From Deltaproteobacteria bacterium (GTDB taxonomy: Bacteria > Desulfobacterota > Desulfobacteria > Desulfobacterales > Desulfosalsimonadaceae): a stretch of 43,902 nt of DNA. How positions within the stretch are numbered: position 1 is the stretch's first letter; each line of letters opens with the position of its first letter. The notes under the pieces are model-generated. The model worked only from the letters and a program-made list of their open reading frames with translations. It searched no databases and had not been told where the DNA came from. Positions 1 to 43,902 of the stretch are shown here, piece after piece. The position numbers and the translations under genes were made by a program. The DNA is taken from positions 1-43,902 of the forward strand of contig JAADHK010000048.1 in assembly GCA_013151835.1 (NCBI GenBank), read 5' to 3'.

Positions 1-120
1 GTCGCGAAATGCTCGGAATACTATATGTATGCCTCCGCTTTCGTGACACCACTACGCCTTGTATATGGAACTTTATACTTAGCCATCTTTACCGGGTTGT
101 CTGACTTTTTACGAGATCAT
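1..120 (+). mobile_element. MITE-like palindromic element, copy A (cut by window edge)
   Basis: The window begins inside this copy, in the left arm of its central hairpin (GTCGCGAAA...). It continues through the loop region TATAT, the complementary right arm and the distal tail, and ends in GACTTTTTACGAG plus ATCAT. It matches copies C, D and E throughout, with scattered substitutions. Its 5' half lies outside the window, so a flanking duplication cannot be checked. Nothing in it looks coding. Bases 121-251, up to the first gene, show no clear promoter or RNA. Confidence 0.8.
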
Positions 121-251
121 AAAAAATGCTCCGTTGCTTTTTTTAATGAATTGTTATATTTGAAGCCCACATTTACCGACATATGTACTCACTTCGCGGG
201 ATATTTTTTTGGGGTTGCGGAGACACGTATTTTACAGGAGCGTCAGAGCTG

Positions 252-3200
252 ATGAAAGAGAGTTTATCAAAAATAACGACAACACAAAACGGGCAGTCCA
301 ACGGGAAAAAATTGAGCCTCGGCATTTGCCTGGGCGCTTCCACCATATCTGTCGTTCAGGTGGAGGCCGGCAACAACGGCGACCAAAGGGGCAGCGCAGA
401 TAAAAACAATGGGACGCGCGTCGCTGATTTTTCTGTTCATTACCATGGCGGTGATCCAAAGCAGACCATGATGTCTGTTGTGGAAAACCTCGATTTTAGC
501 ACATTTGACAAAATCGCGGTTACCGGAAGAAAATTTCACAGGTTCGTAAACCTGTCCTCCATTTCAGAGCCGGAAGCGGTTGAGTATGCGTTTAAGTTCG
601 TAAAACCGAAAGAGGTTGTCTGCCCGGCGGTGGTGTCGGCCGGGGGTGAAACCTTCATGACCTATGTGCTGGACAGCAAGGGCAAGATATCCAACGTGCT
701 GACAGGCAATAAATGCGCTTCGGGCACAGGGGAGTTTTTTCTCCAGCAGCTCCGGCGAATGGACGTATCCCTTGAAGATTTAGAGGACTGGACTGATAAC
801 GAAGAGCCACGCCATGTATCGGGACGGTGCTCCGTATTTTGCAAGTCGGACTGCACCCATGCCACCAACAAGGGAATTCCAAAGTCAAAAGTCACGGCCG
901 GATTGTGTGTCATGATGTCGAACAAGGTCCTGGAGCTTTTGAAAAAAGTGGATCGTAAAAATATCATGGTGACCGGCGGGACAGCTTTGAACAAGATGAT
1001 GATAAGCAATCTTAAGGCTGAAATACCGGGGCTGATTGTTCCGAAAGAAGCTCCGTATTTTGAAGCCCTGGGTACGGCGTTGTGGGCTTTGGATCACCAG
1101 ACTGCGCCGTTTCCTGGAATAGAATCGCTTTTCAGAACAGAGATCGAACCGTTTGAATCTTTGCCTCCTCTTGCGGATTTTTCAGATCAGGTGGAATTTA
1201 AAACCATTAAAACAGATATAGCGAGAAAAGGAGATCACTGCATCCTGGGCCTTGACGTGGGGTCTACGACCACAAAGGCGGTGCTCTTGAGGAGAGACGA
1301 CAATGCCATGCTCGCCTCCATCTATCTGAGGACCAACGGCGATCCTGTCGGCGCATCGCGAAAGTGTTACGAAGCGATACTCGAGCAGGTGGCATCTGCG
1401 GTTGATCCCGACAGCATCAAAATTTCCGGCCTGGGCGTCTGCGGCTCCGGCCGCCAGATTGCAGGACTTCATGCCCTGACGGATGGTGTGATCAACGAGA
1501 TTATCGCACATGCCGCTGCAGCCGTATTTTTTGATGATAAGGTGGATACGATTTTTGAAATCGGCGGCCAGGACGCAAAATATACGTATATTACCAGCGG
1601 CGTATCATCCGATTATGCAATGAACGAGGCATGTTCTGCAGGGACCGGGTCATTTCTTGAAGAGTCGGCGTTAGAATCGCTGAATGTCGCCATGGAAGAC
1701 ATCGCGGATATTGCGATGAAAGGGAAAACCCCGCCGAACTTTAACGACCAGTGCGCCGCGTTTATCTCATCGGATATCAAGAATGCGATTCACGAAGGCG
1801 TGGCGCATGAGGATATCGTTGCAGGCCTGGTCTATTCAATCTGCATGAATTATGCAAACCGCGTCAAGGGGAACCGGCAGGTTGGAGAGAAAATCTTCAT
1901 GCAGGGAGGTGTGTGCTATAACCATGCCGTTCCTTTGGCCATGGCCGCCCTGGTGGGCAAACCGATCATTGTCCCTCCGGAACCCGGGCTGATGGGCGCC
2001 TTTGGCGTGGCCCTTGAGGTTAAGAAACGCATTGAAAACAACATTATGGAGGCGGGACAGTTTGACCTCAAAACCCTTGTGGCACGTGATGTAAATTACG
2101 GTAAATCCTTCATATGCGGCGGCGGAAAAGAAAAGTGTGACCGAAAATGCGAAATTGCAATGATTGAGCTGGAGGGGGAAAAATATCCCTTCGGCGGTGC
2201 CTGTAACCGATATTACAATTTAAGACGCAATATTTCATATGACATTAAAACCCTTGATCTGGTGAGGCTCCGGCAATCGCTTATTTTTGATAAATATGCG
2301 GCTTCGCTGCCGAAGGGGACAACACCCAAGGGCCGGGTGCTAATCAACCGAAGCTTCCTGGTGAATACCTATTACCCGCTGTATTCAACTTTTTTTACAG
2401 AACTGGGATATGACATCATCCTGCCGGATGCGCCGTCCCAGGAGGGGATCGACAGGCGGGGGGCGGCTTTCTGCTATCCTGCGGAACTTGCCCACGGGTT
2501 TTTCTATTCTTTGATCGAGTCGAGTGATCAGCGGGATTTTATATTTCTTCCCCATTTTAAAACCATACCCAGCAGCAACGGAGAGGCCAGCGCACAATTA
2601 TGCCCTTTTGTTCAGGGTGAAACATTTTATTTGCAGACCACATTCAGAGACCGGATTGAAAAATTAAAAGCAAAGGGCACGCAAATACTGACGCCGCTTC
2701 TGGATTTCAGGCAAGGACTTGAAACAGCAATCAACGAGTTTGTTGAGATTGCCGCAAAGATGGGCGAAGCAAAGAAAAAGGCCGTGGTTGCATTTAAAAA
2801 AGCGGTAGCCACACAGAACGCGTGCTTTGCCGAGATGAGGCAAACCGGTAAACGCGTGATGGCCGAGCTGGAATCAGATCCCGACAGAACGGCCGTGGTG
2901 GTATTTGCCAGATCCTACAACGGGTATGTGGAGGAAGCCAACATGGGGATTCCTCATAAACTGGTATCAAGGGGCGTCCAGGTCATTCCCATCGATTTTC
3001 TCAGCGTTGGGGAGGAAAGGGATAAAAAACACATGTACTGGGGGATGGGGCAGCTGATTATGAAGGCGGCCCGGTTTGTTGAAAAACACCCCCAGCTTTT
3101 TGGCACATACATCACCAATTTTTCCTGCGGTCCGGATTCATTTCTTATCGGTTATTTCAGAAGCATCATGGGTAAAAAGCCCTCCCTGACTCTTGAACTC

Positions 3201-4670
3201 GACAGCCATTCGGCAGATGCAGGGCTTGAAACACGCATAGAGGCGTATCTCGATATTGTGGCGGCATACCGGCAGCTTCAGGAACCCGGTAAGGCCCCGG
3301 ACCAAATAAAGCCGGACATCTACAGAGCAGCCAGAACATCTATTGTAAGGGGTGTTCCCATGGTGACCACATCATCCGGGAAAACGCTTCCCATGACGGA
3401 CCCGTCAGTCACAATGCTTTTTGCGTCTGTGGGTCGAATTGCGGGGGAAGCCCTGGGCGCCTGCTTTAAATCCAAAGGGATGAACGTGGTGGTTCACCCG
3501 CCTTCAGACGAGACGATTCTCAAGCTCGGCAGAGCCAACACAAGCTGTAAAGAGTGCCTGCCGCTGTTACTGACAACCGGATCATTGCTGAATTATATCC
3601 AAAATGAGAAAAAAGACGGAGAAATTCTTGTCTATTTTATGCCCACGGGGTCGGGGCCGTGCCGGTTCGGCCAGTACTATGTTTTTATGGAAGATTTGCT
3701 CAAACGATTAGATATCCCGGATGTGGCGCTTCTCTCCCTTTCATCGGAAAACAGTTACGGGGGGCTTGGCACCGAATTCCAGATCAGGGCCTGGTGGGCG
3801 GTAGTTGTGTCAGACGTTATGGAAGACATACGATCCATGATTCTTGCAAATGCCGCGGATGTTGACAGCGGGATGGCCATATTTGAAAAAGAATGGCGCA
3901 GGATACTGGATGTTCTTGAAACAAGTAATTTTTCGGGACTTGAAAACCAGCTTGAAAAAACGAGCTGGAATCTTGGCGAGATTCCCATGAAACAGCCGCC
4001 GACAGATGTCCCTCTGATCTTTCTTACAGGAGAAATGTTTGTACGGCGGGACGGATTGTCCCGCCGGTATCTGACCGAAGTTCTGGCTAAAAGAGGGCTT
4101 GCTACAACCTGTGCGCCCATTGCGGAATGGCTGATTTATTCGGACTACCTGGTCGATAAAAAGCTGGTCTATATGTCCATGACGCTATCTGAAAAAGTGG
4201 GCTTTATGATAAAAAAGAGATTCATGGCAAGACATGAAAAGCGTTTAAAGAACCTGCTGAAAAAATCGGGTCTTGTCCATGCTCAGATGGTGGATATTAA
4301 TACCGTCATCGATAATGCCAAATCCTATGTTTCACCCAATTTGGCGGGTGAAGTGATCCTTACCGTCGGAAGCGCCCTTACCGAAATTGTAAACGAGGCG
4401 TGCGGTGTCATTGCCATAGGACCTTTTGGCTGTATGCCGAACCGGATGTCCGAGGCGATATTAAACGAGACCATGAACCGGGAGGACAAGCTTGCAACCG
4501 CACCGCAAGACATGCGGCTCAAATCGATTCTTGAAGATATTGAGGAACTTCCTTTTCTGGCTATTGAAAGTGACGGATCTGCCTTTCCACAGGTAATTCA
4601 TGCAAAGCTTGAAGCCTTTTGCTTAAGGGCTGAAAGACTACATCACAAGATGATGCGGGCAAGAGGTTGA
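252..4670 (+). CDS. Large fused acyl-CoA dehydratase activase (BadF/BcrAD family x2, DUF2229, HgdB-like)
   Basis: About 1473 residues. Two ASKHA-type ATPase modules of the 2-hydroxyacyl-CoA dehydratase activator family lie in tandem. The first begins near residue 20 (LGICLGAST) and has cysteines at NKCASGTGEF (about 154) and RCSVFCKSDC (about 193-202). The second begins near 331 (LGLDVGSTTTKAVLL) and has NEACSAGTGSF (about 460) and NDQCAAF (about 498). In characterised activators the matching cysteines hold a [4Fe-4S] cluster at the dimer interface. A DUF2229-type region follows from about 640, then an HgdB-like region with TSCKECLPLL near 1097. By family knowledge such proteins couple ATP hydrolysis to low-potential electron transfer; the substrate here is unknown. 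The ATG at 252 is chosen because CAGGAG lies just upstream and conserved sequence begins soon after; a longer in-frame start at 183 is less likely. No dehydratase subunit genes are adjacent. Cytoplasmic. Confidence 0.85.
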   Translation: MKESLSKITTTQNGQSNGKKLSLGICLGASTISVVQVEAGNNGDQRGSADKNNGTRVADFSVHYHGGDPKQTMMSVVENLDFSTFDKIAVTGRKFHRFVNLSSISEPEAVEYAFKFVKPKEVVCPAVVSAGGETFMTYVLDSKGKISNVLTGNKCASGTGEFFLQQLRRMDVSLEDLEDWTDNEEPRHVSGRCSVFCKSDCTHATNKGIPKSKVTAGLCVMMSNKVLELLKKVDRKNIMVTGGTALNKMMISNLKAEIPGLIVPKEAPYFEALGTALWALDHQTAPFPGIESLFRTEIEPFESLPPLADFSDQVEFKTIKTDIARKGDHCILGLDVGSTTTKAVLLRRDDNAMLASIYLRTNGDPVGASRKCYEAILEQVASAVDPDSIKISGLGVCGSGRQIAGLHALTDGVINEIIAHAAAAVFFDDKVDTIFEIGGQDAKYTYITSGVSSDYAMNEACSAGTGSFLEESALESLNVAMEDIADIAMKGKTPPNFNDQCAAFISSDIKNAIHEGVAHEDIVAGLVYSICMNYANRVKGNRQVGEKIFMQGGVCYNHAVPLAMAALVGKPIIVPPEPGLMGAFGVALEVKKRIENNIMEAGQFDLKTLVARDVNYGKSFICGGGKEKCDRKCEIAMIELEGEKYPFGGACNRYYNLRRNISYDIKTLDLVRLRQSLIFDKYAASLPKGTTPKGRVLINRSFLVNTYYPLYSTFFTELGYDIILPDAPSQEGIDRRGAAFCYPAELAHGFFYSLIESSDQRDFIFLPHFKTIPSSNGEASAQLCPFVQGETFYLQTTFRDRIEKLKAKGTQILTPLLDFRQGLETAINEFVEIAAKMGEAKKKAVVAFKKAVATQNACFAEMRQTGKRVMAELESDPDRTAVVVFARSYNGYVEEANMGIPHKLVSRGVQVIPIDFLSVGEERDKKHMYWGMGQLIMKAARFVEKHPQLFGTYITNFSCGPDSFLIGYFRSIMGKKPSLTLELDSHSADAGLETRIEAYLDIVAAYRQLQEPGKAPDQIKPDIYRAARTSIVRGVPMVTTSSGKTLPMTDPSVTMLFASVGRIAGEALGACFKSKGMNVVVHPPSDETILKLGRANTSCKECLPLLLTTGSLLNYIQNEKKDGEILVYFMPTGSGPCRFGQYYVFMEDLLKRLDIPDVALLSLSSENSYGGLGTEFQIRAWWAVVVSDVMEDIRSMILANAADVDSGMAIFEKEWRRILDVLETSNFSGLENQLEKTSWNLGEIPMKQPPTDVPLIFLTGEMFVRRDGLSRRYLTEVLAKRGLATTCAPIAEWLIYSDYLVDKKLVYMSMTLSEKVGFMIKKRFMARHEKRLKNLLKKSGLVHAQMVDINTVIDNAKSYVSPNLAGEVILTVGSALTEIVNEACGVIAIGPFGCMPNRMSEAILNETMNREDKLATAPQDMRLKSILEDIEELPFLAIESDGSAFPQVIHAKLEAFCLRAERLHHKMMRARG

Positions 4671-4679
4671 GCGGGCAGT

Positions 4680-4747
4680 GGGGTCGGATCTTAATTATTA
4701 ACTGTTTGAGTTAAATGATTGTGCGGCAATATTTAAGATCCGACTCC
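4680..4747. repeat. REP-like inverted repeat
   Basis: Two 20-base arms (4680-4699 and 4728-4747) are reverse complements at 18 of 20 positions. Each carries the core GTCGGATCTTAA and they enclose a 28-base AT-rich loop. The element starts ten bases after the activase stop codon. It resembles REP-type elements mobilised by TnpA-REP (Y1) transposases, but none is in the window. It could also act as an mRNA 3' hairpin. It is unrelated in sequence to elements A-G. Confidence 0.7.
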
Positions 4748-4846
4748 ATTTTCGTTATTGAGTAAGTGGTGAATAAATACGACAGCAATTCTCGGGGGGA
4801 TAGGAAAAAATATTGGGGTAGCATTAAACAAGAGGGAGGGATGACT

Positions 4847-5119
4847 ATGCAAAATTTCTGGAAAATCATGATGGCGGGAAGTGTCGCAGGCTGGCTGTAC
4901 ATTTTTTTTGGTATATTCTTTCCATTTGAAAACACCACACTAAAAATCCTCTGGTGGTGTGTGATGCCGGCATGGGGCATCCTGCATCCCCTGGAACTTA
5001 CCATGTCACTGCCCATTGGAAAGGAAAAAGGATTAACGCCGGAACAGATATTTATTAAAACAATGGTGTTTGGTTTTACCTGGTGGCTGCCGGTGAAGCT
5101 GGGGGTTTTTGAGAAATGA
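4847..5119 (+). CDS. Small membrane protein of unknown function
   Basis: About 90 residues from the ATG at 4847, which has GGAGG seven bases upstream; the ATG at 4841 is too close to that ribosome-binding site and a more distal in-frame ATG has none. I do not recognise the family. Hydrophobic stretches include GWLYIFFGIFF near the N-terminus, a central tryptophan-rich stretch (ILWWCVMPAWGIL) and a C-terminal one (FGFTWWLPVKLGVF). These suggest two or three short inner-membrane segments. It lies alone between a REP-like palindrome and a convergent acyltransferase gene. The strong Shine-Dalgarno and consistent hydrophobicity support a real gene; function is not inferred. Confidence 0.65.
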   Translation: MQNFWKIMMAGSVAGWLYIFFGIFFPFENTTLKILWWCVMPAWGILHPLELTMSLPIGKEKGLTPEQIFIKTMVFGFTWWLPVKLGVFEK

Positions 5120-5137
5120 TCATTGGGCCGTTTCAAG

Positions 5138-5162
5138 CAAGGGATGAAATCATCATCCCTTG
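5138..5162. terminator. 10-bp perfect hairpin between convergent genes
   Basis: CAAGGGATGA and its exact complement are separated by a five-base loop (aatca). It lies 18 bases after the stop of the small membrane protein and before the end of the convergent acyltransferase gene. There is no U-tract on either strand, so intrinsic termination is uncertain; it may only protect transcript ends. Confidence 0.45.
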
Positions 5163-5265
5163 TCCGGAAAATGGCGATTTTTAAAAAGAAAACTAACCGG
5201 GCTTTATCGCCTCAATATTTGCTGAAACAACATAGGCGCCCGCATTGTTGCCGGGTACCCATTCA

Positions 5266-6168
5266 TTAACAATGGTGCGGCTTGATCGAATCTATGATCA
5301 TATCTTTTTTCCCCCAGAGCATATTTAACCATTGCCGGAATTTTTCGGCAAATTCCGGGTCATTTGCATAATCGCCCACGGATATCTCATCGGGAACGCG
5401 AAAGAAATCGACATTCACGATTATCCTTTTTATCCTGCCCGAGAAAAGATCCCAGAAAGTCACCCGGTCGGGTGAATAGACAATGGTTACATCCACTATT
5501 CCGGCCAGGTAATCCCGCATTTCTTCAACCACGACCGCCACTCCTCCGGCCTTCGGCGGAAGCAGGTTTCTGTAGGGTGAATTTTTTTGCATGTGCTTTT
5601 CGGGTGAAAAGCGGGTCCCCTCCAGGAAATTGATAACCGAAACCGGGGCTTTCTTGAAATTCCGGCACGCTTCACGGGCGGTTTCGAGGTCTTTTCCCGC
5701 CAGCTCGGGGTGTTTTGCCAGGACGGCTTTTGAATACCGTTTCATGTATGGAAAATCGAGAGCCCACCATGCCAGGCCCATTAGCGGAACCGTTCGCAGT
5801 TCCTGTTTGAGGAAAAACTTGAGAAACGGTAGCCTGTGGTTGAACAGGGCTTGCAGCACGAAGATGTCCACCCACGACCTGTGGTTGCTGAAGATAAGGA
5901 CCCAGCTTTTTTTATCGGGCAGTTTCTCGAGTCCCGTCACATCCCAGTCGATTTTTGTTGTCAGCCGGATTATGGCCCTGTTGCCGTCGATCCACCCCTT
6001 GCCTATCCAGATGCTGATCTTTGTGCAGAAATTCCGGAAAGATTCCGCCTTTATTAATCGCTTGAGAAATGCCACCGAATATAACAAAGGCACCCAGAAA
6101 AAAGTGTTCAGCCCCAGGAGTAGAAACCCCAGCGATCCGAGGATAAAGTCCGGTAAAAAACGAAGCAT
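5266..6168 (-). CDS. PlsC-type 1-acylglycerol-3-phosphate acyltransferase family protein (YihG-like)
   Basis: 300 residues. A hydrophobic N-terminal segment (about 8-32) probably anchors it in the inner membrane. The acyltransferase HX4D box is NHRSWVD (His96, Asp101) and the substrate-binding block is FLEGTRFSPE (EGTR at 183-186), both diagnostic of the PlsC/LPLAT superfamily. Family members transfer an acyl group to lysophosphatidic acid or another lysophospholipid. The long region after EGTR resembles YihG-type proteins more than short PlsC, so the exact acceptor is uncertain. It is monocistronic, and a second, distinct acyltransferase (DUF374) is encoded at 7141-7845. Confidence 0.85.
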   Translation of the reverse strand: MLRFLPDFILGSLGFLLLGLNTFFWVPLLYSVAFLKRLIKAESFRNFCTKISIWIGKGWIDGNRAIIRLTTKIDWDVTGLEKLPDKKSWVLIFSNHRSWVDIFVLQALFNHRLPFLKFFLKQELRTVPLMGLAWWALDFPYMKRYSKAVLAKHPELAGKDLETAREACRNFKKAPVSVINFLEGTRFSPEKHMQKNSPYRNLLPPKAGGVAVVVEEMRDYLAGIVDVTIVYSPDRVTFWDLFSGRIKRIIVNVDFFRVPDEISVGDYANDPEFAEKFRQWLNMLWGKKDMIIDSIKPHHC

Positions 6169-6342
6169 ATGTCACCGCCATGAATGTTCGTTATGAGTGC
6201 GCCTGCAAATACGCATTAATCCATTGCCATGCCTGTGTGATTGTTGCTATATATCAGAATTCACGAAAAAGGAAGCGGAAACAATATTAACGGTTTTCCA
6301 CACTATAATCAATGAATCCCCAAATATTAATGAGGTATGACA

Positions 6343-6537
6343 ATGACGCATGGAAAGATAACAAAATCGCTGGCGCATTTTTGTAAAGACACCTGTCCGG
6401 TATGCACAAAGGGCCGTGAAAAAGGGGAGGGTGTTTTATTCACCATGATTAAACTGGAAGAAAATCTGTGCCCGGCATGCAGATCTTATAAGAAGGTGTA
6501 TGGAAAACCGGCACATGAAAAATTGATGGCGTCGTAA
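6343..6537 (+). CDS. Small two-CxxC protein, possible zinc-binding
   Basis: 64 residues from the ATG at 6343, with GAGG about seven bases upstream; an ATG at 6337 overlaps that site. The protein has two CxxC pairs, CPVC and CPAC, about 27 residues apart in a lysine-rich context, suggesting a small zinc-ribbon-like fold. I do not recognise the family. The last residues (MAS) and the stop codon are read from the first bases of palindromic element copy B, so the original C-terminus may have been replaced by the insertion. It is small, with no conserved neighbour, so it might not be expressed. Confidence 0.5.
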   Translation: MTHGKITKSLAHFCKDTCPVCTKGREKGEGVLFTMIKLEENLCPACRSYKKVYGKPAHEKLMAS

Positions 6538-6660
6538 AAAGTCCCATCTACTGCGTTGTAGTGTTTTTTCAGTCACTCGGAATACTATATGTATGCCTTT
6601 ATTCCTGAAAAACCACTACGCTTTGTATATGGAACTTTTAACTTGAGCCATCTTTACCGG
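6525..6660 (+). mobile_element. MITE-like palindromic element, copy B (variant arms, 3' truncated)
   Basis: It begins GATGGCGTCGTAAAAAGTC, like copies C and D, and keeps CATCTACTGCGTTG, CTCGGAATAC-TATAT-GTATGCC, CACTACGC and TTGTATATGGAACTTTT. The hairpin arm between these blocks is different: TTTTTTCAG on the left and CTGAAAAA on the right, against GTCGCGAAA and TTTCGCGAC in the others. It ends around CTTTACCGG and lacks the distal GACTTTTTACGAG end, so no target duplication is visible. Confidence 0.8.
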
Positions 6661-6671
6661 CACATAAGCCC

Positions 6672-7037
6672 TTAATCGAAAATCGCCTGCAGCGTATCTA
6701 TTAATTCCTGCCGGTCAAAGGGTTTACATAGGGTTGAATCCGCTCCTACCCTTTTGGCCGCGACAAGGTAATCCCCGGCGTTGCCGTAGCCTCCGCCCGA
6801 GATTGCCATAATCCTTATTTTCGGGTAATCCCGCTTTAATTCGATGATGGTTTCTATTCCTTCCTTTTCCGGCATTATTATATCGGTAATAACTAAATCA
6901 ATCCGTGGATTGAGCTTTAATAATTTTAATGCTTCCTTGCCATTGATGGATACAGCCACATCATGACCTTCTTCTTGTAAAATTTTATATATCACTTCCC
7001 GGATTTCCGCACTATCATCGATTACCAGTATATTCAT
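6672..7037 (-). CDS. Single-domain response regulator (CheY-like receiver)
   Basis: 121 residues, just one receiver domain. The acidic pocket is IDD (Asp7, Asp8), the phospho-acceptor is Asp52 in LVITDIIMP, the switch serine is near 80 (AISGGG) and the conserved lysine is Lys105 (CKPFD). It has no output domain. The ribosome-binding sequence AGAGAGGA precedes the ATG. No histidine kinase or chemotaxis gene is nearby, so partner and output are unknown; stand-alone receivers act by protein contact or in phosphorelays. Element copy B lies directly behind its 3' end. Confidence 0.9.
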   Translation of the reverse strand: MNILVIDDSAEIREVIYKILQEEGHDVAVSINGKEALKLLKLNPRIDLVITDIIMPEKEGIETIIELKRDYPKIRIMAISGGGYGNAGDYLVAAKRVGADSTLCKPFDRQELIDTLQAIFD

Positions 7038-7140
7038 ATCGGTCCTCTCTTGCTTTAGCAGAACAGCAGATTTTAATTATAAGCTATTTGTATCCATTTC
7101 GGATATTTTTTAGCGCTTTAAAGAGTCAGGTGCCGACCTG

Positions 7141-7845
7141 TTATTTGAATATCTTTTTGATTCCCTCCGGGTTTGTCCAGATCAGGTCCGTATCATCGTA
7201 TAATTGCCTAAGCCGTTCTTCGACCAGTCGTCTTTTTATTTCAAAATCATCTTCATTCAGGTCTGCCGGGATATTTATGGGTGCACCGAACCTGATAATA
7301 ACGCGGGAAAAGGGTTTTGGCACCATAAATCTGTCCCAGCTATTTAAACACCACTTTTTTTGCGCGGATGTGATTGTCGGGACAATGGGAAGACCTGAAA
7401 CCTGGGCGATTCTCAGCAGTCCGGGCTTCACGACACCAAACGGACCCTTTGGACCGTCCACAATATGACCGATTTTATACCCGCCAAGCGCCAGGTTTTT
7501 TAATTTTTCCAGGGCTTCCCGTCCTCCACGGGTGGAGGAGCCTCTCACCGGCTCCCACCCCAGCATTTTGACACCTTGCGCGGCCATGTCGCCGTCATGG
7601 CTCTGGCTGATCATAATCGCGATGGGTTTTCGTTTTGCAAAAAATGTAATCCCCGGAAAAAAGCGCTGGTGCCATGAAATATAAATCAGGCTTTTATCAT
7701 GATCAATGAACCGGCGCTCATTTTCAGGGTCAACAATTCGCATCCTATGTGTGAAAGCAATCACTTTAACAATGAACAGGCCCACACGGGGCAGGAGCTG
7801 CCGATACAGGAGATGTTTAATTTTTCGTTTCATCTTTTGTCTCAT
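7141..7845 (-). CDS. DUF374 lysophospholipid acyltransferase family protein
   Basis: 234 residues. Motifs typical of DUF374 are visible: ISWHQRF (His59), SQSHDGD (80-86), RGSSTRGG (101-108) and VDGPKGP (DGPKGP at 130-135). The family belongs to the lipid acyltransferase superfamily and is commonly annotated as a lysophospholipid or lipid A-related acyltransferase; substrate unproven here. The start at 7845 lies 24 bases after the outer-membrane efflux gene on the same strand, so it is probably the last gene of the efflux operon. An ATG at 7833, preceded by AGGATGAGA, is an alternative start. It is basic near the N-terminus and presumably membrane-associated. Confidence 0.85.
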   Translation of the reverse strand: MRQKMKRKIKHLLYRQLLPRVGLFIVKVIAFTHRMRIVDPENERRFIDHDKSLIYISWHQRFFPGITFFAKRKPIAIMISQSHDGDMAAQGVKMLGWEPVRGSSTRGGREALEKLKNLALGGYKIGHIVDGPKGPFGVVKPGLLRIAQVSGLPIVPTITSAQKKWCLNSWDRFMVPKPFSRVIIRFGAPINIPADLNEDDFEIKRRLVEERLRQLYDDTDLIWTNPEGIKKIFK

Positions 7846-7869
7846 CCTGTTTCATTATGGCGCTCTGCA

Positions 7870-9276
7870 TTATTTCCCGCCCCCGCCCAATACCGCATAA
7901 AGCCGCACCTGATTGGCGAGTTTGGCCAGGCGGAGCGAAATAAGCCCCTGCTGCGCGGCATACAGGGAACGCTGGGCATCCAGGACGCCCAGATAGCTGT
8001 CAATCCCCTTTGTATAGCGTTTATCCGAGAGGCGATAGGTTTCCGCAACCGCGTTTGTCAGAGACTGCTGGGCCGACAACTGCTTATCCACCGCACCTTG
8101 AACGGCCAACGCATCAGCCACTTCCCTGAAGGCGGTCTGGATGGCCTTTTCGTATTGGGCCAGGGCGATTTTCCGCTGCGCCTTGCTGACCCGGTACGCG
8201 GCCCAGGTTCGGGCGTCGAAAATCGGTATATCAATCTGCGGGGCGAAGTTCCAGGAGTTTCCTTTGGAACTGAAGAGCCCGGACAGCTCGGCGCTGGCCG
8301 TCCCGACCGAGGTGGTCAGGGAAATGCGCGGGAAAAACGCCGCCCGAGCCGCGCCGATAAAGGCATACGCTCCCTTAAGCCGGTGTTCCGCCGCCATGAT
8401 ATCCGGCCGGTTCAAAAGCGCCGCAGAGGACAGGCTTAGAAAAATTTCTTTGGGCGGATGAATGCTTGTCAGGTCCGTTGGCAGGAGTTCTTCGGGCACT
8501 GCGGAGCCGGCCAGGAGGTTCAAGGCGTTTTGGTCCTGGGCCACCATTTGGGTGAAACGGGCCATATCTCCCCGGGCCGAATCCACCGGGATTTGCGCCT
8601 GGCGCAGGTCCAGTTCAGTGGCCACACCGACCTCATAGCGCCTTTTTATTAAATCATAGGCAGTCTGCCGGGTTTCCAGCGTGGACCTGGCCAGTTTAAG
8701 ATTTTTCCGGTCAGCGCCAAGGGTCAGGTACTCCCTGGCAACCTCGGCCACCAGAGAAATCTGTGCGCTGCGGCGGGCCTCGTTCGTGGCCAGGTACTCT
8801 TCCAGCGCCTGGTCTTTCAGGCTGCGGATACGGCCGAAAAAATCTATCTCCCAGGAACTGATGCCCAGATTAACACTGTATTGCTTCAGGGTCAGCGCCT
8901 GCCCAAAACCATAGACGTCGGGCAGGCGCTGTTTGCTTCCCGCTCCCGTTGCATCGACAGCCGGAAACAGCTCGGCCCGTTGAATGCCATACAGAGCGCG
9001 CGCCCTTTCCACGTTCAAGGCCGCCAAGCGCAGGTCCCGATTGTTTTCCAGGGCCATTTCAATAATCTTTTGCAATTGTTCGTCGACGAAAAACGACTGC
9101 CGACTCAGTTCCGGGATTTTCACTGCCCCGTGGACCGCTGGCGCGATCTCGTAAGCTTCGCCCTTGGGCCACGTGTCCGGAATCGGCGCAGCCGGGCGGC
9201 TGTAGTCCGGCGCAAGGGTTGAACAACCGGTAAGGCAAAACAGCATAAAAATGATTAAAAATAATTTTGTTCTCAT
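7870..9276 (-). CDS. Outer-membrane efflux lipoprotein (OprM/NodT family)
   Basis: About 468 residues from the ATG at 9276, chosen because AGGAGGTGC lies just upstream and the peptide begins with a lipoprotein signal ending CLTGC (lipidated Cys18); a longer reading frame upstream overlaps the pump gene. The body has the duplicated alpha-helical barrel pattern of TolC/OprM proteins, with the NRDLRLAALNVERARA and NRPDIMAAEHRL blocks. It forms the trimeric outer-membrane channel of an RND efflux system. It starts one base after the AcrB-type stop codon, so translation is probably coupled. Substrates cannot be predicted. Confidence 0.93.
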   Translation of the reverse strand: MRTKLFLIIFMLFCLTGCSTLAPDYSRPAAPIPDTWPKGEAYEIAPAVHGAVKIPELSRQSFFVDEQLQKIIEMALENNRDLRLAALNVERARALYGIQRAELFPAVDATGAGSKQRLPDVYGFGQALTLKQYSVNLGISSWEIDFFGRIRSLKDQALEEYLATNEARRSAQISLVAEVAREYLTLGADRKNLKLARSTLETRQTAYDLIKRRYEVGVATELDLRQAQIPVDSARGDMARFTQMVAQDQNALNLLAGSAVPEELLPTDLTSIHPPKEIFLSLSSAALLNRPDIMAAEHRLKGAYAFIGAARAAFFPRISLTTSVGTASAELSGLFSSKGNSWNFAPQIDIPIFDARTWAAYRVSKAQRKIALAQYEKAIQTAFREVADALAVQGAVDKQLSAQQSLTNAVAETYRLSDKRYTKGIDSYLGVLDAQRSLYAAQQGLISLRLAKLANQVRLYAVLGGGGK

Positions 9277-9277
9277 A

Positions 9278-12200
9278 TCAATGCACCTCCTGCGGAGCCG
9301 GGAGAGCAGAATTTTGGGAGTGCTTCCGCCTGATTTTTTTTTGTTTAAACATTTTGGATACAAGGACAAAGAATAGAGGAATAAAAATAAGATCAATAAA
9401 TGTTGCGGAAAGCATGCCTCCGCAAACGGCGGTGCCGATGGCGTTCATTGCGCCGGCGCCCGCGCCGGTGGTGATGGCCAGCGGCAGTACCCCGAAAAAG
9501 AAAGCCAGGGAGGTCATGATAACGGGCCGAAACCGGGTTTTGACGGCCCCAAGGGTTGCGTCGATCAGGCCGTCTCCATGTGCCAGCCGTTCCTTGATAA
9601 ACTGAATGATCAGGATGGCGTTTTTTGTCGAAAGGCCCAGCGTGGTCAGGAAACCGATCTGAAAGTAGACATCATTAGGCAGTCCCCGCCATGAAGTGGC
9701 GACAATCGCGCCCAATACCCCCAGCGGCAGCATCAGCATATTGACAAAAGGGATGGTCCAGCTTTCATACAGGGCCGCCACGCAAAGGAAAATGACGAAA
9801 ATGGAAAAAGCATAGAGAATCGGCCCTTGCGCGGTGGCCATCCGTTCCTGGTAAGACAATCCGGTCCAGTCGAAACCGATCCCCTGGGGCAGCCTGGCGA
9901 CAAGTTCCTCCATGGCGGCCATGGCCTCGCCGGTACTGTGCCCCGGTGAAGGCTCCCCCCAGATATTGATGGACGGAAAGGCGTTGTAGCGCTCCAGCTT
10001 GGGCGAACCCATGGCCCATCGGCCGGCCGCAAATGAAGAAAAGGGAACCATTTTGTCTTTGCTGTTACGCACATAGAGTTTTTCCAGATCCTGGGGCAGC
10101 ATACGATAGGGGGCATCCACTTGAGCATAGACTTTTTTGACCCGGCCTGCCTGGATAAAATCGTTGACATAGGCGCTGCCAAAGGCGGCTGCAATGGTGT
10201 TATGAATGGAAGTAATGGAAACCCCCAGTGCGCCGGCTTTGTCCCAGTCCACATCAATGTGGTATTCGGGCATATCTTCCATGCCGTTGGGCCGGACCCG
10301 GATCAGGCGCGGATCTTGTATGGCCATGCCCAGGAGCTGGTTTCTTGCGCCCATCAGGGCGGCATGCCCCAGGCCGCCGCGATCCTGTAATTGAAAATCA
10401 AACCCGGTGGCGATGCCAAGTTCGATTACCGGCGGCGGCGGGAATGAGAATACCATGGCCTCTTTTATCCGGGAGAAGGCCCCCATGGCCCGGCCGGAGA
10501 TAGCCTTGGCCTTCAGGTCCGGACGCCGGCGAAGCTTCCAGTCTTTGAGCTTGACAAATCCCAGGGCCATGTTCTGCCCCTGACCGCCAAAACTGAGCCC
10601 GGGCACAGTAATGAGGGAATCGACCCCCTCTTTCTCATTTTCCAGAAAATAATCCCTGACCTTAGCCATGACCGCACCGGTTTGCTCCAGGGTGGACCCC
10701 GACGGCAGCATGGCCATGACCAGCAGGATTCCCTGGTCTTCATCCGGAATATAGGAGGTGGGCATCCGGTGAAACAGAAAACCCGCCGCCGTCACAATTA
10801 AAAGGTAGATAATCACATATCGCGCTGTTCGTGAAAAGGAACGGCTGACGACGCCCACATAGAGGCCTCTGACCCGAATAAAGACCCGATCAAACCAGCG
10901 GAAAAAAGGACGCAGGAAAAAGACCGCATTGTCCGACGGTTTATGCCCGGCGGGGATCGGTTTCAGAAATGTGGCGCAAAGAACCGGAGTCAGAATCAGG
11001 GCCACGAGCACTGAAAGGAGCATGGATGAAATAACGGTCACGGAAAACTGACGGTAGAGCACCCCGGTGGAGCCCTGAAAAAATGCCATGGGACCGAAAA
11101 CCGCCGAGAGCACCAGGCCGATGCCGATCAGGGCGCTGGTGATCTCACCCATGGACCTGGCCGTGGCCTCCTTCGGCGGGAGCCCCTCTTCGGCCATGAT
11201 CCGTTCCGTATTCTCCACAACCACGATGGCGTCATCCACTAAAAGTCCGATGGACAGCACCATGGCAAACATGGTCAGCATGTTGATGGAAAATCCGAAA
11301 AAACCAAGAACCGCTAAGGTTCCCAGCAGTACCACCGGCACCGCGATGGTCGGAATCAGGGTGGCCCGGATATTTCCCATAAAAAGATACATGATCAGAA
11401 AGACCAGCAGGACCGCTTCCAAAAGGGTCTTGACCACCTCCTCAATGGCCACCTTGGTAAAGGGGGTGGTGTCATAGGGGTAGATCACCTTCATGCCGGG
11501 AGGGAAATATCGGCTCATCTCTTTGAGTTTTGCCTTGATGGCATTGGCGGTATCCAGGGCATTGGCGCCGGCGGATTGGCGGATGGCCATGGCTGCTGCG
11601 GGCTTGCCGTTGTAATTTGCAACGACATCATAACGTTCGGCTCCCAGTTCCGTCCGGCCGATATCCTTGACGCGAACCACCGAGCCATCGGGATTGATAC
11701 GAATGGGGATGGCGGCAAACTCCTCCGGAGTCCGGAGCAGATGCTGAACGATAATGGCGGCGTTCAGGCGCTGACCTTTGGCGGCAGGAGCGCCTCCCAA
11801 CTGACCGGCCGATACCTCGACGTTGTAAGCCTTGAGCGCTAAAATGACATCTTCCATTGTCAGGTTATAACTGGTCAGCTTATCGGGGTTGATCCAGACC
11901 CGCATGGCATACTGGGTGCCGAAATTTTGCACTTCACCGACCCCCGGCACCCGGGAAAGGATCTTCTCCAGATTGGACTGGGCATAGTCCCGCAAATCAT
12001 TGCCATCCATGCTGCCGTCTTCCGAAATCAATCCGACGATAATCAGGTAGTTTCGGGTGGATTTGCTGACTTGAACACCGGAACGCTGCACCACATCCGG
12101 GAGGCTGGCCATGGCAAGCTGCAGCTTGTTCTGCACCTTGGCCCATGCGATATCCGGGTCAGTTCCAGGCGCGAAGGTCATCTCGACCCGGGCCGCGCCG

Positions 12201-12457
12201 GACGAAGAACTGGTGCCGGAAAGGTAAAGCATATCATCTAAACCGGTCATCTTCTGCTCGATGATCTGGGTCACGGTGTTTTCCACCGTCTCCCCCGAGG
12301 CTCCGGGGTAAAAGGCATCAATGGCGATGGCCGGCGGGGCGATAGGGGGATATTGCGAGATGGGCATGTTGTAGATGGCCAGCCCACCGCCCACCATCAT
12401 GATGATGGCGATGACCCAGGCAAAAACCGGCCGGTCAAGAAAGAATCCGGATAGCAT
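9278..12457 (-). CDS. RND multidrug efflux transporter, AcrB/MexB (HAE1) family
   Basis: 1059 residues, the usual length. The N-terminus (SGFFLDRPVFAWVIAIIMM) is the typical TM1. The proton-relay aspartates are in GLLVDDAIVVVENTERIM (TM4), and the matching lysine is in GLSTKNAILIIQF (TM10). Two large periplasmic loops and twelve predicted transmembrane helices fit the family. It uses proton-motive force to export hydrophobic or amphiphilic compounds through the periplasmic adaptor and the outer-membrane channel encoded next to it. The start overlaps the adaptor's stop codon by one base (TAATG). Similarity to HAE1 proteins suggests drug or solvent export rather than metal export, but substrate is inference. 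Confidence 0.95.
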   Translation of the reverse strand: MLSGFFLDRPVFAWVIAIIMMVGGGLAIYNMPISQYPPIAPPAIAIDAFYPGASGETVENTVTQIIEQKMTGLDDMLYLSGTSSSSGAARVEMTFAPGTDPDIAWAKVQNKLQLAMASLPDVVQRSGVQVSKSTRNYLIIVGLISEDGSMDGNDLRDYAQSNLEKILSRVPGVGEVQNFGTQYAMRVWINPDKLTSYNLTMEDVILALKAYNVEVSAGQLGGAPAAKGQRLNAAIIVQHLLRTPEEFAAIPIRINPDGSVVRVKDIGRTELGAERYDVVANYNGKPAAAMAIRQSAGANALDTANAIKAKLKEMSRYFPPGMKVIYPYDTTPFTKVAIEEVVKTLLEAVLLVFLIMYLFMGNIRATLIPTIAVPVVLLGTLAVLGFFGFSINMLTMFAMVLSIGLLVDDAIVVVENTERIMAEEGLPPKEATARSMGEITSALIGIGLVLSAVFGPMAFFQGSTGVLYRQFSVTVISSMLLSVLVALILTPVLCATFLKPIPAGHKPSDNAVFFLRPFFRWFDRVFIRVRGLYVGVVSRSFSRTARYVIIYLLIVTAAGFLFHRMPTSYIPDEDQGILLVMAMLPSGSTLEQTGAVMAKVRDYFLENEKEGVDSLITVPGLSFGGQGQNMALGFVKLKDWKLRRRPDLKAKAISGRAMGAFSRIKEAMVFSFPPPPVIELGIATGFDFQLQDRGGLGHAALMGARNQLLGMAIQDPRLIRVRPNGMEDMPEYHIDVDWDKAGALGVSITSIHNTIAAAFGSAYVNDFIQAGRVKKVYAQVDAPYRMLPQDLEKLYVRNSKDKMVPFSSFAAGRWAMGSPKLERYNAFPSINIWGEPSPGHSTGEAMAAMEELVARLPQGIGFDWTGLSYQERMATAQGPILYAFSIFVIFLCVAALYESWTIPFVNMLMLPLGVLGAIVATSWRGLPNDVYFQIGFLTTLGLSTKNAILIIQFIKERLAHGDGLIDATLGAVKTRFRPVIMTSLAFFFGVLPLAITTGAGAGAMNAIGTAVCGGMLSATFIDLIFIPLFFVLVSKMFKQKKIRRKHSQNSALPAPQEVH

Positions 12458-13677
12458 TATGCCCCTCCTTTACTGTGTTTTTGGGGAGAGGCGCCGGGGA
12501 CAGCGTGTGTTGGATTAAAAGGTGTTGCCTTCACCACCGTACCCGGTCGCAGCATGAGCAATCCTTCAACGATCACACGATCGCCAGAGGCAAGGCCTGA
12601 TGAAACCAGCCATTTGTCGCCTATGGCCCGGTCAAGGGTAAGCGGGCGGAATGTGGCCTTGCTATCCGCATCCACAACCAAAGCAAAGGGATTGCCCCTC
12701 GGGTCACGCGAGACCCCCTGTTGTGGAATCAGGATGGCCTGTTCTTTAATTCCTTCACTAATCACCGCCCGGACAAACATGCCCGGCAGAAGAACGTCTT
12801 CCGGATTGGGGAAAACAACCCGCAATACCACGGATCCGGTGGTCGGATCCACCGTGACATCAGAAAATTGCAGGATGCCTTCCTGGGGATACGCGGCGCC
12901 GTTTTCCAGCATGAGCCTGACCCTGTTATGGTCTGCTCCCTCCTGATCAAGTCCGCTGCCCTTCAAACGCAGCAGTTCAGTAGTGGATTGGGGAACATCT
13001 ACATAAATGGGGTCCAGTTGCTGGACGGTCGCCAGGGACATGGGCTGATAGGCCGTGACGATGGCGCCGTCCGTCACGTTTGACCGACCGATGCGGCCGG
13101 AGATGGGCGCGGTGATTCTGGTGTATCCCAGGTTGATGCGTGCCGTCTTGAGCGTTGCTTTATAATAGGCAATATCAGCCGTAACCTGTGTCAGGGCGGC
13201 GGCCGCGTCATCATAATTCTGTCGGCTCACCGCCTTGTCCGCAAGCAAATCCTTATAGCGGTCGGCCCGTAATCGGGTGGCTTTCAAATTGGCTTCGGCC
13301 CGGCCAAGGGCGGCCTTTGCATTGTCGAGGGCCGCCTGAAAGGGCGCTGGGTCGATCTGATAAAGCACCTGGCCGGCTTTGACATCGGAACCTTCGGTGA
13401 ACAGGCGTTTTTGTATCAGGCCGCTGACCTGCGGCCTGATTTGAGCAATGCGAAACGGCGCTGTTCGGCCCGGCAGTTCAGTGGTCAATGTAACTTTTTG
13501 GGTTGTCAGCGTCACCACCGAGACCGACGGCGGGCCTCCGGGGCCCATTGGACCACCGGGACCATGCCCTTTTACCATGCTCATCAATTTGCCGATCTGA
13601 TCACACCCCGTCAATGTAAGCGCTAAGCAGACGGACATCACAATGAGAATCAATCGGATTTTTGAAATTTTCTGCAT
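12457..13677 (-). CDS. RND efflux periplasmic adaptor lipoprotein (AcrA/MexA family)
   Basis: 406 residues. A lipoprotein signal ends LTLTGC (Cys25), followed by an unusual Gly/Pro/His-rich linker (about 36-50) not usual in AcrA. Next come the split lipoyl halves (PQVSGLIQKRLF and ITAPISGRIGRS), a coiled-coil hairpin between them (AKAALGRAEANLKATRLRAD) and beta-barrel/membrane-proximal domains with GMFVRAVI. It links the inner-membrane pump to the outer-membrane channel. It is the first structural gene of the pump operon. About 250 bases upstream lies the TetR stop, and mobile element copy C sits in that gap. Confidence 0.94.
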   Translation of the reverse strand: MQKISKIRLILIVMSVCLALTLTGCDQIGKLMSMVKGHGPGGPMGPGGPPSVSVVTLTTQKVTLTTELPGRTAPFRIAQIRPQVSGLIQKRLFTEGSDVKAGQVLYQIDPAPFQAALDNAKAALGRAEANLKATRLRADRYKDLLADKAVSRQNYDDAAAALTQVTADIAYYKATLKTARINLGYTRITAPISGRIGRSNVTDGAIVTAYQPMSLATVQQLDPIYVDVPQSTTELLRLKGSGLDQEGADHNRVRLMLENGAAYPQEGILQFSDVTVDPTTGSVVLRVVFPNPEDVLLPGMFVRAVISEGIKEQAILIPQQGVSRDPRGNPFALVVDADSKATFRPLTLDRAIGDKWLVSSGLASGDRVIVEGLLMLRPGTVVKATPFNPTHAVPGASPQKHSKGGA

Positions 13678-13731
13678 GTGGCCACCTTTTGATTTGTTTA
13701 TAAGAATAAATTTCCAAGAAATTAATTAATG

Positions 13732-13890
13732 ATGTACTCGTAAAAAGTCAGACAACCCGGTTACGATGGCTAAGTAGAAAGTTCCATATACAAGGCGTAG
13801 TGGTGTCGCGAAAGCGGAGGCATACAATAGTATTCCGAGCATTTCGCGACCCGCTACAACGCAGTAGATGGGACTTTTTACGACGCCATC
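13732..13890 (-). mobile_element. MITE-like palindromic element, copy C (full length, 8-bp flanking direct repeats)
   Basis: A 159-bp copy read on the minus strand: GATGGCGTCGTAAAAAGTC at one end, GACTTTTTACGAGTACAT at the other. The ends form imperfect terminal inverted repeats sharing TCGTAAAAAGTC. Flanks at 13724-13731 and 13891-13898 are both AATTAATG, an apparent 8-bp target duplication, although the left flank is itself a low-complexity AT repeat. Most of the element folds into a long hairpin around ATACTATTGTAT. It lies between the TetR gene and the adaptor gene of the efflux operon. Confidence 0.85.
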
Positions 13891-13926
13891 AATTAATGCC
13901 TGCAAAAATACCGCGACGCAGGATAA

Positions 13927-14502
13927 TCAGCTTTTTACACTGTCCCAGCATGACGCGACAATGAGCCGCGCAAGGGACTTATCCAGTTGCACCATCCCCA
14001 GGATGTGATCCCGAACCGACCACATAATCGGCGCAAACATCAGATTAAAAAAAAATGTTGGGGGCATATTTTTGAACACCCGCATGGATATTCCTCTTTT
14101 ATATAATTCCATAAATATATCCGCCCGTCCGGTTGACGCAAAAATCCTGTCACGGCGATTAGCCTCGCCATAAGGAGAATTGTGAAATTGCTCGGAAAAT
14201 TTGAAATCCATGGGATTGCCGATAAAATAGTCCACCAAGCCGGTTCCGATATGGAAAAAACATTCCTTTACCGGATGGCCGTAAGGATATTTTTCCAAAA
14301 GAAACGCCACCAGCTCTTCTTCTTCTTCCTTATAAATCGTCTTGATCAGCACATCCCGGCTTTCAAAATAGCGGTATATGCTGCCAACGCCTACCCCGGC
14401 TTTTTCAGCGATCGTGGACATGGGCGCGCCATGAAACCCCTGCTCTGACAGCAGAGTCATGGCTGCATGGATAATATCTTCCCGCTTGTTTTGTTTTGTC
14501 AT
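13927..14502 (-). CDS. TetR/AcrR family transcriptional regulator, probable local efflux repressor
   Basis: 191 residues. The N-terminal helix-turn-helix is clear: IIHAAMTLLSEQGF then MSTIAEKAGVGVGSIYRYF (about residues 9-47). The C-terminal ligand-binding domain is divergent, as usual. It is the first gene of the minus-strand cluster that continues with the adaptor, pump, outer-membrane channel and acyltransferase. A perfect 36-bp palindrome ends 20 bases upstream of its start, so autoregulation and control of the pump are likely. The effector is unknown. Insertion of element copy C downstream may have changed how tightly the pump genes are coupled to this regulator. Confidence 0.92.
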   Translation of the reverse strand: MTKQNKREDIIHAAMTLLSEQGFHGAPMSTIAEKAGVGVGSIYRYFESRDVLIKTIYKEEEEELVAFLLEKYPYGHPVKECFFHIGTGLVDYFIGNPMDFKFSEQFHNSPYGEANRRDRIFASTGRADIFMELYKRGISMRVFKNMPPTFFFNLMFAPIMWSVRDHILGMVQLDKSLARLIVASCWDSVKS

Positions 14503-14522
14503 GGCAATTTTTTTTGAATTAG

Positions 14523-14558
14523 ATATAAAACGGAATGAACGTTCATTCCGTTTTATAT
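14523..14558. promoter_or_regulatory. Perfect 36-bp palindrome, probable TetR operator
   Basis: The two 18-base halves are exact reverse complements around a centre between 14540 and 14541. The core GAATGAACGTTCATTC is the type of site bound by many TetR/AcrR proteins. It lies between the TetR start and a -35-like box, overlapping possible -10 sequences, so bound repressor would block initiation. Confidence 0.85.
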
Positions 14559-14578
14559 TGCAAAAAACTGGTCGTCAA
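14550..14578 (-). promoter_or_regulatory. Possible promoter for the tetR-efflux operon
   Basis: On the minus strand TTGACG (14573-14578) is followed after 17 bases by TAAAAC, or after 15 bases by TATAAA. Neither pair is ideal, but the palindrome covers the -10 region, as expected for repressor control. The rest of the gap to the divergent gene (14579-14766) shows nothing else I can support. Confidence 0.5.
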
Positions 14579-14766
14579 GATTTTTTTACGGAAAACAGGA
14601 TATTGAGGTTAATAAGCGGCGGCCTCGTCAATGACCTCGATTACCTTGCTTTGATACAGATTTACTTTATATTTGCATTGACTCTATGTCGGATAGTAAA
14701 TAAGTTCGGCCTGCGTGCCGGGTTTACAGTTTTTGCTCTGAAACAATAAAATTTAGGTAAAATAAT

Positions 14767-16074
14767 ATGATTTTAGATATTTATAAAAAATTGTCGCCGG
14801 CGATCGGCCATGGGGTGAGCAGCATAAAAAGGCTCCGGCAAACCGCCATGGCCATCGGCGTCACGGGCGTAAAATGGATTTTAGACGGCCGGCCGGCATC
14901 TCCGGTCGTGATGCGGCAGGCATTTGAACGCCTGGGGGCGACCTATATCAAGCTGGGCCAGCTTATTGCCAGCTCGCCGTCCATTTTTCCGGAAAGCTAT
15001 GTAAAAGAATTTCAGCGTTGTCTGGACCAGACGGAACCGGTGCCGTTTGTCCATATGGAAAAAGTCCTGGAGCAGGAACTGGGTTCTCGTTATCTTATTG
15101 ATGTTTTTGAGCATATTAATCCGATTCCCCTGGCGTCCGCATCCATTGCCCAGGTATATGCGGCGCGGTTGAAGACCGGTGAAGATGTGGTGATTAAAAT
15201 TCAGCGCCCCAGGGTTCTGGAAACGCTCACCACGGATCTTAATTTTTTGTTATTTGGCGCTACCGTGCTTGAAGTTCTGGTACCCCGTCTCAAACACGCA
15301 TCCGTTGCCGGTATTTTGTCGGAAATCCGCAATACGGTTCTGGAAGAATGTAACTTTGTAAAAGAGGCTGAAAATATAGAGATATTTTCCAAATTTTTAA
15401 AAGACACCCACAATACCAGCGTGGTGACCCCGCGTGTGTATCATCGGGCTTCATCCGAACGCGTCCTGACCATGGAACGACTTCACGGCATTTGCCTAAC
15501 TGATCGCAAGCAATTTTTAAACAATACGAAAAATCCCCGAAAAGTTTTGGGTGCGGCGTTTGAAACCTGGGTGGCAAGCCTTTCCGGCTGTGAATTGTTC
15601 CATGCGGATTTGCATGCCGGCAACCTGATGATATTATTAGATGGACGCGTAGGCTTTATCGACTTTGGCATTGTGGGACGTATTTCGAAAAAAACCCAGG
15701 CAGGCGTAAAAGCCCTTATCAAATCCATGATGATCCTCGATTTTACCGTTATGGCCGAATCCATGCTGACTATCGGCATGACACAGAGAAAAGTGGATAT
15801 TGACCTGCTTGCCGGAGACCTTGAAACCGTTTTTGCGGCCTCGGAATCCATGGACCCAGCCGTTCCGGTTTCCGAGCCGGATCAATTCCTGCTGGAAATC
15901 GTCAGGATCGCGGAGGTTCACGGGATTCGATTCCCAAGAGAATTTACACTCCTGCTAAAACAATTCCTCTACTTTGACAGCTACGGCGATATCATGTTTA
16001 ACATGGAGGATATGATGGATGACATGATGGATGATATGGAATTCTACCGTAGCCTGATTACTGAGCAGTTTTGA
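14767..16074 (+). CDS. ABC1/UbiB (AarF) family kinase-like protein
   Basis: 435 residues. The family-defining KxGQ motif is YIKLGQLIASSPSIFP (KLGQ at 62-65). The alanine-rich nucleotide loop is ASASIAQVYAARL and the lysine motif is VVIKIQRP (about 121-148). The catalytic loop is HADLHAGNLM (about 279-288) and the metal-binding motif is GFIDFGIVG (about 295-303). UbiB-type proteins assist isoprenoid quinone synthesis; menaquinone is the likely quinone in such an organism, and ubiE/menG is encoded about 3 kb away. Unlike E. coli UbiB there is no obvious C-terminal transmembrane pair; it ends in an unusual Met/Asp-rich run (NMEDMMDDMMDDMEF). AGGT about nine bases upstream supports the start. Confidence 0.88.
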   Translation: MILDIYKKLSPAIGHGVSSIKRLRQTAMAIGVTGVKWILDGRPASPVVMRQAFERLGATYIKLGQLIASSPSIFPESYVKEFQRCLDQTEPVPFVHMEKVLEQELGSRYLIDVFEHINPIPLASASIAQVYAARLKTGEDVVIKIQRPRVLETLTTDLNFLLFGATVLEVLVPRLKHASVAGILSEIRNTVLEECNFVKEAENIEIFSKFLKDTHNTSVVTPRVYHRASSERVLTMERLHGICLTDRKQFLNNTKNPRKVLGAAFETWVASLSGCELFHADLHAGNLMILLDGRVGFIDFGIVGRISKKTQAGVKALIKSMMILDFTVMAESMLTIGMTQRKVDIDLLAGDLETVFAASESMDPAVPVSEPDQFLLEIVRIAEVHGIRFPREFTLLLKQFLYFDSYGDIMFNMEDMMDDMMDDMEFYRSLITEQF

Positions 16075-16078
16075 AAAA

Positions 16079-16203
16079 GCCGTACGATAGTCAAGCGTTT
16101 ATAGGGCGCCGCAGATGTGAGGCGGCGGGCATGCAGTCGTACTTTTTGTACTTCAAATGCCCGCCAACAAAGCAGATGCGGAGCCCTATAGACGCTTACG
16201 GAT
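16079..16203. repeat. Long imperfect palindrome G, sharing the core motif of element F
   Basis: The left arm includes GCGTTTATAGGGCGCCGCAG and GGCGGGCAT; the right arm includes ATGCCCGCC and GCAGATGCGGAGCCCTATAG. The centre is GTACTTTTTGTAC, the same core as element F. It begins four bases after the ABC1 stop codon. There is no flanking duplication and no shared ends with copies A-E, so common descent is uncertain. The gene-free stretch 16075-16582 holds this palindrome and copy D; 16204-16331 contains nothing else I can support. Confidence 0.7.
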
Positions 16204-16339
16204 TCTTTAATTGACGCGCGTGAGTATCCCTGCTAAATAATTTTTCAAAAATAAGCCCGGGGAGTGCCGTTTCCGGTTTTTCCCGGCAGCCCCCACTTTT
16301 GACGAGAAACGGCTTCTTCCTCTTGGTGGGGGTTATTTT

Positions 16340-16498
16340 GATGGCGTCGTAGAAAGTCCCATCTACTGCGTTGCAGCGGGTCGCGAAATGCTCGGAATAC
16401 CATATGTATGCCTCCGCTTTCGCGACACCGCTGCGCCTTGTATATGGAATTTTCTACTTAGCCATCGTAACCGGATTAATTGACTTTTTTACGAGTCC
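16340..16498 (+). mobile_element. MITE-like palindromic element, copy D (full length, flanking direct repeats)
   Basis: A 159-bp copy that matches C along its length. It begins GATGGCGTCGTAGAAAGTC and ends GACTTTTTTACGAGTCC. Flanks at 16332-16339 and 16499-16506 are both GTTATTTT. Copy E continues with GT after GAGTCC, so the element may end two bases later; the duplication would then be only TATTTT. Compared with C, GTAG/CTAC in opposing arms has become GCAG/CTGC, a paired change that preserves the hairpin. The end lies 84 bases upstream of pyrE. Confidence 0.85.
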
Positions 16499-16582
16499 GT
16501 TATTTTTATCCGTGCTGAAATTTGATGTTCTGTGGTCGGACAGGCCGCCATGACGCCGACCTATACGGGAGATGAAATATCC

Positions 16583-17149
16583 ATGAAAGAAGAATTGATC
16601 CGGCTTATCTGTGAAAAATCCTTTCAATATAATGACGAGCCGGTATTCAAACTGGCATCCGGGAAGATGAGCCGGTTTTACATCAATTGCAAGCCCGTGA
16701 CTTTAAGCGCGCGCGGGATGTTTCTCATAGGCCATCTGGTTTTTGATGCCCTGCGGCAGACGAAAGTGGCCGGCGTGGGCGGGCTGACATTCGGGGCTGA
16801 TCCCATAGCGGTTGCCACTGCGTTTGTATCGGAGTTAAAGGGTGCGTCCATGAAAGCCTTTTCCATAAGAAAGGCGCAAAAGGATCACGGCATTATCCGG
16901 TGGATCGAGGGGGACATGGAAAAAGATGAGCCGGTTGCCATTGTAGAGGATGTCGCAACGACCGGCGGCTCGACCATTAAGGCCATAAACCGGGCAAGAA
17001 GCGAGGGGTTAAACGTTAAAAAAGTGATCGTCCTGGTGGACCGGCGTGAGGGCGGGCTTGAAAATATCCGCGAACTTGTTTCCGATACCACGGCCATCAT
17101 TACAAGAGATGAGTTGATCGCGGCCTGGAAAAAGGCAAAGGGGATTTAA
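16583..17149 (+). CDS. pyrE: Orotate phosphoribosyltransferase
   Basis: About 188 residues from the ATG at 16583, preceded by GGGAGA; a longer in-frame start at 16532 has no ribosome-binding site and would add non-conserved residues. The protein converts orotate and PRPP to OMP in pyrimidine synthesis. The PRPP-binding loop is [14 protein letters not shown] (about 118-131), and the N-terminal [16 protein letters not shown] block and GADPIA segment are typical of PyrE. It appears monocistronic. Element copy D lies just upstream, so the native promoter may have been displaced or may lie in the 84-base gap. Cytosolic dimer by family knowledge. Confidence 0.95.
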
Positions 17150-17228
17150 GCATAACGCTGACAAGTCGGAACTAAAAAGGTTTAATGATTCTATTGCCGG
17201 AATAACACGAAAATTTCCGGATAAGGAC

Positions 17229-17609
17229 CTAAACCGGCACATACGTGGCGCAGGCGTCATCCGATTCCCACACGATGACCCGTGAGACCCGTATCCCGGC
17301 CAGCCCATTTTCATCAATCTTCCTGCCAAAGGATGCGGCAATATAATTTGCAATATTTTCGGAAGACGGGTTGCCGTCGGAAAAAGGGGAAAGTTCGTTT
17401 AGAAATTTATGATCCAGGGCATCGATTATTTCCGCCAGATACTTTTTAACGATGCCGAAATCGATGAGCACTCCGGATTCGAGGAGTTTGTCTCCTGCCA
17501 CGCACAGTTCGACCTTCCAGTTATGGCCGTGGAGGTTTTCACATTTTTCGGTCACCATCTTGAGCTGATGGGCTGCGGCAAAACGGGTGACTACCTTTAA
17601 TTCATACAT
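17229..17609 (-). CDS. queD: 6-carboxy-5,6,7,8-tetrahydropterin synthase
   Basis: 126 residues. Zinc ligands are His14 (FAAAHQL), His27 and His29 (LHGHNW); the catalytic cysteine is Cys23 (EKCENLHGH). Asp66-His67 (ALDHKFLN), the SSENIA block and Glu115 (VWES) complete the QueD/PTPS signature. It makes 6-carboxytetrahydropterin from dihydroneopterin triphosphate, the first committed step of queuosine synthesis. QueC, QueE and QueF are not in the window. The gene is separated from dnaJ upstream by a 95-bp palindromic element; no preQ1 riboswitch was recognised before it. Confidence 0.93.
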   Translation of the reverse strand: MYELKVVTRFAAAHQLKMVTEKCENLHGHNWKVELCVAGDKLLESGVLIDFGIVKKYLAEIIDALDHKFLNELSPFSDGNPSSENIANYIAASFGRKIDENGLAGIRVSRVIVWESDDACATYVPV

Positions 17610-17624
17610 TTTATACCTGTTATC

Positions 17625-17719
17625 CTTCCAGATATTTAATTTGGGCTACGTTATCGGTCGGAAATATACCCTTAGTATTATTTCCTCCCTCTGGCCTTGC
17701 CAAATTAAATATCTGAAAG
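17625..17719. repeat. 95-bp palindromic element between dnaJ and queD
   Basis: Terminal arms of 20 bases (17625-17644 and 17700-17719) are complementary at 19 positions, with core CAGATATTTAATTTGG. A second inner pair, GGAAATA and TATTTCC, surrounds the centre. The sequence is unrelated to elements A-G. It lies between two minus-strand genes and could be another small mobile palindrome or a 3'-end hairpin for dnaJ mRNA. No run of U follows. Confidence 0.7.
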
Positions 17720-17754
17720 TCTGCGTTAAAATTAATAGTTTATCTTAGGGTGTG

Positions 17755-18864
17755 CTATGCGCCGCCCTTGAATATACGTTTGATTTTAGACGTGAACTTT
17801 TCCGATTCGAGCTGGGCCACCTCTTTTAAGAGTTCTTCCTGGCGCTTGTTTAAGTGACGGGGAGTCTTCAAATCAACCAGAACGATCTGATCGCCGGGGG
17901 AGTTTGAACGCAGCGACATGATCCCCTGACCGCGTAACCTGATGGTGTCTCCGTATTGCGTACCCTTGGGAATTTTCAATGTTGTTTCGCCCTTTAATGT
18001 CGGAACCGTGACTTCGTCCCCCAGGGCGGCCTGGATAAAGGAAAGTTCGATGCGGCAGACAACATCGTTGTTTTGCCGTTCAAAAAAATCATGCGGGTGT
18101 ACGTGTAAAAACACGTAAAGGTCTCCGGGAGGCCCGCCGTTTGTCCCGGGTTCGCCTTCGCCGGTCAGCCTGAGTTTTGATCCGTTATCCACGCCTGCGG
18201 GAATCTTTAAGGTAACCTTTTTGGCGACCACTACCTGGGTCTTTCCCCGGCATTCCGGGCATGGATCTACGATGACCTTCCCTTCGCCCCGGCAATGTGG
18301 GCAGGTTGTCTTGACCGAGAAAAAACCCTGGGTCCGGACAAATTGGCCCGTTCCCCTGCAATGGGAGCATGTTTTTGCCTCGGTTCCGGGTCTGGCGCCG
18401 GTGCCGTTGCAGGTGCCGCATACCTGGTATTTTTCGATATCAATTTCGGTTTCAATGCCAAAGGCGGCTTCCATGAACTCTATGCTCAGGTCATATCGCA
18501 AATCCGAGCCCCTGTATGCCCGGCTGCCGGAACCCCGGCGTCCTGAAGAACCGAAAAGGTCTTCAAAAATATCTCCAAAATTCGAGAAAATATCATCGAA
18601 ATTTCTGAATCCGCCGGAAAACCCTCCGTTCATACCCTCAAGGCCCCTGTGGCCGTATTGGTCGTAAATCTGGCGTTTTTCAGGATTTGACAATATTTCG
18701 TAGGCTTCCGCCGCTTCCTTGAAATGGTCTTCGGCCGCCTTGTCCCCGGGGTTACGGTCGGGATGATATTTCATCGCAACCTTTCTGTACCGGGCTTTCA
18801 TCTCGTTTTCATCGGCATCCCTGGAAATGCCTAAAATTTCGTAATAATCTCTTTTTCCGCTCAT
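17755..18864 (-). CDS. dnaJ: Chaperone protein DnaJ (Hsp40)
   Basis: 369 residues, full-length type I. The J domain (1-72) has HPD at 34-36 (KYHPDRNPG). A short Gly/Phe-rich region follows, then four CxxCxGxG zinc repeats (CGTCNGTG, CSHCRGTG, CPHCRGEG, CPECRGKT), the last with T in place of the final G, then the two C-terminal substrate-binding domains. It presents unfolded substrates to DnaK and stimulates its ATPase. DnaK and GrpE genes are not nearby, and no CIRCE (HrcA) site was found upstream. Start supported by family alignment; the Shine-Dalgarno is weak. Confidence 0.96.
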   Translation of the reverse strand: MSGKRDYYEILGISRDADENEMKARYRKVAMKYHPDRNPGDKAAEDHFKEAAEAYEILSNPEKRQIYDQYGHRGLEGMNGGFSGGFRNFDDIFSNFGDIFEDLFGSSGRRGSGSRAYRGSDLRYDLSIEFMEAAFGIETEIDIEKYQVCGTCNGTGARPGTEAKTCSHCRGTGQFVRTQGFFSVKTTCPHCRGEGKVIVDPCPECRGKTQVVVAKKVTLKIPAGVDNGSKLRLTGEGEPGTNGGPPGDLYVFLHVHPHDFFERQNNDVVCRIELSFIQAALGDEVTVPTLKGETTLKIPKGTQYGDTIRLRGQGIMSLRSNSPGDQIVLVDLKTPRHLNKRQEELLKEVAQLESEKFTSKIKRIFKGGA

Positions 18865-18901
18865 TTATCAGTCTATTTTTGTATTTGTTGTTGTTTAATC
18901 C

Positions 18902-18944
18902 CCCGCGTTAAATTTACATCGGAAATCAGATGTGTTAAGGCGGG
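18902..18944. promoter_or_regulatory. Inverted repeat between divergent dnaJ and ubiE
   Basis: CCCGCGTTAA and TTAAGGCGGG are complementary at nine of ten positions, with an inner CATC/GATG pair. The site lies 38 bases before the dnaJ start and about 78 bases before the ubiE start, in a shared divergent promoter region. It is not a CIRCE sequence. It may be an operator or a hairpin; no regulator can be named. Confidence 0.4.
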
Positions 18945-19021
18945 TGATAATATGTTATGGAATTTTGCTATAAGGTGTGTGCAACTATAATGCAATAGTA
19001 ATTCTTAATTCCGGATTGTCA

Positions 19022-19741
19022 ATGAACGGACATGAACTCGATTTTGTCAAGCCGATGTTTGACGCCATCGCCCCGAAATACGATTTTTTAAACCGTCTAT
19101 TAAGCCTGCGCCAGGACGTGGTGTGGCGGCGGAAGTTGGTGTCCGCGCTCGATATTCCGCAAAACGGCCGTGTTCTTGACGTGGCCTGCGGAACCGGCGA
19201 CGTGGTCATGGAAATCCTTGCCCAAAAAAGGCCCACGCTCACCTGCGGGCTTGATTTTGCAGCCGCCATGCTCGAAATCGCAAAACAGAAAACCGCAGTA
19301 AACGCCGACAGGTCCAATACTCCCGCCATCTGTTTTGTGGCCGGAAACGGGCTTTGTCTTCCGTTTTCAGACCTTAGCTTCGATGCCGTCACCATCGCCT
19401 TTGGTATCCGTAATATAATGGACCGTTCCGCCGCCCTGCGGGAATTTCACCGGGTGCTGCGGCCGGGCGGAATGGTCGCGGTTCTGGAACTCGCCACGCC
19501 GACCACCCGGTTTTTCAAGGCCCTTTACCTGCTTTATTTCATGCGGCTGCTTCCGGCCATCGGAGGGCTGTTTTCGAAAAACACCAGGGCGTACAAATAT
19601 CTTCCGGATTCGGTTCTCCGGTTTCCCGAGGCTTCGGAATTTGCCGGCATTATATGCTCGGCTGGTTTTACTGAGGTCAAATACACCGCATTGACTTTCG
19701 GCGCAGCTACGCTTTATATTGGGAAAAAATCGAGATTGTGA
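19022..19741 (+). CDS. ubiE: UbiE/MenG demethylmenaquinone methyltransferase
   Basis: About 239 residues from the ATG at 19022; a GTG at 18977 would add 15 residues but overlaps its own AAGGT. The SAM-binding motif is VLDVACGTGD (51-60). Family blocks FVKPMFDAIAPKYDFLN, GNGLCLPF, DAVTIAFGIRN and HRVLRPGG are all present. The enzyme C-methylates demethylmenaquinone (or the ubiquinone precursor) using S-adenosylmethionine; in an anaerobic deltaproteobacterium menaquinone is the likely product. A DUF481 outer-membrane gene follows after 30 bases and may be co-transcribed. The UbiB-like gene at 14767 could act in the same pathway. Confidence 0.9.
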   Translation: MNGHELDFVKPMFDAIAPKYDFLNRLLSLRQDVVWRRKLVSALDIPQNGRVLDVACGTGDVVMEILAQKRPTLTCGLDFAAAMLEIAKQKTAVNADRSNTPAICFVAGNGLCLPFSDLSFDAVTIAFGIRNIMDRSAALREFHRVLRPGGMVAVLELATPTTRFFKALYLLYFMRLLPAIGGLFSKNTRAYKYLPDSVLRFPEASEFAGIICSAGFTEVKYTALTFGAATLYIGKKSRL

Positions 19742-19771
19742 TGTTTATTTAATTTTGAAAAAGGAGAAAGA

Positions 19772-20536
19772 ATGAAGCCTGTTAAATGTATTTTGTTTTT
19801 ATTTACCGCACTTATTTTAATCGCGTTTTCCGGCACGGCGGCGCTTTGTGCCGACACACCTGAATCATCACCTTGGAAGAGTGAGGCCGAACTCGGCTAC
19901 CTTTTAACCTCTGGGAATACCGAAACCCAGACGGCAAACGCAAAGTTAAATGTCATACGCGATTCTGAAAGCTGGAAACATCAGTTTGGCGCTTCGGGAG
20001 TTTATAGTTCGGAAAAATCGTCCGCAACGGGAAAAGGTACGGCTACCGCCCAGAAGTACCGTTTGTCCGGCCAGAGCAACTACAAGTTTGACGACAAAAA
20101 CGCGGTCTTCGGCCTGCTCACCTACGAGAACGACCGGTTTTCCGGCTATAAGTACCAGCTTTCCTTTGCCGCCGGTTATTCGCGGCAGATACTAAAGACC
20201 GACACCCTTGATCTTTCCGCCGAACTCGGCCCGGGCTACCGGATCAACAAACTCGAAGACGGCTCAACGTCCGATATCGACGAAACCGAGATGGTCGGTC
20301 ATGCCGCCGGTTTTTTTGCCTGGAAACTGAGCAAAACAGCCACTTTTACCCAGACAATAAGCGTGGATGCCGGATCACAGAGCGTCATCACCCGATCGGT
20401 TACGGCGCTAAAATCACAGATTAACGGGCACCTGGCCATGAAGGCTTCATACACCGTGAAGAACACGAGCAAGGTTCCGGCCGGAACTGAAAAGACCGAC
20501 ACCGAGACTGCCCTGACTCTGGTTTTCAGCTTCTGA
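19772..20536 (+). CDS. DUF481 family outer-membrane protein (YdiY-like)
   Basis: 254 residues with a signal peptide (about 1-27, ending ALCA before DTPES). The mature part begins WKSEAELGYLLTSGNTETQT, the typical DUF481 opening, and continues with alternating amphipathic strands expected of an outer-membrane beta-barrel. It ends in phenylalanine (LTLVFSF), the usual signal for BAM insertion. E. coli YdiY is salt- or acid-induced, but the family's molecular role is not established. AAGGAG lies about eight bases before the ATG. It sits between ubiE and cstA on the same strand. Confidence 0.87.
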   Translation: MKPVKCILFLFTALILIAFSGTAALCADTPESSPWKSEAELGYLLTSGNTETQTANAKLNVIRDSESWKHQFGASGVYSSEKSSATGKGTATAQKYRLSGQSNYKFDDKNAVFGLLTYENDRFSGYKYQLSFAAGYSRQILKTDTLDLSAELGPGYRINKLEDGSTSDIDETEMVGHAAGFFAWKLSKTATFTQTISVDAGSQSVITRSVTALKSQINGHLAMKASYTVKNTSKVPAGTEKTDTETALTLVFSF

Positions 20537-20574
20537 CGACTCCGGAACCTTACCGATAAGGATATAAACAGACT

Positions 20575-22281
20575 ATGAATTCACTGTTTTTAACCATTAT
20601 CATATTTGCAGGCTTTATTGTCGCCTACAACACCTACGGCCGGTTTCTGGGGAAAAGGATATTCAAGCTTGCAACCGAGAATGTATGCCCGTCGCACAGG
20701 CTTCAGGACGATATTGATTTTGTCCCCACGAACCGTCATGTGCTGTTCGGGCATCATTTCACATCCATTGCGGGCCTCGGCCCCATTGTCGGTCCGGCTG
20801 TGGGCATGATCTGGGGGTGGGTGCCTGCCATGCTGTGGGTATTTTTCGGCTCTATCTTCATAGGGGCCGTCCATGACTTCGGGGCACTGATCGTCTCATT
20901 GCGCCATGACGGCCGCTCTATCGGCGATATATCGGCGGACCTTATCAACCACCGCGTAAGAACCCTGTTTCTGCTCATCATTTTTTTTCTGCTTCTGATT
21001 GTAATCGCGGTTTTCGCGCTGGTCATCGCCATACTCTTTACCATGTATCCACAGTCCGTAATCCCCATATGGGTGGAAATACCTATCGCGGTTTGGCTCG
21101 GGTACCGGGTCTATCACAAAAACGGCCATCTTCTGGGCTTGAGCATCGTGGCGGTTGTCATCATGTACGCATTTGTGGTGGTGGGCGCTTATTACCCAAT
21201 TGATTTGCGGTCGCTCGGCTTGAGCAAGAGCGGAGTCCTCGTGGTTTGGATGGTCATTCTCTATATCTATGCCTATATCGCCTCGATACTGCCCGTACAG
21301 ACCCTGCTTCAACCCAGGGATTTCATCAATTCCCACCAGCTCCTTATCGCCCTTGGTATCCTTTGCCTCGGAGTTCTGTTCGCAAGGCCCGAGATTGTGG
21401 CGCCTGCATACGTCCCCCATCCCCCGGGCGCGCCTTCCATGCTGCCGTTTATCTTTGTGGTAATAGCCTGCGGAGCCCTTTCCGGTTTCCATTCTCTGGT
21501 GAGCTCGGGCACTTCTTCTAAACAATGCTATTCCGAAAACGATGCCCGGTTCGTGGGATATGGATCGATGCTCATGGAAGGGGCGCTTGCGGCCCTGGTC
21601 ATAGTATCATGTGCCGGTGGTTTGGGGATGGGCCTGAAAAGCAACGGGGAATTCTATACCGGCGCTGCCGCATTTTCCCACTATTATTCCTCGTGGGCAG
21701 CCGTAAGCGGGCTGGGGGCTAAAATAAACGCCTTTGTTTACGGGGCGTCCAACATGGTTGCCGAGTTCGGAATACCGCACAATATCACTATAACGATCAT
21801 GGGGGTGTTTATCGTATCCTTCGCCGGCACAACCCTTGACACAGCCACCCGTCTTCAGAGATATATCGTAGGGGAGATTGCCACGGCCTATCATATGCCG
21901 ATCCTGGCAAAGAGGCACCCCGCAACGCTTATCGCGGTTTTGACGGCCTTTGGCCTGGCCTTTTTCAACGGCTCGGGCAAAGGCGCGCTGATGCTCTGGC
22001 CCCTTTTCGGAACCGTTAATCAGCTTCTGGGCACCATGGCTCTGCTCGTCATCACAATCTACCTGATTCGCCGGAAGATTCCCGCATTTTATACCGCCAT
22101 TCCCCTCCTCTTCATGGTGATCATGACCGGCTGGGCCATGTCAGTGAATCTCGTCGATTATTTTGAAAAGCAAAATATTCTTCTTTTTGTCATCGGGGGA
22201 ATTGTTTTCATCCTCGAATTATGGATGATCGTGGAGGCGGGTGTTTTTCTGAAAAATCATGCGACCCGTTCGATGCCATAG
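20575..22281 (+). CDS. cstA: Carbon starvation protein CstA family transporter
   Basis: 568 residues, many transmembrane helices. CstA blocks include the N-terminal YNTYGRFLGKRIF, the FGHHFTSIAGLGPIVGPA segment, the GCxxGAxHDF-like region (IGAVHDFGAL) and SSGTSSKQ. E. coli CstA and BtsT import peptides or pyruvate; the substrate here is unknown. It is shorter than E. coli CstA (about 700 residues), as in many related bacteria. It follows the DUF481 gene by 38 bases. The stop codon is embedded in a perfect 26-bp palindrome. Confidence 0.93.
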   Translation: MNSLFLTIIIFAGFIVAYNTYGRFLGKRIFKLATENVCPSHRLQDDIDFVPTNRHVLFGHHFTSIAGLGPIVGPAVGMIWGWVPAMLWVFFGSIFIGAVHDFGALIVSLRHDGRSIGDISADLINHRVRTLFLLIIFFLLLIVIAVFALVIAILFTMYPQSVIPIWVEIPIAVWLGYRVYHKNGHLLGLSIVAVVIMYAFVVVGAYYPIDLRSLGLSKSGVLVVWMVILYIYAYIASILPVQTLLQPRDFINSHQLLIALGILCLGVLFARPEIVAPAYVPHPPGAPSMLPFIFVVIACGALSGFHSLVSSGTSSKQCYSENDARFVGYGSMLMEGALAALVIVSCAGGLGMGLKSNGEFYTGAAAFSHYYSSWAAVSGLGAKINAFVYGASNMVAEFGIPHNITITIMGVFIVSFAGTTLDTATRLQRYIVGEIATAYHMPILAKRHPATLIAVLTAFGLAFFNGSGKGALMLWPLFGTVNQLLGTMALLVITIYLIRRKIPAFYTAIPLLFMVIMTGWAMSVNLVDYFEKQNILLFVIGGIVFILELWMIVEAGVFLKNHATRSMP

Positions 22282-22304
22282 AGACAAGGCATGCCTTGTC
22301 TCTA
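22279..22304. repeat. Perfect 26-bp palindrome overlapping the cstA stop codon
   Basis: TAGAGACAAGGCA is followed at once by its exact reverse complement. The first three bases are the TAG stop of cstA. There is no U-tract, so it is not a classic terminator. Palindromes built on GTAGAGAC are dispersed repeats in several bacterial groups, by general knowledge. It might have been acquired as a repeat at the gene end. Confidence 0.7.
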
Positions 22305-22358
22305 CCCGTCAAAAAAACACCGCTCGGATAAAATTTAACCACCCATAGGAGGTTAAAA

Positions 22359-25300
22359 ATGAACGAACAGGATCATGGCGGAAAGGGTTTGAGTATCGGT
22401 CGAAAAGTCAGGTCAGACGTCTGCCGGTTTCTTCCGGCGGATACCCGAACACGCACCGGGATGCAAGGACCATCCGGCGTGTTTTCAGTACTGCTCGTCT
22501 TCCTTTTTTCCGCCCTCTGTCTTTTTTGCTTTTCCGGGGTTGCGGCCGCATTTGACCTGGAATACGAAATGCGCTTTCAAAGCAATAATATCTGGCCGTT
22601 TTATGTGGGCAATACAAATATGGATATCGGGCTCCGCATCTATGTCGATACGGGAAAGATAAATGTGATTACCCTTAAGCGGGGCGAGACCGAGATCTAT
22701 ACCGTCACGTATCAGCCCGGTGAAGCCGCTTATAAGTTATACACGGTCGTTAATGACACGGGCCTTTCAAAGGGTGTCACCTACACCTACACTCTGACCA
22801 GAGTCACCAGGTGGACGGACACGGACGGCATTACACATTACGACTCCTATGAAAAAACTCTATCCGTCACAACCGGTGAGGTGCACGGCATCATTACCAG
22901 GAACATGACATGGAGCGGTGGGACGTGGGCCATTTCCGGATCGGCGCTCTATGATGTCCACAACGGATCCGGCGATCCCATTACCCAAAGTACCGCAATC
23001 AGGATTGACCCCGGAAAAACCCTTACGATCGGGTCTTCGGCAAGGGTTATCGGGGGTGGCTTTGTGGTATTCGGAGCTTTACACGCGGACGGCGCCGTTA
23101 TCACGGGTATGAATGTCAGGGCGGATGACCCGCAGTATGCCGATGATTATGCGTCTTCCTCCTTTTATATGAAAAATTGTGTGATTAACGGGATAAATGT
23201 TTTAGCAAGAAACGGGCCCGTCTTTGAATCGAATACGGCTACCGGCGATGCAAGCCTCTATTTCCGCAATTCCCCGGTCTTTTCTAAAAACACCTTTGCG
23301 GGCAAGGTTGTCATCCATTTTACCGACCCCGGTGACGAGGCCCGGGTCATATCCGGGCTCGATAGCCCGGAAGGGGAATTTTACATGGAGGGCGTAAAGG
23401 ACCTGATTGTTTCAGACTGCACGCTCAAAAAGATCGAGGTATACGGCGATCCCCTGCCGGACGGCGGCAACATCAAGCTTAACCATAACCGGATAAAGTC
23501 GGGTTTCATAAAGGTGACCGGGTTGTCGGCCGGCGATCTTGCCATCGATTACAACGTGTTTGAGGGGTCCCTTTTAGACAATTACATCTATCTTTCCTCG
23601 TTTTCGGACAATGGCGGCACCGGCACAAGGGAGATAAGGGGCAACCGGAGGCTGAGTAATATCACGCTTGGCGGTGATGGAAACGACGGGAGCGGGGTTT
23701 TTTACGTGACGGTCACGGAAAACGAAATATCGGGCGAAGGGGGCGTTTACCTTGAGAAAGGCGGCGGTTTCGGCATCTCCCTTGTTCGGGGAAGCAACAA
23801 TACCATCATCGCGAATACCCTTACCCATCCGGGTGACTCTACATTTCCTCCTTTCGTGGGCGGCGGCATCGGTCTCGGGTACGGGTTTAACGGCATAAAT
23901 CCCGTTGAGGAGGTATCGAATAATACCATAGAGGCCAATGGCATCAGCGGCTATAAAATCGGTATTTTTTTAGATGCCTGCAAGGAAAATCGGATTTACG
24001 GCAACACAATCGAAAACAATAATTACGGCATTGTCCTTTCCGCAGCCTCGGATAACTTCATCTCCCGAAATACGCTGAAGGCAAATACCCTAGCGAGCAT
24101 TTTCATGGGAGATTATTTTGGCATTGGGCACCTTCACCCGACTTTGAACCGGATTTACGACAATATTTTCATCTCGCTGTCCGGGCGTAATAACGTTACG
24201 GGCGAAAACTGGGGGATCACCCAACAGCTTCCAAACGGATGGGACAAGGCCAAGGCCAGCCAGCCGGATGGCCCCAATATCATTCATGGCCCCTATATCG
24301 GCGGAAACTACTGGAGCGACTACGACGGCGTGGACGCAGACGGAGACGGGCTGGGCGATACGCCTTATACAATAACCCAGACGAACGTGGACAACCTTCC
24401 CCTGGTCCTTCAGACGGTCAATTCAACCGGGGACGCCCCGGACCGGGACACCTCCGATGGCATCTGCGACACGGGAAACACGATTACCAGGGACGGAGCT
24501 TCCGAACCGGAGTGTACCCTGCGCGCGGCAATCCTCCAGGCATCCGTGTCGCCGACAGGCGGTAATATATTCTTTGGTATTCCGGGATCGGATATTCCGG
24601 TCATTTCTCCTTTACAGGGATTGGACGTTGTCGGGGACGGGATCAGCATAGACGGGACAACACAGCCCGGCGCCGGGGAGATCATATTAAAAGGTGATTC
24701 GGCAGGTACGGTCAGCGGCCTGGACTGCGCGGGTGACGATATAAGCATTGCGGGATTGACAATAGAAGGTTTTGCCGGGCACGGCATAATCCATGAGCCC
24801 CGGTTTGGGAGCCGTCTTATCCTGGCGGGCCTGAAAATCCGGAAAAATGGCGGGTGGGGGGTTTACCAGTCTTCCGAAAATTCCGGGGAGCCAATTGTCG
24901 TGACAAACACAACCATCCAAGGGAATCTCGAAGGCGGAATCTATACACGGACCGGGATCTCGCTCGGCTCGAAAAATCTGGTGATAAAAGAGAACGGGGG
25001 AGACGGCATATTCGACGGCAGCCGGTTTAGCTCTCAGGGCGTTTTTTTGGAAAACTCCCGGATCATGGATAACCGGGGAGCCGGAATTGATACCATACGC
25101 GGTGAAAGCGTCGTCCTCTTTACCGGCAATTCGGATGATCCGGCCGTGATTTCCGGCAACGGCGGGGCCGGCATTTGCGCTGCGGGCGACGTGACCGCCG
25201 GGTATGCTGAAATTACCGGCAACAGGGGGGACGGAATCGACAGCAGAGGGGAGAACGGAGTAACCCTCAGAAATGCATCAATTCATGGAAACTACGGGAA

Positions 25301-26378
25301 CGGTGTCGCCACAGAACACGGGATCGATCATGCCGATCATGCGCGGATTTATGACAACCGGGGCGATGGAGTGAAATCAACCGGAACCGGTATAGTCGGC
25401 GGCGGTGTTTCCATGGGGAATTCAGCGGTCTTTGAAAACGACGGGTATGGAATCCTGTCCCAGGCGGGAGATGCCATACTGACAAACGACCGGATTTACG
25501 GTAACGGAAAAACAGGGGTTTCGCTTGATGGAGGCAATCTGACTGGCAGGGACCTGGTGGTAAATCAGAACGGGGAAAAGGGGCTTGAAGTTGACCTGGA
25601 TGCCGAGATCAATCGGGGCGAATTCTGCCGGAATACGGAAGATGACCTGGTTGTGGGCGGCAATTCCGATTTCACGAAGGTCGTGTCCGGCGAATTCTGC
25701 CGGAATGTTGATTTTTCAGGTGATTCTTCAGGCGGAAACGCGCCCTTTACCGTGACTTTTGACGACCAGGCCGCAGCCCCGCTCCACGCAACCCTTTCCG
25801 CCGCGCCCTTCGTTGATCCGGAACCGGAGATTATTGCGTGGGAGTGGGATTTCGGGGATGGGACAAAGAGTTTTGAACAATATCCCAGCCACACCTATGA
25901 CACGGCCGGGAAATACACGGTCATACTCAAAGTCACAACAAGCGACGGCCTGTCCCACACCGGAATAAAATCGGGATATATCACCGTACAGAACGGGTGC
26001 GAAATCGATGGCGATTGTGACGACGGCATCTGGTGTAACGGCATCGAGAAATGCGTTGACAATGTATGCGTTACCGGCCAATCACCCTGCGCTGATGACG
26101 GCCTGTTCTGCACGGGAGTGACCTTTTGCGATGAAGAGGCGGATCAATGCGTAAATACCGACGCTCCGTGTGTTGCGGCCGGCATGACCTGTGACGAGGA
26201 GCAGGATATCTGCGTAGCACAGCCCGGCCTTGATACAGCCGTTTCCTGTCTTCGGATCATGGCCGGCCTTGCTTCGGAAAATCCGCTGTTTCATGTCCAG
26301 GATATAAACGGCAGCGGAAATATAGACATGGTCGACCTGCTCGATATTCTTCAGCAAATCACGGAACTGCGGCCGTAA
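22359..26378 (+). CDS. Secreted parallel beta-helix / PKD / dockerin-like protein
   Basis: 1339 residues. TAGGAGG precedes the ATG. A long basic N-terminal stretch leads to a hydrophobic signal segment (about 43-65, ending GVAAAF). Two regions of right-handed beta-helix repeats follow, rich in N-x-I/G-x-N turns. A NosD-like end near 645 has GGNYWSDYDGVDADGDG, a probable calcium site. A CSLREA-like motif (CTLRAAILQA, about 720) opens the second helix. A PKD domain (about 1125-1207) contains WEWDFGDGT. A cysteine-rich stretch (about 1213-1285) has repeated CDDG/CADDG-type motifs. A dockerin-like tail has DINGSGNIDMVDLLDIL. It is probably exported and carbohydrate-associated or adhesive; no catalytic residues could be assigned. 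No cohesin is visible. Confidence 0.8.
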   Translation: MNEQDHGGKGLSIGRKVRSDVCRFLPADTRTRTGMQGPSGVFSVLLVFLFSALCLFCFSGVAAAFDLEYEMRFQSNNIWPFYVGNTNMDIGLRIYVDTGKINVITLKRGETEIYTVTYQPGEAAYKLYTVVNDTGLSKGVTYTYTLTRVTRWTDTDGITHYDSYEKTLSVTTGEVHGIITRNMTWSGGTWAISGSALYDVHNGSGDPITQSTAIRIDPGKTLTIGSSARVIGGGFVVFGALHADGAVITGMNVRADDPQYADDYASSSFYMKNCVINGINVLARNGPVFESNTATGDASLYFRNSPVFSKNTFAGKVVIHFTDPGDEARVISGLDSPEGEFYMEGVKDLIVSDCTLKKIEVYGDPLPDGGNIKLNHNRIKSGFIKVTGLSAGDLAIDYNVFEGSLLDNYIYLSSFSDNGGTGTREIRGNRRLSNITLGGDGNDGSGVFYVTVTENEISGEGGVYLEKGGGFGISLVRGSNNTIIANTLTHPGDSTFPPFVGGGIGLGYGFNGINPVEEVSNNTIEANGISGYKIGIFLDACKENRIYGNTIENNNYGIVLSAASDNFISRNTLKANTLASIFMGDYFGIGHLHPTLNRIYDNIFISLSGRNNVTGENWGITQQLPNGWDKAKASQPDGPNIIHGPYIGGNYWSDYDGVDADGDGLGDTPYTITQTNVDNLPLVLQTVNSTGDAPDRDTSDGICDTGNTITRDGASEPECTLRAAILQASVSPTGGNIFFGIPGSDIPVISPLQGLDVVGDGISIDGTTQPGAGEIILKGDSAGTVSGLDCAGDDISIAGLTIEGFAGHGIIHEPRFGSRLILAGLKIRKNGGWGVYQSSENSGEPIVVTNTTIQGNLEGGIYTRTGISLGSKNLVIKENGGDGIFDGSRFSSQGVFLENSRIMDNRGAGIDTIRGESVVLFTGNSDDPAVISGNGGAGICAAGDVTAGYAEITGNRGDGIDSRGENGVTLRNASIHGNYGNGVATEHGIDHADHARIYDNRGDGVKSTGTGIVGGGVSMGNSAVFENDGYGILSQAGDAILTNDRIYGNGKTGVSLDGGNLTGRDLVVNQNGEKGLEVDLDAEINRGEFCRNTEDDLVVGGNSDFTKVVSGEFCRNVDFSGDSSGGNAPFTVTFDDQAAAPLHATLSAAPFVDPEPEIIAWEWDFGDGTKSFEQYPSHTYDTAGKYTVILKVTTSDGLSHTGIKSGYITVQNGCEIDGDCDDGIWCNGIEKCVDNVCVTGQSPCADDGLFCTGVTFCDEEADQCVNTDAPCVAAGMTCDEEQDICVAQPGLDTAVSCLRIMAGLASENPLFHVQDINGSGNIDMVDLLDILQQITELRP

Positions 26379-26400
26379 GCTGTTATTCCGAATATTTTAT

Positions 26401-26739
26401 CTCGAATATCTATCAAAGCGGGTAAGGGAGATCGTTGTTAAAAAAAGCAGCGATCTTTATTTAAGTGCTGCAAGCGGGTGGGAGATTGCTCTGCTTTGCC
26501 GTCTCGGCCGGATCGGATTGCCGGACGACCCGTTGCGCTTTATACCGGAAGCCATGCATCAGCTTGTTGTAACACCCTTATCCATCGGTTTTACCACCGC
26601 CATTGCTGCGGCATCCCTGCCCCTGATTCATAAAGACCCGTTTGACCGTATAATTATCGCGGAGGCTGAAAAAGAAAAAACGACTGTGATAACAAAGGAT
26701 GGGAAATTTGCCGAATACGCTATTCGGTTGCTGTGGTAG
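26401..26739 (+). pseudogene. 5'-truncated PIN-domain (VapC-type) toxin remnant
   Basis: The frame reads LSKRVREIVV, then LYLSAASGWEIALLCRLGRI, and further on IHKDPFDRIIIAEAEKEKTT and VITKDGKF. This is the middle and end of a PIN toxin, including conserved acidic positions in WEIA and DPFDR. The first third of the fold, with the initial catalytic aspartate (normally in an LLDTH-type motif), is missing, and no start codon with a ribosome-binding site leads into it. Upstream the frame runs into the end of the beta-helix gene. The first ATG (26518) lies within the domain. No VapB antitoxin gene is visible. Bases 26740-26875 appear empty. Confidence 0.8.
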
Positions 26740-26875
26740 TGTGACGGGGGCAGATAAACGGGGTTTGCGTTCGTGCGCCGATATTCGATACGCGACTACC
26801 CGCCCGGTTCATAGGCCCGTCCCGGGCCGAATCAATCATAAAAGTGCATTTGATGACTTTTTTGCTAAACTTCTT

Positions 26876-28486
26876 CTATGGAACCAGGTTTTTAAAAAAA
26901 TCGTTCCCCTTGTCATCCACCATGATAAAGGCGGGAAAGTCTTTTACGGTAATTTTGTACACCGCCTCCATGCCGAGTTCCGGGTAATCGATGATCTGGA
27001 CCGATGTGATGCAGTCTTTTCCCAGCCGGGCCGCCGGGCCTCCGATGGAGCCGAGATAAAACCCCCCGAATTTTTTGCAGGCATCGGTCACCTGTCGGGT
27101 CCGGTTGCCCTTGGCAAGGGTTATATACGATCCGCCGTGTTCCTGGAATAAAGGAACATAGGGATCCATCCTCGATGCCGTGGTGGGGCCAAAGGAGCCG
27201 GATGCATGCCCGTCGGGGGTCTTGGCCGGCCCGGCATAATAGATTATGTGGTCTTTTACATACCAGGGAAGTTCCCCTTCTTTTTCGAGCCGTTCGGCAA
27301 TCTTCGCGTGGGCGATGTCCCTTGCAACCACGATGTCGCCGTTTAATTTCAAAAGCGTGGTCACCGGATATCGGGAAAGTTCTTTTCTGATTTCATTCAT
27401 GGGCCGGTTCAGGTCAACGGCAACTGCGACACCGAATTTTGCCTCGGGTTCAGGGAGGAACCGGGCGGGATTTGTATCCAGTTGTTCGAGAAAAACCCCT
27501 TTTTCCGTTATCCTGCCCTTGATATTCCTGTCCGCGCTGCAGCTCACGCCGATGCCCACCGGACATGAGGCCCCGTGCCTCGGCATGCGAATGACCCGGA
27601 TATCGTGACAAAAGTATTTTCCACCGAATTGCGCGCCGATGCCGAGTTTGCGGGATATGGCAAAAAGCCTTTTTTCAAATTCGCGGTCCCTGAAGGCATG
27701 GCCAAGCGCGTTTCCGGCAGGGGGGAGGGTGTCCAGGTAACCTGCCGAAGCAAGCTTCACCGTCTTTAAGGTCATTTCCGCCGAAGTGCCGCCGATGACC
27801 ACGGCCAGATGGTAGGGGGGGCATGCCGCCGTGCCTATATACTTCATTTTTTCCGTTAAAAAGGCTTCAAGGGATTTTTCGTTGAGCAGGGCCTTTGTTT
27901 CCTGGAAAAGATAGGTCTTGTTGGCCGATCCCCCGCCCTTGGCGATAAACAGGAAATCGTATGCATTGCCGTCAACGGCGTAAATCTCGATCTGGGCAGG
28001 TAGGTTGCAGGCCGTATTTTTTTCCGTAAACATGGTCAGCGGAGCCTGCTGTGAATACCTGAAGGCGTGTTTCGTGTACGCGTCAAAAACGCCTTTTAAG
28101 AGCGCTTCTTCTTCCCGGCCCCGGGTCCAGATCTTCCGCCCCTTTTTGCCCATGATAATCGCCGTGCCCGTGTCCTGGCACATGGGAAAAACGAAGCCGG
28201 ATGCGATGACCGCGTTTTTGAGCATTTCAAGGGCAACATACCGGTCGTTTTCGGAAGCCTGGCCGTCCTTTAAAATGGCGGCAAGCAGCTCAAGGTGCGA
28301 TGTCCGTAAAAGATGGCCAACGTCAGTAAATGCGGTTTCCGCCAAAAGGGACAGGGCGTCGTTTTCAACGGAGATGATCTTTTCCGACTTGAATTCGCAG
28401 GCGTCCACAAATTTATCCGTTAAAAGCCGGTATTCGGTGTTGTCCGGCTCCAGGGGAAACATCGGTTGAAACTGGAATTTATTCAT
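26876..28486 (-). CDS. Class I (iron-sulfur) fumarate hydratase, fused alpha and beta parts
   Basis: About 536 residues from the ATG at 28486 (GGAG nine bases upstream); a GTG at 28516 overlapping the thiC stop would add ten residues. The alpha part has the cluster cysteines in [22 protein letters not shown] and GVSCSADRN. The beta part ends [10 protein letters not shown], with [22 protein letters not shown] and [14 protein letters not shown], typical of FumA/FumB-type one-piece enzymes. It interconverts fumarate and malate with an oxygen-sensitive [4Fe-4S] cluster, fitting an anaerobe. It is immediately downstream of thiC on the same strand, so it is probably transcribed from the TPP-controlled leader, unless an internal promoter exists within thiC. 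Confidence 0.93.
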
Positions 28487-28512
28487 GGTCGAAGTCTCCG
28501 TTTGTTTCTTGT

Positions 28513-29808
28513 TCACTTATCGAGTTTGGTGTGCGATGTAGCCCTTTCATAGGTTTTAATCGCACAGAAATCTCCGCACATGGTGCAGACATCCCGGTCT
28601 TTATCTTCGCTTTTGTCCCGCATACGCAGAGCCTTTTCGGAGTCTATGGCCGTCTCGATCATCGTTTTCCAGTCAAGCCGCTTCCGGGCCTGTGACATCT
28701 TCCGGTCTTGTTTCCAGGCGGAAGCGATCCCCTTTTCAAGGTCTCCGATATGCGCGGCGATTTTAGATGCAATGACTCCTTCACGGACGTCATTTACATC
28801 AGGAAGCGAAAGATGTTCGGCGGGGGTAACATAGCAGAGAAAATCCGCGCCGTTTGCCGCCGCGATTGCGCCCCCGATTGCGCCGGTTATATGATCGTGA
28901 CCGGCACCGATATCGGTTGGAAGGGGCCCAAGAACATAATAGGGGGCCTGCCCGCAGATCCGCTGCTGAAGTTTCATATCTCCGGCGATCCGGCCCAAAG
29001 GCACATGCCCCGGGCCTTCGATCATCACCTGAACCCCGGCTGCCCGCGAACGCGCCGCGAGTTCCCCGAGGATGACGAGTTCGGTGACCTGGGCCCTGTC
29101 CTGGGCGTCGAAAATACTTCCCGGCCTGAGACCGTCGCCAAGGGAGAGCGTCATGTCATAGGCGCGTGCGATTTCAAGCAGCCGGTCGAATTTCTCATAC
29201 AAGGGATTTTCCTGATCGTTTTCCACGATCCACTCGGCAAGCAGGCTCCCGCCCCGCGACACCATCCCCATCATCCGGTCGCAGGATTCAAGGATTTTCA
29301 TGGAGTGGCGCGTAATGCCGCAATGAACCGTTATGAAATCCACGCCGGCTTTACCCTGGGACTCGATTTCGGAAAACAATTCCGCTTCGGTCATCTCCGG
29401 GCATTTCCGATTCGCACATAAGACCCGGCTCATGGCCTTGTAAATGGGAACCGTTCCGATCATGACCGGGGAATGATCCAGTATGGCGGCCAGGGTCCGG
29501 TCAAGGTCTCCGCCTGTTGAAAGGTCCATGACCGCGTCGGCACCGGCGCTGACCGCGACATCAAGTTTGTTCAACTCCTCGTCTATATCGCAATGGCTGG
29601 GTGATGTCCCGATATTGGCATTTATCTTGGTGCAAAGGCCCTTGCCGACGCCTTTGGGTGTAAATGCGTGACCGATGTTTTTCGGGATGACCACCCGGCC
29701 CGCAGCTATTTCTTCCTTCAGCCGTTTTGGATCAATATTTTCGGATTCGGCAACGATTTTCATCTCATCCGTTATCCGGCCGGAGATGGCCGATTCGAGC
29801 TGTGTCAT
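28513..29808 (-). CDS. thiC: Phosphomethylpyrimidine synthase ThiC (short form)
   Basis: 431 residues, lacking the N-terminal extension of the E. coli-type enzyme. The C-terminal cluster motif reads CTMCGDFC (Cys408, Cys411, Cys415), a Cx2Cx3C spacing, whereas the classical ThiC motif is Cx2Cx4C. Family blocks [41 protein letters not shown] and [14 protein letters not shown] are present. It is a radical SAM enzyme that rearranges aminoimidazole ribotide to the thiamine pyrimidine. GGAGAC precedes the ATG. A TPP riboswitch and terminator lie upstream, and fumarase follows directly. Confidence 0.95.
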
Positions 29809-29903
29809 TGGGTGTCTCCATATGTTTTGATTGTCATTCGGTTAGCGGCAGGGCACCTTCGGTCAGGTGAATGATTATTTATGCGCCCCTCAAATTCGCC
29901 GCG

Positions 29904-29939
29904 AAAAAAGGCCGTTCCCCCGAATCGGGAAAACGGCCT
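29904..29939 (-). terminator. Intrinsic terminator of the thiC leader
   Basis: On the minus strand a GC-rich stem (AGGCCGTT paired with AACGGCC, continued by CCC/GGG pairs) is followed by TTTTTT. It lies about 20 bases downstream of the TPP aptamer and about 95 bases before the thiC start. This is the expected expression platform: TPP binding favours the hairpin and stops transcription. Confidence 0.85.
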
Positions 29940-29959
29940 GTGAGCGCTGTTGTGTATCG

Positions 29960-30050
29960 TCTTCCGTTTCCCTTCGCAGGCATTATCCTGATCAGGTATT
30001 AAGGGTCACCCCCATTCGGGTTCTCAGCCGGTTTCCGGCACCCCTAACGC
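29960..30050 (-). promoter_or_regulatory. TPP riboswitch (THI element)
   Basis: On the minus strand the conserved blocks appear in order: AGGGGTGCC, GGCTGAGA, ACCC, ACCTGATCAGGATAATGCC and GCGAAGGGA. Spacing fits the aptamer, with a short P3 arm. It lies in the 320-base gap upstream of thiC (29809-30128), followed by the intrinsic terminator. The remaining bases (30051-30128) presumably hold the promoter, but I could not assign boxes confidently. Confidence 0.95.
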
Positions 30051-30128
30051 TTTATTGCTGTTTTTACGATAAATGCCGCTGCACGGCAAAGTCAAGGAAA
30101 AGTTTGCCATAAACAGGAGGCGGGCCGG

Positions 30129-31283
30129 TTACCCGAAGCCTGTTGTTTCGTCGGTTTCATCGGATCCTTCCTCAAGAAAATTTTCCCATAAATACCGGCG
30201 CATCTCTTCTTCTGATGTAAGTCCCGCCGGGTCTTTCTTAAATTTTTTATACTTGTAGAGTTCCTGGTCCGCCTTGATCAGCATGTTATCCATGTTGTCC
30301 GGGCCTGCGGCGTGGACTCCGATGCTCAACCCGAGCTTGGGATCGCTTCTGGTGGAGTTCATGTTCCATTTTTTAATCATATCCTGAATACGGGCCGCCA
30401 CCTGAAGTCCTCTGGATTCGTCCGAATGGGGCATGAGGAGGACGAACTCGTCCCCCCCGAACCGGGCCAAAACATCGGATTCACGTATGCTCGATTTTAA
30501 AATATCCGCAATGGTCCGCAAAGCCTTGTCTCCGGCCAGATGACCATGGATGTCATTAATCTGCTTCAGGCCGTCCAGATCCATCATGAGAACGCAGACA
30601 GGATAGCTGTAGCGCCTGATCCTCTCTTCCTCGCGTTCGAAAATTTCATTGAAATAGTGACGGTTATACACGCCGGTCAGGGGATCGATAATGGCCAGTT
30701 CCTTAACTCGCTGGTGGAGAAAGGCGTTTTCTGCGGCAATCCCGGTAAAGACCCCTATGCTGCCGAGGATTTCCATGTCGGTTTCCGTAAATACGCCGAT
30801 GTCCAGGTCCCCGCATTCGGGCATTTCCCCGGGCGGGAGAAAGCGGTTGATGAGTTCAATGACACCCACCACCCGGTTGCTTCCGTTTAATAAAGGGACG
30901 CAGACTACGGAGCGGGTCGCAAATCCCAGTATTTCGTCCATCCGCGAGCTGAACCGGGGATCTGAGGTCACGTCCGGAACCACCAGGGGTTTTCCGTTCT
31001 GGGCCACCCAGCCGGCGATCCCTTCCCCTTTTTCCAGAAAAACATTGTCTATCTTCTTGTTGTCGATACCCATGGCGATTTCAAATTTCAGCCGGCCGGT
31101 ATTGGTTTCCATGAGTAAAAGTGACCAGTTCCGGGGTGAAAAATAATCCCCTATGACCGTCATGACCCGCTTGAACACTTCCTTGGGATTAAGCGTTGAA
31201 GTAAGTATCTGGCCGATATTACAGAAGATATTATCGGAAAGGTCGCCGCAGGACATTACCTTTATGTCAATGGGAGCGTTCAT
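30129..31283 (-). CDS. GAF-GGDEF diguanylate cyclase
   Basis: 384 residues. A GAF domain (about 25-175; GEGIAGWVAQNGKPLVVPDV is typical) is followed by a GGDEF domain. The active-site motif is ARFGGDEFVLL (about 275-282), and an RxxD inhibitory site (RESD) lies exactly five residues before GGDEF, so product feedback is likely. It makes cyclic di-GMP from GTP. No transmembrane segment is seen, so the sensor is cytosolic; the GAF ligand is unknown. It is followed directly by the thiC leader and is separated by about 120 bases from the MBL gene upstream. Confidence 0.92.
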   Translation of the reverse strand: MNAPIDIKVMSCGDLSDNIFCNIGQILTSTLNPKEVFKRVMTVIGDYFSPRNWSLLLMETNTGRLKFEIAMGIDNKKIDNVFLEKGEGIAGWVAQNGKPLVVPDVTSDPRFSSRMDEILGFATRSVVCVPLLNGSNRVVGVIELINRFLPPGEMPECGDLDIGVFTETDMEILGSIGVFTGIAAENAFLHQRVKELAIIDPLTGVYNRHYFNEIFEREEERIRRYSYPVCVLMMDLDGLKQINDIHGHLAGDKALRTIADILKSSIRESDVLARFGGDEFVLLMPHSDESRGLQVAARIQDMIKKWNMNSTRSDPKLGLSIGVHAAGPDNMDNMLIKADQELYKYKKFKKDPAGLTSEEEMRRYLWENFLEEGSDETDETTGFG

Positions 31284-31406
31284 TATATCCCTCCGTTAGA
31301 TCTTGGCGAACAATGTTTCAGGTTAGGCGGATAGATAATGTTTATGGAATATATTATAGAAAAGAGGATGTATATTGGCAACCTAATTATTATGGGTAAA
31401 TTAAAC

Positions 31407-32228
31407 CTACAGGCGAAAGACCTGCCCGCATTCACCCTGGGTGGCAGCAGTAATGGATGCCCCATGACCGTTAACGGCTTTTGAAATCACGGCCAGGGCT
31501 TTTTTCGGCGTGTTGTTGGTTTCGCTTAAATGGGCGAGAACAAGATGTTTAAGGTCGTCGTGCAGAATTTCCGCGACAAGGTCCCTGGCGGATTCGTTGG
31601 AAAGGTGGCCGGAGCGGCTTTTGATCCGCTGCTTAAGGGGCCATGGGTATGGGCCGTTTTCAAGCATTTCGATATCGTGGTTGGCCTCTATGATGAGCAT
31701 GGAGCAGGTTTTAAGATGGGTTTTAACCATGCCGGTCGCAATGCCGAGATCGGTGGCAATGCCGACCTTCGTGCCGTTTGCCGAAACAATGAACCCGGCC
31801 GGATCTTCGGCGTCATGGGAGATGGAAAAGGGGTGAATGGATAAGCCATTGACGTTAAAGATATTGCCGCATTCAAACAGATGAAGGCAATCGATTCGGC
31901 CGAGCTGCTTTTCAGCGGCTCGCAGGGTACCCTCGGTGGTGTAAACCGGAAGGTCGTATCTTCTGGCCAGAACCCCGACCCCCCGTATATGGTCGGAATG
32001 TTCGTGTGATACGATTATGGCATTGAGACGGTCGGGCTCAATCAGCCTGGACCTCATCCGCCGTTCGAGCTCAACTCCTGAAAGGCCTGCGTCAAACAGG
32101 ACGGCCGTGTCTCCGGCCTCCATGTATATGGCATTTCCCTTAGAACCGCTGGCAAGTACGCAGACTGCGAATTTGCCGTTTTCCTCGGTCATGCGGGAAA
32201 CGGCTTTTTTTTGCGTACGCCCGCTCAT
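31407..32228 (-). CDS. Metallo-beta-lactamase-fold hydrolase (YycJ/WalJ-like)
   Basis: 273 residues. The metal-binding motif is SHEHSDH (His75, His77, Asp79, His80), with further ligands in ISHDAEDPAG and NHDIEML blocks. VLASGSKGNAIYMEAGDTAVLFDAGLS matches the N-terminus of YycJ-type phosphoribonuclease-like proteins (DNA/RNA-processing exonuclease relatives). The ATG at 32228 overlaps the dut stop (ATGA), so translation is probably coupled, and the gene ends the long translation operon. The substrate is not certain; nuclease activity is inferred from family. Confidence 0.85.
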   Translation of the reverse strand: MSGRTQKKAVSRMTEENGKFAVCVLASGSKGNAIYMEAGDTAVLFDAGLSGVELERRMRSRLIEPDRLNAIIVSHEHSDHIRGVGVLARRYDLPVYTTEGTLRAAEKQLGRIDCLHLFECGNIFNVNGLSIHPFSISHDAEDPAGFIVSANGTKVGIATDLGIATGMVKTHLKTCSMLIIEANHDIEMLENGPYPWPLKQRIKSRSGHLSNESARDLVAEILHDDLKHLVLAHLSETNNTPKKALAVISKAVNGHGASITAATQGECGQVFRL

Positions 32229-32677
32229 ATCCCGGTATGCCCGAATCCGCCGGTATCCCGTTCTGATTCATCAAGGCGGTCCACCTCGACGATTACCGCA
32301 CTCGATACTCTGCCGATAATCATTTGAGCGATCCTGTCCCCCCTGTTACAGGTAAAGGGGACCGGTCCGTGATTTATGAGGGCTATTTTAACCTCTCCCC
32401 TGAAGTCGGCGTCTATGGTTCCGGGGGAGTTGATGAGCCCAATGCCGTGTTTTACCGCCAGGCCCGACCTGGGCCTGATCTGGGCTTCGTGGCCTGTTGG
32501 GAGACAAATCGCAAACCCGGTCGGTATGAGCCGGATTTCTCCGGGGCTGATAATGACCGGGTTCTCTACCGCCGCGCAAATGTCCATCCCCGCCGCATGC
32601 AGGCTCATGTACCTGGGAAGAGGAATGTCCGCATCCTTGTCGGGCCGTACACGGCGGCATTGAATGGTAACGGACAT
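32225..32677 (-). CDS. dut: Deoxyuridine 5'-triphosphate nucleotidohydrolase
   Basis: 150 residues from the ATG at 32677, five bases after the pnp stop and preceded by AGGGA; a longer frame start would overlap pnp and add non-conserved sequence. All five dUTPase motifs are present: AAGMDICAA, PRSGLAVKHGI, GTIDADFRGEV (catalytic Asp), GDRIAQMII and RDTGGFGHTG. It hydrolyses dUTP to dUMP, keeping uracil out of DNA and supplying dTMP synthesis. It forms a trimer by family knowledge. It lies between pnp and the MBL hydrolase in the same operon. Confidence 0.96.
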   Translation of the reverse strand: MSVTIQCRRVRPDKDADIPLPRYMSLHAAGMDICAAVENPVIISPGEIRLIPTGFAICLPTGHEAQIRPRSGLAVKHGIGLINSPGTIDADFRGEVKIALINHGPVPFTCNRGDRIAQMIIGRVSSAVIVEVDRLDESERDTGGFGHTGI

Positions 32678-32681
32678 AAAT

Positions 32682-34868
32682 TTATTTATCCCTGTTTGGC
32701 CTGTCGGGACGGTTCCGGTTCTGCCCCCTGCTGTCATGACTCCGGTGGTTGTCCGGCCTCCGTCCGTCCGAACGCCCATCCGAAGAATCAGCGCCTTCCA
32801 GTGTCGCCTTATGGCTCAGGCGTATTTTGCCGTCTCTTGAAATATCGATGACCTTGACCGTCAGCTTCTCCCCTTCCTTGACGACATCGGTGACGCTCTT
32901 GACCCTGTAGTTGGCAAGCTCCGATATGTGAACAAGGCCGTCGGTCTTGGGCTTGATCTGGACAAATGCGCCGAAATCCGTAATCCGTACGACCGTCCCT
33001 TCGATAATCTGGCCGATTTCGGGCGGTGTGCCGATCTCTTTTACGATTTCAACTGCGGCGTCGCACTCTTCCTTTGAACTCGATGTTATCTTGACCAGCC
33101 CGGTATCATCGATTTCGATTGCTGTGTTGGTATCAGCCTGGATGGCGCGGATGTTTTTTCCTCCCGGCCCAATGATATCACCGATCTTGTCCGGGCTGAT
33201 CTGGACGGTGGTGATGCTGGGGGCATATTTGGAGAGTTCTTTTTTCGGCATGCTGATGGCGGCGGCCATTTTTTCCAGAATATGAAGGCGTCCTACCTTT
33301 GCCTGGTCCAGGGCCTTTTCCATGATCTCCCTGGACAATTCCTTTATCTTGATATCCATCTGAAGTGCGGATATTCCGTCTTTAGTGCCCGCAACCTTGA
33401 AATCCATGTCTCCAAAATGGTCTTCATCACCCAGGATGTCGGACAGGATTTTTATCCGTTCACCATCGCTGATGAGCCCCATGGCAATGCCTGAAACCGG
33501 GGCCGAAACCGGGACGCCGCCGTCCATGAGCGCCATACTCGACGAGCATACCGTTCCCATGGAAGACGAGCCGTTCGATTCCAGGACTTCAGCCACAAGA
33601 CGGATGGTGTAGTCAAAGCCCTCCTTGGGAAGGATTCTTGTAATTGCCCGCCTGGCCAGGGCTCCGTGTCCGATGTCCCTGCGGCTCGGACCTCCCACGC
33701 GCTTGGTTTCGGCAACGGAATATGGCGGGAAATTGTAGTGCAACATGAATGCCCGGGTTTCCATGCCGTTCAGGGTTTCAATCCTCTGGTCATCCCGTCC
33801 GGAACCTAGTGCAAGAACCGACAATACCTGGGTTTCACCTCGGGTAAAAAGGGCGCTTCCATGTGTTCTGGGAAGAAGGCCGACCTGACATGATATGGGC
33901 CTGACTTCGTCAAGGCGGCGGTTGTCGATCCGCTTTTCATCGTCTAAAATCATCTTACGGCAGATATCTTTTTGGATACCGCCCAATATCTCGGAAACTT
34001 CCTTTTTTCGCTCGGAAAATTCCTCGCCAAGGCCCGCGAATATTTCGGCCTTTACGGCGGAAACCGCCGCTTTTCGTTCGAGCTTGTCGGTAATTGCGAG
34101 GGCCGCCGGGAATTTTTCCACGGCCTCGGGGGTCAGTCGATCCACGAGCGCCTGGTCCGGTTTCGGCGATATGAATTCATGTTTGGGTTTACCGACGGCT
34201 GCGGTAAGCTTTTCTCCGATTTCGATAATCGCCTGCATCTGTTCATGGCCGAAAAAGATGGCTTCGATCATTTCGCTTTCCGACACGATGTCTCCGCCGC
34301 CTTCAACCATGGTGATGCCTGTTTTAGAGCCGGCAATGATTATGTTGATATCGGATGCTGCGGTTTGTTCTATGGTAGGATTGATGACCAGTTCTCCGTC
34401 GATCCTGCCCACGCGTACGCTTGCGATGGGACCGTCAAACGGGATATCCGATATCTCCAATGCCGCCGATGCGCCGATCATGGCTAAAATGTCCGGGTCG
34501 TTCTCCTTGTCCATGGAAAGGACCGTGGCAATGATTTGTATTTCATGATTGTATCCCTTGGGGAACAGGGGGCGTATGGGACGGTCGGTGAGCCGGGCTG
34601 TAAGAGTTTCTTTTTCGCTCGGACGCCCTATTTCACGCCTGAAATAGTTGCCCGGAATCCTGCCGGCCGCGTAGATTTTTTCCTGATACTCCACCGAAAG
34701 GGGGAGAAAGGAGATATCCGGTTTGGGGTCTTTTGCGGCCACGGCCGTCACCAGCACGATTGTTTCTCCGTACTGAACAACTACGGAGCCTGAAGCCTGC
34801 TTGGCAATCCCGCCTGATTTAAGCGACAGAATCCTGCCGCCGATTTCCGTTTCAAAACATGTTTCCAT
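32682..34868 (-). CDS. pnp: Polynucleotide phosphorylase
   Basis: 728 residues. Two RNase PH-like domains are joined by a helical linker. The second has the catalytic aspartates in [21 protein letters not shown] domain (about 560-620; [10 protein letters not shown]) and an S1 domain (about 625-692; [16 protein letters not shown]) follow. A short Arg/Asn/Asp-rich tail (about 700-728) is specific to this protein. It degrades RNA from the 3' end using phosphate. The start is eleven bases after the rpsO stop, the classic rpsO-pnp pairing. Cold or autoregulation cannot be judged from the short gap. Confidence 0.97.
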
Positions 34869-34879
34869 TTTTTATTTTC

Positions 34880-35146
34880 CTATTTTCTGAGGCCCAGGGC
34901 CTTTATGACGCCCCTGTAGCGGTTTACGTCCTTGTTTCGTACGTAGTTTAACAGCCTGCGCCTTTTCCCCACCATCATGAGCAGACCGCGTCTGGAATGA
35001 TGGTCCTTTTTGTGGATTTTCAAGTGCTCGGTCAGGCTGAGTATCCTCTCGGTCAACAGAGCGATCTGTACTTCCGGTGAACCCGTGTCCGAGTCATGGA
35101 GCTTGAACTTCTCGATGGTATCCAGTTTGTTGATGGCGATATTCAA
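34880..35146 (-). CDS. rpsO: 30S ribosomal protein S15 (TTG start)
   Basis: 88 residues, the usual length, with the conserved [16 protein letters not shown] and [20 protein letters not shown] blocks that contact 16S rRNA. The start codon is TTG at 35146, supported by AGGAGG six bases upstream and full alignment of the N-terminus; no in-frame ATG exists nearby. Ribosomal protein genes rarely use TTG. It is followed by pnp after eleven bases. The 83-base AT-rich gap to truB holds no other feature I can support. Confidence 0.96.
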
Positions 35147-35229
35147 AACAATCCTCCTTTATTAATCTTAATAACTTTCAAGAAATATTTAAATTTTTAA
35201 ATTTGATGGTGTCGTTTAAAAACAGCATA

Positions 35230-36189
35230 TCACAAACTTTGTGCATAATGAAAGACACAACAATAGTGATATTCAAATTTATTTTCAACCGGCTCTATAA
35301 CGGCAAGCAGCCGGTTTTGTCCGTCAATGACCTTGATATACGGGCTGGTCACCTCCGATTCGAGTGGCTTGATATCCGCAGGCGTAATGGGCACGCCAAA
35401 GGCGATCTTTTCCTCTGCATCACGGCCTGCAATGCATGCCGGCATGCTAAAAAGCGCATTAGCCATGGGAACTACCAGGCCGTGCAACCGGTCGGCGGAG
35501 TCAATTTCGCACAGTTCATCAAGGCTTAATGCCTCATCAAGGGTGAAGCCGCAAGCCCGGGTCCGTATGAGTCCGGCCAGGTGTGCACCGCAGCCTAGTT
35601 TTTTGCCTATGTCGGCGCTCAGCGTTCTTATATAGGTGCCGGCCGAACAAGTCACGCAAAATTCGATTTCCGGCAGCCGGATATCGAGTATCTCCAAAGA
35701 CGAGATGAGGATTTGCCTTGCGGGCTTTTCTATCGGGTTTCCGGCCCTTGCATAACGGTATAACGGCACACCTTTGTGCTTGAGGGCCGAAAATGCAGGG
35801 GGCACCTGTTCGGTTGTACCCGTAAAAGCCATAAAAGCCGCTTCTATCCTGTCAATGGCTATATCCTCCACCGGGCTTGATTTCAATACCTTTCCGGTAT
35901 AGTCTTGGGAATCCGTTTCAATGCCCAGCACCATTTTTGCCTTGTAGGTCTTGGACCCGTGGAGGAAGAAGCGGGAAAGTCGCGTTGCCCGGTTAACAGG
36001 GCAGACCATCACCCCCGTGGCGAAGGGGTCGAGAGTTCCGGTGTGTCCTGCCTTGTGGACGCCCGGCAGATGTTTCAGCCGGTTTACCACTTTGGCCGAA
36101 GTCATGCCCGCCGGTTTGTTAACAACGATAAACCCGCATAAATTTTCATCTTGCACAGCCTTGCCGTGTATTTTTGGAGAAATATTCAC
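35230..36189 (-). CDS. truB: tRNA pseudouridine(55) synthase
   Basis: About 319 residues from a GTG at 36189, preceded by AGGAG six bases upstream that overlaps the nrnA stop; a longer frame reading into nrnA is not favoured. The catalytic aspartate is Asp54 in GHTGTLDPFATGVM. The KPAGMTS motif lies at about 25-31, and VTCSAGTYIRTLSADIG is typical of TruB. It converts U55 of tRNA to pseudouridine. It sits between nrnA and rpsO, as in many bacteria. Confidence 0.95.
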   Translation of the reverse strand: MNISPKIHGKAVQDENLCGFIVVNKPAGMTSAKVVNRLKHLPGVHKAGHTGTLDPFATGVMVCPVNRATRLSRFFLHGSKTYKAKMVLGIETDSQDYTGKVLKSSPVEDIAIDRIEAAFMAFTGTTEQVPPAFSALKHKGVPLYRYARAGNPIEKPARQILISSLEILDIRLPEIEFCVTCSAGTYIRTLSADIGKKLGCGAHLAGLIRTRACGFTLDEALSLDELCEIDSADRLHGLVVPMANALFSMPACIAGRDAEEKIAFGVPITPADIKPLESEVTSPYIKVIDGQNRLLAVIEPVENKFEYHYCCVFHYAQSL

Positions 36190-36196
36190 GGCACTC

Positions 36197-37174
36197 CTAA
36201 AGCCGATCCGAAAGTTCGTACAATTCCTTTTTGAGCGCGGGCAGGGATCCCTGGATATCAAACCCGGCCGCACGGGTATGGCCGCCGCCCCCAAAGGAAG
36301 CGGCAATCTTCGCCACATCCACAGAGCCGTCGGACCTGAGGCTTATATGGAAATGACTCTCATCGATTAAACGGCTTTTTTCCTTTGCCCGTTCATAAAG
36401 CAAAGCCGCGACTTTGACGTTCTCAATTGCTTTAGCATAATTTATCAGTCCGTTAACATCCTGTATGCGTGTCCCGGTCTCGCGAAGCATGTTCTGGGTC
36501 AGGGTCATGATGGACATATTGCTGTTTTTGGTAAGCTCGATTGTATCAAAGAGCATTGTCAAAAGCTTGATCCTGCTTAAGGATATGGTTTCATAAACAT
36601 GATGCGCCACCTTATGGGGGTCCGCGCCCAATCGAACCATTTCATGGCAGATATCGAAGGCCTCCGGGTTTGTATTGGCAAACCTGAACGAGCCAGTGTC
36701 GGTCATGATCCCGGTGTAAATTGCATAGGCAATGGCGGGCGTGATTTTAATTTTCATGGCCTTTATGAGTCGAAAGACGATTTCCGCAGACGCTGATGCG
36801 TCCGGGTCAATGAGCTGGAAACTGCCGAACCGGGTATTGGTGATGTGATGATCAATGTTGATGATTATCGGTATGCGGTTCACGGCGCCGGCTGCATCGC
36901 CTATCCTGTGAAGATCGGAACAATCCATGACAACAACGGTATCATAGGTTCCGATTTCTCCGGGGTGATGCTTGATCCTGTGAATGGACGGCAGGAAGTG
37001 ATATATGGCAGGCACGGGGCTTTCGTTGTAAATCCATATATCTTTTCCCATTTCCTTAAGCGCAAGCCCCATTCCGATCAAAGACCCTATGGCATCTCCG
37101 TCCGGGTGAATATGCGAGCAAAGCAAAACCCGTCGGCTTTTTTTCAGTTGATTTATAATCTGTTTACGACTCAT
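36197..37174 (-). CDS. nrnA: DHH/DHHA1 phosphoesterase, NrnA-type (nanoRNase / pAp phosphatase)
   Basis: 325 residues. Metal-binding motifs are HIHPDGDAIGS (about 21-31), VVMDCSD and NIDHHITNTRFG (about 105-117). The DHHA1 domain ends with FGGGGHTRAAGF (about 294-304). Such proteins degrade short oligoribonucleotides and dephosphorylate 3'-phosphoadenosine 5'-phosphate. The gene overlaps the end of rbfA by eleven bases and precedes truB, the conserved position for this family. No further domains are present. Confidence 0.92.
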   Translation of the reverse strand: MSRKQIINQLKKSRRVLLCSHIHPDGDAIGSLIGMGLALKEMGKDIWIYNESPVPAIYHFLPSIHRIKHHPGEIGTYDTVVVMDCSDLHRIGDAAGAVNRIPIIINIDHHITNTRFGSFQLIDPDASASAEIVFRLIKAMKIKITPAIAYAIYTGIMTDTGSFRFANTNPEAFDICHEMVRLGADPHKVAHHVYETISLSRIKLLTMLFDTIELTKNSNMSIMTLTQNMLRETGTRIQDVNGLINYAKAIENVKVAALLYERAKEKSRLIDESHFHISLRSDGSVDVAKIAASFGGGGHTRAAGFDIQGSLPALKKELYELSDRL

Positions 37175-37514
37175 GATCTAATTGGCTCAAAATCTGATTC
37201 ATATGAATACCGTAATCTATTGAAGCATCGTACAAAAAATGAAGATCGGGTATGTAGCGCAGATCAAGCTCCTTGCCAAGGGCGCGGCGGATGAATCCCG
37301 ATGCTTTTTTAAATCCTTCGGCAGTGCTTTCCCTGTCGGCGACCTGGCCGGCGGTTACATAGTAAATCTTGGCCAGCTTCAGGTCGGCGGTCATCCTGAT
37401 CTTCGTGATCAAGACCGAAGCGAGCCTGGGATCTTTTATGGATTTACGCAGGATATCGGCCAGCGTTTCCTGGATAAGCCCGCTTACCCGGTCTGCTCGG
37501 GTGTATGGTTTCAT
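37164..37514 (-). CDS. rbfA: 30S ribosome-binding factor A
   Basis: 116 residues. The N-terminus (RADRVSGLIQETLADIL) and the KDPRLASVLITKIRMTADLK block, with a KH-like core, match RbfA. The C-terminus has DLRYIPDLHFLYDASID, the characteristic RxxPxLxFxxD pattern. It assists late 30S maturation around the 16S 5' helix. Its start overlaps the DUF503 stop, and its end overlaps nrnA, indicating tight operon packing. Confidence 0.94.
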   Translation of the reverse strand: MKPYTRADRVSGLIQETLADILRKSIKDPRLASVLITKIRMTADLKLAKIYYVTAGQVADRESTAEGFKKASGFIRRALGKELDLRYIPDLHFLYDASIDYGIHMNQILSQLDHES

Positions 37515-37798
37515 ATATTTAAAATTTCCGTTTCTTCACCGATAATCTCGGCCAAGCCTATGCTTTCGACAAAGCGCATCAGCCCGTCAATGCCGGAATC
37601 CATCTTTCTCCGGTCGTTTCCCGTCATGGAAAATCCGATTTGGGCGCGATCGTGTATGTCGTTTAAGGCCACCTCGGCAACAGAGGCGTTGAACCGGTTT
37701 TTCGTCTTCGAAACGATCGATTTAACGATTTTCCGTTTCTCCTTTAAGGAATGGCAATCGTGGAGCTTAAATGTGATCTTGCCGTAACCAAGCACCAT
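37511..37798 (-). CDS. DUF503 family protein (YlxP-like)
   Basis: 95 residues. The sequence HSLKEKRKIVKSIVSKTKNRFNASVAEV and the DRAQIGFS segment match DUF503, a small family found between infB and rbfA in many bacteria. It is predicted to be a compact ferredoxin-like fold; no enzymatic role is established. Start at 37798, overlapping rbfA at its end. Upstream lies palindrome F, which separates it from infB. Confidence 0.88.
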   Translation of the reverse strand: MVLGYGKITFKLHDCHSLKEKRKIVKSIVSKTKNRFNASVAEVALNDIHDRAQIGFSMTGNDRRKMDSGIDGLMRFVESIGLAEIIGEETEILNI

Positions 37799-37831
37799 GA
37801 TTTATTGTATCCGTTCACGATTATCTTCTAA

Positions 37832-37951
37832 GGCTTTGTAAAAAGCTCCGTATGCAAGGCGCACGAGTCGGGAAAGAGCGGAGGCGTACTTTTTGTACGT
37901 TGAGCCCTTTCACGGCGAGTGCAACGCCGCAGACGGACTTTTTACGAAGCC
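37832..37951. repeat. Long palindrome F, divergent relative of elements A-E, between infB and DUF503
   Basis: About 120 bp. On the minus strand it shares CGTAAAAAGTCC, GCGTTGC, GCTC, GCCTCCGCT and GCGCCTTG in the same order as copies A-E, but the centre is GTAC-AAAAA-GTAC and the arms differ. The ends (GGCTT/AAGCC) are inverted repeats. It starts three bases after the infB stop codon and lies inside the translation operon. No flanking direct repeat was seen. It could also form a strong RNA hairpin. Confidence 0.75.
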
Positions 37952-37954
37952 GTG

Positions 37955-40702
37955 TTATTCATATACCGGCTTAACCTCGACCAGGTAAAAGCATTCTATG
38001 ACATCGCCGGTCTTGATGTCGTTGAAATTTGCAATCCCGATACCGCATTCATAGTTCTGGGCCACTTCCTTTACATCATCCTTGAACCTGCGCAATGAGT
38101 CTATTTTGCCCTCGAAAACAATCACGCCGTCCCGTAAGAGCCGTATGGGCTGACCCCGCTGTATTTTTCCATCCATAACGTAGCTGCCGGCGATCGCGCC
38201 GATATTCGGTACGGTGAAGACCTGGCGGACTTCGGCACGGCCAAGGACCTTTTCATCGTACCTTGAGTCCATGAGTCCCACCATGGCGTTTTTTACTTCC
38301 TTGATCGTATTGTAGATAACATTGTAGTACCTGATATCAACGTTTTCTTCCTCCGCCTGCCGGGCGACCTTGCCGGACGGCCGGACATTAAAGCCGATAA
38401 TAATCGCGTTCGATACGGCGGCAAGTGAGATGTCGGATTCGTGTATGGTGCCGGTGGCTTCATGTACGATGTTGACTTTTACTTCGTCGGTGGTAAGCCT
38501 CGTCAGAGAATCCCTCAAGGCCTCTATGGAACCTTGGACATCGGCCTTGATGACCAGATTAAGATCCTTGACGACCCCTTCCTGCAGCTGTTCATAGAGT
38601 TTGTCAAGGCTCAAACGGCTCGTTTTCGCGAGCTCAAGGGAACGCTGTTTCTGAATACGGTGAGCGCTTACCTGTTTTGCGTCTTTTTCCTCGGCAACGG
38701 CGATAAATTCGTCCCCGGCCAGGGGAACTCCTGAAAGCCCTATTATTTCCACTGGAAGGGACGGGGTCGCTTTATCAACCGGCTCTCCACGGTCGTCGAA
38801 CATGGCGCGTATCTTCCCGTGATGCATACCGGAAACGACTGCCTCCCCCGCATGAAGCGTCCCTTCGGTTATGAGGACTGTGGCAACCGGGCCGCGGCCG
38901 GTGTCCATTCTCGATTCTATTATATACCCTCGGGCATGCTTGTCGGGGTTGGCTTTTAATTCGAGGAGTTCGGCCTGGAGGATGATCATGTCCAGCAACT
39001 CGTTGATGCCGGTTTTTGCCTTTGCGGAAACATTTACAAATATAGCGTCGCCACCCCAATCCTCTGCTGCGAGCCCTTTTTCCGCGAGTTCGCGTTTTAC
39101 CCGCTCCGGTTCTGCGTCGGGTTTGTCAATCTTGTTTACGGCGACGATAATGGGAACCCCGGCGGACTTTGAATGGTTTATAGCCTCTATGGTCTGGGGC
39201 ATGACCCCGTCATCGGCGGCAACAACCAGGATGACGATGTCCGTGACCTGTGCGCCCCTTGCCCGCATTGCAGTGAATGCTTCATGGCCGGGCGTATCGA
39301 GAAAGACAATCTCACCCCTGTCCAGGGTAACGTGATAGGCGCCGATGTGCTGGGTAATCCCGCCAGCTTCCCTTGAAGTAATTTTTGAGTGCCTGATGGC
39401 ATCCAGAAGCGATGTCTTGCCATGATCCACGTGGCCCATAATGGTAACAACCGGGGGTCGGAAAATAAGCTGTTCCGGGCTGTCAATTTCAGTTTTGATT
39501 ATGGCCTCTTCCTCGAATGATGCCCGTTCCACCTCGAACTGGAACTCGGCGGCCAGGAGTACCGCAGTGTCCAAATCTATGGTCTGGTTCACGGTGACCA
39601 TCATACCCATGCCCATGAGTTTTGCGATCAATTCGTTGGATTTTATACCCATCCGCTTTGCAAAGTCCGACAGGACAATGGTTTCATCCATCTTGATCCT
39701 TCGTTTTATGGCCTTGGGTATCGTAATCTGGGTCGAATGTTCCGACGGGTGTTTTGTAGCCTTTGATTTTTTTCGACCCTTGCGTGAACGGCCCTTGCGA
39801 TCATACAGGGCATTGCCTTCTACGATCTCCTTGCGGCGGAAGCTTCTTTTCTTTACGCCCTTCTTCAGCGTTTCGTTCTCTTCAACCGCAGGCACGCCCC
39901 CTTTTTTCTTTTTACCTTTTTTCCTGTCGAAAACCGGCGGAGCTGCCGGTTGAACAGGGGCTGCAGGAGCTGTTTTTGGGTACCGGGCCGGACCCGGAGT
40001 AGCCGGCTTTCTGGCTTTGACCGGCTTTCTGGTTTTGACCGGCTTAATTGGCTCGACCGGTTTTTCCGGAAGGCTGATAATCTTTGCTGCGGTGCCCTTT
40101 TTTTTACGTTTTTTTACAGGGGCTGCCGGTTTTTCATCATCTGCCGTTTCAGGGGATTTGTCGGTATCCGCCAAGGCCTTCTTACTCTTTTTAGCCTTCT
40201 TAACGGGAGGTGGCTGTATCTCAACCTCATGCTCGGTTTCTTGTTCGATGTCAGGAGCTTCTTGCCCATCTTTTTCTTCTTCTCCGGCTACCTCAATGGA
40301 GTCTTCAACGGGCGCTGCTTCAGCGGTTTTAGCAGATTTTAGGGCAGTCTCTTTGGCTGTTTCATCCGCCTCTTTTTCCGAACCGGCCTTTTTTACTGTT
40401 TCATCGGTTTTATCGGGGGTTTCTTCGGTTGCGGTCTCCGCCGGTAGCGCGGCATCCGTATCGGGCTTGGCCCGGGGTTTTCGCCGCCTTCGGATCACCG
40501 TGCTTTTTACACGGGTTTCTTCGACGACTTCGGCCGGAGCCGGCTTGCCGAACAGCTCTTCCCGTACCCTTTCGACGACATCATCATCTATGGAATTGGC
40601 ATGCGAACTGACGTCTATGCCCATGGTCTGGAGTTTATCCAGCAGGTCACTGTTTTCCATGTTCAGTTTTCTGGCAACTTCATATACTCTTTGTTTTGCC
40701 AT
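37955..40702 (-). CDS. infB: Translation initiation factor IF-2
   Basis: 915 residues. An IF2N domain at the start ([19 protein letters not shown]) is followed by a long low-complexity Lys/Glu/Ala/Pro-rich linker (about 60-330) and a second IF2N domain. The GTPase has G1 GHVDHGKT (about 421-428), G3 DTPGHEAF (about 467), G4 NKID (about 521) and G5 SAK, then domains II-IV ending in the fMet-tRNA-binding part. It places initiator tRNA on the 30S subunit. GGGGGATGG lies just before the ATG. A hairpin stands in its leader, and there is no ylxR between nusA and infB. Confidence 0.97.
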
Positions 40703-40718
40703 CCATCCCCCTTATGCT

Positions 40719-40746
40719 CGGGCTGTTAATGTCTGTCTCCAGCCCG
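40719..40746. promoter_or_regulatory. Hairpin in the infB leader
   Basis: CGGGCTG and CAGCCCG form a seven-base-pair stem with a 14-base loop, ending about 16 bases before the infB start on the minus strand. The nusA-infB gap (40703-40818) also has a second short GC palindrome (GGCGGGAACCGCC). No U-tract follows. They may modulate translation of infB or be incidental. Confidence 0.35.
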
Positions 40747-40818
40747 TAAATATCAATGGCGGGAACCGCCTGGGTTGCCGGTTATCCCGGGCCTGCAATC
40801 GTTATCCTTGCGCCGTCC

Positions 40819-42282
40819 CTATTTACCCGGATCACTGATATTTTTCTCGTTTTCGTCACCGGCGGCGTCTTCAGCCGGAGTAGAGTCTATGCTATCGTTG
40901 TCGCCGGAAAGAACCTTTGCATCCAAAGGCTCGGATTCGGGCGGATCTTTTTCCGGAGATTCTTCATTAATATCGTTTTTATTCGAATTGTCTTCTTTAA
41001 CCTGTTCTTCTTCCACGGGTTCCGGTTGAGCGGGTTTTTGCCTGGCCTCTTTAACCGCAAGGCCGGCTGCCTCGATATATTTTGATGCGTTTTCTTCATC
41101 AATATCAAGTTCGGCGGCAATCTCTTCCGGATCGGCCCTGCAAAGATCCGAGATTGAAAAATAACCCTTGTCAAACAGGCGTTTTGCCTGCTCTTCCGTC
41201 ATGTCGGGCAGAGACACGAGAGATGAAAAACCCGATTCCAGGTTTTTATTATAATCGGTTTCACCGATGACATCGAGTCGCCAGCCGGTCATTTTCGATG
41301 CCAGCCGGACGTTCTGGCCCTGTTTCCCGATTGCCACTGCCAGGGAGTCGTCCGGAACGATAACCTCCATGGTATGATTGACCTCATCAATTACAACACG
41401 GGCGATATCCGCCGGCGCAAGGGCATTGCACACAAATTTGGCCGGGTCCATGTGCCAGGGGATGATATCTATTTTTTCTCCTCTTAATTCATTCACCACA
41501 CTTTGTACGCGGCTCCCCTTGACGCCCACGCATGCACCCACCGGATCGATATCCATATCGTTCGAGCGGACAGCCACCTTTCCCCTGAATCCGGCTTCAC
41601 GGGCCGAGATGACGATGGATACAATTCCTTCATTGATTTCAGGGACCTCTGTTTCAAACAGTCTTATGAGAAAATCCGGATGACTGCGGGATAATACGAC
41701 CTGCGGACCCCGCCCCTCTTCCTCCACCTTCATTATCAGGGCACGGACCCGGTCTCCCCTGCGGTAGTTTTCCGTGGGTATCTGTTCCTTTCTCGGGAGT
41801 ACCCCCTCGGCCTGGCCAAGGTTGACTATGACTTCAGTCCGGGTTGCCCTCTGCACGATCCCGTTTATTATCTCTCCTTTACGGGCAATAAAGTTGTTGT
41901 ATACCGAGGTTCTTTCCGCAGCCTTTAATTTTTGTATGATAACCTGCTTGGCGGATTGTGCTGCGATCCGGCCGAAGGTGGTCGTATCCATCTTGGCGCC
42001 CAGACTGTCGCCCACAACACACTCCGGGTCCAGTTTGCGTCCCTGGGCGATGTTGATTTCGAAATCAGGGTCGACGATCGTTTCCACAACGTCTTTAAAC
42101 TGAAAGACTTCCAGTTCACCTGTATCTTCATTATACTGAATTTCTATATCAATTCTGTCGCCAAACTTTTTTTTAACCGCAGACCTCAACGCTTCTTCAA
42201 GTGCCTTGACCAGGACGTTGAAATCAATATTCCTGTCACGACTGACCTGCTCTATGACGCGTTTCATATCGGTGATCAGCAT
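40819..42282 (-). CDS. nusA: Transcription termination/antitermination factor NusA
   Basis: 487 residues. The NusA N-terminal domain (1-125) is followed by S1 (about 133-180), two KH domains with GVKGSRVQSVVNEL and GKQGQNVRLASKM, and one helix-hairpin-helix region (ADPEEIAAELDIDEEN). The C-terminal tail (about 430-487) is acidic and Asn/Asp-rich, unlike E. coli's repeated AR domains. It binds RNA polymerase and RNA, affecting pausing, termination and antitermination. Its start overlaps rimP's end and has GGAG eight bases upstream. Confidence 0.96.
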   Translation of the reverse strand: MLITDMKRVIEQVSRDRNIDFNVLVKALEEALRSAVKKKFGDRIDIEIQYNEDTGELEVFQFKDVVETIVDPDFEINIAQGRKLDPECVVGDSLGAKMDTTTFGRIAAQSAKQVIIQKLKAAERTSVYNNFIARKGEIINGIVQRATRTEVIVNLGQAEGVLPRKEQIPTENYRRGDRVRALIMKVEEEGRGPQVVLSRSHPDFLIRLFETEVPEINEGIVSIVISAREAGFRGKVAVRSNDMDIDPVGACVGVKGSRVQSVVNELRGEKIDIIPWHMDPAKFVCNALAPADIARVVIDEVNHTMEVIVPDDSLAVAIGKQGQNVRLASKMTGWRLDVIGETDYNKNLESGFSSLVSLPDMTEEQAKRLFDKGYFSISDLCRADPEEIAAELDIDEENASKYIEAAGLAVKEARQKPAQPEPVEEEQVKEDNSNKNDINEESPEKDPPESEPLDAKVLSGDNDSIDSTPAEDAAGDENEKNISDPGK

Positions 42283-42839
42283 TTATCGTCTCCGTATTTA
42301 TTGACCAGTCTCGCCTTTGAAATTTCCCGATGAGGTATGAATATGGTCTCACAATCAAGCCTTAATAATACCATGTCGTCAAGCGTCCCCATCAGTTCCC
42401 CCGTAAAATTTTTTCTGCCGCAAATGGCGCATCCGGTCCTTATCCTGGCAGTTTCTCCCTTCAACTTTTCAAAATCCGAAAGCCGTGAAACCGGCCTTTT
42501 CGGCCCCGGGGACGAAACCTCGAGGATGTAGGCAATTTTTGAATCAAATTTTATATCCAGAAGGTCACCGAGCTGGCGGCTGACCGCCGTGCAATCATTT
42601 ATCGTGACTCCTCCGGGCTTTTCGATATATACCCTGAGAACCCATCCGGCCTGCTCGCGCAGATATTCAATGTGGATAAGATCGAGCGCTTCAGCGGCGC
42701 AAAGCGGTTCGGCCAGTTCCCATGCCCGGCTTATCACTTCTCCGGCCGGAACAAGCGCTTCGGTTTTTATTCCACTATTTTTTCTCCCCGGGCCTGCCCG
42801 ATGCTTTTTTTTACCTCCTGATCTCATTAAACATAACAT
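42276..42839 (-). CDS. rimP: Ribosome maturation factor RimP
   Basis: 187 residues by the ATG at 42839. The core has LIHIEYLREQAGWVLRVYI, DCTAVSRQLGDLLD and YILEVSSPGPKRPVS, typical of RimP. It assists 30S maturation. The start is uncertain: ATG codons at 42839 and 42827 have poor ribosome-binding sites, while AGGAGG lies inside the frame a few codons later with no obvious start behind it. A CxxC (CAIC) around 135 is unusual. It is the first gene of the translation operon and overlaps nusA. Confidence 0.88.
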   Translation of the reverse strand: MLCLMRSGGKKKHRAGPGRKNSGIKTEALVPAGEVISRAWELAEPLCAAEALDLIHIEYLREQAGWVLRVYIEKPGGVTINDCTAVSRQLGDLLDIKFDSKIAYILEVSSPGPKRPVSRLSDFEKLKGETARIRTGCAICGRKNFTGELMGTLDDMVLLRLDCETIFIPHREISKARLVNKYGDDKC

Positions 42840-42886
42840 CTTTCCCGAACCGGTCCGGATTCAGGTTAATGGTCACAAAAAAACAA

Positions 42887-42914
42887 ATAAAAAACGGGCA
42901 ATTTGCCCGTTTTG
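42887..42914 (-). terminator. Intrinsic terminator downstream of tRNA-Gly
   Basis: On the minus strand AAAACGGGC and GCCCGTTTT flank a five-base loop, followed by TTTATTTG. It lies about 75 bases after the tRNA 3' end and before rimP, so tRNA transcription probably stops here; the rimP operon would then need its own promoter in the roughly 50 bases before its start. Confidence 0.75.
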
Positions 42915-42989
42915 ATAAGCCATTCATTTTTAGCCGTTTGTTATCTTGTTATCCGCATCTTCCGCCACCGTTCCGGGTGTTACGAAAAA

Positions 42990-43065
42990 TGGAGCGGGCA
43001 ACGAGATTCGAACTCGCGACACCAAGCTTGGGAAGCTTGTACTCTACCAGCTGAGCTATGCCCGC
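42990..43065 (-). tRNA. tRNA-Gly (anticodon CCC)
   Basis: 76 bases on the minus strand including an encoded CCA. The acceptor stem GCGGGCA pairs with TGCCCGC, the discriminator base is T, the anticodon stem CAAGC/GCTTG encloses TTCCCAA (anticodon CCC, reading GGG), and the T-loop is TTCGAAT. The D-arm is GCTCAGCTGGTAGAGT, with one wobble pair. An intrinsic terminator follows. The gene stands alone between merR and rimP. Confidence 0.97.
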
Positions 43066-43150
43066 ACTTTGAGCACGGAAATAGATATAGAATAAAAAAA
43101 ATAATGTCAATAACAAAAATTATGGGTATCGGGTATTGGGGAGGGGTCGA

Positions 43151-43531
43151 TTATCCCTGCTCCGGCCCTCCGGCCTCCAGTATCTGGAGTATTTCGTGCA
43201 AGTCTCTTTTAATTTCAACCATTAAGTCCGGAACGACGGATGCGGGAGGCGCGGCTGCGTCAGCCCGCCTTTTTTTCCTGCCGGTGAGCCGGAGGTGTTT
43301 TCTGGCGCCTTCAATGGTGAATTTCTTATCATAGAGAAGCTGTTTGATGGCAAGGATGGTTTCGATGTCTTTTTTTCGGTAAAGACGCTGGGAACTTTCG
43401 GTTCGCTTGGGGGATATCTCGGGAAATTCAGTCTCCCAGAACCTCAGGACATATGAGGCAAGGCCGGTGATGGAAGAGACCTCCCTGATTTTGAAATAGA
43501 GCTTGTCCGGTATGACGGGATGAGTGTCCAT
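43151..43531 (-). CDS. MerR family transcriptional regulator
   Basis: About 126 residues from the ATG at 43531; an in-frame ATG at 43555 would add eight residues and has no ribosome-binding site. The winged HTH reads LYFKIREVSSITGLASYVLRF, then WETEF and QRLYRKKDIETILAIKQLL, typical of the MerR group. A basic linker (RKKRRAD) and short coiled coil (MVEIKRDLHEILQILE) follow. No metal-binding cysteines are present, so it is not a metal sensor. Its regulon is unknown. It lies upstream of tRNA-Gly on the same strand. Confidence 0.9.
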   Translation of the reverse strand: MDTHPVIPDKLYFKIREVSSITGLASYVLRFWETEFPEISPKRTESSQRLYRKKDIETILAIKQLLYDKKFTIEGARKHLRLTGRKKRRADAAAPPASVVPDLMVEIKRDLHEILQILEAGGPEQG

Positions 43532-43569
43532 ATCAGATACCAGTCCCAATCCCATGATGAACCAGGATG

Positions 43570-43803
43570 CAAAATGTGAATGTCGAATGTCGAACCAGGA
43601 ATAATGAATGTTTTCGGATGGCCTGGTTCAAATCAGGGTAACAATAAATATACTCAAGGGCGGCAGAGTAAAGCATTTTTTGAACGTCCAACCTCGAACA
43701 TTGAATGATGAAATCGTTCCACTCTACCAGTTTATAATTTATAAAAACAGGCGGAATACCTTATTCAAAATTCGACGTTGGACGTTCGATGTTCAATATT
43801 AAA
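43570..43803. repeat. Degenerate GTCGAA/GTTCGA repeat cluster
   Basis: Three related stretches lie here: 43573-43604 (GTGAATGTCGAATGTCGAA), 43677-43712 (GAACGTCCAACCTCGAACA) and 43764-43801 (CGACGTTGGACGTTCGATG), the last inverted relative to the second. Such degenerate repeats are widespread non-coding filler in many bacterial genomes. In the 347-base gene-free end of the window (43556-43902) I see only these and copy E. Confidence 0.6.
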
Positions 43804-43809
43804 TTTGAC

Positions 43810-43902
43810 GGACTCGTAAAAAGTCAGACAACCCGGTTACGATGGCTAAGTAGAAAGTTCCATATACAAGGCGTAGTGGTGTCGCGAAAGCGGAGGCATA
43901 CA
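43810..43902 (-). mobile_element. MITE-like palindromic element, copy E (cut by window edge)
   Basis: Read on the plus strand, the copy begins GGACTCGTAAAAAGTC and follows the tail and right arm of copies C and D, up to GCGGAGGCATACA, where the window ends near the hairpin loop. The distal flank is GACG followed by AT-rich sequence; the other end is not seen, so no duplication can be tested. Confidence 0.85.

Follow-up and report, generated by a model that had tools for sequence, protein, structure and literature searches.

A palindromic element at the infB stop codon of a Desulfobacterales genome, probably a truncated copy of an abundant MITE-like family

Bacterial MITEs, such as Correia/NEMIS, ERIC/RU-1 and RUP, are described in the consulted parts of PMC2229807 as short hairpins with terminal inverted repeats and target duplications, which occur in high copy number and mostly outside genes. 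ERIC elements are palindromes of about 127 bp found between co-transcribed genes, and their effects on upstream mRNA depend on their orientation (PMC2229807, PMC3049150, relevant passages). In pneumococci, BOX, a modular repeat of Firmicutes, encodes the stop codon of 36 annotated genes, right at the 3' end of each, without strong evidence of gene truncation in the sections of PMC3049150 considered here. REPs of the GTAG and CGTC superfamilies are palindromes of 20–40 bp with a tetranucleotide tag. According to the excerpts of PMC3733652 at hand, they are partly linked to REP-associated tyrosine transposases (RAYTs) and lie within 20 bp of the 3' ends of ORFs, and the termini of GTAG REPs supply stop codons. 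E. coli REPs located no more than 15 nt from a stop codon can stall ribosomes (PMC12306157, in the part consulted).

The element analysed here, F, lies between infB and a gene for a small DUF503-type protein, and it resembles each of these systems in some respects. The family to which it belongs shares with the MITEs of PMC2229807 all the features listed above, but differs from them, as far as the consulted parts describe them, in its sequence, in its ends (TGAYGG..CCRTCA instead of TA-ended) and in its 6-bp duplications; moreover, its F-type copies are docked at stop codons in one orientation. With BOX, the F subfamily shares the docking at stop codons and its harmlessness, although the two are likened by description, and F docking involves mostly one end, one orientation and most copies. 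Like REPs, F is palindromic and lies near the 3' end of an ORF, but members of its family are about 122–207 bp long and have long terminal repeats and 6-bp duplications. The likeness to ERIC, in size and in position between genes, is likewise one of description, F being known here from its sequence alone. Taken together, the BOX and REP reports (PMC3049150, PMC3733652), within the parts consulted, indicate that the stop-docking behaviour is of a known kind. Among the literature matches listed, we found neither this family in Desulfobacterales nor its 6-bp duplications and one-ended orientation, which is weak evidence, as most subscription journals were outside the coverage.

The element at infB and its family

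F was found in a contig of 43,902 nucleotides from Deltaproteobacteria bacterium (GenBank assembly GCA_013151835.1, contig JAADHK010000048.1); "the window" below means this whole stretch of DNA. The positions of F, its neighbours and the A-E-type copies in the window are collected in Table 1.

Table 1. Features of the window that bear on element F (minus strand is the sense of infB and F)
Feature	Position	Strand	Remarks
F element	37830..37954 (originally predicted 37832-37951; 122-bp core 37832-37953)	-	Identified by motifs, alignment and fold
infB stop codon TAA	37955..37957	-	0 nt from the modelled end of F; natural C-terminus VEVKPVYE
infB, translation initiation factor IF-2	37955..40702	-	TIGR00487, 4.7e-259
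infB-DUF503 spacer left beyond F	37799..37829	-	31 nt
DUF503-type small protein (name from the original prediction)	37511..37798	-	Match in 39 of 40 genomes, own included
Complete A-E-type copy	13730..13891	- (same sense as F)	162 bp, both terminal repeats, 6-bp duplication ATTAAT
Complete A-E-type copy	16339..16500, ends approximate	+	Terminal repeats, 6-bp duplication TATTTT
A-E-type copy	6523..6660	+	Partial or divergent
A-E-type copy	1..118	+	Cut by contig start
A-E-type copy	43806..43902	-	Cut by contig end

Read on the minus strand, F has the sequence CGGCTTCGTAAAAAGTCC...GTACAAAAAGTACGCCTCCGCT...GCGCCTTGCATACGG... It is a near-palindrome of 122 bp, which begins with CACGGCTTCGTAAAAAGTCC directly after the infB stop codon, ends with CTTTTTACAAAGCCTT, and has GTAC-AAAAA-GTAC as its hairpin centre. 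The original prediction had placed here a distant relative of five other copies (A-E) in the window, carrying CGTAAAAAGTCC, GCCTCCGCT and GCGCCTTG in the same order as those copies around a different core, and both the order of the motifs and the core were as predicted. When up to two mismatches were allowed, CGTAAAAAGTCC had 13 matches in the window versus 4.1 expected, and none of 100 shuffles reached 13. The predicted position of F inside the gene string nusA-infB-DUF503-rbfA-nrnA-truB was confirmed by NCBIfam, which identified TruB, NrnA, RbfA, IF-2 and NusA as its neighbours, while the DUF503 protein had no NCBIfam hit. The C-terminus of InfB in front of F (..LVEVKPVYE) is like that of homologues (e.g., ..EEIKPVIE).

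Two copies, at 16343-16463 (72% identity, E 4e-9) and 13768-13887 (71%, E 7e-7), could be aligned with F over about 120 bp; the similarity was weaker for the copies at 43844, 19-84 and 6528 (E 1e-4 to 4e-3). F and copies A-E form one family, and alignments of copies support the prediction that this family has subfamilies with different centres. The description of F as a distant relative held for its kinship to A-E but not for its isolation, as F is a member of an abundant subfamily of its own. In its own genome (3.33 Mb in 147 contigs), the best 40 of 248 first-look candidates all matched F at E<=8e-36, and the 39 of them other than F were 86-93% identical to it. The half motif of F occurred at 61 sites with no or one mismatch, which were F-like, and at 182 sites with up to three mismatches, versus one site for the reversed control; among the matches listed, most of the three-mismatch sites were A-E-like. 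The copies of the family are thus many and dispersed with unrelated flanks, as is typical of MITEs, and the outcome named beforehand as contrary to the prediction, a genome with no related element elsewhere, was clearly not what we found: F has dozens of relatives.

The contig starts and ends within A-E-type copies (positions 1-118 and 43806-43902). This suggests that the repeat interrupts the assembly, and our count probably falls short of the copies in the genome. At several loci, F-type and A-E-type copies adjoin or enter each other (L190 1929-2261, L199 1881-2232, L233 1959-2327, L229 1844-2121).

Beyond this genome, 18 of the 194 genomes of the order, own included, matched F at E<=1e-8; the order was taken to be Desulfobacterales on the basis of the named best matches to InfB. 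The match in G001, a member of another genus of the same family, was 93% identical, but only three F-type copies were among the 40 scored there, too few for a replication of the docking analysis described below. In G190 the identity was 86%, and elsewhere it was mostly 71-83%, with additional 36-base matches at 94%. A search of PLSDB for a spread of F by plasmids gave no match.

Comparison of the copies revealed what a complete element of this family looks like. In the sense of infB, copies start with TGACGG..CGTAAAAAGTC or TGATGGCGTCGTAAAAAGTC, followed by the palindrome; in complete copies the palindrome is followed by a tail and then by a second terminal repeat, GACTTTTTACGAGTCCRTC. The tail is 16 nt long in A-E types, about 50-60 nt in F types, and 9 nt in the copies of genomes G117 and G119, and full lengths are about 146-174 bp for A-E-type and about 195-207 bp for F-type copies. 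Full copies have the terminal inverted repeats TGAYGG..GTAAAAAGTC at both ends, as expected of MITEs. Duplications of 6 bp (called when at least five of six bases matched, with small offsets allowed) flanked all 12 full A-E-type copies away from stop codons, all 14 full copies of G117, 17 of 31 full copies of G119 and 7 of 15 full F-type copies; since up to five errors were allowed in the far repeat, a few of these repeat and duplication calls may be due to chance. The duplications appeared only once the longer tail and the second terminal repeat were included. At the ends of the 122-128 bp form of F copies, an offset scan for a duplication on 38 copies was negative, and the longest word shared by the flanks of 54 F copies had a mean length of 3.44, versus 3.42 in permutations.

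The full relatives, with their terminal inverted repeats and 6-bp duplications, make the family MITE-like. F itself keeps only one terminal inverted repeat, and no tail, far terminal repeat or target duplication was found at the infB copy. F is therefore probably a 3'-truncated, immobile copy of a MITE-like family.

Docking of F-type copies at stop codons

To describe the position of copies relative to genes, contexts of about 4 kb were examined for 56 of the 61 best F-like sites, one two-mismatch site and four A-E-type sites. We called a copy docked when its TGACGG end (in sense) lay at -2 to +5 nt relative to the stop codon that closes an ORF of 100 or more codons, where ORF ends are those of open frames and not of curated gene calls. 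By this definition, 32 of 53 full-hairpin F-type copies were docked, 18 of them at exactly -2, so that the stop codon consists of a T and the GA (16 copies) or AA (2 copies) of the element. In a further seven copies the ORF extends past the element end, by 13 or 45 nt; no ORF entering an F-type copy in sense was seen to continue beyond 45 nt. Four copies lie 26-148 nt from a stop codon, and ten have no such stop codon within 150 nt. The opposite end of the element was found at -2 to +5 in only 2 of the 53 copies. Docking was expected for 1.1% of random points and for 3.0% of random intergenic points with random orientations (binomial p 3e-35). It was rare among A-E-type copies (1 of 16, or 2 of 19 under a looser cut), and in other genomes it reached 10 of 40 copies in G119 and 4 of 15 in G117 (p 2e-7 and 8e-4, respectively, with the null taken from the own genome of F); of 16 copies from various other relatives, 4 were docked. 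A stop codon at -60 to +5 was missing for 14 F copies; four of these precede a long ORF on the other strand, with 11-20 nt between the copy and its ATG, and two of the four directly adjoin an AAGGA-like ribosome-binding site.

Docked copies differed from undocked ones in their completeness. A recognisable far repeat was lacking in 25 of 33 docked F copies, and a duplication in 31 of 33. When five groups of copies were pooled and 15 copies entered by an ORF were set apart, a far repeat was present in 23 of 53 docked versus 57 of 76 undocked copies (p 4e-4), and a duplication in 11 of 23 docked versus 45 of 57 undocked full copies (p 0.014); as the copies are related to each other, these p values are indicative. 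Thus, older copies seem to be enriched at stop codons. However, 7 of the 14 docked copies of G117 and G119 still have both repeats and duplications, indicating that direct insertion at stop codons happens. Elsewhere in the own genome, a full-length F-type copy with a duplication sits right at the beginning of a gene (L224, around 1949-2144), the translation of which, judged by eye, resembles anthranilate synthase component II.

The genes that carry docked copies include atpD, lpxA, rpiB, ilvB, trpS, amtB, infB, a nuoJ-like gene, and those of IMP dehydrogenase and sulfate adenylyltransferase/APS kinase. Thirty of the 43 listed ORFs at the docking end were scanned for protein families, and five had none. 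Among the 25 family-matched genes, 18 match a model to within four positions of its end, a count that includes some matches below the curated cut-off and a NuoJ that is complete in one of nine models only. Six genes were uninformative, and one, that of EF-G (L208:2219-4099), falls about 14 positions short of the end of the family model and has the TGA of the F-type element as its stop codon. Among genes with an informative model, these results do not bear out the idea that the element truncates genes or supplies premature stop codons, EF-G being the exception.

Several docked copies separate genes that belong together: atpC starts 47 nt after atpD, nuoK 23 nt after nuoJ, and ilvN 49 nt after ilvB, and glyA follows rpiB (the glyA start is uncertain; five downstream genes were scanned, one of which had no family). 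Linked pairs like atpD-atpC are usually co-transcribed. If so, the copies between atpD and atpC, nuoJ and nuoK, and ilvB and ilvN indicate that the element is not a strong terminator.

Folding, expression signals and the infB-DUF503 gap of relatives

The whole of F folds far better than shuffled sequences, on both the minus strand (z -6.2) and the plus strand (z -7.6). In all 53 F copies, the strand complementary to the message of the docked gene folds better than the message strand (mean -71 vs. -58 kcal/mol), and the same advantage was seen in 35 of 37 copies of G119 and in 14 of 14 of G117. The 16 of 38 found in a lower-scoring set (29-60) say little, owing to its mixed make-up of A-E copies and reverse-strand F hits. 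As a speculation, the opposite orientation, which would put the stronger hairpin into the message, may be less tolerated. Over 101 aligned copies, 16 of 33 pairs show at least two Watson-Crick types, and this compensatory variation indicates that the hairpin was kept while its sequence changed. We place no reliance on a strand-specific asymmetry of wobble pairs, in which G-U exceeded A-C by 295 to 52 in the plus-strand consensus, because it depends on the strand whose consensus fold is used (47 to 183 with the minus-derived consensus, 28 to 10 for the nine pairs shared) and is partly circular.

A simple scan found no terminator-like site in 37700-38100. The U run of F lies inside a paired arm, and F as an intrinsic terminator, with a GC-rich stem followed by a U tract, was dismissed. 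Scanning for promoter-like matches gave two (0.5 expected), in infB and DUF503, and none inside F. In searches with Rfam 15 at the gathering threshold, only a TPP riboswitch (29952-30055, minus strand; RF00059, 75 bits) and a tRNA gene upstream of the nusA-infB string (42993-43065, minus strand; RF00005) were found in the window, and none at F.

The original prediction had proposed a comparison of the infB-DUF503 gap in close relatives. We searched 40 genomes, own included, none of the others being of the same species or genus; the DUF503 protein was matched in 38 relatives, 29 of which gave loci and 27 a measurable gap. By eye, F was absent from all 27 of these gaps, and it was also absent from the infB-DUF503 gap in 23 named loci. 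The presence of F at this site is not conserved. Only 3 of the 27 gaps are as long as F, and their median length is 46 nt, versus 31 nt here without F. The gap of G018 holds a related A-E-like element in the opposite orientation. Those of G001, G010, G030 and G035 (loci L048, L056, L051 and L062) contain unrelated tandem or palindromic repeats, e.g., AAGGTTGAAGGCTG tandems. These differing repeats indicate that the gap accepts repeats but keeps none in particular, as if it was a favoured or harmless landing place.

Origin and meaning of the docked copies

Taken together, these results make it likely that F is a 3'-truncated, MITE-like copy of a Desulfobacterales family that survives harmlessly at the infB stop codon. 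As dozens of like copies exist, often against stop codons, F most likely landed in this operon and was tolerated there, rather than serving to control it. Of the two possibilities that had been offered for this position, a tolerated insertion or an adopted role, tolerated insertion fits best: F is absent from all the measured relatives, the C-terminus of InfB is natural, and copies lie between other linked genes. Within an abundant family F is nothing out of the ordinary, and no special role is required to explain where it sits in the operon. The original insertion would have been made by a transposase acting on the terminal repeats, which in the case of F, a copy without duplication, is concluded from its relatives. 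Copies at stop codons would survive, since they would not change a protein, their TGAC or TAAC end could even restore a stop codon, and they would spare the next ribosome-binding site, whereas copies elsewhere would be lost. F would then be transcribed as a hairpin spacer of roughly 122 nt in the infB-DUF503 message and be tolerated for the most part; any effect on the yield of the downstream genes would be mild. Several observations sit uneasily with this explanation. Survivor bias alone would need to act very strongly to leave 60% of copies at stop codons, the frequent absence of the far repeat and of the duplication from docked copies (25 and 31 of 33) is not explained by simple insertion and retention, and docking is rare among A-E-type copies (1 of 16). 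Furthermore, no transposon with such ends was found in the Y1_Tnp loci described below or, by eye, among the repeat pairs of G176 and G212. Still, we prefer survival at the least harmful place over targeting or end-precise deletion. The latter two would make docking mechanistic: either insertion prefers gene ends, or the terminal repeat drives one-sided deletions of the spacer up to a boundary that cannot be lost, such as a stop codon or a ribosome-binding site. Such an origin of docking, which would account for the incompleteness of docked copies, is possible though unlikely. It would also fit the precision of the docked end, which overlaps the stop codon in 18 of 53 copies, the position of 4 of the 14 no-stop copies 11-20 nt before an ATG (two against an AAGGA-like site), and the EF-G gene, which ends in the element about 14 positions short. 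It is opposed by the 7 of 14 docked copies of G117 and G119 that keep both repeats and duplications, and one-ended deletion of a MITE is speculative.

The adopted role put forward in the original prediction, in which the hairpin of F would attenuate, cleave or protect the message and so set the amounts of DUF503, rbfA, nrnA and truB relative to infB, is doubtful. The strong fold of both strands and the compensatory changes in 16 of 33 pairs over 101 copies could be taken as signs of such a role, and F lies within 15 nt of the stop codon, the distance at which E. coli REPs stall ribosomes according to the consulted part of PMC12306157. However, F is missing at infB in all 27 measured relatives, there is no terminator-like or promoter-like site inside it, the same element follows many unrelated genes, and the infB transcript carries the weaker-folding strand, as do the messages in all 53 copies (-58 vs. 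-71 kcal/mol). A role of F specific to infB is thus unsupported, as judged from sequence comparison. It is very improbable that F is a REP/BIME-type palindrome moved by a RAYT, even though its high copy number, palindromic form and extragenic position near gene 3' ends recall REPs (PMC3733652, in the portions at hand) and the genome has five Y1_Tnp genes. The element is about 122 bp long or longer, versus 20-40 bp for the GTAG- or CGTC-tagged REP/REPIN unit, so that this class was rejected by unit size, and full members have terminal repeats and 6-bp duplications. The loci of the five Y1_Tnp (RAYT-like) genes (L175-L179; about 3.3 kb, with about 1.5 kb on each side) contain no F or A-E copy, their one match being of 17 bases (E 0.4), and mobilisation by RAYT was rejected on these grounds. 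Least probable of all, almost to the point of dismissal, is a conserved structured RNA of the translation operon, such as a riboswitch or leader: the stable fold would suit it, but F matches no Rfam family at the gathering threshold, has dozens of copies at unrelated genes, and is absent from the gaps of the measured relatives. Integron attC sites were also considered and dropped, since the elements lie at housekeeping genes and show no R' or R'' boxes by eye.

Although survival at harmless sites is the preferred explanation, there is some chance, if a small one, that the F subfamily has its own route to stop codons. This would be either a targeting of sites near a stop codon or an end-precise, one-ended deletion ratchet, which removes spacer until the TGAC end of the element comes up against an indispensable boundary. 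If true, such a route would have rewritten the 3' ends, and often the stop codons too, of dozens of genes in one genome, including many housekeeping genes. In any case, the coincidence of one hairpin end with gene stop codons in one orientation, as at atpD, nuoJ, ilvB and infB, is a general pattern that can be tested, and the docked copies, the undocked copies with duplications and the fuller copies of relatives allow survival, targeting and deletion to be told apart. It is also a warning for annotation, as a repeat adjoins or contains the stop codons of many genes in this genome.

The listed pairs of terminal repeats in G176 and G212 are about 120-220 bp apart, and no clear pair at 0.8-3 kb was seen by eye. 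In both genomes, the same terminal-repeat pairs enclose elements of several sizes within this range, which suggests that a superfamily of elements shares one mobiliser.
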